From Deltaproteobacteria bacterium (lineage in GTDB: Bacteria; Desulfobacterota; Desulfobulbia; Desulfobulbales; Desulfobulbaceae), in NCBI GenBank assembly GCA_024280455.1, contig JAJRQC010000064.1, forward strand, positions 1-53,534: a stretch of 53,534 nucleotides of DNA, read 5' to 3'. The stretch's first letter is position 1; the number at the start of each line of letters is the position of its first letter. The notes below the pieces were generated by a model. That model saw only the letters and a list, made by a program, of their open reading frames with translations. It was not told the DNA's origin and did not search any database. A program made the position numbers and the translations under genes. Of the stretch, positions 1 to 53,534 are shown piece after piece.

Positions 1-137
1 ACGGTTCTGTGAGGGGCTTGAGACCATCGGAGTCGGCAAGTTTAAGAGCGTTGAACGTAGTAGCCGCGTGCGGCGGGGCGTCAATAAAATCGGCTCTCAA
101 GAACTTGTTGAACAATGATGGAATCGGTCTACTCGAC
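1..137 (+). mobile_element. Group II intron, 3' end (partial)
   Basis: The window opens with ACGGTTCTGTGAGG, which resembles the 3' half of intron domain V and the linker to domain VI in bacterial group II introns. The stretch closes at GGTCTACTCGAC (126-137), which resembles a domain VI 3' strand with a branch-point A just before the intron end. GAG-ACC at 20-25 can pair with GGT...CTC at 126-135. The rest of the intron and its reverse transcriptase lie outside the window. The boundary is inferred from motif resemblance, not from a folded alignment. Confidence 0.55.
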
Positions 138-138
138 C

Positions 139-248
139 GGTGAAATCACCGTTTTTGGCAGGGGTCCAATTGTCCAATTTTAATTTAACTCATTGATTTC
201 ACTATATAATATAGTTAAAGCTGTGTCTTTTTTTTATAAGGTCTATGT
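139..248. repeat. Left arm of locus-spanning inverted repeat
   Basis: This stretch is an inverted, diverged copy of 53243-53357. The core GTGAAATCACCGTTT...TTAATTTAACT (140-190) matches the reverse complement of 53306-53356 with three mismatches over 51 bases. After a 5-base gap the match continues through TATAAT (205-210), AAGCTGTGTC and AGGTCTAT (239-246). On the right side the matching sequence includes the last codons and stop of the gene ending at 53276, so the left copy looks like a decayed inverted copy of that gene's 3' end and downstream region. Confidence 0.85.
205..210 (+). promoter_or_regulatory. Possible -10 box before the first operon
   Basis: A perfect TATAAT lies 80 bases before the Wzm start in an AT-rich stretch. 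No good -35 is found at 16-18 bases; TTTAAC at 184-189 gives only 15 bases of spacing. The same TATAAT exists on the opposite strand of the right repeat arm, so it may be only a by-product of the repeat. Confidence 0.3.
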
Positions 249-290
249 GAAGCTCAGTCAATCGAAGTTATCGGGTGTAACAGGTAAGTA

Positions 291-1061
291 ATGCGAACCA
301 AAACATTTTTCGATCTTCTCCTCTTTAAAACCGAAGCCAATCTGCGGACGGAAGTATCCAGATACTATCTCAATTACCTTTGGTGGGTGATCGAACCGGT
401 TTTGACCATGGGGGTTTTTTATATAGTCTTTGGTATTTTCATGAACAGGGGGACGGATCATTTTGTTGGCTTTCTGCTGGCCGGACTCACCTTCTGGAAC
501 TGGTTTATGCGGAGTGTAAACAATGCCTCTTCAAGTATAATGGGGGGGCAGGGACTCATGCAACAGGTGGCTATCCCAAAGGTTTTTTTCCCACTGGAGG
601 TGGTGCTGCGAGACTGTTTCAAACTGTTGTTTTCCTTATCTCTGCTCCTGCTGTTTCTCATTTTTTATCCGACCCCGGTCTCGCTTACCTGGTTTGCCCT
701 GCCGATACTGATGGCGGTACAGTTCCTTCTTGTTCTCGGCAGTGCAACCCTTTTTGCCGCCCTGGTTCCCTTTGTTCCCGACTTGAAATTTATCATTGCG
801 ACTGTTCTCCATCTGATGTTTTTCGGGTCGGGTGTTTTTTTTGATATTGATAAAATGGTGCTGCCGGAACATCTTTTTATCATATACCTTAATCCGATGG
901 CCGGCTTGTTGAAGGCGTATCGACAGATTTTGCTGTATGACACCTGGCCGGACTGGTTCTATCTCGTCAAGGTGTTCGTTTTCGCCTTATTGTTGTTGGC
1001 TTTTTCTCTGTGGCTTATTTTTCGCTATGATCATATTTATCCCAGGGTGTGTCAGCAATGA
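291..1061 (+). CDS. wzm: ABC-2 polysaccharide export permease (Wzm type)
   Basis: This 256-residue inner-membrane permease of the ABC-2/TagG/KpsM family would carry undecaprenyl-linked polysaccharide across the inner membrane with the ATPase encoded next. It shows the family layout: a short N-terminal cytoplasmic segment with RTEVSRYYLNYLWWVIEP (about residues 18-37), then six hydrophobic segments, and the conserved late segment YLNPMAGLLKAYRQILLYD. Length is typical. The ATG at 291 follows CAGGTAAGTA, a weak ribosome site. The stop overlaps the ATPase start by 13 bases, so the two are translationally coupled. A second, distinct Wzm/Wzt pair lies at 44437-46478. Family assignment is firm; the substrate is unknown. 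Confidence 0.93.
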   Translation: MRTKTFFDLLLFKTEANLRTEVSRYYLNYLWWVIEPVLTMGVFYIVFGIFMNRGTDHFVGFLLAGLTFWNWFMRSVNNASSSIMGGQGLMQQVAIPKVFFPLEVVLRDCFKLLFSLSLLLLFLIFYPTPVSLTWFALPILMAVQFLLVLGSATLFAALVPFVPDLKFIIATVLHLMFFGSGVFFDIDKMVLPEHLFIIYLNPMAGLLKAYRQILLYDTWPDWFYLVKVFVFALLLLAFSLWLIFRYDHIYPRVCQQ

Positions 1062-1780
1062 GAAGTGCACCGCTTATACGTTTGAAAAATGTAGGCTGTC
1101 GTTTTAAGGTCCGTCATAAGATGATGCGATTTAAGTCCTATGAGGCACTTAAGGATGTCTCGTTTACTCTTAATCGTGGCGAAGCCTTGGGGATAATTGG
1201 GCGAAACGGAGCCGGGAAATCCACCCTGCTCAAATTGATAGCCGGGATTTTGCTGCCCGATAGTGGTCAGGTGCTTTTACATGGAAATCCTTCTATTGCG
1301 TTGTTAACGCTACAACTTGGTTTTTCCAGTGAACTTTCCGGTCGTTATAATGCCGTTCTAGGAGCTATGCTTCTTGGTTATACTAAAAAGGAGGCTTTGG
1401 CGAGGCTGGACAAAATTATTGAATTTTCTGAACTGGCACAGTGGATTGAAGAGCCCATGAAAACCTACTCTTCCGGAATGAAAGCCCGGCTGGGATTTGC
1501 CGTGGCCATGGAGATGAGCCCTGATGTGCTGCTTATTGATGAGGTATTGGGGGTTGGTGATGCTGCTTTTCGAGCAAAGTCAATGAAAGCCATGAAAGAG
1601 AAATTTCAGGCAGAACAGACTATCGCTTTTGTTTCGCATGCTGGTTCCACGGTGAAAGAGCTGTGTAACCGGACGGTGTGGATCGAAAATGGAGTAACGA
1701 AAATGGAAGGCCCGACAGATGAGGTTGTTGATGCTTACGAGGAATATCTTTCGACCCACGACCGTTCATTGGAAAAATAG
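1049..1780 (+). CDS. wzt: ABC exporter ATPase (Wzt type, short form)
   Basis: This 243-residue ATPase energises the Wzm permease encoded just upstream. Walker A is GRNGAGKST (51-59), the signature is YSSGMKARL (140-148), Walker B is LLIDE (161-165) and the switch histidine is H197 (FVSHAG). It ends soon after the nucleotide-binding fold and lacks the C-terminal carbohydrate-binding domain found in the second Wzt (45237-46478), so it resembles KpsT/TagH-type or Wzt proteins that do not recognise a capped chain end. The stop TAG shares one base with the GTG of the next, truncated glycosyltransferase. The last 62 codons are duplicated at 4321-4509 with only a few differences. Confidence 0.93.
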   Translation: MSAMRSAPLIRLKNVGCRFKVRHKMMRFKSYEALKDVSFTLNRGEALGIIGRNGAGKSTLLKLIAGILLPDSGQVLLHGNPSIALLTLQLGFSSELSGRYNAVLGAMLLGYTKKEALARLDKIIEFSELAQWIEEPMKTYSSGMKARLGFAVAMEMSPDVLLIDEVLGVGDAAFRAKSMKAMKEKFQAEQTIAFVSHAGSTVKELCNRTVWIENGVTKMEGPTDEVVDAYEEYLSTHDRSLEK

Positions 1781-2072
1781 TGCGTCAGGCCCCGGGTAAA
1801 GTCTGCATAATTATCCTGAACTGGAATGGCTGGGCTGATACGCTGGAATGCCTTGATGCTCTGGTTCAGCTCAAACTGCAACCGCTATCGATTGTTGTTG
1901 TTGATAATGGCTCAACGGATCAGTCGGTTAAGCGCATTCTGTCTTGGGCTGCTGAGCGGTTTGGTCATATCCCGGTGCTGGAATCCGATAAAGTTTATTC
2001 TGTAAATTTTGCGGTCCCCCCTTCTTTCCTTCTTATTCGAAATCCTCTAAATCTTGGTTTTGCCGGAGGCAA
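1584..2072. repeat. Direct duplication, copy 1 (wzt 3' end + GT2 5' end)
   Basis: These 489 bases recur at 4313-4804. The copies differ by scattered substitutions and one 3-base insertion (CATATCCCGGTG against CATATTCCTCCGGTA). Homology begins at TGAAAG just before an internal wzt ATG and stops abruptly after GGAGGCAA. Copy 1 carries the complete wzt and a cut-off GT2; copy 2 carries a wzt remnant and the complete GT2. The break at 2072 therefore marks the left edge of the inserted island. Confidence 0.95.
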
Positions 2073-2106
2073 CATGCGTATCATGCGTATCGGGGTCAGG
2101 TCTTGA
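1780..2106 (+). pseudogene. Truncated GT2 glycosyltransferase (5' copy)
   Basis: GTG at 1780 overlaps the wzt stop. The first ~97 residues are nearly identical to the intact glycosyltransferase at 4509-5507, including the GT-A start IIILNWNG and the VDNGSTD nucleotide-binding motif. After GFAGGN the sequence departs and reaches a stop at 2104-2106. The catalytic NNDT motif and acceptor half are missing, so it cannot be an active enzyme. It is the 5' stump left by the duplication/insertion event. Confidence 0.9.
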
Positions 2107-2154
2107 ATTATGACTTTTTGTGCTAGTGCTAGTCTTTATCAATCAGTTGGATGC

Positions 2155-2211
2155 AAAAAAAAACGAGTATGACAACATCTTAAGCCTTTGCGACAAAATG
2201 AGGATGAACCC
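2155..2211 (-). repeat. Partial, diverged MITE copy (family 1)
   Basis: The stretch ATGACAACATCTTAAGCC...GCGACAAAATG is the reverse complement of one end of the MITE at 3185-3388 (TTGTCGCAAAGGCTTAAGATGTTGTCAT). Only about 55 bases of the ~204-base element remain, and the terminal repeat is diverged (GAGGATGAACCC). With the copy at 3185 it brackets the toxin-antitoxin pair in opposite orientation. Confidence 0.75.
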
Positions 2212-2485
2212 TGCACCGATCAGGTGGGTCAATTTATCATCGCTGGGTGGGGCAACTCTGGGCCGGCGGTAACAGTCATGGCAACTTCTTGATATTATCA
2301 CCAATCAAAGAGTTGCTGATTTCTTCTCATACCTATTGCAGAATACAGAATAGGAAGAAAAGGGGGCAAGTTTATTTCGGTGGCCCCTCCCTCCTGTAAA
2401 AACCCTGGATTCCGATTGACACTCCCATAACGAGAAGTAACGATAAGGAGACGGGCGAATTATACTTTTTGATTTCACTCCACAC

Positions 2486-2514
2486 TTGACATGGCCAACT
2501 TCATGGCCTACTTT
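2486..2514 (+). promoter_or_regulatory. Possible promoter of the toxin-antitoxin pair
   Basis: A perfect TTGACA (2486-2491) is followed after 17 bases by TACTTT (2509-2514, four of six consensus bases). The -10 ends six bases before the ATG at 2521, which would make the message almost leaderless. No Shine-Dalgarno is seen before that ATG, which fits such a reading. Not tested. Confidence 0.35.
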
Positions 2515-2520
2515 GTGTAT

Positions 2521-2772
2521 ATGAAATCAACAAATATCGCAGAATTTAAAAACCACATGGGGAAGTATCTTGCAATTGTGGAGCAGGGAGAAAAAGTCGA
2601 GATTTGCCGACGAAATGTTCCCTTGGCTATAATTATTCCTTCCAAACAAAGAACCATCCAAACCAATAAAACACAACTGGGATGTGGCGAAGGAAGTGTT
2701 GTCATTAATGCAGATCTTACAGAACCATCATTTCCCTCGGGTGACTGGAACATGCTGCAAGGTGAGCTGTGA
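2521..2772 (+). CDS. Phd/YefM-type antitoxin
   Basis: This is the antitoxin of a type II toxin-antitoxin pair. Antitoxins of this family bind their own promoter through the N-terminal domain and wrap the toxin with the C-terminal tail. The 83-residue product begins MKSTNIAEFKNHMGKYL and continues with VEQGEKVEICRRNVPLAIII, the classic Phd/YefM pattern (short beta strand, helix, GE-V-I-RRN-P-A-I-P). An in-frame ATG at 2491 would add ten residues that do not belong to the fold, so 2521 is preferred. The gene overlaps the toxin start by four bases (GTGA). Paired genes probably form an autoregulated operon. The module sits inside the island that splits the glycosyltransferase duplication, a usual place for mobile stability modules. 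Confidence 0.85.
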   Translation: MKSTNIAEFKNHMGKYLAIVEQGEKVEICRRNVPLAIIIPSKQRTIQTNKTQLGCGEGSVVINADLTEPSFPSGDWNMLQGEL

Positions 2773-3161
2773 AGGCTCTCCTGGATACTTGTTGTATTAT
2801 CTGGGCCATATCCTCCCCGTCTTCGTTGTCCTCTGTGGCTGTCGATATACTTCAAAAAGATGATACCGTCGTGTATGTCTCTCCCATTAGTTGTGCCGAG
2901 ATAGCCTGTCTTTCTGACCGTAAACGAATTACGCTTAACCAACACTGGAAAACCTGGTTCAACCACTTCCTCGGTGTCAATAACTGGCAACTCAAAGACA
3001 TCAATCTGGCGATAATTCAAGAGGCCTACTCTTTGCCTGACTCATTTCATCAAGATCCTGCTGATCGTATCATCACAGCCACAGCAAGGGTTCACAACTT
3101 AACCCTTTTAACCGCAGATAGAAAAATTCTAGATTATCCTCATGTAACAACTGCGTGGTAG
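2769..3161 (+). CDS. vapC: PIN-domain toxin (VapC family)
   Basis: This 130-residue PIN-domain protein is probably a Mg2+-dependent ribonuclease that is released when the antitoxin is degraded. The acidic residues of the active site are visible: D6 in ALLDTC, E44 in SCAEIA, D99 in DPADRIITATA and D117 in LTADRKIL. Length and motif order match VapC-type toxins partnered with Phd-like antitoxins. Start is GTG at 2769, inside the antitoxin stop. All catalytic residues are present, so the toxin appears intact. It is cargo of the island, not a polysaccharide gene. Confidence 0.9.
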   Translation: MKALLDTCCIIWAISSPSSLSSVAVDILQKDDTVVYVSPISCAEIACLSDRKRITLNQHWKTWFNHFLGVNNWQLKDINLAIIQEAYSLPDSFHQDPADRIITATARVHNLTLLTADRKILDYPHVTTAW

Positions 3162-3184
3162 TTGTTACGATATCAGAACAGTAC

Positions 3185-3388
3185 GGGTGCATTCCCATTT
3201 TGTCGCAAAGGCTTAAGATGTTGTCATACACGTTGTTTTTCTGGTGGGCGATGCCCACCCTCTGCTGTTTTGTGGCAGGGTGGCTCGCCCACCAATCCAA
3301 AGCATGTTAAACCTCGTAGATTTCGAATGCCTGACTAACATAATAATAAGGCCGAAGTATGAGGTCGCGACAAAATGGGAATGCACCC
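3185..3388. mobile_element. MITE family 1, complete copy
   Basis: This is a 204-base non-coding element bounded by a perfect 22-base inverted repeat: GGGTGCATTCCCATTTTGTC(GC) at 3185-3206 and its exact complement at 3367-3388. Inside is a second palindrome (GGTGGGCGATGCCCACCCT paired with AGGGTGGCTCGCCCACC, about 3243-3294). A sister copy with about 85-90% identity by eye lies at 7775-7986 and a fragment at 2155-2211. No transposase gene is inside, so it would depend on one elsewhere. Confidence 0.9.
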
Positions 3389-3860
3389 TAGCGCAACAGG
3401 GGCGGTACGGATTGTCAATCGTGCTGTTGATGTGTACGGTAGCTGTGGCGTGTTGCAGGTTGGGAAATGTCCGGGGCATATCGATGCGTTTGTAATAGTT
3501 TACCTGAGTATCTGAAGCAGGCTATATTCTGGTACTGCAGACAAGTACGATTACGTGGAAATGTCATGGTGCCTGAAGGTAAGCCCGAACTTTTTGACAA
3601 GATACTCCGGGATATCTATCGAGTGCTTAATTCTGATGAACCACCGTCATTCCCGCGATCTTTTGGGCGGGTAACTAGTTTGTTGCCGGGTGACTGGATC
3701 CCCGACAACAGCACTCGGGGATGACGAACAAGGTAAAATTGGAGGTGAACATTATGTCAGGAAGCAAGAGCGGAAGTGGGGTCGGGCCTTGAAATGTTAC
3801 CTTTTGAATACTGGCCAGTGGGTAGAGTCGGATTTACACCAGATTTGACTACTACGGGAA
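3389..3860. other. Gene-free stretch with REP palindromes
   Basis: An open frame at 3467-3724 (85 codons) runs through the REP palindrome at 3694-3727 and has no recognisable domain, so it is not called as a gene. The stretch holds GTCATTCCCGCG (about 3649) and the REP hairpin, then CAAGAGCGGAAGTGGGGTCGG, a degraded form of the transposase-associated GGGGTCAGGTCTTGA motif. It leads directly into the transposase remnant at 3861. Confidence 0.5.
3694..3727. repeat. REP palindrome copy 1
   Basis: CTGGATCCCCGA...TCGGGGATGACGA forms a stem of about eight pairs (ATCCCCGA with TCGGGGAT) around a CAACAGCAC-type loop. Related copies lie at 9139-9172, 9845-9876, 41893-41926 and 41943-41970. Confidence 0.8.
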
Positions 3861-4140
3861 TTGGGAAGAATTGTAAAAACTGTCGATAATCTCTCCGTCA
3901 TCGGTGCTGCGGAAAAGCATTACCTGCTCAAGCTCATCAAACATTTTAGATCCGTGTATTTCGCCGAAATACCGGTCTTTTACCTGTTGGGCAATCATTT
4001 TTATCTTGTGGTGCGGGAAAAATGGGGCAGGCTCTCCGAGTTTATGAAGGAGCTCAAATAGGGATGTATTTTCCGCTGGTTATAACAAGCGCCATAACCG
4101 GCAGGGCTTTTTCTGGAGCGAGCGGCTCAGAGCGGCCAGG
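3861..4140 (+). pseudogene. Decayed REP-associated tyrosine transposase (IS200-like, RAYT)
   Basis: In one frame (3861-4061) the translation LLKLIKHFRSVYFAEI...GNHFYLVVR...LSEFMKELK follows the RAYT/Y1 transposase pattern (normally GNHFHLLV followed by a helix LS-FMK-LKQ). The frame then stops at 4059, but the +1 frame at 4054-4140 continues the family pattern with YNKRHNRQGFFWSERLRA, equivalent to the conserved YNRRHKRRGHLW-RF block. The gene is thus frameshifted at about 4054, lacks its N-terminus and C-terminus, and has Tyr in place of the second His of the metal-binding H-x-H motif. RAYTs act on REP palindromes, and REP copies surround this site. Confidence 0.7.
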
Positions 4141-4312
4141 ACATAAAAATGGGGGGCAGGCGAACCGGAAAGTGAAATGGTATTGTGTCTCAACGTGTTC
4201 TTCGGGTGTTGAACCCGGGGCGGCGGGGTAATAGAAAATAGGTAGCCCCTCAATGCTTGTGTTGCCCTTCGTTACAGTCCCTGATAGTCTGCAACCTATA
4301 ATAGTTAACTTC

Positions 4313-4804
4313 TGAAAGTCATGAAAGAGAAATTCCAGGCAGAGCAGACTATCGCTTTTGTTTCGCATGCTGGTTCCACGGTGAAAGAGCTGTGTAACCG
4401 GACGGTGTGGATCGAAAATGGAGTAACAAGAATGGAAGGCCCGACAGATGAGGTTGTTGATGCTTACGAGGAATATCTTTCGACCCACGACCGTTCATTG
4501 GAAAAATAGTGCGTCAGGCCCCGGGTAAAGTCTGCATAATTATCCTTAACTGGAATGGCTGGGCTGATACGCTGGAATGCCTTGACTCTCTGGTTCAGCT
4601 CAAACTGCAACCGGTATCTATTGTTGTTGTTGATAACGGCTCAACGGATCAGTCGGTTAAGCACATTCTGTCTTGGGCTGCTGAACGGTTTGGTCATATT
4701 CCTCCGGTACTGGAATCCGATAAGGTTGATTCTGTAAATTTTGCGGTCCCCCCTTCTTTCCTTCTTATTCGAAATCCTGTAAATCTTGGTTTTGCCGGAG
4801 GCAA
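4313..4804. repeat. Direct duplication, copy 2
   Basis: This matches 1584-2072 over 492 bases with one extra codon in the glycosyltransferase part. Upstream sequence differs completely from the wzt coding sequence of copy 1, which defines the right edge of the island at about 4312. Confidence 0.95.
4321..4509 (+). pseudogene. Wzt 3' fragment
   Basis: These 62 codons repeat residues 182-243 of the Wzt at 1049-1780, with a K to R change near VTRMEG. The Walker A, signature and Walker B motifs are absent, so it is a remnant of the duplication. It keeps the native overlap of the wzt stop with the GTG of the following glycosyltransferase and could still help translation of that gene if expressed. 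Confidence 0.9.
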
Positions 4805-5507
4805 TAATCCTGCTCTTTCCTGGGCATTGCGGCAAGATTTTTTTGAATTTCTCTGGTTGCTCAATAATGACACCACGGTGCATCAGGATACTCTGGAAAG
4901 ATTGCTCTGTTGCGCTGAGCAAACCGGGGCCGGTCTAGTCGGCAGTACGGTTGTGTATGATGATCGGCAGGAGGTGGTTCAATGTGCCGGTGGATGTTTG
5001 TATAACCCGCTTACTACGGTTTTCCGGCCGTATCTTGCCGGGAAATCTGTTGACGAGGCGTTGCAGAGAAAAGACCCGCCGGATCTTGATTATATTTTTG
5101 GGGCCTCGCTGTTTGTACGGAGTGAGGTGTTTGCGCGGTGCGGGCTGCTCAATGCAGAGTATTTTCTCTTTTATGAGGAGATTGATTTGTGCAGGCGGGC
5201 CAAAGAGGAAGGGTTTTCCCTGCACTGGTGCCGGGAATCGGTTGTTTCCCACAAGGGGAGCAGCAGCATTGGGCGGCCGGATTCGGCAGATGGAAAAAAA
5301 AGAGCCTTTGCAAATTACCATGAAAATCTAAGCACGCTTCTGTTTACCAGGCGGTTTTACCCGTGGTTACTTCCCGTGACATTGCTTTTTAGATTTTTTG
5401 GCAAATCGGCGGTTGTCGGTGTGAGGGGAGAGTGGTTTTTGATCCAGCCACTGCTGAGGGCGTATCTTGATTTTTTTCGGGGAAGAAACAGGCGGGATAG
5501 CTTTTAG
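4509..5507 (+). CDS. GT2 glycosyltransferase, rhamnosyltransferase-like
   Basis: This 332-residue cytoplasmic family 2 transferase would add a sugar from a nucleotide donor to the growing lipid-linked chain. The GT-A fold starts at CIIILNWNG (9-17), followed by VDNGSTD (41-47), LNNDTT (118-123, the DxD-equivalent metal site) and FYEEIDLCRRAKEEGF (acceptor side, with the catalytic Asp/Glu region). A C-terminal hydrophobic segment (WLLPVTLLFRFFG) suggests membrane contact. The pattern resembles WbbL/RfbF-type rhamnosyltransferases, but the donor cannot be read from the sequence. GTG start at 4509 matches the overlap seen in the upstream copy. It is the intact member of the duplicated pair. The next gene begins one base after its stop. 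Confidence 0.88.
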   Translation: MRQAPGKVCIIILNWNGWADTLECLDSLVQLKLQPVSIVVVDNGSTDQSVKHILSWAAERFGHIPPVLESDKVDSVNFAVPPSFLLIRNPVNLGFAGGNNPALSWALRQDFFEFLWLLNNDTTVHQDTLERLLCCAEQTGAGLVGSTVVYDDRQEVVQCAGGCLYNPLTTVFRPYLAGKSVDEALQRKDPPDLDYIFGASLFVRSEVFARCGLLNAEYFLFYEEIDLCRRAKEEGFSLHWCRESVVSHKGSSSIGRPDSADGKKRAFANYHENLSTLLFTRRFYPWLLPVTLLFRFFGKSAVVGVRGEWFLIQPLLRAYLDFFRGRNRRDSF

Positions 5508-5508
5508 T

Positions 5509-6606
5509 ATGAAAACCATTGTTCTGCACGATTATTTTGAGTCGGCTGAAGGTGGTGGCCGCCTGTGTCTGGAGTTGGCCTGTGGTCTTGGTGCAGATTT
5601 GGGGTATGGGTTCAAAGCCAAGGATCATCCTTTTTTTGCATCAGGCCGTTTTGCCGGCACTGAGTATCAGGTTTCATCAATGGTTCGGCTGCCGGTGTGG
5701 CGGCAACTGTGTCTGAGCCGGGACTTTGCCGGAAATACTGGTTTTCTTGCTGATTATGCGACTGTACTGTACAGCGGTTCATATTCGCCTTTGGCTGTAC
5801 AAAATCATGGCGCCAAACAAAATATATACTATTGTCATACACCTCCCAGATTCATTTATGATCAGCAGGACTTTTTTCTGTCTCTGATTCCGGTATGGCA
5901 GCGACCTGTTTTGCGGGGTTTTAACAGCTATTTCCGGCCAAAGTATGAAAAAGCCGTAGCTGAGATGGACGTGATCATTGCTAATTCCAGAACGGTTCAT
6001 GACAGGATTAAAAAATACCTTGGGCGTAACTCGACAATCGTGCATCCGCCCTGTGATCTGGATAGATTCGTCTGGCAGGAACCGGAGGATTTTTTTCTTT
6101 CAACGGCCCGGCTTGATCCGCTCAAACGGGTTGACATGATTGTCAGGGCCTTTCAAGAATTACCGGAGCAGCGGCTTGTTGTTGTATCCGGAGGGAGTGA
6201 ATATAATCGAATCAGAGCGCTTGCCGCCGGGTTTGATAATATTAAGGTGTTGGGTTGGGTGGATGAAAAAAGGTTACAGGATCTGATTTCTGTCTGTCTT
6301 GCCACTATTTATATCCCCAAAAATGAGGATTTTGGAATGAGCCCGGTTGAGTCGATGGCTGCCGGGAAGCCGGTAATCGGTATCGCCGAGGGGGGAGTGC
6401 TGGAAACGGTTGTTGATGGGGAAACCGGAATGTTACTGCCTGCGGATACATTTTCTGTCGACCTTATCCGTCAGGCGGTGCGGGATTTTTCCCGAAAAAC
6501 GATACTTGAGATGAAAGAGGTTTGTGAAAAAAGGGCGGCATTGTTCAGTCGTGATATTTTTCTGCGCAAGATGAAGGCCATCCTTGCCGAAACCGGAGGA
6601 CGGTAG
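5509..6606 (+). CDS. GT4 glycosyltransferase (WbaZ-like)
   Basis: This 365-residue GT-B fold retaining transferase is most like WbaZ-type mannosyltransferases of O-antigen clusters. It carries NIYYCHTPPRFIYD in the N-terminal domain, FFLSTARLDPLKRVD at the start of the donor-binding domain, and EDFGMSPVE (the EX7E catalytic/donor motif). An in-frame upstream ATG (5467) lies inside the previous gene; ATG 5509, immediately after that gene's stop, gives the normal GT4 start (MKTIVLHDYFESAEGGG). Spacing of one base before and two bases after indicates one operon with both neighbouring transferases. The donor is not determined by sequence. Confidence 0.9.
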   Translation: MKTIVLHDYFESAEGGGRLCLELACGLGADLGYGFKAKDHPFFASGRFAGTEYQVSSMVRLPVWRQLCLSRDFAGNTGFLADYATVLYSGSYSPLAVQNHGAKQNIYYCHTPPRFIYDQQDFFLSLIPVWQRPVLRGFNSYFRPKYEKAVAEMDVIIANSRTVHDRIKKYLGRNSTIVHPPCDLDRFVWQEPEDFFLSTARLDPLKRVDMIVRAFQELPEQRLVVVSGGSEYNRIRALAAGFDNIKVLGWVDEKRLQDLISVCLATIYIPKNEDFGMSPVESMAAGKPVIGIAEGGVLETVVDGETGMLLPADTFSVDLIRQAVRDFSRKTILEMKEVCEKRAALFSRDIFLRKMKAILAETGGR

Positions 6607-6608
6607 CG

Positions 6609-7766
6609 GTGCGGGTAGTACATGTGGGAAAGTTTTTCCCGCCGTTTGCCGGTGGGATGGAGAATTTTCTTGGCGACCTGCTGCCGGCTCTGTTGAAAAA
6701 GGGAGTGGATGTGACTGCCCTGGTCCATCGTTCTTCCGAAAAAACAACCGCAGACGGCACCTGCTTTGATGAGTCAAGGGTAGTTCGGGTACCCTGTTAC
6801 GGATCTATTCTCTATGCCCCGGTCAGTCCCGGGTTCCCCGTCGCCCTGAGTAGAGTGCTTAAAAGGAAAAAGCCGGATATCCTTCATCTGCATGTCCCGA
6901 ATACCTCGGCTTTCTGGGTCATGGCACTGCCGCAGGCACGGAAGGTGCCGTGGGTGATCCACTGGCATGCGGATGTCGTTTCATCGCAGATCGACCGGCG
7001 GCTTGCTGCGGCCTATGCCCTCTATCGACCGCTGGAACAGAGATTGTTGGCCAGGTCTTCCGCTATTATAACTACATCCAGCATATATTCCGACTCCAGT
7101 CCGTCGTTGACAAAATGGCAGGAAAAGGTCAGGGTGATTCCCTTGGGGCTGGATCCGGATCGATTACCGTTACCGCAAAATCATGCTCTGGATCAGGCCC
7201 GAAAAGTTTGGTCCGGACAGGAAGCGTTGCGGGTCCTGTCCATCGGCAGGCTCACCTATTATAAAGGCCATGAGGTTTTGATCCGTGCTGCTGCTGAAAT
7301 GCAGGGGGTGCGGGTACTGATAGTCGGAGAAGGTGATACAAGGCGAGATCTTGAACGTCTTATTGTTCAACACCAGGTACAGGACAGGGTGTCTCTGTGC
7401 GGGCTGCTTCCTGAGCCTCAACTGCAGGCTTTTCTGGCAAGTTGCGATTGTCTCTGCCTGCCTTCGGTCGAACGAACCGAGGCCTTTGGTCTGGTACTCC
7501 TTGAAGCAATGCGCTATGGTAAACCGGTGATCGCTGCTGATGTTCCCGGGTCAGGGGTGGGCTGGGTGGTGGAAGATAAAAAAACCGGTTTTCTCTTCCC
7601 GGTGGGAAACGTCCAGGCGCTTGTGCGTCTGTTGGATCGTTATGCAGCCCATCCGGTAGAAAGAAAAAGAATGGGTGAGGCCGGGAAACAGCGTTTTACG
7701 ACAAAATTTCACGTTAACCGGATTGCAGAAGAAACATTGCACCTGTATAATGAAATATTATCGTAA
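6609..7766 (+). CDS. GT4 glycosyltransferase
   Basis: This 385-residue GT-B transferase begins at GTG 6609, two bases after the preceding stop. It opens with VVHVGKFFPPFAGGMEN, the usual GT4 acceptor-domain start with a glycine-rich loop. The donor domain has VLSIGRLTYYKGHEVLI and the EX7E motif ERTEAFGLVLLE. Length and motifs are complete. It is the last gene of the first cluster; 16 bases after its stop a MITE begins, so transcription context downstream has been altered. Substrate unknown. Confidence 0.9.
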   Translation: MRVVHVGKFFPPFAGGMENFLGDLLPALLKKGVDVTALVHRSSEKTTADGTCFDESRVVRVPCYGSILYAPVSPGFPVALSRVLKRKKPDILHLHVPNTSAFWVMALPQARKVPWVIHWHADVVSSQIDRRLAAAYALYRPLEQRLLARSSAIITTSSIYSDSSPSLTKWQEKVRVIPLGLDPDRLPLPQNHALDQARKVWSGQEALRVLSIGRLTYYKGHEVLIRAAAEMQGVRVLIVGEGDTRRDLERLIVQHQVQDRVSLCGLLPEPQLQAFLASCDCLCLPSVERTEAFGLVLLEAMRYGKPVIAADVPGSGVGWVVEDKKTGFLFPVGNVQALVRLLDRYAAHPVERKRMGEAGKQRFTTKFHVNRIAEETLHLYNEILS

Positions 7767-7774
7767 CTACTCAC

Positions 7775-7986
7775 GGGGTGCATTCCCATTTTGTTGAAAA
7801 GGCTTAAGATGTTATCAAACACGTTGTTTTTTTGGTGGGCGATGTCCACCCTACACTCTGCAATTTGCTGTTTTGTGGTGGGCACCGCCCACCAATCCAA
7901 AGCATGCTAAACCTCGTAGATTTCGAATGCCTAACTAACAAAATAAGGTCGAAGTATGAGGTCGCGACAAAATGGGAATGCGCCCC
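7775..7986. mobile_element. MITE family 1, second complete copy with target duplication
   Basis: It runs from GGGGTGCATTCCCATTTTGT to ACAAAATGGGAATGCGCCCC and matches the element at 3185-3388 along its length, including the internal GGTGGGCG...CGCCCACC palindrome. ACTCACGGGG stands at 7769-7778 and again at 7988-7997, giving a probable target-site duplication of 6-10 bases (the exact size is blurred by G-runs shared with the element end). Confidence 0.88.
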
Positions 7987-8006
7987 CACTCACGGGGTTT
8001 GTAACC

Positions 8007-8208
8007 AGTGCCTGTCCATAAACGGTATTTTCGCCCGATCCCGGCGTCATGCTCAAAAAAGATGGACTCGTGAAAAGAAAAAAATGCCATTTGCACTATA
8101 CGGAACTACAGTAAGTTATAACCTTTCGGAATGCCACTTATATGCCTGTGCTTATTTTTATCGCATTCCTTGACCTCGGACGAAAATTCGTATTTCTGGA
8201 CAGGCACT
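8007..8208. mobile_element. MITE family 2
   Basis: This is a 202-base element with perfect 11-base ends, AGTGCCTGTCC (8007-8017) and GGACAGGCACT (8198-8208). The similarity of the two ends extends to about 33 bases with few mismatches (ATAAACGGTATTTTCGCCCGA against AGAAATACGAATTTTCGTCCGA). No coding capacity is evident. It lies only ten bases from the target duplication of the neighbouring MITE. Its interior (8061-8130) is homologous, in reverse, to 41800-41869. Confidence 0.8.
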
Positions 8209-8355
8209 AACTATGTGTTTTTACATACCTCAATTCTGTAAGTTGTTACAGGTGGTGCAGATTTTCGCAGTCACTTCTGTTCGCTATAGTCCCTCTATGC
8301 GGGCTGGAGTGACCGCGTAAAGGTCGTCACCTGTGGTTTATGTATTATCTGCTGA

Positions 8356-9087
8356 GTGTTCCGGGTCGTGACTGACAGTCTGGTATATAGATCAGCCCGG
8401 ATTCTGGTTGTTATTCCCGCATATAATGAGGGGCGAAATATCGGAGCTGTCCTGGAAGGTGTTATCCGGGAGGATGGATTTGATATAGTGGTCGTTGATG
8501 ACGACAGTACCGATAACTCTATAGAAGAGGCTCTTCGCTATCAGGTAACCGTGCTGCCGTTGTCCATTCGTCTCGGAGCCTGGGGTGCAACTCAGACCGG
8601 CATACGATATGGTCTGCTGAACGGCTACGATGTCTTTGTGACCATGGATGCCGATGGTCAGCACCATGCCGGTGATCTTCCTTTGCTGGCTCGGGAATTA
8701 GTCGGCAATGAAGTGGATGTCGTTATCGGGTCATGCCCGGGGCGGGGCAGTGCTGCAAGGAAAACGGCCTGGTGGATGTTTCGCAGGTTATCCGGACTCA
8801 AACTGGAAGATTTGACATCCGGGCTCAAAGCCTACAGTAAACAGGCCGCCTGTCATCTGGTCAAGGCCGATACAACCATTTTTGACTATCAGGATCTCGG
8901 GGTCATTTTGTATTTGCTGAAAAACGGGATGATAATCAGAGAAAAAGATGTCGCCATGTGCCCCCGGAGTGATGGGAAATCGAGGATTTTTGATTCCTGG
9001 TTGCTGGTCGTTAAGTATATGCTGCAAACGCTGGTTCTCTGCCTTGCCATGCGAATTGAAAAAAGATCGTCGAACTACGAAAAATAA
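8356..9087 (+). CDS. GT2 polyprenyl-phosphate sugar synthase-like (DPM1 family)
   Basis: This 243-residue GT-A transferase resembles dolichol/polyprenyl-phosphate mannose or glucose synthases, which move a sugar from a nucleotide donor to a lipid phosphate to supply periplasmic GT-C enzymes. Motifs are ILVVIPAYNEGRNIG (16-30), VVDDDSTDNS (47-56) and MDADGQHHAGD (97-107). Unlike GtrB-type enzymes it has no C-terminal pair of membrane helices; the separate DUF2304 membrane protein at 9389 may anchor it. GTG 8356 is used here, GTG 8368 is possible. A fused version of the same pair (DUF2304-like plus GT2) occurs at 27121. Confidence 0.85.
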   Translation: MFRVVTDSLVYRSARILVVIPAYNEGRNIGAVLEGVIREDGFDIVVVDDDSTDNSIEEALRYQVTVLPLSIRLGAWGATQTGIRYGLLNGYDVFVTMDADGQHHAGDLPLLARELVGNEVDVVIGSCPGRGSAARKTAWWMFRRLSGLKLEDLTSGLKAYSKQAACHLVKADTTIFDYQDLGVILYLLKNGMIIREKDVAMCPRSDGKSRIFDSWLLVVKYMLQTLVLCLAMRIEKRSSNYEK

Positions 9088-9138
9088 CAGTTTTCTGAGT
9101 ACCTTCTCCAAAAGTGGCGGTAAGTGGTGGTACAACTC

Positions 9139-9172
9139 CTGGATCCCCGATAACAACATTCGGGGAGGACGA
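9139..9172. repeat. REP palindrome copy 2
   Basis: CTGGATCCCCGATAACAACA followed by TTCGGGGAGGACGA is the same family as 3694-3727, with a GT-to-GG change in one arm. Confidence 0.75.
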
Positions 9173-9334
9173 TCGTAACTCACAGTAAAGACGTCATTCC
9201 GGCGCAGGTTTTGTTTTCGTCATCGCCGCGCAGGCTGGGATCCATAATACCTTGGAGCTGTGCTGGGTCGGAGTCGACGCTTACCTCTCGTCTTCACGGG
9301 AATGACCAAAAATAATAGAAGGATGGTTTGTATG

Positions 9335-9360
9335 AAACTATCTCGGATAGTTTGATTTTT
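9335..9360 (+). terminator. Possible intrinsic terminator
   Basis: An eight-base perfect stem AAACTATC / GATAGTTT with loop TCG is followed by GATTTTT. The stem is AT-rich, so termination strength is doubtful. It lies between the GT2 at 8356 and the DUF2304 gene and would separate them transcriptionally. Confidence 0.45.
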
Positions 9361-9388
9361 CTAGACAGAAAAAAGAGTTGAGGAGGGG

Positions 9389-9739
9389 ATGGGGTATCAG
9401 TTAATTTCCGCCGCCATCGGCTGCGGTATCGGCATCAGCATTCTTGTGCTCATACGAAAAAATCATCTGCATAGCGGTTATGCGATCTGGTGGCTTCTGA
9501 CAGCTGCTTCAATAATGGTGTTTGGTCTTTTTCCCAGGCTCATTGATACAATAGGTCACTCTTTCGGGGTAAGTTACCCGCCTGTTCTCCTGATTGTTTT
9601 CGGGGTGTGTGTTCTCATGGTGAAGATTCTGATTATGGATATTGAACGAACCAAACAGGAGCAGAAACTCCGCCGCCTTGTCCAGCGACTGGCTTTGCTG
9701 GAAGCAATGAAGAGAGATAAAGGAGAGAACGATACATGA
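9389..9739 (+). CDS. DUF2304 membrane protein
   Basis: This 116-residue protein has three hydrophobic segments (about residues 3-22, 32-50, 63-83) and a charged C-terminal helix (ERTKQEQKLRRLVQRLALLE), the usual DUF2304 layout. Such proteins are commonly encoded beside DPM1-like GT2 genes, as here, and probably anchor or assist them at the membrane; the molecular role is not established. A very strong ribosome site (AGGAGGGG) sits only two or three bases before the ATG at 9389, closer than optimal. The pair is separated by 301 bases of repeats, unlike the fused homologue at 27121-28173. Confidence 0.75.
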   Translation: MGYQLISAAIGCGIGISILVLIRKNHLHSGYAIWWLLTAASIMVFGLFPRLIDTIGHSFGVSYPPVLLIVFGVCVLMVKILIMDIERTKQEQKLRRLVQRLALLEAMKRDKGENDT

Positions 9740-9791
9740 TGGTTTCGTTAAAAGTCTTCGATCCCGTCATCCCGTGCTGGGATCCATTAAC

Positions 9792-9876
9792 AGCTGGTGA
9801 ACAATCACCAGCTCCAGGAGCCATAGCCGTCAAGCTGACGTAAAGTCATCCCCGAGTGTCGTTGTCGGGGATCCAG
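9792..9876. repeat. REP cluster: hairpin plus REP copy 3
   Basis: AGCTGGTGA (9792-9800) pairs perfectly with TCACCAGCT (9805-9813) around ACAA. Bases 9845-9876 (GTCATCCCCGAGTGTCG...GGGGATCCAG) are a REP palindrome, inverted relative to 3694-3727. GTCATCCCGTGCTGGGATCC at 9765 is a further diverged member. Confidence 0.75.
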
Positions 9877-9954
9877 TAAAACTCGCTTGACATTTCCCGG
9901 AATAACTTCACGGGAATGGAAAAACTGAAAAATCAGAGTTCTGACGAAACCATC

Positions 9955-10818
9955 ATGAATATTAAAATCTTGTTTTTGCTCTGCTGTGCTCTGCTGCTTG
10001 TCGTGACCTCGCCTGCGATCGGTAAATGTATAAAAGGGAACTGTAAAAATGGTATGGGAACGTTTGTGCTGCCGCGTGGTGATAGATATGTCGGTTCGTT
10101 TCGAAACGGCAAGCCCGACGGCAAAGGTGTATTAAACTATGCCTCCGGCAACAAATATGAAGGGGATTTTCAAAACGGGAAACCCCATGGTGAGGGGACC
10201 TATATCTACGCTGACGGTGAAAAGTATGTCGGTAGCTATGAGCACGGCAAAAAAAGCGGCTATGGCGTGTATACCTGGGTCGATGGCACAACCTACAGTG
10301 GAGAGTATCTCAACGGGGTCAAGAATGGCCGGGGCAAGCGAATCTATCCCGATGGTTCTATATATGAGGGGCAATGTGTCGATGGGATGTTGACCGGCCA
10401 GGGAACGATGATCTGGCCTAACGGTGATAAATACGTCGGCAGTTTTAACGATGGTCTGATGTACGGCGAGGGTGTCATGTCCTGGAAAAACGGTGATACA
10501 TACGACGGATACTGGAAAGACGATACCATGGAGGGACAGGGAGTTTTTACCTGGAAAAATGGTGATGTGTATTCCGGTGAGTGGAGACGCAATAAAACGC
10601 ACGGCCAGGGCAAGTTTAGCTGGAAGGCCGGGGATTCTTATGAGGGGGAGTTTAAAAATGATGTAATCGACGGGGCGGGCATCTACAGGGGGAAGAATGG
10701 AAAAGTTGTTTACGGCAAATGGAAGGAAGGGGTGTTGTTGAAAAAACTGCCGCTCCCCGGGAAAAAAATAAAAGAAAAGGTTGTCCGGAGTTTGCCTGAT
10801 AACGGTACAATCGACTGA
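9955..10818 (+). CDS. Exported MORN-repeat protein
   Basis: This 287-residue protein starts with a clear signal peptide (MNIKILFLLCCALLLVVTSP, cleavage likely near AIG-KC) and then consists of about ten 23-residue MORN repeats of the form YxGxFxNGxxxGxGxxxWxNGD, for example KYVGSFNDGLMYGEGVMSWK and TYDGYWKDDTMEGQGVF. It ends with a basic tail (LPGKKIKEKVVRSL). An in-frame ATG at 9916 would place 13 polar residues before the signal peptide, so 9955 is preferred, although neither has a good ribosome site. MORN repeats form elongated beta-hairpin rods that bind partners or membranes. The stop overlaps the ATG of the next gene by one base, so the two are coupled and probably act together in the envelope. 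Confidence 0.85.
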   Translation: MNIKILFLLCCALLLVVTSPAIGKCIKGNCKNGMGTFVLPRGDRYVGSFRNGKPDGKGVLNYASGNKYEGDFQNGKPHGEGTYIYADGEKYVGSYEHGKKSGYGVYTWVDGTTYSGEYLNGVKNGRGKRIYPDGSIYEGQCVDGMLTGQGTMIWPNGDKYVGSFNDGLMYGEGVMSWKNGDTYDGYWKDDTMEGQGVFTWKNGDVYSGEWRRNKTHGQGKFSWKAGDSYEGEFKNDVIDGAGIYRGKNGKVVYGKWKEGVLLKKLPLPGKKIKEKVVRSLPDNGTID

Positions 10819-12614
10819 TGCACAATTTTTTTTCGTTACAAACTGTTCGAGAACGGGCCGGCTATCTGTACCCCCTGCTGATTTGTATTGTTGTTCTGAT
10901 TGTCTACGGCCATACGCTTTCGGTCCCGTTTTACATGGACGATTATTCATCCATTGTCGACAATCCGGCTATTACCCCGCAGGGCGGAATAGCTGCCCTC
11001 TGGGGATACTGTAAGCTACGGCTGATTGGTTACCTTACTTTTGCAGCAAATTACGCTGTGAACGGCCTTCAGGTTACCGGGTATCATGTCGTTAATATAC
11101 TGATCCATTGTCTTGCCGGTTTTTCCGTTCTCCGGCTGGTTGCCGGATTGATTCAAACGCCTGTGATTCGGAATAAATATTATGCAGCCAATCTGGAGTG
11201 GCTGCCGCTGGTTGTGGCCTTACTTTTCGTCCTGCATCCGCTCCAGATCCAGGCGGTGACCTATATCGTCCAAAGATTGACTTCCCTTGCCGCCCTGTTT
11301 TACATCTCAAGTCTTTCCTGTTTTGTCTATGCCAGGCTGTGCAGCGGAACATCGAAAGGACGGTTTTATTTTTATATCGCCGGATGCGCCGTCTTCGCCC
11401 TCCTGGCATTTTTCACAAAGCAGAACACTCTGACCTTGCCTCTGGCCATGATACTTGTGGAGTGTCTGTTTTTTATCGATTCCCGGCGGAAAACTCTTCG
11501 AGCCCTGCTGTTTCTTTCCGGCGGGATGCTTGCACTCTGGGTCATAATGGCTTCATTATTTCATATGAATCCGTTGTCTCTATCATCACTGGAGCGTTTG
11601 ACTCAGGAAACAGAGTTGATCTCAAGGCCGGATTACTTTTTAACTCAGCTCAGAGTCCTGTGGATATATGTCGGCCTGTTTTTCTGGCCGGCCGGTTTAC
11701 ATCTTGACCATGATATCGCATTGTCGAATAGTTTGTCCCCTGATGTGCTTGTCGGGTTGTCCGGGCATGTATTTGTACTGGCCGTTGCATTGGCCCTGGT
11801 ACGAAGAGTACCTCTGGTCTCTTTTGGTGTGCTGTTTTTTTATCTCGGCCATTCTATTGAATCCAGCTTTATCCCTATCCGGGACGTCCTGTTTGAGCAC
11901 CGCACGTATTTACCCAACCTTGGACTATGTCTGATCGTCGGTTGGGTTCTCGTCTACTGGATGCCGAAAGTGGTTGGCAACAAGGCGGCCTTCGGCACGG
12001 TTGTACTCCTCTGCCTGGTCCTTGGGACTGTAACGTGGTCACGAAATGCTCTGTGGCGGGACCCTGTAGCGTTATGGCGGGATTCGGCTATCCATGCACC
12101 GAATAAAGCAAGGCCCTGGAGCGAGTTGGGGAAATACCTGCTGCAGGAAGGGGACAACGTCGGAGCCTTAAAAATTTTTCTGCAGGTAACGGAAAAATCT
12201 CAGGGCATAGGTGAAACGGGAAAAATGCCTCCGAGGCTGGATGAGACCGCAATGGTTAACCTTGTAGTTGCTCTGGCCAAGGGCGGTGAATATGAGCTGG
12301 CACTTTTTGTTACAAATAAGGTGCTGGAACAAAAGATTACAACTGTGAATAATTCCAGGATGTTGAATAATAAAGGAAACATTTTGTATAAACTCAAAAG
12401 GATGCAAAAGGCGGAAGCCGCATACAGAGAGGCATTCCGCGTATTTAAAGAGAATTATATGGCAATGAATAACCTTGGTTACATTCTCGTTATACAAGAT
12501 CGGTTGGATGAAGCCGAGGAGGTACTCGTCATGGTTCCTGCGTCCTGCCCTTACTCTGAAAAAAGGGACAAGATTTTAGCAAAAGTTAGGAAAAGACGGA
12601 ATGCTTTGCGCTAG
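10818..12614 (+). CDS. TMTC-like multi-pass membrane protein with TPRs (putative GT-C)
   Basis: This 598-residue protein has about nine to ten membrane segments up to residue ~400, then a soluble TPR region (about 405-598). The membrane part has the hallmarks of TMTC/PMT-like GT-C proteins: YMDDYSSIVDNP near residue 37-48 in the first periplasmic loop, YHVVNILIHCLAGFSVLR, and HPLQIQAVTYIVQRLTSLAA. These enzymes use lipid-phosphate sugars, which DPM-like GT2 proteins in this window could supply. Acidic residues D39/D40 are candidate catalytic residues. The TPR part includes NNKGNILYKLKRMQKAEAAY. Transferase activity is inferred from the family. Confidence 0.78.
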   Translation: MHNFFSLQTVRERAGYLYPLLICIVVLIVYGHTLSVPFYMDDYSSIVDNPAITPQGGIAALWGYCKLRLIGYLTFAANYAVNGLQVTGYHVVNILIHCLAGFSVLRLVAGLIQTPVIRNKYYAANLEWLPLVVALLFVLHPLQIQAVTYIVQRLTSLAALFYISSLSCFVYARLCSGTSKGRFYFYIAGCAVFALLAFFTKQNTLTLPLAMILVECLFFIDSRRKTLRALLFLSGGMLALWVIMASLFHMNPLSLSSLERLTQETELISRPDYFLTQLRVLWIYVGLFFWPAGLHLDHDIALSNSLSPDVLVGLSGHVFVLAVALALVRRVPLVSFGVLFFYLGHSIESSFIPIRDVLFEHRTYLPNLGLCLIVGWVLVYWMPKVVGNKAAFGTVVLLCLVLGTVTWSRNALWRDPVALWRDSAIHAPNKARPWSELGKYLLQEGDNVGALKIFLQVTEKSQGIGETGKMPPRLDETAMVNLVVALAKGGEYELALFVTNKVLEQKITTVNNSRMLNNKGNILYKLKRMQKAEAAYREAFRVFKENYMAMNNLGYILVIQDRLDEAEEVLVMVPASCPYSEKRDKILAKVRKRRNALR

Positions 12615-12778
12615 AAGGCTTTTGACCATTTTTTATGTTTAAAGGCTGTATTTGACTGGAAAGAAAACGAGTAATTTCTTTTTTTTTCTTGTCTCAAAAG
12701 CTTATTTTTGATATGTTTTACTTTAAAGATAAGAATTTAAAGGCATTGACGAGAATAAATAAAGGAAGGGGAGAAAGC

Positions 12779-13009
12779 GTGAAAAATAAGATTCTTGTAG
12801 GACTGTGTTGTCTTATGCTGATGAGTGCTACTTTGTTTGCCGCGGGATCAGTCTTGGCGAGCGGTGAACTCAATGAGGATAATCTGGACGTTAGCTGGGA
12901 TACTTCGGATGCTATCACCACAGGCGGTATGTCGATCCTGATGATGATGCCGGCAATTCTGGGTGCTGTTAAAGCTGGTTTGAATAAAATGCAGCAGAGT
13001 GTTGAGTAG
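12779..13009 (+). CDS. Small secreted protein of unknown function
   Basis: This 76-residue product starts at GTG 12779, preceded by GGAAGGGGAG, a strong ribosome site; the longer open frame from 12689 has none. It has a signal peptide (MKNKILVGLCCLMLMSATLF, likely cleavage after VLAS), a short acidic stretch (GELNEDNLDVSWDTSD) and a second hydrophobic segment GGMSILMMMPAILGAVKAGL. The mature part would be about 48 residues with one membrane-active or helical segment. I recognise no family. It stands alone between the TMTC-like gene and a good terminator (13032-13071), so it is probably its own short transcript unit or the end of the preceding operon. Confidence 0.6.
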   Translation: MKNKILVGLCCLMLMSATLFAAGSVLASGELNEDNLDVSWDTSDAITTGGMSILMMMPAILGAVKAGLNKMQQSVE

Positions 13010-13354
13010 TAAAAGAAAAATGCTGTTTTTTTACCCCTGGAAATGAAATGTACAGGGGTATTACTATTTTTGGCGCTGAAAAAATAAGAATTGAGAGCTT
13101 CTAACCCAGCATACTTTTTTAGGGTTGCAAGGATAACGCGATTGCCAAAGTCAAAGTTTGTTGAAAAATCCGACGGGGTTTTTGCGTGGTCAATTACAAG
13201 GAATTGTTTAACGCACTTGTTTCATTGTATGCGGCAAGGGATTGACTGCTCCGCTAGGAAGTTTGCTTTGCGCAGCTAGCCGTCGTTCTATGGCGAAAAA
13301 ATGTTGTGCTGAGTGTTCTTATGGGCGGCATGGGCAATCCAAACAGGTTTATTG
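13010..13354. other. Intergenic stretch before wzz
   Basis: Apart from the terminator at 13032-13071 I see no gene or clear repeat here. The open frame at 13091-13279 has no ribosome site, no domain and unusual composition. A promoter for wzz probably lies here but none stands out. Confidence 0.5.
13032..13071 (+). terminator. Intrinsic terminator
   Basis: TACCCCTG (13032-13039) pairs with CAGGGGTA (13053-13060), loop GAAATGAAATGTA, followed by TTACTATTTTT. It ends transcription of the small secreted protein gene. Confidence 0.75.
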
Positions 13355-14455
13355 ATGAGAGCGAATAATGCGAAGTCAGCGTTTAGTGATGGGGATACTT
13401 GTCATAGCGTGGTCGCAGGAGATGTAACTCTTGCGGAGTTGTTTCAGGCCTTGGTTCGACAACGAAGAATGATTTTCGGCGTAGTTTTTGCAGGTGTGAT
13501 TGTAGTGACATTGGTTACCTTTTTGATTTCACCGGTATACAGAAGTGAGTCGGTTATACTGCCTCCTCGGTCATTATATGTAGAGCGCTTAACGGTACCT
13601 GATTTATACGAAATTACATCCGCTGATCTTTATGCAAGAGTTATCAGGAATTTAAGAAGTAGCGATCTTCGTTACCGTTTTTTTAAAGAAAACAACCTGT
13701 TTGAAAAGCTACAGGGGAAAAAGGAGAGTGCAGATGCTGAATATGGTACATTCCTTGAAGATTTCGATGAGGTGATACGGGTTTAAAAGAGTTCTGGTAA
13801 GGATGAAGGTGACGATTTTTTTACCGTGACGATGGATGGGGCCGAACCGGAGTCGCTGAATGTCTGGTTGACTGGTTTTATAGATTTTGTTGATGGGTAT
13901 ACTATAAAAAATGTAACAGATGCCATTCTCGCAAAACAACACAGGCGCCAGGTTCAGCTTCAGAATCAGATTGAAGGGTTGCGAAATATAGCAAAAAGCA
14001 GGAGGCGGGACAGGATTACCAGGTTGGAAGAATCTGCAGCCATTGCTGAGCAATTAGGACTTTCAGGGGATTTGGAGTATTTGTATCCCTACAGTCAAAA
14101 AAGAGCTAAAGCCAACCTCGTGATTGTTATAGGGAAAGAGAGTCCGAAATATTTACGAGGATCCAGAGCATTACTTGCGGAAGCGAGGACGTTGAAAAAA
14201 AGAAAAAGCGATGACCCATTCATTGAGGATTTGAGAAGTTTACAGGAAAAGCTTTTTTTCTTGGAAAAATTGCAAATTGTGCCAAGAAGTGAGGTACATG
14301 CATTGCGTATCGATCAACGTGCGATGACGATTGAAGATCCTATTAAACCTAACCGTATCTTGATTATCGCTTTAGGTTTTCTCGTGAGCCTGTTTTTTGG
14401 TTTTTTTGTGGGATTTCTGAAAGATTTGTTTGAGGTAAAGCGATGTGAAGTGTAA
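13355..14455 (+). pseudogene. wzz: Wzz-type chain-length determinant interrupted by in-frame stop
   Basis: Bases 13355-14455 form one continuous frame of 366 codons broken only by TAA at 13784-13786 (codon 144). The N-terminal part has the Wzz layout: cytoplasmic start, TVLAELFQAL-like amphipathic stretch (DVTLAELFQALVRQRRMIFG), a membrane helix (FAGVIVVTLVTFLIS) and PVYRSESVILPP. After the stop the same frame continues with a coiled-coil-rich periplasmic part (QHRRQVQLQNQIEGL...) and ends with IEDPIKPNRILIIALGFLVS, the proline-rich motif and second membrane helix. Wzz co-polymerases set the modal length of Wzy-made polymers. A single C-to-T change (CAA to TAA) explains the stop. Unless a sequencing error, it should abolish function or yield two fragments. 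Confidence 0.85.
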
Positions 14456-14738
14456 GCAGCTGCGTAATTTAAGGTGTGTGTGTCACCTACAGATCCATAT
14501 GTTCAAATCGTGACGTATTTTCATCGAAAATGATAGTGACCGGATGTTGCTTTTGAGGTGTAAGATAACTTTAAGTATTGCGCATGGGATTTCTGAAAAG
14601 GTTGAACATGACGAATAAGGTTAGATTGTGTGAGGCACGAACCACAACCTGATTTGCTGGATTGTCTTGGATGTTGTACAAAAAAAAATCGAGATCAACC
14701 TATATTTTGCTTTGAAAATACTTATATTTTAACATACT

Positions 14739-15569
14739 ATGAAGATATATAAATTAATATCACCGGCTTTTTTAGTCGCCGTCTTGTCTGCTTGTATATT
14801 TTTTGCTTCAACGCTCTTGTCCAGGGCCGAGGGCAATGCTGAGCAAACAAGTTTTGCTGCAACCATTTCAATGGATGTTAAAAATAAATCCCTACGGAGT
14901 GTTCTTCAGGAAATATCCAAACAATCCGGTTACCAAATTGTAGTTAGCGATGATTTACTTGAAATTCCGATTACGGGTAATTTTCAGGGTACTTCCTTGA
15001 CGGCTCTGCTCGGCAGGATACTTAAGGGCACAAATGTTTTTATCTTAGAAGATGATCGACAAAAAACGATTACAGTCCTGACAAGCTTGTCAAAAAAAGA
15101 AGATGCTACTGCTATATCTATGGCAAATGAAGTGCTTGCATCTGGTCGCTATTCGCTTCATGATCTCCAAGGGGTTCAGAAGTCCCTTGACAAATCTCTC
15201 GCCACTTATGATGACAAGATTGAATCCTCGCCGGGTGTTTCTTATCAGAAATTAAAGGGGACTCAACTTCAACTTGATCAAAAGTTGAGTACAAGCTATG
15301 GAAAGCATGAAATTGAAGGTTCTCCAAGCGTAACCTATCAGCAATTATTGAATATTCAAGCTAATCTCAATGATACAATAAATAGAGAAAACAGTGGTGT
15401 TGCGGCTGCTTCCGGAGTAATATATACATTGGCAAGTCGGTCACAGGATGAATTGGACACCTTTGTTTTATCCTATGAAAGTAAAGTTGAGGCCTCACCA
15501 GGGGTCTCTTATAAAGAATTGCGCGCTAATCAGTTAAAACTTGACCAGCAGCTAACGGCTCATAATTAA
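14739..15569 (+). CDS. Exported STN-domain protein with 30-residue SPGVSY repeats
   Basis: This 276-residue protein starts at ATG 14739 with a signal peptide (SPAFLVAVLSACIFFASTLL, cleavage near SRAEG). Residues about 44-114 form an STN domain (secretin/TonB-receptor N-terminal: ISMDVKNKSLRSVLQEISKQ, then VVSDDLLEIPITGNFQGTSL and a TVL strand). No secretin, TonB-box or FecR part follows. Instead five imperfect units of about 30 residues run to the end (134-163, 164-194, 195-223, 224-252, 253-276), with consensus SPGVSYxxLxxxQxxLDxxL, predicted helical. The protein is therefore a periplasmic STN module on a repeat rod. It may partner an outer-membrane channel or the small secreted protein encoded 62 bases downstream. 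No known family covers the repeat part as far as I can tell. Confidence 0.7.
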   Translation: MKIYKLISPAFLVAVLSACIFFASTLLSRAEGNAEQTSFAATISMDVKNKSLRSVLQEISKQSGYQIVVSDDLLEIPITGNFQGTSLTALLGRILKGTNVFILEDDRQKTITVLTSLSKKEDATAISMANEVLASGRYSLHDLQGVQKSLDKSLATYDDKIESSPGVSYQKLKGTQLQLDQKLSTSYGKHEIEGSPSVTYQQLLNIQANLNDTINRENSGVAAASGVIYTLASRSQDELDTFVLSYESKVEASPGVSYKELRANQLKLDQQLTAHN

Positions 15570-15631
15570 AATAAGTGAGCCGATCTCTGGAATCTTTTTG
15601 ATTCCAATCAAAAAAAATAGAGGAGTAAACT

Positions 15632-15988
15632 ATGAAAATGAAAGCTATGGTTGTCAGTACGTTATCGGTAGGGCTTGTTTTTGGAACTTTAAGCCTGGCA
15701 AACGCTACATCATGGGTGTCAGCTTGGGTTAACCGTTCTTCAACTACAAATGGAACCGTGCAGGTGATGTTGCGGTATGACTCCGGAACTGGATGTTCTT
15801 GGGGGAGTAGCGTTGGTAATGCCACAAATGTTTGGTTTGCTTTGCCAACAGCAATGAATGACCAGGCTCTTGCTGTTGCATTGACCGCTATTTCACTTGG
15901 AAAAACTGTCCGGGTTGGAATTGAAACTTGCCCTGATACCACAACTAGCTTAGGGGGAACTATCTCTTCCATAGGGCTTGATCAGTAA
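15632..15988 (+). CDS. Small secreted protein with two cysteines, unknown function
   Basis: This 118-residue product has a strong ribosome site (GAGGAG) before ATG 15632 and a signal peptide (MVVSTLSVGLVFGTLSLANA, cleavage after ANA at about residue 25). The mature ~93 residues contain two cysteines (C55 in GTGCSWG, C100 in IETCPDT), likely a disulfide, and the pattern ALTAISLGKTVRVGIETC near the C-terminus. That pattern reminds me of small secreted beta-barrel (OB-fold-like) proteins, but this is only a resemblance. It follows the STN-repeat gene by 62 bases and precedes a strong terminator, so the two may be co-transcribed and work together outside the inner membrane. Confidence 0.65.
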   Translation: MKMKAMVVSTLSVGLVFGTLSLANATSWVSAWVNRSSTTNGTVQVMLRYDSGTGCSWGSSVGNATNVWFALPTAMNDQALAVALTAISLGKTVRVGIETCPDTTTSLGGTISSIGLDQ

Positions 15989-16318
15989 TTCACCTTCAAA
16001 TAGTTCTATGACTGATAACAATTTTTTGTTGAATGGTTGTTGGGTTGAATAAAATGTTTACAGTATATTCTTCTTGTCAGATGACTGTGGTATACTAGTA
16101 CGTTCTCCTCTCAGTCGGAGTCTTGTTAGCGATAGGCAGATTTAAATGGAAAAGATTTCCATTTAAATCTGCCTTTTAGCTTTTTTATACAGGGCAAGAC
16201 TTTTCTGAGCCCACAGCGATATGTACAATCATTTCCCTTGTGATTACTCATCGTTTCCGTCGAAGTTTGTTGAATAGCATCACATCAATTACCCTTTCTT
16301 TAAAGCCTGATTTCAACT
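15989..16318. other. Intergenic stretch with terminator
   Basis: The main feature is the long hairpin terminator at 16134-16187. Upstream of it TATACT at 16091-16096 could be a -10, without a convincing -35. No gene is seen. Transcription of the sugar-nucleotide gene block at 16319 probably starts after the terminator. Confidence 0.55.
16134..16187 (+). terminator. Strong intrinsic terminator
   Basis: A 19-base perfect stem, AGGCAGATTTAAATGGAAA (16134-16152) with TTTCCATTTAAATCTGCCT (16156-16174), loop AGA, is followed by TTTAGCTTTTTTA. It separates the 12779-15988 region from the sugar-nucleotide block. Confidence 0.85.
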
Positions 16319-17419
16319 ATGAAGCCTATTGATTTTTTCTCAAACAAACGAGTTATGGTGAGTGGTGCCTGTGGCACTGTTGGTAAGCAGTTGGTTTCCA
16401 TGTTGCTGTCGGAAGAATATGGCATTGGAGAGCTGGTTAGTCTTGATAATAATGAAAGTGAGTTGTTTTTCCTGGAACAACAATTTATCAGTGATAAACG
16501 GGCAAAATTCGCTCTTGCCGACATACGTGATCGAGATAAGCTTCGTCGGAAAATGGAGAATATCGATATCGTCTTCCATGCGGCTGCTTTTAAACATGTG
16601 ATTCTTTGTGAGCGTTCTCCGTTTGAAGCGGTACAAACCAATATCAACGGGGTTCAAAATATTATCTATGCCGCCTGTGAGCGAAATGTCAAGAAAGTCA
16701 TCTTTACCAGCTCGGATAAGGCTGTTAATCCGACCAATGTCATGGGGACCACCAAGTTGATGGGTGAACGACTCATGACCGCAGCTAACAGTAACACCTT
16801 GGATCAGGGGCCGGTCTTTGCCTCTACTCGTTTCGGTAATGTCCTGGGGTCAAGAGGATCCGTTATTCCCATTTTTCATCGCCAAATAGCAGAAGGCGGA
16901 CCTGTAACTCTGACCCACCCGGAGATGACCCGTTTTATTATGAGTGTTGACCGGGCAGTGAAGCTGGTTATTGATTCATCAATACTGGCCAGGGGAGGAG
17001 AGGTGTTCATTACCAAAATGCCGATTGCCCGAATCCAGGATCTGGCTGAAGTGTTGATCCGGGAACTGGCACCTGTGCATGGGTATAAACCTGCTGATAT
17101 CAGTATTGAACAGATTGGTACCAAACCCGGTGAAAAATTGTATGAAGAACTCATGAGCCATGAGGAGACGCGAAGGGCCGTGGAACTGGAAAAATATTTT
17201 GTTGTTCTTCCAGCATTTCGGGGGATTTATCGCGACATTAAGTACGACTATCCGCACATACGGAATGAGGAAATTACCAATCCCTATAACTCGTCAAACG
17301 AGGTTCCGATGAGTAAGGATGAGCTTTTCCATTTTCTGCGTCAGAATAACCTGCTGGACGTGGATTCCGTCACACCTCAGCATCCGGCTAAGCGGTACTG
17401 GCCTGGTGAGGAGAGTTAG
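16319..17419 (+). CDS. CapD/FlaA1-like nucleotide-sugar dehydratase/epimerase
   Basis: This 366-residue soluble member of the extended SDR family (CapD, PglF, FnlA, FlaA1 group) acts on UDP-GlcNAc-type sugars, removing water from C4-C6 and/or epimerising C5. NAD(P)-binding motif GACGTVG is at 16-22; HAAAFKHV (87-94) and SSDKAVNPTN (131-140) are signatures of the group. The catalytic Tyr of YxxxK is replaced by Met (M142...K146), which is normal for this subfamily. RFGNVLGSRGSVIP is also conserved. It is the short form without the membrane domain. Four bases separate it from the sulfoquinovose synthase gene. The exact product sugar cannot be stated. Confidence 0.85.
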   Translation: MKPIDFFSNKRVMVSGACGTVGKQLVSMLLSEEYGIGELVSLDNNESELFFLEQQFISDKRAKFALADIRDRDKLRRKMENIDIVFHAAAFKHVILCERSPFEAVQTNINGVQNIIYAACERNVKKVIFTSSDKAVNPTNVMGTTKLMGERLMTAANSNTLDQGPVFASTRFGNVLGSRGSVIPIFHRQIAEGGPVTLTHPEMTRFIMSVDRAVKLVIDSSILARGGEVFITKMPIARIQDLAEVLIRELAPVHGYKPADISIEQIGTKPGEKLYEELMSHEETRRAVELEKYFVVLPAFRGIYRDIKYDYPHIRNEEITNPYNSSNEVPMSKDELFHFLRQNNLLDVDSVTPQHPAKRYWPGEES

Positions 17420-17422
17420 AAA

Positions 17423-18607
17423 ATGCATGTTTTGATTCTTGGTGGCGACGGCTATCTAGGATGGCCCACAGCCATGTATTTTTCCAGTCGCGGTCATGAT
17501 GTCACCGTGGTCGACAGTTATTTCCGCCGCAACAGCTGCCTTGAACTTGATGTGGGCATGTTGTACCCATTACCCTCACTGGTGGAGCGGGCCAAAATAT
17601 GGCACCAGCATACCGGTAAGGAAATTAAAGTGGTCATTGGCGACCTGAAAGATCCCGAGATCCTGCGATCTCTGTTTAGTGGTACATTGAAGTACAACTG
17701 GGCGATTCGTTCCGATTTTACCGGTATCCCTGAAACTGTTGTTCATTATGCGGAGCAACCGTCAGCGCCGTATTCCCTCATGAGTTATAAATCGGCAAAC
17801 ATTACATTGGAAAACAATCTTCTTGTCACCAATAACCTGATGTTTGCCGTCCGCGATTTTGAGCGTGACGTTCATATCATAAAATTGGGAACAATGGGAG
17901 AATACGGTACCCCGGAAATTGATATCGAGGAGGGCTGGCTTGACATCCAACACAAGGGGAGAAAAGACAGGTTTCTTTATCCCAGGCAGGCCGGCTCGCT
18001 CTATCATACCAGTAAAATCATGGATACTGATCTTATGTGGTTTGGTGTTCGGATGTGGGATCTCAGGGTAACTGATCTTATGCAGGGGCCTGTGTACGGC
18101 ATTAACACGGAAGAATCACAGGTGGATGAACGTTTACGAACGATTTTTAATTATGACGAAATTTTTGGTACAATTATCAATCGTTTCATCGTTCAGGCCG
18201 TTATAGAATACCCTCTGACTGTATATGGTGAGGGCGGGCAGACGCGCGGGTATCTTAATCTGAACGATACCTTGCAGTGCGTATACTTATCAGCTGAAAA
18301 TAAGGCGGAAAAAGGCGAGTTACGTATCTTTAACCAGATAATGGAAACCTTCAGCGTTAATGAGTTGGCGGAAAAAACGGAGAAAGTCGGTCGAAAGCTT
18401 GGTTTCGACGTAAAGATAAAAAAAATACCGAATCCGCGTGTTGAGGCAGAAGATCATTATTATAATCCGACGTACCAAGGCCTCCTGGATCTAGGTGTCA
18501 AACCGCATTATCTTACCGATGAGGTAATGAAAGAGATGTTTCAGGTCGTAGTGGGTTTCAAAGAGAATATACGTAAGGATGTTATATTTCGGGGGATTCA
18601 ATGGTGA
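17423..18607 (+). CDS. sqdB: UDP-sulfoquinovose synthase (SQD1 type)
   Basis: This 394-residue SDR enzyme converts UDP-glucose plus sulfite to UDP-6-sulfo-6-deoxyglucose (UDP-sulfoquinovose) with bound NAD. The match to SQD1/SqdB is along the whole length: GGDGYLGW (7-14), EQPSAPYS (111-118), KLGTMGEYGTPE (154-165), YHTSK (194-198), DLMQGPVYG, FNYDEIFGTIINRF and VYGEGGQTRGYLNLNDT. Catalytic residues of plant SQD1 (T145, Y182, K186) align with T157, Y194 and K198 at a constant offset of 12. The usual partner sulfolipid transferase SqdX/SqdD is not seen nearby; the gene sits among polysaccharide genes, so the sulfosugar probably enters a surface glycan, as proposed for archaeal Agl3. It overlaps the next epimerase by seven bases. 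Confidence 0.9.
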   Translation: MHVLILGGDGYLGWPTAMYFSSRGHDVTVVDSYFRRNSCLELDVGMLYPLPSLVERAKIWHQHTGKEIKVVIGDLKDPEILRSLFSGTLKYNWAIRSDFTGIPETVVHYAEQPSAPYSLMSYKSANITLENNLLVTNNLMFAVRDFERDVHIIKLGTMGEYGTPEIDIEEGWLDIQHKGRKDRFLYPRQAGSLYHTSKIMDTDLMWFGVRMWDLRVTDLMQGPVYGINTEESQVDERLRTIFNYDEIFGTIINRFIVQAVIEYPLTVYGEGGQTRGYLNLNDTLQCVYLSAENKAEKGELRIFNQIMETFSVNELAEKTEKVGRKLGFDVKIKKIPNPRVEAEDHYYNPTYQGLLDLGVKPHYLTDEVMKEMFQVVVGFKENIRKDVIFRGIQW

Positions 18608-19617
18608 CAAAGTGGTTGATAACCGGTGGATGTGGTTTTATAGGACGTAATCTTATTCGAAATCTCCTGGAAGATGGGAACAATGGAATTCGGGTTCTTG
18701 ATAACCTGTCGGTGGGATCAAGGGATGATCTTAATCGTGTCTGTGATTTCAAAGAGAGTTCGCCGGAAACGATGTCGATATCTCATTTGTCGGCACAGGG
18801 CGTTGAGTTGATCGTCGGTGATATCCTTGACGAACAACTTGCCTTGGATGTGGCCGAACATATGGATGTAATTGTTCATCTGGCGGCGAATACCGGAGTG
18901 ACTCCGTCGGTGGAAAATCCACGCATGGACTGTGTAACCAATGTTCTCGGCACATTAAATTATCTTGAAGCGGCACGGATAAAAAATGTGGGACGTTTTG
19001 TCTTTGCGTCAAGTGGTGCCCCTGCCGGTGAATGTGAACCACCCATTCACGAAGAACTTCCTCCCCATCCGGTTTCTCCCTATGGCGCCAGTAAGCTTGC
19101 CGGAGAAGGCTACTGTTCAGCCTATGCAAAAACATTTGACGTAGATACCGTAGCACTTCGCTTCAGTAATGTGTACGGTCCGTTATCGACCAAGAAAGAT
19201 AGTGTTGTGGCCAAGTTTATAAAACTTGCTCTTGAGGGGAAACCTCTGGAGATTTTTGGGGACGGCACACAGACAAGGGATTTTATCCATATCGACGATT
19301 TGATACGGGCTGTCAGGCAGGCTGGTTCCATTGAAGGTATTGGGGGGGAAACATTTCAGATTGCCACTGCAAATGAGACAAGTATTGATGAAATTGTACA
19401 GATGTTGACCCGGCTGTTTCAGCAGTTGCCGGAGAAGCGAAATGTTACGGTTCAGTACAGTGCGTCACGACAGGGTGATGTGAAACGTAACTTTTCCGAC
19501 ACCTCAAAGGCCGGTAAGATGCTTGGCTGGCGTCCTGAAATCTCTCTATACGACGGCCTGGAAAAGACCATAAACTGGTTTGTAAAGACACAGACAGGAG
19601 GGGTAGGCGTTTTTTGA
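18601..19617 (+). CDS. NAD-dependent sugar epimerase/dehydratase
   Basis: This 338-residue extended SDR protein resembles UDP-glucose/UDP-GlcNAc 4-epimerases (GalE, WbpP, Gne type). NAD motif GGCGFIG is at 9-15, HLAANTGV at 93-100, FASSGA at 135-140 and catalytic YGASK at 161-165, followed by ALRFSNVYGP and TRDFIHIDDL. The start overlaps the sulfoquinovose synthase by seven bases, which implies coupled translation and a shared pathway; it could epimerise the sugar before or after sulfonation. The exact substrate is not readable. Confidence 0.85.
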   Translation: MVTKWLITGGCGFIGRNLIRNLLEDGNNGIRVLDNLSVGSRDDLNRVCDFKESSPETMSISHLSAQGVELIVGDILDEQLALDVAEHMDVIVHLAANTGVTPSVENPRMDCVTNVLGTLNYLEAARIKNVGRFVFASSGAPAGECEPPIHEELPPHPVSPYGASKLAGEGYCSAYAKTFDVDTVALRFSNVYGPLSTKKDSVVAKFIKLALEGKPLEIFGDGTQTRDFIHIDDLIRAVRQAGSIEGIGGETFQIATANETSIDEIVQMLTRLFQQLPEKRNVTVQYSASRQGDVKRNFSDTSKAGKMLGWRPEISLYDGLEKTINWFVKTQTGGVGVF

Positions 19618-19749
19618 TTTTTATTATCTTCCCAGCCGTTATCCACGCGTCGGATAGGATTTTTTGTCGTGACCTTCATACGGTGCCCTTGACCATCCCC
19701 ATGCAGTGAAACTGATGCGTGAAAATCTTTTTTAATCGTACCCATTCCA

Positions 19750-20996
19750 TTGTCTCCCATATCTTTCCGTAAAAATTTTCTCTGGAATCTTGTCGCAAAT
19801 CTGGCAAATGGCGTTGCCCGTTGGGGGATTGTCATGAGCATTGCCAAGTATGGGAGCCCTGAACTTGTCGGACAGTTTACTCTTGCAACTGGTCTTGTCC
19901 TGCCGGTTTATGCCTTTTTAAACCTGCAACTGCGAGTTGTTTATATAACCGGTCGATATGGAGCATATCCTTTCGGGCATTATCTCAGTCTCCGTTTACT
20001 GACCATTCTTATTTCTCTGTTTTGTTGTGGGTTAGGTGCAATATTTTTACGTGATCTTGATGGTATATTGATGGTTGTAATGGGCTACAGCCTTCTCAAG
20101 GGAACCCAGGCTGTCGCCGATATTTTCTATGCGCCTCTGCAGAAGAATGAGCGTATCGACCTGATGTCCCTGTCAATGATTGCAAAAAGCGTTGGCAGTT
20201 TTTTACTGGTCATTATAACCATGGCGGTCAGCGGTAACCTGCTGTTGGCAATCTCCTGTATGCTTGCCTGGGAAGGAGTTTTTACTGTTATCGTCGATAG
20301 AAGGTTGGCGAGTCTTCATTCCAGAGTACGCTTGATCATGCATAAAAACACCATGGTGAAGTTGTTTAAGGAATCTTTTCCCGTAGGCATTGCAACGGGT
20401 TTGACCATGCTCAATGGCTCAATCCCACGATTTATTGTCGAACATTATCGTACTGTTCAGGAAACAGGATATTTTGGTGCCATTCAGTATTTTTTATTGC
20501 GGGCAGTTTGGTGATCGTTGCCATAAATACTGCTGCAATTCCCCGGCTGGCCCGTTTGTATCAGCAGCAGGAAAAAAGAAAGTTTTATCGGTTGGTATCA
20601 CGTCTGGTCGGGTTTGGTTTTATTGTTGGTTTTTGCATTGTTCTGTTCATCTCTTTCTTTGGTGCGTCAGTTTTGCAATTATTGTATACAGCGGAATACG
20701 CTGCTTATGCAAAAGAATTACGAGTGGTTGTTGTTGCCAGTGTCATGCAGTTACCATGTACGGCTATTGCAGGAAGTCTCTTATCTCTTGGTAAATATTG
20801 GAATATGGTTTTTGTCCTTGTTGCCGCAGTCATCGTGTCTATCGGGACAGGGGTCCTTCTGGTGCAGAATGCAGGGATTGCCGGTGCCGCGAATTCCATG
20901 CTTTATTCATCATGTGTTCAACTTCTTCTGGCGAGTTGTTTTCTCTACTGGTCGTATCGTTCCAGGTCTATTTGGAATAGAAATTTTGAAGGTTAG
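19750..20996 (+). pseudogene. wzx: Wzx-type polysaccharide flippase, frameshifted
   Basis: Two frames make up one MOP/Wzx-like flippase of about 415 residues: 19750-20514 (starting SFRKNFLWNLVANLANG, about eight hydrophobic segments) and 20508-20996 (VIVAINTAAIPRLARLYQQQ..., about four more). The shift lies in the T-run at 20490-20495: six T in the sequence, whereas seven would read YFFIAGSLVIVAINTAA without a break. Wzx proteins flip undecaprenyl-linked repeat units to the periplasm. The first frame has only a TTG start (19750) and no clear ribosome site, so the N-terminus may also be altered. Loss, phase variation by slippage, or a sequencing error are all possible. Confidence 0.82.
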
Positions 20997-21001
20997 TTGA
21001 A

Positions 21002-22210
21002 GTGGTTAGGTATTCTTTGATAGGCTGGTGTTCTGTTAGTCTGGTGTTAATGATTTTACCTCAGGGCCTGAAGTTGCAGGCGGCATTGTCTGTGACCGCA
21101 TTGTTACTTGCTGTGCTCTTGATAGTGAAAAGAGAGTTTTGTGTTATTAACAAGAGGGTTGTCGCCATCATGGCGGTTTGTTTTACCCCTCTGTTCCTCA
21201 GCGTCCTCTGGTCGCACGATCAATCTCGAACCGTCTATGAACTGTTAAAAATTTTACCGGGTGTTTTCGGTTTCCTGGTTCTGTCGCAGGTGCTGCTGGA
21301 GCCCGATGATCTGAACAGGGTTGTAATACGCCTGCATCTCTTCTCCGCGGTTGTGACTGTTGTCTTTGCCGGGGTTTTGATCCTCAAGTTTGGTTCGATG
21401 CGTGGCTTTTACAGAGGAGTTGAAGAGTTGCGTGGTATCGCCGGCATAACTGGTAGTTATGGGCAGTGTTTTGTGCCGGTCGGAATTGCCTTGATATTGA
21501 CCAGTAGACAATGGTGGAAAAAGGTATTGTTTTTTGTGCTGACGGAATGTTGTATCCTGGTTGTATTTTATTCCTCGACCAGAGCAGCTGTATTAAGTTT
21601 AGTGTCTTCTTTGGTGATTATGTTTTTTGGTCTGGTTGCTATCCGGAGATTTGCATTTCGTTATTGCTGTATCCTCATATTCTTTATTCCGCTCACCATT
21701 TTTTTAGTCTATAATCCGCCGACTGAGGTTTTGACCCAGGAAGTTCAGCATCGCATTGTCAAGACTGTTGATGATGCGGAACGTGATGTGGATGCAGTTC
21801 TTGAATCAAGTACCCGTATGGTGACTTGGGCGAGGGCTGTGGAAGTTTTTGCAGACCACCCATTATTTGGGATTGGCTACGAGGCCTTCAGTCGAAAATA
21901 TTGGTTCACAAATCCTCATAATATACTATTGGATTTTTTGCTCGGTGGGGGGGTAGTAGGACTCATCGCTTTCCTGTTCTTCATCGTATGCACGGTATAT
22001 GGGTTTATCCGGGGTGGGGTATTGTTGCGATATCCTGATCCATATCTGAACCTCAATGTCATTGCCCTAGGGGCAGCTTTTATCGGGGTGCTGGTGTACG
22101 GCCTGTTCTGGCAGCTTTTATGGCATCCCTTTTTTTATGTATTATCGGCAGTTGGACTTTTTGCCGGAATTATGCCGCAGTGTACACAACAAAGCGTTCA
22201 GGTCGAATAA
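21002..22210 (+). CDS. O-antigen ligase/polymerase family protein (Wzy/WaaL)
   Basis: This 402-residue polytopic inner-membrane protein of the Wzy_C/O-antigen ligase family has about ten to eleven hydrophobic segments. The family hallmark is the large periplasmic loop ending FADHPLFGIGYEAFS, then NPHNILLDFLLGGGVVGLI, where the H of HNxxL is important in WaaL enzymes. It could polymerise repeat units or ligate the chain to lipid A core; the sequence does not separate the two. GTG 21002 follows the flippase by a few bases, so they are in one operon. If Wzx is dead, this protein may have lost its substrate or may serve the ABC-exported chain as ligase. Confidence 0.85.
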   Translation: MVRYSLIGWCSVSLVLMILPQGLKLQAALSVTALLLAVLLIVKREFCVINKRVVAIMAVCFTPLFLSVLWSHDQSRTVYELLKILPGVFGFLVLSQVLLEPDDLNRVVIRLHLFSAVVTVVFAGVLILKFGSMRGFYRGVEELRGIAGITGSYGQCFVPVGIALILTSRQWWKKVLFFVLTECCILVVFYSSTRAAVLSLVSSLVIMFFGLVAIRRFAFRYCCILIFFIPLTIFLVYNPPTEVLTQEVQHRIVKTVDDAERDVDAVLESSTRMVTWARAVEVFADHPLFGIGYEAFSRKYWFTNPHNILLDFLLGGGVVGLIAFLFFIVCTVYGFIRGGVLLRYPDPYLNLNVIALGAAFIGVLVYGLFWQLLWHPFFYVLSAVGLFAGIMPQCTQQSVQVE

Positions 22211-22222
22211 ACATGGTGAAGT

Positions 22223-23005
22223 ATGGTAGCAGATAACAATTCAAAAGAATTAACCGATAAGGAATTTTGGGATACAAATTGGAACCAAACGGCTTTGTTG
22301 TGTCTTCAGCAGCCATTTTCTCCATACAGGTTCTGCAGGTTTCATAAGTTATTTGAGCAGTACCTTCCAAAGGATGGTCACAATATGAGCTTATTGGAGG
22401 TCGGCTGTGTTCCCGGGCGTCATTTGGTCTATTTTAATAAGGTTTTCGGCTATACTGTTGAAGGGGTTGATTTTTCAGATCATATAGGGCTCACCCATGA
22501 CGTTATGAACTATCATGGTATAGAAGAGTATTCGCTTCACCAGGAGGATTTTTTAAGTTTCACCCATGAACCCTATGATGTAGTTGTATCTTTTGGATTT
22601 CTCGAACATTTTCCTGACTGGCGTGCCATGCTGCAGAAACATATTGAGCTGGTTAAACCTGGAGGATATCTTGTTGTCTCCGTACCGAATCTTTGTCATT
22701 TTCAATACTGGCTGCATAAGTGGCTGGATCCGGAATTTGAAAATGAGCAGGTAGTGGAATCAACCAGATTAAGCAATCTCGAAGAAGTCATCACGGGGGC
22801 AGGGCTGCATTTACTGTATTCCGGCTACTATCAAACTTTTCAGTTCTTTTGTCATCATAGAGAACAGTCCAGGAGTCTCCCAAGGCATCTTATGATCAAT
22901 ACCCTGAGAGTTCTTGGAGCTTTCTTTTCGCGGACAAAGATCAATATTCCAAGTCGTACTTTTTCTCCTCAGGTTGTCTGTGTCGCCCGTAATGAAAAAG
23001 ACTGA
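22223..23005 (+). CDS. Class I SAM-dependent methyltransferase
   Basis: This 260-residue methyltransferase has SAM motif I as LLEVGCVPGRH (the usual GxGxG is GCVPG), VEGVDFSD, a motif II region YDVVVSFGFLEHF and motif III VKPGGYLVVSVPN. It probably methylates a sugar of the glycan. The ATG at 22223 lies 12 bases after the ligase stop. The 3' end overlaps the next glycosyltransferase by 14 bases. The acceptor is unknown. Confidence 0.82.
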   Translation: MVADNNSKELTDKEFWDTNWNQTALLCLQQPFSPYRFCRFHKLFEQYLPKDGHNMSLLEVGCVPGRHLVYFNKVFGYTVEGVDFSDHIGLTHDVMNYHGIEEYSLHQEDFLSFTHEPYDVVVSFGFLEHFPDWRAMLQKHIELVKPGGYLVVSVPNLCHFQYWLHKWLDPEFENEQVVESTRLSNLEEVITGAGLHLLYSGYYQTFQFFCHHREQSRSLPRHLMINTLRVLGAFFSRTKINIPSRTFSPQVVCVARNEKD

Positions 23006-24122
23006 TCCCATCAAAATCCTTCAAGTTGTCAGCACGTTGAGGACTGGTGGAATTGAAAAACTCGTTCATGACCTGGCCACTAATATTGATTCTCGGAAGT
23101 TTTCCATTGAGATTTGCTGTGTTAGACGCAAAACGGGTCAATTTCTGGTTCCTGTAGAGACGGCTGGAATTCCTGTTCATTTCTTTGGGGATTATCGCCG
23201 AAATCCGCCCAGGTTTTTTTCCCTGTACAGAGATTTCCTGGCTGCCGGAAACTTTCATGGTGTCCATTCCCATTTGAACCACCTGTCCGGATTATTTCTT
23301 TATGCGCCAAATAAACTTGGAATGCCCCTCAGAATTGTACATTATCATAGTGATTTCAAATATCACAATCATTATACTCCCAAGTATGCATTGAGAAAAC
23401 TGTTTGGTTTTTTTTCTGAAAAGTATTCCAATAAAGTTCTCGGGATCTCTGATGCATGCCTTGACTCCGTATATGGTTCTTCATGGAAAGGCAACCACAA
23501 GATTGAACGGATCTATAATGGGATTGATCTAGCCGGGTTGTCTTCGACACGGTCTTTTCTTCTTAAGCCGCAGGATTTCGGTATTAAGGATAATAGTTTG
23601 GTCATCGGCCATGTCGGTCAGTTCAGGAAGGAGAAAAATCATCAATTCCTTCTTGAATTTGCAGAAAAAATCTGTGCTCTCAACAGGCATGTTGTTTTCC
23701 TTTTTGTTGGAGATGGCCCCCTCTTGGAACATACGCGTAACGAAGCTGCCGCAAGAGGTCTTGATGGGAGGATAATTTTCACTGGAACCCGACCCGACGT
23801 TCCTAATCTCTTGGGAATTATGGATCTTTTCGTTTTTCCGTCTCTCTGGGAGGGGTTCGGTATGGCTGTTGTCGAGGCAGAGGCGGCAGGACTGCCGGTT
23901 ATTATGAGCACGAATATTCCCGATGAAATACCCTTGATTGAACCATCCGTGAAGCTCCCACTCGATAATATGACCATCTGGGTCGATGCCTGTCGGAACC
24001 TTATCGAGTATGTTAAGAAAAACAACAGGCGGAAAAAGAGTATTCCGTCGGAGCTCAAAGAGTTTTCACTCGACACATGGGTCCGGAACATTGAGAGAGT
24101 TTACAGCGAGGTTCGTCCATGA
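22992..24122 (+). CDS. GT4 glycosyltransferase
   Basis: This 376-residue GT-B transferase starts at ATG 22992 (MKKTDPIKILQVVSTLRTGG); the longer frame from 22914 only adds residues read from inside the methyltransferase gene. The glycine-rich start STLRTGGIEK, VIGHVGQFRKEKNHQFLLEF at the start of the donor domain, and EGFGMAVVE (EX7E motif) in WEGFGMAVVEAEAAG are all present. Its pattern resembles GT4 enzymes of capsule clusters such as EpsF or CpsJ. It is the last + strand gene before the convergent gene at 24218; no clear terminator is seen between them. Confidence 0.88.
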   Translation: MKKTDPIKILQVVSTLRTGGIEKLVHDLATNIDSRKFSIEICCVRRKTGQFLVPVETAGIPVHFFGDYRRNPPRFFSLYRDFLAAGNFHGVHSHLNHLSGLFLYAPNKLGMPLRIVHYHSDFKYHNHYTPKYALRKLFGFFSEKYSNKVLGISDACLDSVYGSSWKGNHKIERIYNGIDLAGLSSTRSFLLKPQDFGIKDNSLVIGHVGQFRKEKNHQFLLEFAEKICALNRHVVFLFVGDGPLLEHTRNEAAARGLDGRIIFTGTRPDVPNLLGIMDLFVFPSLWEGFGMAVVEAEAAGLPVIMSTNIPDEIPLIEPSVKLPLDNMTIWVDACRNLIEYVKKNNRRKKSIPSELKEFSLDTWVRNIERVYSEVRP

Positions 24123-24217
24123 AGACCGTTTTCAGGGCGCTTACAGTTGTGCCGAATAGAGTATATGACACTTGCTTACAGAATGTTCGTCATCGTCAGC
24201 AGTAGATCGAGGTTTTT

Positions 24218-26983
24218 TTATAATTCCAGCGGTTCCAGTTTCCCGATAAGGTGATTTAGACCATTATATGCATACAGTGTAGAAGCAATTGTGCAGATAC
24301 CAGACGGTCTAATGCGGCCATTGTAATACCGGGAAATTATCTTTTTTTCTTCCGGCGACCAGCGCATGTAATAACCACGTTTTGTCGAGATCAGCATGGT
24401 CCCTCCGATCTCTTCAAAAGCAAGGCCGGTGTAAATTTGTTTTCTGGGGAGTTTCCCTTCCGTGACCGTTTGTTGCGTAGACAGGTTATAGCTATAGAGA
24501 AAGTATTGCTTCTGTCGGCTTGACCAGGCAAAGAACCAGAGCTTGCCTTCTTTATCAAAGGCGATATTTTCTACCTTGCCAACGGGTGCCGCCAGTATCC
24601 CGATATCTTGGAGATTGCTTTTTCTTTTTAAATTAACTTTCCGTAATGTCTTGTCTTTTCTGAAGTAAATATAGAGTTCGTTTTTAAATACTGCTATTGC
24701 AGAAGGTTGTTCTGGAAGATTTATTCGTTGAGTGATCCGCCCATTATCCGGGTCTATTTCATAAACGTCATGATCGCTCGAGTTTACCCCAAGAATATTG
24801 TTGTTTGTCGATGCAAGGGAGATAAAATTTTTTCTTCTCTGGTTGTAGATTACAAGCCGTATATATCGCTCAGTAATGAGAGGTATCCCTCCTGCTGCTA
24901 TCTGGAAAATTTTTTTATTTGTAAGTATCCTTTCCGATATTCTAATGTTATTTTCCGATGAAATTTTATTTTTATCTACTTTGTAAATAGCAAACGGTAT
25001 CTTTTTTCTGGCTGGAAGATGTGTAGAGCCGCTTTCTAAATAGTGAGTGAATTTATACTGATTATAGGTATTCGATAGTCTTTGTGGGACAATGACGGCT
25101 TCTATGCCAAAATATCCAACTAACTGTTGAAGTAGTTCTTCGTATTGCATCCCTGCTTCTTCGGCAATGGCAGACTGCTTTTTTCCAGCTGGCAGAAACA
25201 GGAGAATGTTTGCAAGTTGGCGGTATGGCGTATAGTAATTGTTTTCGTTGATGTAGAGAATATCATAGCCGGTAAATGATGCGAATCTATTTGCCCACCA
25301 GTTCGGAATTGCAAGGACATCATCAGGCTGCAGCCGGGATTTTATTAAGCGATAAATGTTGTCCGGGGCACGGTATTGTGAGAAAAAAGGATCCCTTTGA
25401 ATGAAATATCGTTCAAATGCTTTCAGGTTTGGAAGTGTACTTAGAGTCAGCACGATAACAAGACTACCTAGTATTGTCTGGCCCCACCTGTTTTTTATAC
25501 GAAAGTTTCGGATAAAGATCGAACTCAGGATAATACAGACAAGAAACAGGGTGTTTCCATATTTATGTTGGGCAGGATTATACGGTACTGGAATATTAAA
25601 ACGGACAAAAAGAATTTCTTTTGCCCATGTAGCGGCAAGTAATAGAAGTATTGTGAAAGAAAGTAACTGGATAAAATTTTTATATTGTCCCCGTTGCCAT
25701 ATAAATAGGGAGAAAATGGCCAGTATGCCGATGAGGCCGTAGGATAATAAATACTCATATGGTGTAATAATGACTTGGGAGAGTGATCCATCCTTAAATT
25801 CTTGTGGAATGACAGTAAACTGGCCTGAAGCAGGAGCGTTGTCAATTGGCGGGAGAATACTGGGCATAAGGATGAGGCTGAATAAGGGGAGTGAAATAAG
25901 CAGGATGCCTGAGAGTTTCCCGATCGTTACCCAATCTTTTTGAATGCTGAAATACAGTATAGCGACGAATGAAAAAGTTATAACGTAAGAGAAAAAATAT
26001 GGATGAATAAGTCCCGCAATCCCAGTCAGTATACCTGCCAATACCCAGATTTTTTTATTTTCGTCATCAGTAATTAATAAAAACAGGTAAAGAATAAATG
26101 GTGCAATGGCCATGGACATCATGCGGCAAACATTATTGGCCATATCCAGCCGCTGGATCGGAATATTGAACCACCAGAGTCCCAGGAGATACCCGTGGCC
26201 GAAATAGAAGCAACCTGTAATTACAGCCAGTAAGGCAATACGGTAGTTATTGGTAATTTTCAGTACCAGAAAGTAAAGACCAAGGGGATAGAGCAACGCC
26301 TGGATAACCGTTGTTATTATGATTCCTGTTTCAGCCTGAACCAGAAAAAGTCGTGCGAAAAATGCAGCAGCAACATGGACAATAAAAGGATACATGGCCT
26401 TTGAGAGGTCGATTTCTGCATAGGGGATTAACGAAGAAAATACTTTGCCGTTAAGAAATTGATTTGTCCACATGAGGTGATCTAACGCGTCCACATCGAA
26501 ACGTTCGCCAATAAGTACAGGAACACAGCTGATTAAGGTTGCCGCAAAGATAATCAGACAGAAAAGAAGAAACCTGTATCTATGAATTAATCTGTATCCT
26601 CCATAGATTGTCTGTCCGGGGAAAAAGACTTGGCAGGCGACCTCTCGCCATCCCCCCTCCCGTCTTTTTTGGTGCAGGAAAAATAGGGTGTTGGCCACTT
26701 GATGGCGGCCTGACCACAACAATGCCACAAGAGATGCAGTGAAAAATATCCAGAGCAGGGGGGATGAAGAAAGCAGGCGCCCCTGTGTTGCCCAGTTGGC
26801 GAAAAAGATGACAAGGATATATGCGAAGAAGAAAGTCGGAGCAAAAAACAGTCGTTCACGCAGGTTGAGATGTTTGACTGCAGGCAATGCATGCAGAAAA
26901 AGAAAACCTGTAGTATACATCACCACCAGTCCAATAAGGCTGATTCCACTGGAAAAGAGAAACTGCTTGAGCATTGGTGGCAT
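24218..26983 (-). CDS. Large membrane protein (GT-C-like) with propeller-like C-terminal domain
   Basis: This 921-residue protein is the only large gene on the minus strand. The first two thirds hold about 14-16 hydrophobic segments in a GT-C-like layout; the first periplasmic loop has RFDVDALDHLMWTNQFLNG, where paired Asp residues would be candidate catalytic residues, and YPFIVHVAAAFF follows. Residues from about 690 on are soluble, with repeated strand patterns (PSAIAVFKNELYIYF, VENIAFDKEGKLWFFAW, IYTGLAFEEIGGTMLISTK) like a beta-propeller. ATG 26983 is chosen; the frame also allows TTG 27019 and ATG 26974. It is divergently arranged from the DUF2304-GT2 fusion at 27121, so it has its own promoter. 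Transferase activity is inferred only. Confidence 0.7.
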   Translation of the reverse strand: MPPMLKQFLFSSGISLIGLVVMYTTGFLFLHALPAVKHLNLRERLFFAPTFFFAYILVIFFANWATQGRLLSSSPLLWIFFTASLVALLWSGRHQVANTLFFLHQKRREGGWREVACQVFFPGQTIYGGYRLIHRYRFLLFCLIIFAATLISCVPVLIGERFDVDALDHLMWTNQFLNGKVFSSLIPYAEIDLSKAMYPFIVHVAAAFFARLFLVQAETGIIITTVIQALLYPLGLYFLVLKITNNYRIALLAVITGCFYFGHGYLLGLWWFNIPIQRLDMANNVCRMMSMAIAPFILYLFLLITDDENKKIWVLAGILTGIAGLIHPYFFSYVITFSFVAILYFSIQKDWVTIGKLSGILLISLPLFSLILMPSILPPIDNAPASGQFTVIPQEFKDGSLSQVIITPYEYLLSYGLIGILAIFSLFIWQRGQYKNFIQLLSFTILLLLAATWAKEILFVRFNIPVPYNPAQHKYGNTLFLVCIILSSIFIRNFRIKNRWGQTILGSLVIVLTLSTLPNLKAFERYFIQRDPFFSQYRAPDNIYRLIKSRLQPDDVLAIPNWWANRFASFTGYDILYINENNYYTPYRQLANILLFLPAGKKQSAIAEEAGMQYEELLQQLVGYFGIEAVIVPQRLSNTYNQYKFTHYLESGSTHLPARKKIPFAIYKVDKNKISSENNIRISERILTNKKIFQIAAGGIPLITERYIRLVIYNQRRKNFISLASTNNNILGVNSSDHDVYEIDPDNGRITQRINLPEQPSAIAVFKNELYIYFRKDKTLRKVNLKRKSNLQDIGILAAPVGKVENIAFDKEGKLWFFAWSSRQKQYFLYSYNLSTQQTVTEGKLPRKQIYTGLAFEEIGGTMLISTKRGYYMRWSPEEKKIISRYYNGRIRPSGICTIASTLYAYNGLNHLIGKLEPLEL

Positions 26984-27120
26984 GGTGTCGTGTTTTGAGT
27001 GTAGGGGGGATGAAGTCAATAGTCGGACGATAGCATATTTTATATGGATTGGGAAACAGGATAGGGCGGGGATGGTGCAAAATAATCAGTTCTCATAAGT
27101 CAATTTCTCCAGAATAAACA

Positions 27121-28173
27121 ATGTTTGAATTCTCTGCGTTACGGCTTGTTGGAGTCATTTTTGGACTGATAGCCATTGTGATTTGTTTTCGTCGTCTCCG
27201 TTTATATTCGGAGAAGCGGACAGATGTCTGGTTATTGTTTGCCTTTGGTGTCGTCCTGCTGTCGGTGGGGTTATTTCCTGGACTGGCGAATTTTCCGTCC
27301 TCCATGTTGAGAATGGGAGGATATCAATGGGGACGGTTGCTTGCCCTGCTCATTTTTTCTAATATTCTGCTATGGTTTTTCGTCTTTTACCATCGGGGAA
27401 GAAATGAGAGCCGTTATTACCAATTTGATAACCTTGTCCGTGCACTTACAGTAGCGGATTTTTTGAAAAACAATGCAGTTGATAATATTACGGGAAGTAT
27501 CATTGTGCTTATCCCTGCATATAACGAGGCGGAAAATTTAAAAACAGTACTGTCCCAAATACCGGAACGTGTTAAGGGACAGTTAGTGACAGTTCTGGTA
27601 CTTGATGACGGCAGTGATGACAATACGGCTGATGTCGCCCGTGAAAAAAAAGCACTGGTCGCTTCCCATCCGACAAATAGGGGAGGAGGGGCAGCTCTTA
27701 AAACCGGATATGAGCTTGTAACGTATCTTGATCCTGTTGTAGTCTTGACGATGGATGCCGATGGTCAACATGATCCCGCTGATATTGAAAAACTGGTCCG
27801 GCCTATTTTAGCGGATGAGGCAGATTTTGTAATTGGCTCCCGTGTACTCGGAGAATGTGCTGATTATTCAAGGTTCAGGTTACTTGGTGTTCATGTGTTC
27901 AGTCGGTTGATAAATTTTATTGTCGGAACCAGAATCACAGATTGTTCCAGTGGCTATAGAGCGATGCGGGGAAGTATTTTAGATGAGTGTCTGCTGCTCC
28001 AGGAACAATATCATACAGCCGAGGTCATTATTGAGGCCGCAAAACGGGGTTTCCGGATTACGGAGCGACCGGTGACTATTGCCTGCCGTTTGAGTGGAGA
28101 GAGCAAGAAAGGACATGATTTAAAATACGGTCTGTTTTTCCTGAGAACTATTATTAAGACATGGTTGCGTTAA
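27121..28173 (+). CDS. DUF2304-like/GT2 fusion (polyprenyl-phosphate sugar synthase type)
   Basis: This 350-residue protein joins an N-terminal membrane part (hydrophobic segments at about 7-22, 37-53 and 73-90, DUF2304-like) to a DPM1-type GT2 domain (about 125-350). GT2 motifs are SIIVLIPAYNEAENLKTVL (126-144), VLDDGSDDNT (160-169), TNRGGGAALKTGY and TMDADGQHDPADIE (210-223). It would make a polyprenyl-phosphate sugar for periplasmic GT-C enzymes. In the pair 8356/9389 the same two modules are separate genes, which supports a functional link. About 100 bases separate it from the divergent gene on the left. Confidence 0.83.
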   Translation: MFEFSALRLVGVIFGLIAIVICFRRLRLYSEKRTDVWLLFAFGVVLLSVGLFPGLANFPSSMLRMGGYQWGRLLALLIFSNILLWFFVFYHRGRNESRYYQFDNLVRALTVADFLKNNAVDNITGSIIVLIPAYNEAENLKTVLSQIPERVKGQLVTVLVLDDGSDDNTADVAREKKALVASHPTNRGGGAALKTGYELVTYLDPVVVLTMDADGQHDPADIEKLVRPILADEADFVIGSRVLGECADYSRFRLLGVHVFSRLINFIVGTRITDCSSGYRAMRGSILDECLLLQEQYHTAEVIIEAAKRGFRITERPVTIACRLSGESKKGHDLKYGLFFLRTIIKTWLR

Positions 28174-28209
28174 TCGGCTGGAAATACTGATATAAATACT
28201 GACACGTTC

Positions 28210-29157
28210 ATGAATTCTATTTCTCCATCTCCTTCTTCCTCCTGTCCGCTATGTAAAGCCCGGGGGGATCTTTTTTTGAAGATTCCAGATCCTGTTTATG
28301 GGCAACAGTTTGATGTTCATCAGTGCAGTTCCTGCGCCACATGTTACACCAATCCTCAGCCTTCTCCGGGACTGTTGTCGAAGATATATTCAGGTGAATA
28401 CTGGCTTAGAGGGGAGAAAACGGCAAACAGGAAGAGTGCAGCCGGCCTTGTGCAACAATTTAACCGGATGCGGCTTGCCGCCATGGTTAATCCACTGGTC
28501 CGGAGGCTGAATCCCGGCGACAGGATTTTGGAGGTCGGATGTGGTTCCGGCCAGCTGGCTTTTTATCTGAAAGAGTGCGGTTTTGATGTTGAAGTAACAG
28601 ATGTCAGTCAGGAAATATTGACTGAAATTGCGAACAAGTGTCAAATAGAGGGCTACTGTGGGGACCTTGGAGATATTCTTTTTAATGGGCAGCGGTATAA
28701 TGCCATAATATTCAACAATGTCCTGGAACACCTTGATGCTCCTGATCGAAACTTACAAAAGGCCTGCCATCTGCTCGTCTCAGGCGGGTTAATTTTCATC
28801 GAAGTTCCCAACATTGCCGGAGCACAGTTCAGGATATTTAAACATCGCTGGTTTCCCCTGCAGCTGCCTGAGCATCTGTTTCATTTTTCCCCGGACTCCC
28901 TGCAGGCGATTTGTCTGCGCTGTGGATTACAACGAGTCTGGTTGTCCACCTTTTCTCCGCGTGTATCACCTGCAGGCTATGTGGCCAGTCTTTTTCCCGC
29001 TTTACGGCCTGACAGCTTGCGCCGTTCAATGTCAAAGCCACTTCTTGGGTTATATCTTGGTCTGCAGTTATTTTTTCTTCCTGTTGCATTCTTTGAATCC
29101 CTGGTTGGCATGGGATCTGCCGTTCGAGTTATGTATAGAAAACTGGATGAGAGATGA
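28210..29157 (+). CDS. SAM methyltransferase with N-terminal zinc-ribbon-like motif
   Basis: This 315-residue class I methyltransferase starts with a four-cysteine motif (CPLCKARGD ... CSSCATCYTNPQP) typical of sugar C-methyltransferase-like or Methyltransf_23 proteins in glycan clusters. SAM motif I is ILEVGCGSGQLAFYL, followed by VTDVSQEIL and IIFNNVLEHLDAPD. It likely methylates a sugar or lipid-linked intermediate. Its stop overlaps the start of the GT2 gene by four bases (ATGA). Confidence 0.82.
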   Translation: MNSISPSPSSSCPLCKARGDLFLKIPDPVYGQQFDVHQCSSCATCYTNPQPSPGLLSKIYSGEYWLRGEKTANRKSAAGLVQQFNRMRLAAMVNPLVRRLNPGDRILEVGCGSGQLAFYLKECGFDVEVTDVSQEILTEIANKCQIEGYCGDLGDILFNGQRYNAIIFNNVLEHLDAPDRNLQKACHLLVSGGLIFIEVPNIAGAQFRIFKHRWFPLQLPEHLFHFSPDSLQAICLRCGLQRVWLSTFSPRVSPAGYVASLFPALRPDSLRRSMSKPLLGLYLGLQLFFLPVAFFESLVGMGSAVRVMYRKLDER

Positions 29158-30095
29158 AGGTCTCCATACTCATTTCCACCTATAACGGTGAAAACGATAT
29201 AGGGCCGCTTCTAGATTCCATACTGGAACTTGAGAAGAGAACATATGAATTGGAGGTCATACTTCGAGACGATTCCTCTAAGGACGACACTGTTGCAGTT
29301 GTAGAACAAGACTATGGGTGGGTTCATTTGATTAAAGGCATCCAAAATTTAGGTTTTGTCAGCAGTAATAATATAGCCTTTCAGCAAGCAACCGGAAGCA
29401 TAATCTGCTGCGTGAATCAGGACACCATTCTTCATCCTGTTTTTATTGAAGAAGGGCTGAAGGTATTACAGCAGGATCTGCGGGTAGTCGGTGTCAATAC
29501 CAACATGATCATGCCGTGGGTAATGTCTCTTGAAGAGTTCAAAGGTAAAAAGTGTCGATCATTGCCGACATATGAATACCAGCTGACACCTTTTGGGTAT
29601 GTCCGTTATGTTGCGGTGAAAAAAAACGTCCATCCTGCAAATTTTATGTCTGGTGGCGGATTTTTTGTCCGCAGATCCTTTCTTTTATCCTTTGATTTCC
29701 TGTTTGATCCCGGAATTGACATGTACTGTGAGGATACGGAACTTTCACTACGTCTGCAGAGGCTTGGCGGTAAAATCCTGTATTGTCCCGGGGCTGTTGT
29801 CTACCACAATCAACTGCCACGGAAGGCTTCAACTTTTGATGAGCTTGTCAAGCTTGTTCGAGTAACCAGAAATAGATTTGCACTTTTTGCGAGGAGTACG
29901 CCTCCGCTGACTTTCTGTCTGCGATATCCACTTTACCTGATTGGAATTATTCTGAAAATGTCCAGCCTTGGCCTTCCCGTCCGAAAAAGAATGGGTGCGT
30001 ATGTTGCTGGCACCGCTATTGCCGGTCTTTTTTTCGGTCTTTTTCCCTGCTGGTTGATCTATTCATTACACAATAAAGACAATTTGTATAAATAA
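29154..30095 (+). CDS. GT2 glycosyltransferase
   Basis: This 313-residue GT-A transferase has VSILISTYNGENDIG at the start, LRDDSSKDDTV, NQDTILHP in place of the usual NDD motif, GGGFFVRRSFLL and YCEDTELSLRLQRLGGK. A C-terminal hydrophobic tail (AGLFFGLFPCWLIYS) suggests membrane association. It is coupled by a four-base overlap to the methyltransferase gene. The donor sugar is unknown. Confidence 0.86.
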   Translation: MKVSILISTYNGENDIGPLLDSILELEKRTYELEVILRDDSSKDDTVAVVEQDYGWVHLIKGIQNLGFVSSNNIAFQQATGSIICCVNQDTILHPVFIEEGLKVLQQDLRVVGVNTNMIMPWVMSLEEFKGKKCRSLPTYEYQLTPFGYVRYVAVKKNVHPANFMSGGGFFVRRSFLLSFDFLFDPGIDMYCEDTELSLRLQRLGGKILYCPGAVVYHNQLPRKASTFDELVKLVRVTRNRFALFARSTPPLTFCLRYPLYLIGIILKMSSLGLPVRKRMGAYVAGTAIAGLFFGLFPCWLIYSLHNKDNLYK

Positions 30096-30128
30096 CAGGC
30101 CTTCCTGTTGAGGAGATAATGGTTGGTC

Positions 30129-30350
30129 ATGCGAAGCAGGTCAATTATATATTATTTTAACAGCATCATGCGTCTACTGGGTTATCGACGCTATTCCTTT
30201 AAGATAGGGAAACATGCTTATGCTGGGCCGGTGGCGATACTCAGTTTTGCCGACAGCAACAGCCGGATAACTATCGGAAGGCTTCATCTGCTTTCCTTGA
30301 AGCGTGTTGATGAATTTATCTCCCAGCATTCGGGCCGTGATAATGCTTAG
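30129..30350 (+). pseudogene. Truncated hexapeptide-type acetyltransferase (probable)
   Basis: The 73-residue frame contains YSFKIGKHAYAGPVAIL and FADSNSRITIG, which resembles the start of CatB/XAT-type hexapeptide acetyltransferases (IGK-TYG-P-I--F---S-L-IG). After ITIG the expected FCSIA and later hexapeptide repeats are missing and unrelated residues run to a stop overlapping the next gene by eight bases. A strong ribosome site (GAGGAG) at 30110 fits a start at ATG 30129 or TTG 30123 only loosely. I read it as the 5' remnant of an acetyltransferase; a small stand-alone protein cannot be excluded. Confidence 0.5.
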
Positions 30351-31407
30351 TGATCATCCTGTTGTTGATTCTTCCGAGCCAGATAGAGGCAATTTGCAGG
30401 CCGGAAAAGCAGGTCGTCTCCTGTTAACTTTGTTCGGTCTATTCTGTTTTTGTGCTCTTCTTTATTACGGTGGGTTTGAATCCTTTGATAAAATTATTCA
30501 CCCTGACTACCCATGGCTTGTTGCGGCGGTCTTTGGAACCGGACTGATGATTTTTATTTTTTCCGCCCGCTGGGGAGGGCTTGTCAACAGTATCGTTGGG
30601 TGTAAAGTTACGACTAATTTTTCTTATTTTTTTTATTCTCTCTCCTCATTGGCCATGGGGGCTGTCATTCCCTATGCCGCCGGTACAATAATTGGCCGGG
30701 CCGCTGCTCTAAAAAAAATTGAAGGAGTATCCTGGGAAAAAAGTGGTGCATCTATACTGTTGGATAAGATGTTTGATGGCTTTTTTATGATGATGTTTTC
30801 CTGGCCGCTCTTTTTTCTTCTTATAGGTAAGGCAACAGTGGGGCAAGTTGTTTGTATATCATTGGTAGAGTTTACTCTCGTTACCCTGCTTATTATTATA
30901 AATTATTCCCTTTGGATAAGACTTTTGCAAAGTTTTATCTCAATAGCTGTAAAATTAGTCCGACGGGCTCCTTTTTTGAGGGGAAATAGTCAACTGCAAA
31001 ATATTGAATCAATACAAAATCTCAATGAGCTGGATGTGCTGCAGAAACGAACAGTATTGCGAGCTTATTTTCTCACTGCGGCCGGTCAGATCATGCTGGC
31101 AGTGCGAGCCTGGTTGGCTGCCATGGCAATCGGGCTGGATATGATATCACCGTTGGATGCTTTTGTTGGGATTGGCTTGGTCCAGGCAAGTATATTGATC
31201 AGTATTACGCCTGGCGCCCTAGGGTTTGCGGATGCTGCCTGGTTTATAGCTCTTGCCGGGGCAGGTGTTCCAAAGGAAAGTATCACGGTGTTTCTTGTTG
31301 CCTTTCGGGTTATTGAAAATCTGGCCATACTTGTGTGGTGGTTGCCCTCGTATATCTATACAGTCTGGATCCGAAAGGGAGAAAAACAGCCTGAAAACGG
31401 AGCTTGA
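30343..31407 (+). CDS. LPG-synthase-TM/AglD-like membrane protein
   Basis: This 354-residue polytopic protein of the UPF0104/lysylphosphatidylglycerol-synthase TM family has about eight hydrophobic segments. Family patterns include FSYFFYSLSSLAMGAVIPYA, LLDKMFDGFFMM and the late GIGLVQASILISITPGALGF with the conserved Pro-Gly. Members act as lipid-linked sugar or lipid handlers; some are suspected flippases. ATG 30343 (MLSDHPVVD) is chosen over the TTG at 30304 because it gives a normal N-terminus. In this cluster it might help move a lipid-phosphate sugar made by the DPM-like GT2. That role is inference. Confidence 0.75.
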   Translation: MLSDHPVVDSSEPDRGNLQAGKAGRLLLTLFGLFCFCALLYYGGFESFDKIIHPDYPWLVAAVFGTGLMIFIFSARWGGLVNSIVGCKVTTNFSYFFYSLSSLAMGAVIPYAAGTIIGRAAALKKIEGVSWEKSGASILLDKMFDGFFMMMFSWPLFFLLIGKATVGQVVCISLVEFTLVTLLIIINYSLWIRLLQSFISIAVKLVRRAPFLRGNSQLQNIESIQNLNELDVLQKRTVLRAYFLTAAGQIMLAVRAWLAAMAIGLDMISPLDAFVGIGLVQASILISITPGALGFADAAWFIALAGAGVPKESITVFLVAFRVIENLAILVWWLPSYIYTVWIRKGEKQPENGA

Positions 31408-31430
31408 GTGTAACCTGCAGGAACATTAAG

Positions 31431-33314
31431 ATGATATCTTTAAAAAATAACAGATTTCCGCTTGCGATTGATATCAGGGCGATAATTGTTCTGTTGTTGG
31501 GTATGCTTTCATTTACTACAGCTGTCATCAATCCGCCTTGGGATCTCCTCGGATACATGACTCATGCCTTAAACATAATAAATGGAAATGGCTACTCCTA
31601 TGTTGACGGCCAGGCTGTCCTTTTCAGAGGGCCTGTTTTTTCATTGCTGATCGCTCTTTCCTTTAAAATGTTCGGGGTGTCCCCGGAAAGCGCTTTTCAT
31701 GTGGTTCGCCTGTTTAGTATTGCCAACCCGGTTTTAATATATCTGTTTGGCAAGAAACTCTTTAACAAGGATATTGGATTTGTTGCCGCCATATTGATCC
31801 TGACTTCCTATAGTATGAGTTTCTGGTCATATCGTCATCTTGATGCAGTCTGGCCCTTCTTTGCGATTCTTCACTGTGTTTTTCTTTATGACGGATTCGA
31901 GCGCCAGAAAAAGATATCATTTGTTTTTGCCGGGGTATCTTTAGGGATTGCATATTTGACAAAGGAAGTGGCCCTGCTTTTTTTTGCTCTCGCCCCTCTA
32001 ATGTTTTTATGGATCAGGGAATACAGGACAAAGCAGGGCTTGAGATATATTATTCTTTTTTTCCTTTCCCTTGCGTCCACTCTCTCACCCTGGGCTTTTT
32101 ATCTCTGGCTGCATGATGGTTTGCATTTTTTATGGGGTACGGGTGGACCAAGGGTTTTGGAGGATATGGTTGTCGGTGGGCAGAGCAGTCGTCATGTGCT
32201 TACATTGATATTACAGGCTGCTGAACAATATTGGACGGCCCTTGTATCCTTTTATACAGCTGAAAGTACAAATACCCTTGCCGCCAATTTTGTTATCGCC
32301 CCTCTCTTCTTGTTTTCATGGCTGTTTATTGCCTACAAAGCACTTTCAGGAGATAAACGAACTAAAATTCTAGTTCTGAATATTATATTGTTCCTCCCTA
32401 TTATCTATTTCATTGGTAAAAATCATTGGCGGTTTGGTCAGGTCTTACACACCATGCTGATTTCATATATTGCCCTTTCGTTTATGTTGTTCTCAATTCT
32501 TGAGTGGTCTTGTAAACTGTTGAACAGGTCAAGAATTACGGTACAGGTTGTATTTTGTGTCTTTGCAACAGCTCTTTATTCAATTCAGGTGCTTGCATTG
32601 TCTAAATTTGACTTGGGGTATAAACATTTTTTTAAAAAATCTTTATGTTATTATTTAATAAACGGAAAGAAAACCAAAGTACAAGTGAAAGGTGAGTATT
32701 CAAATCCTTACCTTGAAGAAGTTCTTGAGAAGCTGAATGAAATTTCAGGTTTTGAAGATGGGGTACTGGTAAATTTTAAGGATAATGCACGTATTGTTTT
32801 TCTTAAAACAGGTGGAACAAGAGATGTAGATGCTGTTCCATACGTTATATGTAATGAAAATAACACGAGTGCCTTGGAAAGAACAGCAAGTGTAGATAAC
32901 GACACTGTAATTGTACTATGGAGTTTTTTTAAACCTTCAGATTCAAGATTTAGTATCTACTTGGTATTTCAGAAACAACTTGATAAACTCATAAAAGAGA
33001 AAAATATCAAATATATTCTTCTGTCTCCTCGCTATCCAGTTTATAGACATTATTTTTCATCTTCCAGTAGATTTGAACAACTATTTGTTGCCGGTCCAAA
33101 AGATAAAGATAATAAAAGTTATTTTTTGTACAGGGTAAAAGGTACATATAGGCAAGAAGAGTTGTTACCTGTTTTCGCAACGCAGCAGTTAAGGAATTCG
33201 CTGAAGATTATGAAAAAAGAAATGCCGGGGAAATATCGCTCTTTCAGTAGGGCATTACAGAGCGATTTCATTGGACTGACACCAGAAGATATTGAGATGA
33301 TTTTTAAGGATTAA
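31431..33314 (+). CDS. ArnT/PMT-like GT-C glycosyltransferase (paralogue 1)
   Basis: This 627-residue protein has about twelve hydrophobic segments in the first ~400 residues and a soluble C-terminal region. The first periplasmic loop has NPPWDLLGYMTHALNIINGN and AVLFRGPVFSLLIALSFKMF, typical of family 39 (ArnT/PMT) GT-C enzymes, with the Asp of PPWD as likely catalytic acid/base. IYFIGKNHWRFGQVLH is shared with the next gene. Such enzymes transfer a sugar from polyprenyl phosphate on the periplasmic face. ATG 31431 has AGGA nine bases upstream; the frame is open back to a TTG at 31404. It and the gene at 33385 arose by tandem duplication. Confidence 0.8.
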   Translation: MISLKNNRFPLAIDIRAIIVLLLGMLSFTTAVINPPWDLLGYMTHALNIINGNGYSYVDGQAVLFRGPVFSLLIALSFKMFGVSPESAFHVVRLFSIANPVLIYLFGKKLFNKDIGFVAAILILTSYSMSFWSYRHLDAVWPFFAILHCVFLYDGFERQKKISFVFAGVSLGIAYLTKEVALLFFALAPLMFLWIREYRTKQGLRYIILFFLSLASTLSPWAFYLWLHDGLHFLWGTGGPRVLEDMVVGGQSSRHVLTLILQAAEQYWTALVSFYTAESTNTLAANFVIAPLFLFSWLFIAYKALSGDKRTKILVLNIILFLPIIYFIGKNHWRFGQVLHTMLISYIALSFMLFSILEWSCKLLNRSRITVQVVFCVFATALYSIQVLALSKFDLGYKHFFKKSLCYYLINGKKTKVQVKGEYSNPYLEEVLEKLNEISGFEDGVLVNFKDNARIVFLKTGGTRDVDAVPYVICNENNTSALERTASVDNDTVIVLWSFFKPSDSRFSIYLVFQKQLDKLIKEKNIKYILLSPRYPVYRHYFSSSSRFEQLFVAGPKDKDNKSYFLYRVKGTYRQEELLPVFATQQLRNSLKIMKKEMPGKYRSFSRALQSDFIGLTPEDIEMIFKD

Positions 33315-33384
33315 TCTGCTTGAATTACATGATGAAAAACATTTGGAATAAGCTGAACTATTCCTGGAATTTTTATGGGAATAT

Positions 33385-35958
33385 ATGATTTCAATTCTCA
33401 GTAGATTTAAAGTTTACAGTGGGACTATTTTTATTCCGCTGGTCTTAATACTCTTGGGGTATATTTCATTTACCCACGTCAAAAATGAAGTTTCCTGGGA
33501 TTTGTTACGCTACATGACGTATGCATTGAATATGTTCAATGGCCAGGGGTATGTTGATATGGACGGTTCCCTTGTTTTTTTTAGAGGACCGGTTTTTCCA
33601 CTTATGATAGCTGCGAGCTATAAGCTGTTTGGGATCAGTGCGTTGAGTGCGCTTGGTGTTGTTAAGTTGTTCTGCGTCATGAACCCTGTATTGATATATT
33701 ATTTTGGCAGGAAATTATTTTCGGAGAGAATCGGTTTCGCTGCATCTTTATGCCTGCTCACATCCTATAGTATCAGTTTCTGGTCCTTTCAGTTTATTGA
33801 TCCCATCTGGCCTTTTTTTATTATTTTGTATTCTCTGTTTTTGTATCTTGGTTTTGAGCAGGAGAAGAGAGCTTATTTTGTTTTAGCCGGGATATTTCTT
33901 GGGCTTGCTTTCCTGGTCAAAGAAGTTGCTGTTCTTTTTTTTCCTCTCAGCTTGTTGATGTTCCTGTGGATTAAGGAATACAGAAATAAAAACAATTTTA
34001 AGGGCCTTTCTATTGGGTTAATTGCAACCATAGTCGTTCTTTTGCCATGGATTATGTATCTCCATCAGCATGAAGCGCTGAGTTTTCTACTGGGGACAGG
34101 TGGCCCTGTTGTTTTGGAGGATATCGGCAGCACATTCCAAACAAGTGGTGGATGGCAATCTTACGGGTTTTTCCTGAATCTGCTTGCGACGCTGAAGGAG
34201 TATGGTTCCGCCTTTATTTATTTTTACTCCGGCCAAACAAATACAGTCACAGCAAATTTTACCATTGCACCTCTGTTCCTGGCTGCCTGGCTTTTTGTTT
34301 TTGTTCAAGCTCTTCGTGGAAACAGAGGGTGTAAAATCATAATTCTGCAAGTTTTTTTATTCTTACCTATCATATATTTCATTGGCAAGAATCACTGGCG
34401 CTTCGGCCAGGTTCTTTTCATAATGCTGATCTCGTATGCAGCACTTGTATATAGCGTATCCAGCCTGATTGATTGGATATGCAAGAGGCTAACCCTGTCA
34501 TCATATGTTAATCAGGTATTATTCATATCTTTTGTTTTTATGCTTATTGCTGTGCAGGTATTTGGCTACTCAGGAAAAGAAGCTGGTTACGCTGAATTTT
34601 TTCAAAGAACCACTATTCATCAACTAATAAAAGGGGAAAAAACGAAGCGCGTTGTTTCTGGTGCTTTTTTGACGCCATATCTTGAAAAGACTATTGAAAA
34701 ATTAACACAAGTAACAAAGAGGAATGAAGTACTCTTAACAGATAGCTTTTGGGCAGCGAGGAAAATTTTTTTCCAATTAGAAGGAAAGAGGAACATCTTC
34801 GCTGTTCCAATGATATGGTGTAGAAATAATAAAGTTATTTTTGGTTATCTGCCTGAAAACAGGGGGGAACGTGCCCTGTATCTCCACTCGAACAATCTGC
34901 CGCTTGAACCACAGTATCGTCTTTATGTTTTGTTTGAATCCCAGCTTATTAATTTACTGCATACCGAGCAGATTAAACATGTAATTTTATCACCATTATT
35001 CAGGCCGTTGGAAGAATATTTTTCAGCATCGGATAATTATGAGAAGGTTTTCAGTTCTGGTCCACCAGATGAAAATGATGAAACATATCATCTCTTTCGT
35101 GTAAAAGATGAGGTTGCCAGAGAGAATGATATTCCTTTTCTCTATTCGGATCAATTGGTCTTAACACTCAATACATTGCGGGAGAATGATCCGCTGAGAT
35201 ATCAGTCAATTCGCGATGTTTCATTGTATAAGATAGCATCATTGTCAGAGGAAGATGTTGGTACAATAGTTGACTCATTATTAGAAATACCAAGTTATTA
35301 CAAAGAGGTTGGCGATCAATTTATTGATGCCGGTGATATCCTGCAGGCAATAACAGCATATGAAGAAGTGGTACGCCTGGATCCGAAACATAAACGATAC
35401 CTTCGGCTCCTTGCCAGGCTCTATCATGGCGAGGGAATGACAGAAAAAGAAATCCGGATATACAAGAGAATTAATCAGCTTGACCCTGATAACCCGATGA
35501 ATTTCCGTGTTCTGGGCGATTTATACCGCAACACCGAGAACTATGAAGATGCGTTGGCCATGTATAGTGCTGCAATTTCCCTGAATCCTGAACAAGCGTC
35601 TTATTATCTTCTGGCCGGTATTGTGTTTCGTGAGCTTGGTGACATTGAGGCTGCAATAGAGCAATACCAGAAGGCTCGTACGCTACAACCGAAAAATGCT
35701 AAACTCGCCAGGATCCTAGGTGATCTGTATCGCCAAATCGGGGAATATGAAGATGCACTGGCTATGTATAAGTCGGCACTTTCTCTGCAGCCTGATATGG
35801 CCTATTATCACAGTCTGGTCAGTCTGGTATATGTGGATATGGGGGAGCTGGATAAAGCTCTCAGGTATGCTGAAGAGGCCGTGCGTCTCAATCCTACCAA
35901 GCTTGCCTATAAGAATTTGCTTTTAAAATTGAATAAAAAAATAAATAGGGTCAGGTGA
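33385..35958 (+). CDS. ArnT/PMT-like GT-C glycosyltransferase with TPR tail (paralogue 2)
   Basis: This 857-residue protein repeats the membrane layout of the preceding paralogue: HVKNEVSWDLLRYMTYALNM, LVFFRGPVFPLMIA, AFLVKEVAVLFFPLSLLMF and IYFIGKNHWRFGQVL. From about residue 637 to the end it adds some six TPR units (for example GDQFIDAGDILQAITAYEEV and GDLYRQIGEYEDALAMYKSA), absent from paralogue 1. The tail is probably periplasmic and may bind a partner protein. A GT-C plus TPR fusion is also seen in the gene at 10818. The sugar and acceptor are unknown. Confidence 0.8.
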   Translation: MISILSRFKVYSGTIFIPLVLILLGYISFTHVKNEVSWDLLRYMTYALNMFNGQGYVDMDGSLVFFRGPVFPLMIAASYKLFGISALSALGVVKLFCVMNPVLIYYFGRKLFSERIGFAASLCLLTSYSISFWSFQFIDPIWPFFIILYSLFLYLGFEQEKRAYFVLAGIFLGLAFLVKEVAVLFFPLSLLMFLWIKEYRNKNNFKGLSIGLIATIVVLLPWIMYLHQHEALSFLLGTGGPVVLEDIGSTFQTSGGWQSYGFFLNLLATLKEYGSAFIYFYSGQTNTVTANFTIAPLFLAAWLFVFVQALRGNRGCKIIILQVFLFLPIIYFIGKNHWRFGQVLFIMLISYAALVYSVSSLIDWICKRLTLSSYVNQVLFISFVFMLIAVQVFGYSGKEAGYAEFFQRTTIHQLIKGEKTKRVVSGAFLTPYLEKTIEKLTQVTKRNEVLLTDSFWAARKIFFQLEGKRNIFAVPMIWCRNNKVIFGYLPENRGERALYLHSNNLPLEPQYRLYVLFESQLINLLHTEQIKHVILSPLFRPLEEYFSASDNYEKVFSSGPPDENDETYHLFRVKDEVARENDIPFLYSDQLVLTLNTLRENDPLRYQSIRDVSLYKIASLSEEDVGTIVDSLLEIPSYYKEVGDQFIDAGDILQAITAYEEVVRLDPKHKRYLRLLARLYHGEGMTEKEIRIYKRINQLDPDNPMNFRVLGDLYRNTENYEDALAMYSAAISLNPEQASYYLLAGIVFRELGDIEAAIEQYQKARTLQPKNAKLARILGDLYRQIGEYEDALAMYKSALSLQPDMAYYHSLVSLVYVDMGELDKALRYAEEAVRLNPTKLAYKNLLLKLNKKINRVR

Positions 35959-35959
35959 T

Positions 35960-37144
35960 GTGAAACATATCTGCCATATATCAACAACATTTAACTTACG
36001 TTCAGGTTCTGCGCGACGTACTTCGGCAATTATCAGGGAATCCGTCGGGTTGGGATATCGTGTGTCACTGGTGATTGGTAGAGATCACGACTTGACGGAG
36101 TCTGATTTGCCTGGTGTTGAGATATATCCTGTTCCCAGGATGGTAAAATATGTCAAGCCGGGATATGATTGCAGGGCTCCCTGGGATATAAAAAAGATAC
36201 TCGCAAAGATAAAACCTGATCTTGTTCACACCCATCTGGCCAAAGGCGGTATCCTTGGTCGTCTTGCTGCAAAACGCGCCGGTATCCCGTACATTCTGCA
36301 TACGGTACATGGACCGACATTTCCATCCCGGATAGGTCTGCACAAGAGAATTATTTACCGTACAATGGAACGATTTTGTGGTCGCATGACCGACCAGTTT
36401 GTTTTTGTCGGTAAAGAGTTGCAGCAGACCTATCTTCAGGCTCGAGTTTGTTCCCGGGCCAATTCTCATGTTATCCAGACTGGACGGCCTGACAATGTGG
36501 TTGATCGCCAACCCCTGTCCGATTCGAAGAGAAAACGACTGCGCAATGAAGTATTTGGTGGATTTGGAGAGGATTTTCTTATTGTTACCGTCGGGAGGCT
36601 CGTACCGGCAAAACAACTTGAACATGCAGTTTCAATTACAGCAAAATTACGACAAAAAGGCGTTCCTGCCAGGCTTGCAATTGTTGGTAAATCGTTGTTG
36701 GTGGAGGAGCAGGGGTATGAATATAGACTCCTTCAGCTGGCCCGTGATCTGCAGGTTGATGAATTTGTTGTTTTTACAGGATTCCGAACCGATGTCCCCG
36801 ATATTATGGATGCCGCTGACGTGGTGCTGCTCACTTCACGATATGAAGGCCTGCCGAATGTAGCCGTTGAGGCACTCATTGCCAAAAAGCCGATGGTTGC
36901 ATACAATGTCTCCGGAATATCTGAAGTCCTCAAACATAAGAAGACCGGGTATATCGTGCAACAGGGGGATATGGATCATGCTGTTGCCGGATTACTCTTC
37001 TGCCATTCCGGTGGAATGAAATTATCAGAGCAAGATGAAAGGCAACGCAATGCAACACTTGATTATTTCCGTGAGAGCACTATGGTGCGGAAAAAAATGA
37101 ACCTGTATAAACAGATTTTTTCTTCATTGAATTGCGGTGAATAA
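35960..37144 (+). CDS. GT4 glycosyltransferase
   Basis: This 394-residue GT-B enzyme starts at GTG 35960, two bases after the preceding stop, with AGGG/AGG upstream. It has HISTTFNLRSGSARRTS, KIKPDLVHTHLAKGGILGRL (as in capsule GT4 enzymes), LIVTVGRLVPAKQLEHAV and the EX7E-type motif SRYEGLPNVAVEALIA. Its stop overlaps the ATG of the initiating transferase gene, so it is probably the second enzyme in chain synthesis, adding to the first sugar. The donor is not determined. Confidence 0.88.
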   Translation: MKHICHISTTFNLRSGSARRTSAIIRESVGLGYRVSLVIGRDHDLTESDLPGVEIYPVPRMVKYVKPGYDCRAPWDIKKILAKIKPDLVHTHLAKGGILGRLAAKRAGIPYILHTVHGPTFPSRIGLHKRIIYRTMERFCGRMTDQFVFVGKELQQTYLQARVCSRANSHVIQTGRPDNVVDRQPLSDSKRKRLRNEVFGGFGEDFLIVTVGRLVPAKQLEHAVSITAKLRQKGVPARLAIVGKSLLVEEQGYEYRLLQLARDLQVDEFVVFTGFRTDVPDIMDAADVVLLTSRYEGLPNVAVEALIAKKPMVAYNVSGISEVLKHKKTGYIVQQGDMDHAVAGLLFCHSGGMKLSEQDERQRNATLDYFRESTMVRKKMNLYKQIFSSLNCGE

Positions 37145-38550
37145 TGAAGCATTATTTATTGAGTTATTCTAAAAAACGCCAGTATCTTCTTTTTTGTGGA
37201 GATCTGCTCGTCCTGCTTTTGGCTATTTTCGTGAGTTATGCGCTACGAATATTTATAAACTCGCACGACCTTTCCCTTGATCAGCTGGCCGCAAAGCTTT
37301 CTCCCTGGCTGATTCTCGTCGTGCTGCCCCATATTATGAGTCTGTACCTGCTTGATCTTTATAACCTGAACCGGTTGATCTTACGCTTCCGCTCTTCAGT
37401 TATGGTTGTGTTCAGTGTAGGCCTCGCCGGTTTGATTATTGGTTCTATTTTCTTCTTTCTTCCAAAATATGTATTTGGTCGACAGGTGTTATTGATCCAT
37501 TTAATTGTCTCCTCCTTTTTCCTCGTGGTGTGGAGAATTTTGTTTCATGAGTTGGTTTCAATTAAGGAGACAGCAAAACGTCTTGCATTTATTGGATCGG
37601 CTGACAATTTTGATATTTTTTGCCGGGCAATGAATGAAATAGATAAAAAAAGTCTGAAAGTCAATTCCGCCTATTTTCTCTCTGGCTCTGAAAGTGAAAA
37701 CTGTCCTCCCCGGAATGGAGTTACGGTTTATTATTCTTTGGAGCAAATCCTGAATTCCAGAAATTTTGATATTCTTGTTTTTGATGTATTGGGTAAAAAA
37801 ATCGGAGATGAGGAAATCCGATCCATAATGGAGGAAAAATATAAACAGAAAGGAGTGTTTGATATTCCGTCTTTTATTACCAGTCTGTCAGGTAGAATTC
37901 CTCTTGACCTGATTGACGGCTACTGGTTATTGAGTCGAGAAGGATTGCAGGGGTATGTCAGCAGGCCTTATGTTAGGGTCAAGCGTCTTTTGGATATCAT
38001 TTGTTCCGGTATTCTTTTGTTTATTTTTCTTCCCGTTTTCTTATTCCTTGGTATCGCACTTAAAATCGATAGCAGGGGGGCGGTTATTTTTTCCCAACAG
38101 CGGATCGGGAGAGATCGTCGACCTTTTAACTGCTTGAAGTTCCGAACGATGGTCGATGATGCCGAACAGGCCAGCGGGCCGACTTGGTCAAGTGAGGATG
38201 ATCCTAGGATTACAAGAGTCGGGAAGCTGTTACGTAAGTCCAGGCTTGATGAACTTCCTCAACTCTGGAACATTTTGAAAGGAGATATTTCCTTTATAGG
38301 CCCAAGGCCGATACGGAAACATTTCGCTGATCAGCTCTCATCGATTATCCCATTTTATGAACTTCGTTTCAGTGTTCAGCCCGGCTTGAGTGGCTGGGCA
38401 CAGGTGAACCATGACTATGCCGGATCTGTTGATGGCCAGAAACAGAAGTTTGAATATGAGCTTTTTTATATTCAGAATATGTCGTTGTTCCTTGACGTGT
38501 TAACCATCGTTAAAACCGTTAAAAGTGTCTTTTACATGCAGGGAAAGTAG
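37144..38550 (+). CDS. Polyprenyl-phosphate sugar-1-phosphate transferase (WbaP/WcaJ type)
   Basis: This 468-residue protein would start chain synthesis by moving a hexose-1-phosphate from a nucleotide sugar to undecaprenyl phosphate. The N-terminal third has four to five membrane segments, then a Rossmann-like domain (about 135-250), then the catalytic PGT domain: YVRVKRLLDIICSGILLF, GAVIFSQQRIGRDRRPFNC, LKFRTMVDDAEQASG, KSRLDELPQLWNILKGDISF and IGPRPIRKHFAD. It ends with PGLSGWAQVN. All conserved residues of the polyisoprenyl-phosphate hexose-1-phosphate transferase family are visible, including the Asp-Glu catalytic pair (DE in LDELPQ). ATG 37144 overlaps the preceding stop. Confidence 0.93.
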   Translation: MKHYLLSYSKKRQYLLFCGDLLVLLLAIFVSYALRIFINSHDLSLDQLAAKLSPWLILVVLPHIMSLYLLDLYNLNRLILRFRSSVMVVFSVGLAGLIIGSIFFFLPKYVFGRQVLLIHLIVSSFFLVVWRILFHELVSIKETAKRLAFIGSADNFDIFCRAMNEIDKKSLKVNSAYFLSGSESENCPPRNGVTVYYSLEQILNSRNFDILVFDVLGKKIGDEEIRSIMEEKYKQKGVFDIPSFITSLSGRIPLDLIDGYWLLSREGLQGYVSRPYVRVKRLLDIICSGILLFIFLPVFLFLGIALKIDSRGAVIFSQQRIGRDRRPFNCLKFRTMVDDAEQASGPTWSSEDDPRITRVGKLLRKSRLDELPQLWNILKGDISFIGPRPIRKHFADQLSSIIPFYELRFSVQPGLSGWAQVNHDYAGSVDGQKQKFEYELFYIQNMSLFLDVLTIVKTVKSVFYMQGK

Positions 38551-38554
38551 TGCC

Positions 38555-40654
38555 GTGACGTTGAGTGGAATGCCCGTTGACCTGGGCGGAACGGCACTTT
38601 TTCGATATAAACAGCTTGTCCAGCTGACGTTGGCTCTTTACCTGCTGTTTAATGTATATATTAACAGCTCTATTATTCTGACGTACAATCAGAAATTCTT
38701 TTTTCCTCTTTTTTTTCTCCTTCTTTTAGGGCTTGTTGCTGTTCGAAAGAGTCATTCTCTTTATTTCCTTCTCTTTATTTTTGGTGCCACTTTTTTCTTT
38801 TTCGGATTCCGCTCCTACGATGTGCAAAGTCGTGTTTTTGAGCTGGCAGTCGCTTTGCTTTCCCTTGTTCTGCTGGTGAAACATCGAAACAGCTTCAATT
38901 GGAGCGTTGGGAATAATTTTTTTATTTTATTGCTCCTGCTCTACTGTTGCCTTGCTTTTTGCTCGTTACTTTTACTCCCTCTTCAGGATATTTTTGCTAA
39001 AATCCGTCTTTGGGGAGTCCATGATTTTTCTTTTTTTGTATTGAATGCAACCCCGGAGTTACCTGAATATTCAATAGCGGCAGTAAACAGGCTACTCTTG
39101 TTTTCTCTCGCAGCCGGTCTGCTGGCTTACTCGGGAGATTCTGCAGAGCAATATTTTCAATGTATTTTTAAGGGGGCTGTATGGGGTCTGGTTCTTGCTG
39201 CAATTATAGGCCTTCTTGAGTATTTTAATGCGTTGTCCCTTTCCTGGTATGTCTCCGGCTCTTTAAATAAACTGCACTCTTTGTTTTTAAATCGGGGCTG
39301 GTATGCTGAATATGTAATTTGCCTTACTCCTCTGCTGTTTTTAGGGATATGCCGCTTTCCCGGTCGGTTACTGTATTCTTCCGTACTGTTCGTTGTCCTT
39401 GTCATTGTCGGGGCATCTATTCTTTTTACAGGTGCAAGAAGCGGCTGGGGGCTCTTTGCAGTTCTTTTGGCTGGGAGTTCCTTTGTTTTTGTCGGTCAAG
39501 GAAACCTGCGCCAAAAAATGTTCAAAAGCCTGTTCTTTTTTTCCCTGGCTATTCTCCTCCTTTTTACCGTATCGTTTTCTATCTTCAAAATTTCTCAAGT
39601 TCAAGATGAACCCGGCGTATGTTCGCCGAAGTCGATGTCGGCCAAACAGATATTTCTGGAAAAACGGTTGAATAACCTGTTTCGAACCGGTCGAATAAAA
39701 AACTGGCAGGATACTGTACAGCTCATTGACGGAAGATTTTTATTCGGACGCGGGTATGAGTCGTTCAGCCGCCAGGCCCATATCCTGGCCGGCATTCCCT
39801 CCTCCGCTTACAAGCGAAGTCAACAGCATCTGCAAATACGGGACACGGCACATAATTTTTATTTGCAGCTTCTTGTCAGTAATGGTTTTGTTGGATTGTT
39901 TGTATGGTTGTTTCTCTCCGGCTATGCGTCATTGGTATTACTTAGAGACTATAGATACAATAACAACTGTGAGAGTATGGTTGTTTTTATGTGCATACTT
40001 TCTTTTCATCTTTATGGCTTGACCCAGAGCCTGCAGTATGTACCCATGATCTGGTTTCTTATATTTCTGTTTTTTGGTTATGCCATGATGCGGGAAAAGG
40101 TCATTGGGCCGCAGAAATACCAGAAAAAAGTTCGTCTGGTTGTCGCTATTTCTGCATTCAGTTGTCTGGTTGCCGTCAGCTCGTATGCCTTGAATGTCGG
40201 TTTGAAACAGGAAGCCGAGAGATACGGTTTAGAGGTGTTTGCTGTTGATCAGGATCTGTATCGCTTTAAAGGTTTTTATAAAAAAGAATTCTGGCCTCAA
40301 CAGGGTGTCTATCGCTGGAGTGGCAGGCAGGCCGAAATAGTTTTAGATAAAGATGGTACAGTAGTCATTGATTTTGCCTGTTATGCACCTCGTCTTGCGG
40401 ATGAACCTCTTGTCCTTGATGTGTTACTGGATAGTGTTCCTCTTGATCGGTATACTTTCACACAGGCCGGGAGTGTTCGGAGGGCATATTCAATTCAGCA
40501 GCAGGTTGAAACAATCGGGAAGACCGTACAGATCAGGGTATCGAGAACGTGGAATCCCAGACGTGAAGGAGTATCTGCTGATATGAGGAATCTTGGGGTA
40601 GCAGTCAGCGAACCAAAATGGGGAGATGACAATATTGGAGAAGAAGGAAAATAA
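38555..40654 (+). CDS. O-antigen ligase/polymerase with C-terminal beta-sandwich
   Basis: This 699-residue protein begins at GTG 38555, just after the preceding stop and behind GCAGGGAAAG; the open frame extends back to 38525 inside that gene. About eleven hydrophobic segments carry the ligase family marks ILFTGARSGWGLFAVLL, FLFGRGYESFSRQ and TAHNFYLQLLVSNGFVGLF. After the last helix, about residues 545-699 form a soluble, strand-rich domain (GVYRWSGRQAEIVLDKDGTV...), probably a periplasmic carbohydrate-binding-like fold. It could ligate or polymerise glycan units, or O-link them to proteins. A second member of the family, without the extra domain, is at 21002. Confidence 0.83.
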   Translation: MTLSGMPVDLGGTALFRYKQLVQLTLALYLLFNVYINSSIILTYNQKFFFPLFFLLLLGLVAVRKSHSLYFLLFIFGATFFFFGFRSYDVQSRVFELAVALLSLVLLVKHRNSFNWSVGNNFFILLLLLYCCLAFCSLLLLPLQDIFAKIRLWGVHDFSFFVLNATPELPEYSIAAVNRLLLFSLAAGLLAYSGDSAEQYFQCIFKGAVWGLVLAAIIGLLEYFNALSLSWYVSGSLNKLHSLFLNRGWYAEYVICLTPLLFLGICRFPGRLLYSSVLFVVLVIVGASILFTGARSGWGLFAVLLAGSSFVFVGQGNLRQKMFKSLFFFSLAILLLFTVSFSIFKISQVQDEPGVCSPKSMSAKQIFLEKRLNNLFRTGRIKNWQDTVQLIDGRFLFGRGYESFSRQAHILAGIPSSAYKRSQQHLQIRDTAHNFYLQLLVSNGFVGLFVWLFLSGYASLVLLRDYRYNNNCESMVVFMCILSFHLYGLTQSLQYVPMIWFLIFLFFGYAMMREKVIGPQKYQKKVRLVVAISAFSCLVAVSSYALNVGLKQEAERYGLEVFAVDQDLYRFKGFYKKEFWPQQGVYRWSGRQAEIVLDKDGTVVIDFACYAPRLADEPLVLDVLLDSVPLDRYTFTQAGSVRRAYSIQQQVETIGKTVQIRVSRTWNPRREGVSADMRNLGVAVSEPKWGDDNIGEEGK

Positions 40655-40655
40655 T

Positions 40656-41627
40656 ATGACGTTTATTCAACCTGATTCACGAATCTATGTCGCCGGCCAT
40701 CATGGAATGGTCGGTTCCGCCATTGTCCGTCGGTTAAAGCAAGGAGGATTTGATAAGCTGCTGACCCGTTCCCATGCCGAGCTGGATCTTCTTGACCAGA
40801 ACGAGGTTCGTGGTTTTTTCCAGCAGCAAAAGATTGACTGTGTTGTGCTGGCCGCTGCCAAGGTAGGGGGGATACTTGCAAATTCCGCCTATCCTGCGGA
40901 GTTTATTTACCAGAATCTGGCTATTCAGAATAATGTTATTCATGAGGCATGGCAGGCTGGGGTTCAGCATCTTGTTTTTCTCGGAAGCTCCTGCATTTAT
41001 CCAAAGCTGGCCCCCCAGCCCTTGAAAGAAGAATACCTTCTCTCCGGGCCCCTTGAGCCAACCAATGAACCGTATGCCATCGCCAAGATTGCCGGCATCA
41101 AGATGTGTGAAGCCTATAACCGGCAGTATGGAACCAGCTATTTTGCCGTCATGCCGACCAATCTGTACGGGCCCGGCGATCATTATGATTTACAGAACTC
41201 CCATGTCCTTCCCGCCCTTATCCGAAAAATGGATGAGACCAAAAAACGGGGTGAGGGGGAAGTCGTTGTCTGGGGCACGGGAACTCCTCGGCGGGAATTT
41301 CTTCATTGTGATGATCTGGCGGATGCGGTTGTATTTCTGCTGACAAGTAAGCGGGGCAAAGTAGCTGATGCATTCGGGCTGGGTGGAGCACCCCTTATAA
41401 ATATCGGAAGTGGTAAAGATATCAGTATCGGCGAGCTGGCCGAACTTGTGAAAAAAATTGTCGGGTTTGCAGGCTCCATTGTCCTGGACCGCGATAAACC
41501 TGACGGCACTCCCAGGAAGTTGCTGGATATCAGCAGGTTGCAGGCATTAGGCTGGCAACCGAAAATCACCCTGCCGGAGGGTATTCAGGCAACATATCTC
41601 GACTATCTTTCAGCATTCCAGAAGTGA
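40656..41627 (+). CDS. fcl: GDP-L-fucose synthase
   Basis: This 323-residue SDR enzyme converts GDP-4-keto-6-deoxy-D-mannose to GDP-L-fucose by 3,5-epimerisation and NADPH reduction. It has VAGHHGMVG (12-20), the LGSSCIYP active-site strand (109-116) and YAIAK (140-144). Residues S111, C113, Y140, K144 and H183 align with the E. coli enzyme's S107, C109, Y136, K140 and H179 at a constant offset of four. ATG 40656 follows AAGGAAAATA; the frame upstream to 40626 overlaps the ligase gene and is not needed. Together with the Gmd at 42096 it completes GDP-fucose synthesis. Confidence 0.95.
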   Translation: MTFIQPDSRIYVAGHHGMVGSAIVRRLKQGGFDKLLTRSHAELDLLDQNEVRGFFQQQKIDCVVLAAAKVGGILANSAYPAEFIYQNLAIQNNVIHEAWQAGVQHLVFLGSSCIYPKLAPQPLKEEYLLSGPLEPTNEPYAIAKIAGIKMCEAYNRQYGTSYFAVMPTNLYGPGDHYDLQNSHVLPALIRKMDETKKRGEGEVVVWGTGTPRREFLHCDDLADAVVFLLTSKRGKVADAFGLGGAPLINIGSGKDISIGELAELVKKIVGFAGSIVLDRDKPDGTPRKLLDISRLQALGWQPKITLPEGIQATYLDYLSAFQK

Positions 41628-41775
41628 AAAACACGGCAGCCGAACCACGAGGAATGCGGGGAAGATGCTGTTCACATGTCTCTTCAAACCAGGTCACCTG
41701 ATATGCCTTGTGTTCTGGGATTGACGTTGCCTGTTGAATCCTTTATGTTTTACTTTAAGTAAGGAATTGTCGGTG

Positions 41776-41862
41776 TCGTAAAAAGTCTTGCCACCGACGG
41801 CGGACAGGTTGTAGCTTTTTGTATTTCCGTACAGTGCAAATCGCGTTTTTGCCTTTTTACGA
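41776..41862. repeat. Palindromic-ended repeat, related to MITE family 2 interior
   Basis: TCGTAAAAAG (41776-41785) is the exact complement of CTTTTTACGA (41853-41862). The right half and its flank (about 41800-41869) match the reverse complement of 8061-8130 (GATGGACTCGT, ATTTGCACT, TACGGAA, TACA and AACCT blocks in the same order), so the two sites share one repeat family. Confidence 0.7.
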
Positions 41863-41892
41863 GTCCATCATGGATTGACAATAACCAGTTTC

Positions 41893-41970
41893 TCGTCATC
41901 CCCAAAGGTAGTTATCGGGGAGCCAGTGTGGCTGGAAACGTCCTGGATCCCCGCCTGCGCGGGGATGACG
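41893..41970. repeat. REP palindrome pair (copies 4 and 5)
   Basis: TCGTCATCCCCAAAGGTAG...ATCGGGGAGCCAG (41893-41926) and CTGGATCCCCGCCTGCGC...GGGATGACG (41943-41970) face each other, an arrangement typical of REP doublets (BIME/REPIN). Both belong to the family of 3694-3727. Confidence 0.8.
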
Positions 41971-42095
41971 GATTTGAAGACTTTTTTAGTAAAGTAGAAC
42001 TTTTTTCGTAAAGTAGAAATAACCAGAGAGTATTGCCGAGCACGGGAGAATCTCTCCTGCCGATAGCGTATCATTTTTTAAATGAGGATCATTGT

Positions 42096-43202
42096 ATGAC
42101 AAAAAAAGCCTTAATTACCGGCGTGACCGGGCAGGATGGTGCGTATCTATCCGATTTTTTACTTGAAAAAGGATACGAGGTCCACGGTATCAAGCGCAGG
42201 ACGTCACTGTTTAACACCGATCGTATCGATCATCTGTATCAGGATCCGCACGAAGAACAACTCCGCTTTATCCTCCATCACGGTGACCTGACGGACTCTT
42301 CAAGCCTGATCCATATTATTCAAAAGGTGCAGCCGGACGAGATTTACAATCTGGCCGCCCAGTCCCATGTCCAGGTTTCCTTTGAAGAACCTGAATATAC
42401 TGCAAATTCCGATGCTCTTGGCACCTTGCGGATACTTGAGGCAATCAGAACCATCGGGTTGGCCCAAAAAACCCGCTTTTACCAGGCCTCGACATCAGAG
42501 TTGTTCGGCAAGGTACAGGAGGTGCCCCAGACCGAGAAGACCCCCTTTTATCCCCGTTCCCCGTACGCTGTCGCAAAACTCTATGCCTACTGGATAACGG
42601 TGAATTATCGTGAGGCCTACGGCATGTATGCCTGTAACGGAATCCTGTTTAATCACGAGTCGCCGGTACGCGGGGAGACCTTTGTTACCCGTAAGATTAC
42701 CCGAGCCCTGGCCCGGATTATTCTCGGCATGAAAGACTGTACATATCTGGGCAACCTGAATGCCAAACGTGACTGGGGACATGCCCGGGATTATGTGGAA
42801 ATGCAGTGGCTGATGCTGCAGCAGGATGAGCCAGAAGATTTTGTCATCGCCTCAGGCAAGCAGCATTCGGTCCGTGACTTTGTAAATGCCGCAGCGGAAG
42901 AACTGAAGATGAAGATTGACTGGCAGGGTGAAGGTGTTGACGAAACCGGCACGGTTTCCTCGGCTGAGCAGCCCGAGCTGGTCGGTAAAGTTATCGTTCG
43001 TGTTGATCCCCGTTATTTCAGGCCCACGGAAGTTGAGTCTCTGCTTGGTGACCCGTCCCAGGCCAGAGAACGATTGGGCTGGACCCCCAGGACAAGTTTT
43101 AAAGAGCTGGTCGCGGAGATGGTACGTTCCGATATGGAAGAGGCCAAAAGAGACCATCTGTGCAGGCAGGAAGGTTTTATTGTTAAAGAGCATTTTGAAT
43201 AA
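42096..43202 (+). CDS. gmd: GDP-mannose 4,6-dehydratase
   Basis: This 368-residue enzyme converts GDP-D-mannose to GDP-4-keto-6-deoxy-D-mannose, the branch point for GDP-fucose, GDP-rhamnose and related sugars. It has GVTGQDG (9-15), [25 protein letters not shown] (131-138), YAVAK (157-161), TFVTRKI and [12 protein letters not shown]133, E135, Y157 and K161 correspond to the E. coli catalytic residues T132, E134, Y156 and K160. ATG 42096 has GAGGA upstream; a longer frame from 42033 adds an unlikely extension. Full length and complete. Confidence 0.95.
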
Positions 43203-43210
43203 TTTTTTTG

Positions 43211-43318
43211 GTAACTATTCAGAAGCACCCCATCTTCGTCCACTTCGTCCTTCTCGAATAGCATTAGTATGCTTCAAAGGCCAAATTGAACAAATATGTG
43301 GCACTTCTGAACAGTTAC
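43211..43318. repeat. Small inverted-repeat element (possible MITE family 3)
   Basis: GTAACTATTCAGAAG (43211-43225) and CTTCTGAACAGTTAC (43304-43318) are complementary with one mismatch and bound a 108-base non-coding stretch. A further half-site, CCTGAACAGTTAA, lies at 43350-43362. Only one copy is in the window, so its mobility is unproven. Confidence 0.55.
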
Positions 43319-43389
43319 AGGCCAATATTTTGGGTAATATATTAGGTGACCTGAACAGTTAATTTCTTTGAGTATCTGGAGAGTGTTTG

Positions 43390-44358
43390 TTGAAGAATAA
43401 AACAGCGCTTATTTTTGGCATTTCCGGGCAGGACGGGGCCTATCTGGCCCGTCTGCTGCTGGAAAAAGGATATGAAGTGGTCGGCACCTCACGGGATGCC
43501 CAGATGTCCTCTTTTGTCAATCTGTGCAGGCTCGGGATCCGTGAGCACGTTGAAGTCGTTTCTGCATCACTTGGTGAGTTTCGCAGTGTACTTCAGGTCT
43601 TGAAGACGGTGGCTCCGGATGAAATTTATAACCTTGCCGGACAGAGCTCGGTCGGGCTTTCCTTTGAACAGCCTGTTGAGACCTACGAATCCATCGGCAT
43701 CGGGACCTTGAATCTCCTGGAATCCGTTCGTTTCCTGGACAGCGGGGCTAAACTCTATAATGCCTCTTCAAGTGAGTGTTTCGGCAACACCGATGGTGTA
43801 CCTGCCAACGAAGAAACCCCCTTTCGTCCCCGCAGCCCGTACGCGGTGGCAAAATCGGCTGCTTTCTGGCAACTGGCCAACTATCGTGAAGCTTATGGGC
43901 TTTTTGCCAGTTCCGGGTTGTTGTTCAACCACGAATCACCCTTGCGGCCGGCGCGTTTTGTGACCCAGAAAATTGTCCGTGAGGCTTGTCAGATCAAGGC
44001 CGGTCTTAAAGACAAAATGAAGCTCGGCAATATTTCCGTTAAGCGGGACTGGGGCTGGGCGCCGGAATATGTGGAGGCCATGTGGCTGATGCTGCAGCAG
44101 GACGAGGCCGATGATTTTATTATCGCCACGGGGAAAACCTACAGTCTTGAGGAGATGGTGGATACCGTTTTTTCCCATCTCGGGCTCAACTGGCAGGAGC
44201 ATGTTGAACTGAATCCGGATTTGCTGCGACCGACGGATATCATGACCTCGCTTGCCGATCCCGGCAAGGCCGAACGAAAATTCGGCTGGAAGGCAAAGTA
44301 TACCATGAAAGACGTAGCAATAATGATGGTGGACGAGTGCATGAATGGTGTGTGCTGA
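43390..44358 (+). CDS. GDP-mannose 4,6-dehydratase paralogue
   Basis: This 322-residue extended SDR protein is homologous to Gmd throughout: FGISGQDGAYLARLLLEKGY, NLAGQSSVGLSFEQPVE, YNASSSECFG, YAVAK (151-155), RFVTQKIVREA and VKRDWGWAPEYVEAMWLMLQ. The catalytic Thr is Ser here (S127), E129, Y151 and K155 are kept, and it is 46 residues shorter than the Gmd at 42096, lacking much of the C-terminal substrate-domain insert. It could be a second dehydratase or a reductase of the Rmd type making a GDP-6-deoxyhexose. Two tandem TTG codons could start it; TTG 43390 is seven bases after GGAG and is preferred over 43387. Confidence 0.82.
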   Translation: MKNKTALIFGISGQDGAYLARLLLEKGYEVVGTSRDAQMSSFVNLCRLGIREHVEVVSASLGEFRSVLQVLKTVAPDEIYNLAGQSSVGLSFEQPVETYESIGIGTLNLLESVRFLDSGAKLYNASSSECFGNTDGVPANEETPFRPRSPYAVAKSAAFWQLANYREAYGLFASSGLLFNHESPLRPARFVTQKIVREACQIKAGLKDKMKLGNISVKRDWGWAPEYVEAMWLMLQQDEADDFIIATGKTYSLEEMVDTVFSHLGLNWQEHVELNPDLLRPTDIMTSLADPGKAERKFGWKAKYTMKDVAIMMVDECMNGVC

Positions 44359-44436
44359 CCATGACCCTTATTTTTTATCGTATTTTCATTTTTGATTCTA
44401 CATCTCTTTCGACAATACGCTGTTGTCGTTCTACAG

Positions 44437-45240
44437 ATGGGTGACTTCAAGGGCCGACTGATAGCTCTGTACCAGTATAGAGGCTTTGTGGTCAGTATGG
44501 TCGGGCGGGAGTTCCGCAGCCGGTATCTGGGCTCGCTTCTCGGCAGTGTCTGGTCCATCCTCAATCCTCTGGCCATGATCTTTATCTATACGGTGATCTT
44601 TTCCCGGGTCATGCGGGCCAAGCTTCCGGGTATTGATGATCCCATGGCCTATGGCTTGTTTGTCTGTGCCGGCCTGCTGCCCTGGATTTTTTTTACAGAG
44701 CTGCTCAGTCGTTTTCCCAATATTTTCATTGAACAGGCTGCACTGCTGAAAAAAGTCAGTTTTCCGAGAATAACCCTGCCGGTTATTGCCCTGTGCTCGG
44801 CAACAATTAATTTTATAATAATTTTCAGCCTGCTGCTTGTCTTTTTGTTGATTACCGGCCGGTTTCCCGGCTGGGCCGTACTCGGATACCTCCCCCTTCT
44901 CATCATCCAGCAGATGTTTGTGGTCGGGGTCGGGGTCATGCTGGGAAGTATGAATGTGTTTTTCAGGGACATCGGCCAGTTTGTCGGGGTTGTCCTTCAG
45001 TTCTGGTTCTGGTTTACGCCCATTGTCTACGTAATAACCATGGTACCGGAGGAGGCACAGCGGCTGCTTCCGTTCAACCCGATGACGGCTTTTGTCCAGG
45101 CCTATCAGGGGATTATTCTCCAGGGCACCTGGCCTGATTTTATGCTGTTCAAGCTGCACCTTCTGGGAGCCGTGGTTGCTCTGATCGGTGGTTTTTTTGT
45201 TTTTCACAAGCTGGCCGATGAGATGGTGGACGAGCTGTGA
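44437..45240 (+). CDS. wzm: ABC-2 polysaccharide export permease (Wzm, second system)
   Basis: This 267-residue inner-membrane permease moves a completed lipid-linked polysaccharide to the periplasm with the Wzt encoded next. It starts LIALYQYRGFVVSMVGREFR, followed by RYLGSLLGSVWSILNPLAM, FIYTVIFSRVMR and six hydrophobic segments ending LPFNPMTAFVQAYQGIILQ. The frame is open to a TTG at 44392, but ATG 44437 gives the standard N-terminus. It shares its stop region with the Wzt GTG start (four-base overlap). It differs clearly from the permease at 291. Confidence 0.92.
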   Translation: MGDFKGRLIALYQYRGFVVSMVGREFRSRYLGSLLGSVWSILNPLAMIFIYTVIFSRVMRAKLPGIDDPMAYGLFVCAGLLPWIFFTELLSRFPNIFIEQAALLKKVSFPRITLPVIALCSATINFIIIFSLLLVFLLITGRFPGWAVLGYLPLLIIQQMFVVGVGVMLGSMNVFFRDIGQFVGVVLQFWFWFTPIVYVITMVPEEAQRLLPFNPMTAFVQAYQGIILQGTWPDFMLFKLHLLGAVVALIGGFFVFHKLADEMVDEL

Positions 45241-46478
45241 GCGGTCGTATTGTTGTTAAAAATCTGGGGAAAAAGTATAAACGCTACCCCAATCGCTGGG
45301 CCCGCCTCAGGGAGTGGCTGAGTCTGGGCAGATCCGTTCACCATCAGGCGACCTGGATCCTGCGCAACCTCAACTTTGAGCTCGGCGATGGCGAATCTCT
45401 CGGCATTATCGGCGTTAACGGGGCTGGAAAATCGACCTTACTCAAGTTACTGACCCGAACTTCCGCCCCCAGCGAAGGGACTGTGGAAATCCAGGGTCGG
45501 GTGGCGGCCCTGCTTGAGCTGGGCATGGGATTTCACCAGGACTTCTCCGGCCGGGTCAATGCGTTGATGACCTGCCAGATGATGGGCTATTCCAGTGAAG
45601 AGGCCCATGGCCTGATTGAGAAAATACGAGAATTCTCGGAGCTTGGCGACTATCTTGATCAGCCGGTCAGGGTCTATTCCACCGGTATGCAGGTGCGGCT
45701 GGCGTTTAGTGCTGCAACCGTGACCCGCCCGGAAATCCTCATCGTTGACGAAGCGCTGTCGGTGGGAGATGCCTATTTTCAGCATAAGTGTATTCGCCGC
45801 ATTCGTGAGTATCGCGACCAGGGAACCACTTTGCTGTTCGTCTCCCATGATCCCGGGGCCGTGAAGTCGCTTTGCCAGCGGGCCATTCTCCTTGACGGCG
45901 GCTCCATCATCAAAGACGGGGTCCCGGACACGGTGCTTGATTATTACAACTCGGTCATTGCCCGCAAGAACAATGATGAGGAGATTCGGCAGGCTGCAGG
46001 GGAAGACGGAGGCGTCTCCACCCGATCCGGCAACGGCAAGGCCAGAATTCGTTCTGTGGATATCACCAGAAACGACGGCAGTTCCGTCCGTTCGTTTCTG
46101 GTCGGAGAGCAGGTTGTTTTACGCTGTGTGGTGGATTTTCATACAAATATTAACCAACCCACGGTGGGTATTCTCCTGCGCGACAGGATGGGCAACGATG
46201 TATACGGAACCAATACCAGCCATCTTGGCTACAAGGACATATCAGTAAAAGAAGGTGACAGCCTTGACGTTGCCTTCAGTCTGCCACTCAATGTCGGCCC
46301 CGGGAATTATTCCGTCTGTGTGGCCGTGCATGGTGGCGATTCGCATTTAGAGGAAAACTGCGACTGGTGGGACCGCTGTCTTGTTCTCCAGATCATGGCC
46401 GGAAATGAACCGTCTTTTGTCGGGGTTGCTGCCCTGCCGGTTGAAGTCGTGATTCGCAGGGAAGAGTACGAGACGTAA
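45237..46478 (+). CDS. wzt: ABC exporter ATPase with carbohydrate-binding tail (Wzt)
   Basis: This 413-residue ATPase has Walker A GVNGAGKST (59-67), signature YSTGMQVRL (147-155), Walker B ILIVDEA (167-173) and switch H204 (FVSHD). Residues about 265-413 form a strand-rich Wzt C-terminal domain (VGEQVVLRCVVDFHTNINQP, VGILLRDRMGNDVYGTNT, LNVGPGNYSVCVAVHGGD), which in E. coli O8/O9a binds the capped non-reducing end of the O-antigen. This predicts that export needs a terminal modification, and a methyltransferase gene follows 54 bases downstream. GTG 45237 overlaps the permease stop. Confidence 0.94.
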   Translation: MSGRIVVKNLGKKYKRYPNRWARLREWLSLGRSVHHQATWILRNLNFELGDGESLGIIGVNGAGKSTLLKLLTRTSAPSEGTVEIQGRVAALLELGMGFHQDFSGRVNALMTCQMMGYSSEEAHGLIEKIREFSELGDYLDQPVRVYSTGMQVRLAFSAATVTRPEILIVDEALSVGDAYFQHKCIRRIREYRDQGTTLLFVSHDPGAVKSLCQRAILLDGGSIIKDGVPDTVLDYYNSVIARKNNDEEIRQAAGEDGGVSTRSGNGKARIRSVDITRNDGSSVRSFLVGEQVVLRCVVDFHTNINQPTVGILLRDRMGNDVYGTNTSHLGYKDISVKEGDSLDVAFSLPLNVGPGNYSVCVAVHGGDSHLEENCDWWDRCLVLQIMAGNEPSFVGVAALPVEVVIRREEYET

Positions 46479-46532
46479 TCCTGTCGTTGTATTGCAAAGG
46501 CTATACCCCCTAACCCCTAACCCCTGAAAAAA

Positions 46533-47756
46533 ATGCTGGAAACAAAGAACCCTGAAATTGATATCGCGGATCTGCTGGAAAAGGTCGGAGCGGAGCTGAA
46601 ACACCAACAGACAAAATCGACTGGTACGCAGAAAAACACTCCTCAGGACGAGCTGCAGATCAATGATCCCTATGCCTGGAATCAGCTGCGTGAAACCCTG
46701 AAGATGGCTGAACTCAATGTCGACGCCGGGGCTGAAGTCACCTCCATGCTCCATTATCGCGGCATTGTCCGCAAGATCGCCCGGCTGCTGGGCAAGGTGA
46801 CTGTTTTTCTGGGCCGGGTTATCACCATTCCCCAGCGGAATTTTAACGCTTCCATTCTCCACAGCCAGCGTATAATCCTTGACGGACTCCGGGACATGAA
46901 CCGGAATACGGCTCAGCTCGAGCGGGAGATGGAGCGGATCAAGGAAAAATCGGCCTTGATCGATTACCTGAAGACCAGTGTTATTACCCAGGAGCGGCGG
47001 GTTTCCATTTTGCTTGAAGAGCTGCGAAGGCAGGTGGATGGTGGAGAAAGTTCAAATACTTCGAAACCGGAACTGCGCGGTCCGGGTATCCTGGACCCCC
47101 TCTACCTGGCCTTTGAAAATCAGTTTCGCGGGACCCGGGAAGAGATTCGCCAGCGTCTGCTGGAATATGTCCCTCTTGTTCGCGAATCCGGAGCAGGGGT
47201 CGAAGGCCGTGAACTGCTTGATATCGGCTGCGGCCGCGGCGAGTGGCTGGAAATCATGCATGATGAGGGACTGCTGGCAAAGGGGCTGGATCTCAACCAT
47301 GTCCTGGTCCAGGACTGCCTGGACAGGGGATTTATAGTGGAGGAAAACGATGCCCTCAGTTACCTGCGTTCCCTGCCCGACAACAGCCTTGGCGCCATAA
47401 CCTCCTTTCACCTGATAGAACACCTGAGCTTTGATGATCGGGTTGCCCTGTTTGATGAGAGTGTGCGGGTTTTGAAATCCGGCGGCATCGCCCTGTTTGA
47501 AACCCCGAATCCGAGAAATCTGCTGGTCGGCGGCTGTAATTTCTGGGCCGATCCCACCCATCTGCGACCGCTCTATCCGGAAACCCATCAGTTTTTGATG
47601 GAATATCGCGGGTTCTGCCGGGTTGAGCTGTTGTATCTCCATCCCCACGAGGGCGAGCAACGGCTGCCCGAGGAAGAGGCTCCGCAGCTTGCCGCCCGTC
47701 TGAACGAGGTTTTGTCCTGTGCCCGGGATTACACCATAGTCGGATACAAGGCATGA
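46533..47756 (+). CDS. Coiled-coil methyltransferase, probable chain terminator
   Basis: This 407-residue protein has an N-terminal region with a predicted coiled coil (about 105-170, MNRNTAQLEREMERIKEKSA) and a C-terminal class I methyltransferase domain: ELLDIGCGRGEWLEIM (227-242), KGLDLNHVLVQDCLDRG, ITSFHLIEHLSFDD and LKSGGIALFETPNPRN. Its place directly after a Wzt with a carbohydrate-binding tail suggests it methylates the chain end to stop growth and mark it for export, as WbdD does in E. coli O8/O9a, where a coiled coil serves as ruler. Unlike WbdD there is no kinase domain. The start lacks a clear ribosome site and follows three CCCCTAA-type repeats. The stop overlaps the next start by four bases. 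Confidence 0.82.
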   Translation: MLETKNPEIDIADLLEKVGAELKHQQTKSTGTQKNTPQDELQINDPYAWNQLRETLKMAELNVDAGAEVTSMLHYRGIVRKIARLLGKVTVFLGRVITIPQRNFNASILHSQRIILDGLRDMNRNTAQLEREMERIKEKSALIDYLKTSVITQERRVSILLEELRRQVDGGESSNTSKPELRGPGILDPLYLAFENQFRGTREEIRQRLLEYVPLVRESGAGVEGRELLDIGCGRGEWLEIMHDEGLLAKGLDLNHVLVQDCLDRGFIVEENDALSYLRSLPDNSLGAITSFHLIEHLSFDDRVALFDESVRVLKSGGIALFETPNPRNLLVGGCNFWADPTHLRPLYPETHQFLMEYRGFCRVELLYLHPHEGEQRLPEEEAPQLAARLNEVLSCARDYTIVGYKA

Positions 47757-50080
47757 AACCGGTTGGTGTTGTCATTCCCTGGTTCGGCAGGGACTTGAAG
47801 GGCGGGGCCGAACAGCTTGCCTGGCAGGTCTCCAACCGGCTGGCCGGGCGGGGACACGGGGTCGAGGTCCTGACCACCTGCTGTGCCTCTTTTCTTGAAG
47901 ACTGGTCCACCAACCATTTGCCTGCCGGGGTTGAAACCCTGGACGGGCTGGTCGTGCGCAGGTTCAAGGTCGATAAGCGAAACGGCGAGCTGTTTAACCA
48001 GGCCAATACCCACGCCCTTTCCGTGCCCGCTGAATCGCTGCGGCCCGGGAGTAATCCCTTCACCTTCGGCACCGGTGACCTGTTTGTGGCCGAAAATATC
48101 AACTCCCAGGCCCTGGAACGGTACCTGAAGCGGCACAAGAAAAAATATCACGCCTTTATCTTTCTGCCCTACCTCTATGGGGTCATTCTCAACGGTCTGC
48201 CTCTGGTCGCCGACAAAGCATGGCTCCAGCCCTGTCTCCATGACGAGGTCTATGCCTACCTGCCGGCGGTCGAGCACATCATGCGCAGCTGCCGCGGCCT
48301 CTTGTACAACTCACTTGGTGAGGAGCGACTGGCCCTCAACCTGTTCGGACCCGGGATCGGCAGAAAGGGACATGTGGTCGGGGTCGGGGTGGAAAGTCTT
48401 GACCTGGATCCCGGAGCATTACCGGCGAAGGTGGCGGATATCGAGCTGGAGAATACAAAATATGTTCTCTGCCTTGGACGGCGTGACCCAACCAAAAATA
48501 CGGCCATGCTGGTTACCGCCTATCAGAAGTACCGCGCTGCCCACCCAAAAACGAAGATGGAGCTCATCCTTGCCGGGCCAGGCGAGGAACGGTTCGGCCT
48601 CTCGGTGCCCGGCGTTCACGACTTAGGCCTGGTCTCGGAAACAGATAAGGAGGCGTTGCTTGCCCGCTGCCGGGCTCTGTTCCAGCCCAGCCGCAACGAG
48701 AGTTATTCCAGGGTGATTATGGAGGCCTGGTTTTGCAATCGTCCGGTGGCTGCCCATGGCGCCTGTCTGGCAACGGCGATGGCGGTCGGGGCGGCCGGAG
48801 GCGGCTGGCTGGCCGAGAGCCTTGACGACTGGGCCGGGCTTTTTCACCGGCTGGAGCAGGCAGACGACCTTCAGCTGCTGGAGCTGGGGAAAAAGGGCAG
48901 GGAATACGCCCGCAGGTATGCGGAATGGGACGCGGTGATTGATCGCTACGAGGACGTTCTCGGTCTGAAGGCTGCTGAGAAAACAGGCCGGGGAGCGACC
49001 AGGCCCACAGCATTGCGGACTATTCACCAGTTGACGCCCGGGTTTGCCTACGGCGATGCGATCAGCAACCAGGCCATCATGATCCGCGGCCTGCTCAGGG
49101 ACATGGGCTATCGTTCGGAGATTTTTACCGAACATCTTGATCCCCTGATGACCCATGAGGCCCGCCTGTTCAAGGACGGTAAGGGAATTAAAGAAAATGC
49201 CGGTCTGATCTATCACCATTCCATCGGTTCCGGCCTGACCGATTTTGTCATCAATCACCCGGGTCCCAAGAGCCTGATCTATCACAATGTCACCCCGCCC
49301 GATCTGGTTCGCGATGCTGATCCGGAACTGGCACGGATACTTGAACAGGGGCTGCATGATCTTGGCCGCCTGGCGCCCCATTTTTCCGTCAGTGCCGGGG
49401 ATTCACAATTCAACAGCCGGGACCTGGAAGAAAATGGATTTTCAAACCCCTTTGTCCTGCCCATCTTTGTTGCCCCGGAAAAGTGGAATATTCAGGCCGA
49501 TCCCAACATGATGATGCGGCTCCATGACGGCCGGGACAATATTCTCTTTGTCGGCCGTCTGGTGGCAAACAAGTGCCAGCACGATTTGATTGAGGCCTTT
49601 GCCGCCTATCATTCCATGTACGGCAATTGCCGCTTAATCCTGGTGGGCGGCTTTATCGAAGAGGAAAGTTATTATCAGCGGCTGGCGGAACTGGTCCGGC
49701 AGCACGGACTTGAAGGAGATGTCCTCTTTGCCGGCAAGGTTCCGGACTCCACCCTCCATGCCTGTTATCGATGCGCCCACCTGTATTGGTCCATGAGTGA
49801 ACATGAAGGGTTCGGGGTACCGCTGATTGAGGCCATGTGGTTTGATGTTCCGGTCCTGGCCTATAAAAGCTCGGCGGTTCCGGAAACCATGGACGAGGGC
49901 GGTCTGCTCTTTACCGATAAGCAGGATTTTGGGCAACTGGCCGCAGCGGCCCGGCTGCTTATCCATGATCCGGAAGTAAAAGACAAAATTATTTCCGGCC
50001 AGCACAGGCGGAGAAATGATTTCCTGCCCGAGGCCATAGGGCCGCAGCTTGAGGCGCTTGTTCGAGGGATGAATGGCTGA
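47753..50080 (+). CDS. Double-domain GT4 glycosyltransferase
   Basis: This 775-residue cytoplasmic protein has two complete GT-B transferase halves. Half 1 (about 1-410) has VGVVIPWFGRDLKGGAEQLA, YVLCLGRRDPTKNTAMLVTA and the EX7E motif NESYSRVIME. Half 2 (about 420-775) has LTPGFAYGDAISNQAIMIRG, NILFVGRLVANKCQHDLIEA and EHEGFGVPLIEA. Two fused GT4 modules suggest a polymerase that adds two linkages in turn, like WbdA/WbdC-type mannosyltransferases of ABC-exported O-antigens. Its position after the Wzm-Wzt-methyltransferase genes fits that. The donor may be a GDP-sugar given the nearby gmd/fcl genes; this is inference. Stop overlaps the next ATG by eight bases. Confidence 0.88.
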   Translation: MKPVGVVIPWFGRDLKGGAEQLAWQVSNRLAGRGHGVEVLTTCCASFLEDWSTNHLPAGVETLDGLVVRRFKVDKRNGELFNQANTHALSVPAESLRPGSNPFTFGTGDLFVAENINSQALERYLKRHKKKYHAFIFLPYLYGVILNGLPLVADKAWLQPCLHDEVYAYLPAVEHIMRSCRGLLYNSLGEERLALNLFGPGIGRKGHVVGVGVESLDLDPGALPAKVADIELENTKYVLCLGRRDPTKNTAMLVTAYQKYRAAHPKTKMELILAGPGEERFGLSVPGVHDLGLVSETDKEALLARCRALFQPSRNESYSRVIMEAWFCNRPVAAHGACLATAMAVGAAGGGWLAESLDDWAGLFHRLEQADDLQLLELGKKGREYARRYAEWDAVIDRYEDVLGLKAAEKTGRGATRPTALRTIHQLTPGFAYGDAISNQAIMIRGLLRDMGYRSEIFTEHLDPLMTHEARLFKDGKGIKENAGLIYHHSIGSGLTDFVINHPGPKSLIYHNVTPPDLVRDADPELARILEQGLHDLGRLAPHFSVSAGDSQFNSRDLEENGFSNPFVLPIFVAPEKWNIQADPNMMMRLHDGRDNILFVGRLVANKCQHDLIEAFAAYHSMYGNCRLILVGGFIEEESYYQRLAELVRQHGLEGDVLFAGKVPDSTLHACYRCAHLYWSMSEHEGFGVPLIEAMWFDVPVLAYKSSAVPETMDEGGLLFTDKQDFGQLAAAARLLIHDPEVKDKIISGQHRRRNDFLPEAIGPQLEALVRGMNG

Positions 50081-53000
50081 TCAGTCTGCTGCCGGTTTGT
50101 CCGGGAATAGCTTGCCCGTAAATGACGGTTTTGTAACGTTTACGACCGGTGGCGTTGAATACCTGTCCGGCAAGTGGTGGGAGATCCCGGTGGTTTGTCT
50201 GTTGATGCTGGCCCTGGCCATCGTTTCAACTTATCCGCTGATACTCCATTTTGATACGGCAATCCCCTATGCCCCGTTCGGCGGCCCCAGGGCCTGGAAC
50301 AGATCCGGAGATCAGGTCCAGCTCATGTACTGGTTCTGGCTGGTCAAAGAGAATTTCATGGGGGCCATACCCTTTGACTCAAATCCCTTTGAGTTCAACA
50401 TGCCCGTTTCCTATGCAACTTCGGGTCTCAACACCATACCCCTGGCCTTTTTCTACATGCTGTTCAGTCCGCTGGGCGATGTGGCCGCCTACAACTGCAC
50501 TATTTTTTCCTCCTACGTCCTGGCCGGTCTGTTCATGTATCTTCTGGTGCGGGAGTATTGCGGTAGTCGAACCGGAGCCCTGCTGGCAGCGCTGATATTT
50601 ACCTTTGCCCCCAGCCGTATCAATGGGTTTGCCGCCGGCCACGGCTATGGTTTCCTGTTTTTCTGTTATCCCTTTATTCTCTATTTTCTGGAAAAGGGAA
50701 TCCGCTCAAAAAAGATCCGCTACGGAATTGTTTCCGCCCTCGGCTTGATCTTTCTTTCAATGCTTGAGCCCCATCTCATCTATTATATCTGCGTTTTCTT
50801 AGGCATTTATATTCCCGTCCGTGTGCTGACCCTGCTTCCCCTGTGCCGTGAGAACGGTGCAGCATACCCGCTATCTGGTACATGGGTGGGTTCCTGGTCT
50901 AAGCGGCGCTCTCTGCTGCTGATCTGGGGCGCCGGGGGGTCTGTGGTTGTGTATACCCAGGTGGTTGTGACCTGTGATAATCAGCCGTTTTTCACCCCGG
51001 TTTTCTGGTGGATTGTTGGCCTGTATCCATTGATTCCGGTGTTGTTTTCCCTGTGCTGTGCCGCAATCTATCAGCGGCTGGCACCTCTTACCTGTCGCGC
51101 GAGTCTTGCGGTCGAGGCCGGTTCCCTGCTGCCCCTGTTTCTCTTTCTTCCCCTTGCAACCCGGGCCTGCAAGAAAGAACCTGTTGAGACCGGAGTATTG
51201 GTCACCGTGGCATTGATTGCTGTTGTTGTGATGAAACTTTGGTTGTTGCGCTCCTCACTGCTTTCCATGCTGAGAACCCTGGTAAAGGGGATCTGGATAA
51301 AAAAGCGGGCAATCTATCCAATGCTTCCTTTGATTTTTTCCATGGGCGGGATTGTCTTCTGGATTGCATCAAGCAAAATAAAGAGCGTTGCATCGACCAT
51401 TGCCGGCGGCGGCAGAAGTCTGGAAGATGTCGGTTTGTACTCAGCCCGTCTCTCCGATCTGTTTTCGTCGATCAGCTCGGTCTATATCGGCATTGTTCCG
51501 GCACTGCTTGCCGGAGGCCTGCTGCTCTTTCTGCTGTGGACTGTTGCCTTTGCCCGCAGGCGGGAACACTTTACCGGCGAATCAGAGGTCCTACGGCTAT
51601 TCTATCTTGTTGTGGCCTTTTGCTGTCTTCTTCTGGCCCTTGGGCTGGCCTTCGGCAAGGCTTCACTCTACATCTTGTTTTACAATTATTTCCCCTTTTT
51701 TAATTACCCCCGGGTTTCCGATCGGATTATTACCCTTTCCCTGTTCGCACTGGCCATTGTGGCGGGGTTTGTCATCCGCAGTCTGCAGCAGCGCTGCCGT
51801 AATCGAATCTCTTTGGCCGCTGTCAGCCTGCTTGTTGTTGCCGCCGCCGTTTTCCAGCTCAAGGATTATAATATTCTCAAGCCAATGGGGATCAACATCC
51901 TTGATAAAGGGCAGGATATTTATACCTACGTGCAGAAGAATATCGGAAAAGGGCTACTGTTGGAAATTCCTCTCTGGCCGGGTGATTCCCATCAGTCGTC
52001 CCTGTATCAGCATTACATTATGCTCGACAGGGTACCACGGGTGAACGGTTGCAGCCCCATGGTGTTAACAGAGTATATTGATACGGTCTTTGAGCCCCTG
52101 GCCCCAATTAATCAGGGCAGGTTGAATAAAAAACAATACGAACTTCTGCGCAAGATGGGCGTGAAATTTATTACCGTTCATGACAATCGCGACATATTCT
52201 TACCGAAAGTCAGTCCTTTTAAACCCATAACAACGGTCAGACGCCTGAAGAATTCTCCGTATCTGGACTTTGTCGACATTGAGAACTCGATGTATTTCAA
52301 GACGTTTGCCAAGAAAAACGACAGGCTCTATCTGTTCCGCGTAAAAGATGAGGCCGCCATTGGGGAACAGAGTGAACCCGCCTGGTACGAGATGCCCTAC
52401 TTTTATGATGTTAACTGGCGTCTCCACCATCAGACCGGATCCGTTGTTGAGGATAAAGAAACCGGAAGAATGGTCTTTCAGGCAACGGCCGGGCAGGACA
52501 AACCCGGTTTTCTGGTCTATGGCCCCTATGATATCTATTCGCCCGGTGACTATCGCTGTTATTTTACCATTTATACCGATGCCGAAACCGAGGGGAACGT
52601 CGCCCGTCTGGAAGTAGCCAGTGTGCCGGAAAAAGGTGAACCGATTATCCTTGCCCGGAAAGAACTGCAAGGGAAGGGTGGGAGCGGAAAGTATGGAAAC
52701 CCGTACCTTGATTTTTCGATTACAGAAAATACCAAGCTGGAGTTTCGCGTTTTTTACTATGGGAAAGGGCAGGTCCGGGTTGAAAAAATCGTGGTTAATA
52801 AGATTGGCCATGACGGCCCGCTGTACTTGCTGGAAGCGGAAACCATGGTCGGTGATACCGGGCAGCTGATTTTTGTCGATGGTGCATCCGGCGGCAAGGT
52901 TGTTGAGGCCGTAGTTGGAAAAAGTAAAAAAGGAGATATGGTCTACGGGCCTAACCGGATTTATCCCAGGGGGAAATATCTGGCCCGTTTTTACCTGCGG

Positions 53001-53276
53001 AAGAGCGGGGCAAAAGGGGGAAAAAATACGCTAAAAGGTGTTGCTGCGGAACTGCTTGTGACCGATGGCCGGAACCTGTCGACCTATGGCAAACGTATGG
53101 TCACTGCTCAAGAGCTCAGTGGGAAAGAATTTTCCGGGATGGATGTTGCTTTTGAACTGGCCCGCGACGATGAACTCAGCTTTCATGTGCGGTTCGACGG
53201 CAAGGTAGATCTGCAACTGGATAAAATTGAAATTATTAGAAAATATAGACCTCATAAAAAATGGACACAGCTTTAG
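50073..53276 (+). CDS. Large GT-C-like membrane protein with two C-terminal beta-sandwich modules
   Basis: This 1067-residue protein has about 12-14 hydrophobic segments in residues ~35-610. The early loop HFDTAIPYAPFGGPRAWNRS, the NPFEFNMPVS region and LAALIFTFAPSRINGFAAGH match a family of large uncharacterised GT-C/YfhO-like membrane proteins in polysaccharide clusters. After about residue 770 two similar strand-rich modules follow: one around GFLVYGPYDIYSPGDYRCYF and one around GDMVYGPNRIYPRGKYLARF, each preceded by a GRMVF/GQLIF strand; they look like tandem carbohydrate-binding jelly-rolls facing the periplasm. It may transfer or ligate a sugar. The last ~30 bases lie in the right arm of the locus-spanning inverted repeat. 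Confidence 0.75.
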   Translation: MADQSAAGLSGNSLPVNDGFVTFTTGGVEYLSGKWWEIPVVCLLMLALAIVSTYPLILHFDTAIPYAPFGGPRAWNRSGDQVQLMYWFWLVKENFMGAIPFDSNPFEFNMPVSYATSGLNTIPLAFFYMLFSPLGDVAAYNCTIFSSYVLAGLFMYLLVREYCGSRTGALLAALIFTFAPSRINGFAAGHGYGFLFFCYPFILYFLEKGIRSKKIRYGIVSALGLIFLSMLEPHLIYYICVFLGIYIPVRVLTLLPLCRENGAAYPLSGTWVGSWSKRRSLLLIWGAGGSVVVYTQVVVTCDNQPFFTPVFWWIVGLYPLIPVLFSLCCAAIYQRLAPLTCRASLAVEAGSLLPLFLFLPLATRACKKEPVETGVLVTVALIAVVVMKLWLLRSSLLSMLRTLVKGIWIKKRAIYPMLPLIFSMGGIVFWIASSKIKSVASTIAGGGRSLEDVGLYSARLSDLFSSISSVYIGIVPALLAGGLLLFLLWTVAFARRREHFTGESEVLRLFYLVVAFCCLLLALGLAFGKASLYILFYNYFPFFNYPRVSDRIITLSLFALAIVAGFVIRSLQQRCRNRISLAAVSLLVVAAAVFQLKDYNILKPMGINILDKGQDIYTYVQKNIGKGLLLEIPLWPGDSHQSSLYQHYIMLDRVPRVNGCSPMVLTEYIDTVFEPLAPINQGRLNKKQYELLRKMGVKFITVHDNRDIFLPKVSPFKPITTVRRLKNSPYLDFVDIENSMYFKTFAKKNDRLYLFRVKDEAAIGEQSEPAWYEMPYFYDVNWRLHHQTGSVVEDKETGRMVFQATAGQDKPGFLVYGPYDIYSPGDYRCYFTIYTDAETEGNVARLEVASVPEKGEPIILARKELQGKGGSGKYGNPYLDFSITENTKLEFRVFYYGKGQVRVEKIVVNKIGHDGPLYLLEAETMVGDTGQLIFVDGASGGKVVEAVVGKSKKGDMVYGPNRIYPRGKYLARFYLRKSGAKGGKNTLKGVAAELLVTDGRNLSTYGKRMVTAQELSGKEFSGMDVAFELARDDELSFHVRFDGKVDLQLDKIEIIRKYRPHKKWTQL

Positions 53277-53357
53277 CTGTATTATATGGTGAAATCATCA
53301 AGTTAAGTTAAATTAAAATTGGACAATTGAACCCTTGCCAGAAACGGTGATTTCACG
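53243..53357. repeat. Right arm of locus-spanning inverted repeat
   Basis: This is complementary to 139-248. It covers the last codons and stop of the gene at 50073-53276 (ATATAGACCTCATAAAAAA and GGACACAGCTTTAGC on the + strand) and continues through ATATGGTGAAATCATCA to GGTGATTTCAC. One 5-base insertion (relative to the left arm) lies around 53299-53305. Confidence 0.85.
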
Positions 53358-53360
53358 GTA

Positions 53361-53415
53361 GGAGCCCGCCCCGCGGGCGATTGCGGCCGGGTCATCGCCC
53401 GCAGGGGCGGGCTCC
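53361..53415. repeat. REP-type GC-rich hairpin next to intron
   Basis: GGAGCCCGCCCCGCGGGCGA (53361-53380, plus T) pairs with ATCGCCCGC-A-GGGGCGGG (53394-) up to CTCC at 53415, a 21-base stem with a single bulged A and a 12-base loop. It differs from the CTGGATCCCCGA REP family elsewhere in the window. The intron end at 53418 lies two bases beyond the stem. Confidence 0.85.
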
Positions 53416-53417
53416 TA

Positions 53418-53534
53418 GTGCGGCCGGGCAAGGTCGTTTATTCCATCGGGTGGAAGTCCCGCTCCGGTAAGGCAGACCAGCCACCGGATAGAGAACCCTG
53501 GGCTGGCGGGAGTAATCCCAAAGGTTAAGCACAG
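53418..53534 (+). mobile_element. Group II intron, 5' end (partial)
   Basis: GTGCGGCCGGGCAAGG begins at 53418, the GUGYG start of group II introns, followed by GGGTGGAAGTCCCGCTCCGG and TAAGGCAGACCAGCC, which resemble the early domain I of bacterial introns (GGTGAGAGTCCC...GAAGGCAG). The sequence runs off the window, so the ribozyme and reverse transcriptase are not seen. Insertion immediately after a GC-rich hairpin is the habit of class C introns. The intron at the left window edge has the same orientation. Confidence 0.7.

What the first reader, a model, noticed from the sequence alone, without database searches (positions are those of the whole stretch)
14739..15988. Stand-alone STN domain on a 30-residue SPGVSY repeat rod, paired with a small two-cysteine secreted protein
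STN domains normally cap secretins, TonB receptors or FecR-linked sensors. Here the STN module (44-114) is followed only by five repeats with consensus SPGVSYxxLxxxQxxLDxxL, then the gene ends. A 118-residue secreted protein with C55 and C100 follows at 62 bases, and both lie inside a polysaccharide locus closed by a strong terminator. I know no described system with this make-up; it could be a periplasmic adaptor/ruler and its secreted client, or part of an exporter.
Basis: partly seen in the sequence, partly recalled or inferred. Interest (0 to 1): 0.65.

Follow-up and report, generated by a model that had tools for sequence, protein, structure and literature searches.

The report
Travelling two-gene secretion-linked cassette
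A periplasmic protein made of a secretin-type docking domain and helical repeats, and a small secreted protein encoded next to it, turn out to be a recurring two-gene unit that seems to move between bacteria of one order, and in four genomes the unit sits at the end of a type II protein-secretion operon.

Summary
14739-15569 encodes a signal peptide, an STN/N0 domain (about 42-115) and a tail of about 29-residue repeats; 62 bases on, 15632-15988 encodes a 118-residue secreted protein ('TwoC') with C55 and C100. Neither matches a curated family over its length. The pair is not unique: of 45 TwoC places in 195 genomes (the window's own and relatives), 27 have an STN-repeat gene within 2.5 kb on the same strand; of 29 strong STN places not cut by a contig edge, 26 have TwoC beside them. 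The two proteins' trees agree with each other and disagree with GspD and with the two families, so the pair appears to travel as a unit, mostly into surface-polysaccharide loci. In four genomes it follows gspE of a type II secretion (T2SS) operon, and all 28 paired genomes have T2SS GspC. TwoC is predicted, at modest confidence, as an OB fold like toxin B subunits, a class that T2SS exports. Best reading: a periplasmic T2SS docking adaptor and its exported client; both roles are inferred. Closest in kind: DotD and VreA, stand-alone STN/N0 proteins. New variant of a known kind.

The parts
14739..15569 (+). STN-repeat protein gene, 276 aa (P0001)
   Evidence: profile of such proteins matches at E<=1e-20 in 32 of 195 genomes, window's own included
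14739..14828 (+). signal peptide, about residues 1-30 (read by eye; cleavage near SRA-EG)
   Evidence: sequence; no signal-peptide program was run
14862..15083 (+). STN/N0 domain, residues 42-115
15084..15566 (+). repeat tail, residues 116-276; predicted helices 140-157, 168-186, 197-216, 223-249, 258-275, about one per repeat of about 29 residues
   Evidence: period 29, z 9.1; helices, pLDDT 31-57 in blocks of ten, low
15632..15988 (+). TwoC gene, 118-aa small secreted protein (P0002), C55 and C100, motif DQALAVALTAISLGK
   Evidence: predicted b-b-b-a-b-b OB fold
15632..15706 (+). TwoC signal peptide, about residues 1-25 (read by eye; ANA-T)
   Evidence: sequence; no signal-peptide program was run
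16134..16174 (+). intrinsic-terminator-like site (19-pair stem, T-rich tail) after the pair

Best explanation
The two genes form a co-inherited cassette serving type II secretion. SHOWN: recurrent adjacency, coupled evolution, position after gspE in four genomes, co-presence with T2SS. INFERRED: both proteins cross the inner membrane by Sec. The STN domain, the same fold as the N0 domain with which GspD binds GspC, docks on the periplasmic entrance of the T2SS (GspC HR or the secretin). The tail of about 30-residue helical repeats carries several copies of a binding site for the cognate TwoC protein, so that folded, disulphide-bonded TwoC is concentrated at the secretin and exported. Outside, TwoC, an OB fold of the toxin-B-subunit type, acts on the cell surface, probably by binding sugar or surface polymer, which would fit the habit of the cassette of settling in polysaccharide loci.
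For: (1) Pairing: 27 of 45 TwoC places have an STN-repeat gene within 2.5 kb on the same strand; of 32 STN places at E<=1e-20, 26 have TwoC, 3 do not and 3 are cut by contig edges; genome co-occurrence 28 both, 4 STN only, 10 TwoC only, 153 neither. (2) Coupled evolution over 27 genomes: STN and TwoC distances correlate (rho 0.45; 0.45 with GspD held; 0 of 2000 permutations as high), while each is nearly unrelated to GspD (0.11 and 0.05). Holding family f12 as one clade is rejected in both trees (AU 2.7e-5 and 1.7e-44), and the same family-crossing partners recur in both (G000+G127, G051+G142/G156, G035+G122, G048 with members of genus g33). (3) T2SS: the pair is the next thing after gspE on the same strand in G018 (12 bp), G012 (121 bp), G030 (691 bp) and G011 (795 bp), three genera. 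All 28 paired genomes have GspC, against 106 of the other 167. (4) Folds: STN like GspD/PilQ N0; TwoC OB-like, nearest chains including B subunits. GspD N0-GspC HR contact is essential for T2SS, and T2SS exports folded AB5 toxins (PMC3169554, passages seen).
Against: Only 4 of 28 pairs lie at a T2SS operon; in the window genome the T2SS is on another contig (C150). Co-presence with GspC is confounded by kinship: within family f1 alone p is 0.059. By sequence the STN domain is nearest PilQ, the type IV pilus secretin, not GspD. Models are weak: TwoC mean pLDDT 58.5, no Foldseek match with E<=0.001, and single-stranded-DNA-binding, complement C3 and TIMP chains rank among the B subunits; tail pLDDT 31-57. 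18 TwoC places have no STN neighbour; of 19 TwoC loci outside the order none had an STN gene, and none of the 18 STN loci fetched there (of 26 found) had TwoC. Re-pairing occurs: the STN of G159 groups with its genus but its TwoC with G018, G009, G012 and G030.
Confidence: 0.4

Rival explanations
1. Surface-glycan module independent of T2SS: TwoC is a lectin-like periplasmic or surface protein that binds the strain's polysaccharide, and the STN-repeat protein tethers it or links it to the polysaccharide exporter; the four T2SS placements are incidental.
For: Flanking genes are rich in polysaccharide functions: of 98 flanking ORFs scanned, ABC_tran 13, Glycos_transf_2 11, ABC_membrane 6, Wzt_C 4, DegT_DnrJ_EryC1 4, ABC2_membrane 3, Wzy_C 3 (one ORF can count in several families). 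The window pair lies between Wzz-like and polysaccharide-biosynthesis genes.
Against: No single polysaccharide gene family is constant beside the pair: after the STN gene (12 genera), one mixed component (9 genera, 21 of 29 loci; probably glycosyltransferases and others chained together) and TwoC (7 genera), no cluster reaches more than 6 genera. Four pairs sit at gspE. Polysaccharide loci also take up foreign genes readily (recalled).
Confidence: 0.2
2. Conflict or surface-variation cassette: TwoC is a secreted, fast-diversifying effector or phage/competitor-facing protein, and the STN-repeat protein is its carrier or protects the producer.
For: Very divergent sequences (the other 23 TwoC rows are 16-55% identical to the window's), transfer between families, settlement in variable surface loci.
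Against: No PADLOC match for either protein at E<=1; no third gene family follows the pair across genera; no match in 72,556 plasmid records.
Confidence: 0.13
3. Docking factor for the type IV pilus secretin PilQ rather than GspD.
For: Nearest sequence matches of the STN domain are PilQ N0 (4ar0 E 1.7e-5).
Against: No pilus gene stood out beside the pair in the neighbourhood clusters and tally (25 of 92 families shown), whereas T2SS genes did.
Confidence: 0.08
4. Cell-surface signalling like VreA: the STN domain touches a FecR-type anti-sigma factor.
For: Weak FecR_C match (E 0.0056; 6 of 24 relatives at E<=0.1); Foldseek hits to PupR and FpvA/PupA signalling domains; VreA is a stand-alone STN protein beside a T2SS (PMC2729926, passages).
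Against: No FecR match at E<=0.001 anywhere in the window's genome (the family rang in 4 of 14 control genomes); no sigma or FecR family among the 25 commonest of 92 families next to the pairs (the other 67 were not shown).
Confidence: 0.04

Closest known systems
[quoted passage not shown]
   Same: A separate protein whose domain has the secretin N0 fold and that belongs to a secretion machine; Dot/Icm chains (identified as DotD by recall) are among the Foldseek matches of the STN model.
   Different: DotD is a lipoprotein; repeats and a paired small secreted protein were not mentioned in the passages seen. Dot/Icm is type IV, and the link here is to type II.
VreA of the PUMA3 signalling system, Pseudomonas aeruginosa (PMC2729926, passages seen)
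   Same: Stand-alone, mostly soluble STN protein lacking a beta-barrel, encoded next to a T2SS (Hxc).
   Different: VreA has a TolA/TonB-like C-terminal domain and works with VreI/VreR; here the tail is repeats, a secreted protein is paired, and the window genome has no FecR match.
N0 domain of secretins GspD (T2SS) and PilQ (type IV pilus)
   Same: Same fold as residues 42-115.
   Different: No N1/N2 or secretin domain follows; the genome's GspD (763 aa) is separate, and its opening sequence looks like an N0 domain (by eye).
OB-fold B subunits of AB5-type toxins, and SilF/CipA small proteins (structures listed)
   Same: Predicted strand order b-b-b-a-b-b with the helix between strands 3 and 4; secreted, small.
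   Different: No sequence similarity of note in the PDB; no A subunit or toxin gene was recognised beside the pair (ORF lists read by eye; the output of 32 was cut); the fold match is middling, so common descent is not shown.

Membership tests
Secretins (GspD/PilQ) | C-terminal secretin domain and N1/N2 modules after N0 | tested here: not met
   Pfam and NCBIfam scans find only the N0-type STN stretch; the protein ends after the repeats
STN domain proteins (Pfam PF07660) | STN fold of about 50-75 residues | tested here: met
   Window protein below the Pfam cut-off (23.2 vs 28.4 bits); 11 of 24 relatives match at E<=0.1; fold match to N0/STN structures
TonB-dependent transducer | plug and beta-barrel after the STN domain | tested here: not met
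   No such domain found in 276 aa
VreA / FecR-type cell-surface signalling | cognate FecR-type anti-sigma factor | tested here: not met
   0 FecR matches at E<=0.001 in the window genome
VreA / FecR-type cell-surface signalling | TolA/TonB-like C-terminal domain | tested here: inconclusive
   Tail modelled almost wholly as helices, at low confidence
DotD-like N0 accessory of a secretion machine | separate N0-fold protein | tested here: met
DotD-like N0 accessory of a secretion machine | lipoprotein anchored in the outer membrane | tested here: inconclusive
   LSAC at 16-19 resembles a lipobox but a hydrophobic stretch continues after it; the cysteine is not a conserved column (by eye)
T2SS component or accessory | encoded with T2SS genes | tested here: inconclusive
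   Met in 4 of 28 paired genomes; not met in the window genome, where T2SS is on contig C150
T2SS component or accessory | physical contact with GspC/GspD | not testable with these tools
   no complex prediction offered
T2SS substrate (TwoC) | secretion lost without GspD | not testable with these tools
   needs a mutant
AB5 B-subunit-type OB fold (TwoC) | OB fold, helix between strands 3 and 4 | tested here: inconclusive
   Topology agrees in a model of pLDDT 58.5; best Foldseek E 4.9e-3 (SilF), B-subunit chains E 0.017 and weaker; VIA Z 9.4 for SilF, 6.7-7.6 for B subunits, middling
DUF5992 (PF19454) | match over the curated cut-off | tested here: not met
   E 0.17, 12.3 vs 23.8 bits

The most novel reading that the evidence does not exclude
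A new class of exchangeable 'substrate cartridge' for type II secretion: the STN domain plugs into the conserved GspC/GspD entrance, and the repeat tail, swapped together with TwoC, acts as a multivalent strap on which several TwoC OB-fold subunits line up, perhaps as a ring like toxin B subunits, before export. By acquiring the two-gene cassette a bacterium would add a new exported client to its existing secretion machine.
Probability: 0.13. Interest if true: 0.85.

Novelty: new variant of a known kind. Interest (0 to 1): 0.6.

Why it matters
How T2SS recognises its substrates is called a major outstanding question in PMC3169554 (passage seen, 2011). A travelling pair of an N0-type docking domain on a repeat tail and a cognate small secreted protein would give a genetically separable adaptor-client system in which recognition could be tested directly, by swapping tails and clients between natural variants. 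Even if the T2SS link is wrong, the work defines a recurrent, apparently horizontally moving two-gene unit of Desulfobulbales for which I found no description in the held library.

Tried and rejected
Considered and rejected: lone oddity; secretin or TonB-receptor fragment (no further domains); FecR-type sensor; known defence system; plasmid-borne in the plasmid collection (no match); DNA tandem repeat; DUF5992 or Laminin_G_3 membership of TwoC (sub-threshold). P0001 alone found nothing in genome contigs (records of the window's own genome may be left out there). The A3 scan gave 7 named loci, titled Desulfobulbaceae, Desulfocapsaceae, Desulfocapsa or Deltaproteobacteria; the two families belong to Desulfobulbales. 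A first T2SS count over 29 genomes (including G009 and G142, whose genes are not adjacent on one contig, and leaving out G036) was replaced by the 28. Literature searches for the pair or for stand-alone STN with T2SS (listings only, apart from the three papers cited) listed nothing that describes it; most subscription papers are not held. VIA-align on the STN model and the viral fold library were not run. Phyla outside the window's were not sampled beyond the plasmid collection and the pattern scans of genome contigs.

Full report
WHAT IS THERE. Window 14739-15569 (+) encodes P0001, 276 aa: signal peptide (by eye), STN/N0 domain about 42-115, then 161 residues of tail. After 62 bases, 15632-15988 encodes P0002 ('TwoC'), 118 aa, signal peptide (by eye), C55 and C100. 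A 19-pair terminator-like site follows at 16134-16174. The tail repeat is significant at protein level: best period 29, z 9.1, 0 of 300 shuffles as high; it is not visible in DNA. Pfam, NCBIfam, PADLOC and PDB sequence searches give no full-length match; STN itself is sub-threshold in Pfam (E 6.1e-5).

THE PAIR RECURS. A search of 195 genomes (the window's own and 194 from its genus, family and order) with P0001 found matches in 27, the own genome included. One other was full-length (G127, another family, 38% identical), with a TwoC (56% identical) directly downstream. Many of the other hits are STN domains followed by other repeats, often of the form GMTxxEIxxLHxxQ. Aligning the small proteins found beside them (A1, 24 rows) and searching again found TwoC at 45 places in 38 of 195 genomes. 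The STN-repeat profile (A2) gave 47 rows, 45 places once two second pieces are set aside, 32 of them at E<=1e-20. Of the 45 TwoC places 27 have an STN place within 2.5 kb on the same strand. Of the 32 strong STN places 26 have TwoC; G009 (TwoC 8 kb off), G042 and G117 do not; G057, G142 and G194 are cut by contig edges, and the TwoC of G142 lies at the edge of another contig. TwoC is downstream in 26 of 27 pairs and upstream in G024; in G036 it is cut by the contig end. One further divergent pair, G058, was found only through TwoC. Genome co-occurrence: 28 both, 4 STN only, 10 TwoC only, 153 neither. A1 and A2 were built mostly from paired loci, which favours finding paired members; the 18 unpaired TwoC places show that the search is not blind to others. 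None of the seven congeners G001-G007 has a match to either profile.

REPEATS ARE PART OF THE ARCHITECTURE. Of 28 STN proteins tested, 23 have a best period of 28-32 with 0 of 300 shuffles as high; G011 has period 26 (1 of 300), G193 is weak (5 of 300), and G058 (22), G142 (98; cut by a contig edge) and G035 (165) show none. Repeat types differ between lineages; the tails of G051, G156 and G036 are of quite another kind and go with a distinct TwoC type (by eye).

COUPLED EVOLUTION. On 27 genomes, tree distances of the STN domain (tails left out) and TwoC correlate, rho 0.45, unchanged with GspD held, 0 of 2000 permutations as high; STN-GspD is 0.11 and TwoC-GspD 0.05. The set includes G009 and G142, whose genes are not adjacent on one contig, and G058; it leaves out G153 (partial GspD), G049 (TwoC identical to that of G053) and G036 (TwoC cut). 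IQ-TREE trees reject family f12 as one clade for STN (AU 2.7e-5) and TwoC (1.7e-44). The family-crossing groups G000+G127, G051+G142/G156, G035+G122 and G048 with members of genus g33 occur in both trees, with support values of 76-100. Long branches are present, single forks are unsure, and one pair (G159) seems to have exchanged its partner. Co-transfer, or much shared loss, explains this; either way the two genes are inherited together.

WHERE IT SITS. Most copies lie among glycosyltransferases, ABC exporters, sugar-nucleotide enzymes or methyltransferases: Pfam tally of 98 flanking ORFs, drawn from 27 loci, two ORFs of at least 150 aa each side, those over 1200 aa dropped, some of them spurious antisense ORFs. 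In three genera the pair ends a T2SS operon: gspM-N-C-D-E then STN then TwoC in G012 and G018 (gaps 121 and 12 bp), and gspE then STN then TwoC in G030 (691 bp) and G011 (795 bp) (GspC by Pfam, GspC/D/E by similarity to the window genome's, the other names by eye). The 3 T2SSE hits miss G011, where the ORF caller took antisense ORFs. GspC (PF11356) is found in 134 of 195 genomes and in 28 of 28 paired genomes (27 and G058), p 1.3e-5, but kinship confounds this and within family f1 p is 0.059. In the other 24 paired genomes GspC is on another contig or over 300 kb away (places). The window genome has a complete-looking T2SS (GspG to E, with GspF, by eye) on contig C150.

OUTSIDE THE ORDER. In 395 genomes of the phylum, TwoC-like proteins reach E<=1e-5 in 20 genomes and STN profile matches E<=1e-8 in 28, three of each from within the order or the window itself. 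I fetched all 19 TwoC places outside the order and 18 of 26 STN places there (the 8 left out have long frames of 393-956 aa). None of the 37 showed the partner, though some contigs are short. So the pairing looks peculiar to Desulfobulbales (family titles, lineage). Two genomes of another family (L193, L194) carry STN plus GMTRREFEAA repeats without TwoC.

STRUCTURE. AlphaFold (7-row alignments): P0001 STN pLDDT 64-82 in blocks of ten, tail five helices at 31-57; P0002 strands 26-32, 44-52, 65-70, helix 73-89, strands 93-99, 108-116, mean pLDDT 58.5. The STN model matches PilQ N0, InvG, Dot/Icm chains (DotD by recall), GspD N0, PupA/FpvA and PupR; 4 matches have E<=0.001. The TwoC model's best matches are SilF and toxin B subunits, none with E<=0.001, with single-stranded-DNA-binding proteins and complement C3 chains among them; VIA Z is 9.4 for SilF, 8.9 for CipA, about 7-7.6 for B subunits and 8 for C3 chains. 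I take an OB-like fold as likely and descent from toxin subunits as unshown.

MECHANISM. Shown: recurrent adjacency, co-inheritance, operon position in four genomes; STN fold by model. Inferred: docking of STN on the T2SS entrance, tail-TwoC binding, export of TwoC, and its outside role. The inference rests on the known GspD N0-GspC HR contact and on T2SS export of folded AB5 toxins, with a B pentamer able to bind at the GspD vestibule (PMC3169554, passages). Against it stand the 24 pairs away from T2SS and the closer sequence likeness of the STN domain to PilQ. The signalling rival is disfavoured because the window genome has no FecR match.

KNOWN OR NEW. Stand-alone STN/N0 proteins are known (DotD, PMC2951367; VreA, PMC2729926; passages of both seen). 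The make-up STN plus helical repeats plus cognate small secreted protein was not found in the held literature. I file it as a new variant of a known kind, the separate N0-type accessory of a secretion machine, with a cassette-like client.

Noticed in passing
window 13313-14455: Wzz-like chain-length gene just upstream is split: a Wzz-type N-terminal part and a GNVR-type C-terminal part are in the same frame, separated by an in-frame TAA; pseudogene, true stop or assembly error.
   Followed up: partly
window 19750-20996: A flippase-like membrane protein is split over two overlapping ORFs in different frames (by eye).
   Followed up: no
window 9916-10818: Secreted protein made almost wholly of MORN repeats (E 9.9e-55, 9 stretches) inside the polysaccharide locus.
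   Followed up: no
window 12689-13009: 106-aa protein with hydrophobic segments and no Pfam match at E<=1 directly upstream of the Wzz-like gene.
   Followed up: no
L211, L212, L215, L216, L219, L220, L221 (start or end of each region): In 7 of 11 fetched T2SS regions a large protein with repeated 'DGxIxVxGYxxDGSLDxxFG'-like motifs (probably a beta-propeller) is encoded just before the first pseudopilin genes (by eye); a possible constant T2SS partner or client.
   Followed up: no
L225:8073-8630: A stand-alone 185-aa STN protein without a TwoC neighbour faces gspE of the T2SS operon from the opposite strand in another genus.
   Followed up: no
L193, L194: STN proteins with 'DPMDEEILPP...GMTRREFEAA' repeats and no TwoC in another family of the phylum.
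   Followed up: no
L209, L227, L228: Other stand-alone STN proteins end in HEAT-like repeats or a PDZ-like segment (by eye).
   Followed up: no
L104, L114, L111, L117: Unpaired TwoC-like proteins lie next to YD-repeat-like or other apparently secreted proteins, sometimes in tandem (by eye).
   Followed up: no
A1 alignment, window and G127 rows: The window-type TwoC lacks the N-terminal cysteine of the other 22 of 24 rows and has C100 instead, suggesting a rewired disulphide.
   Followed up: no
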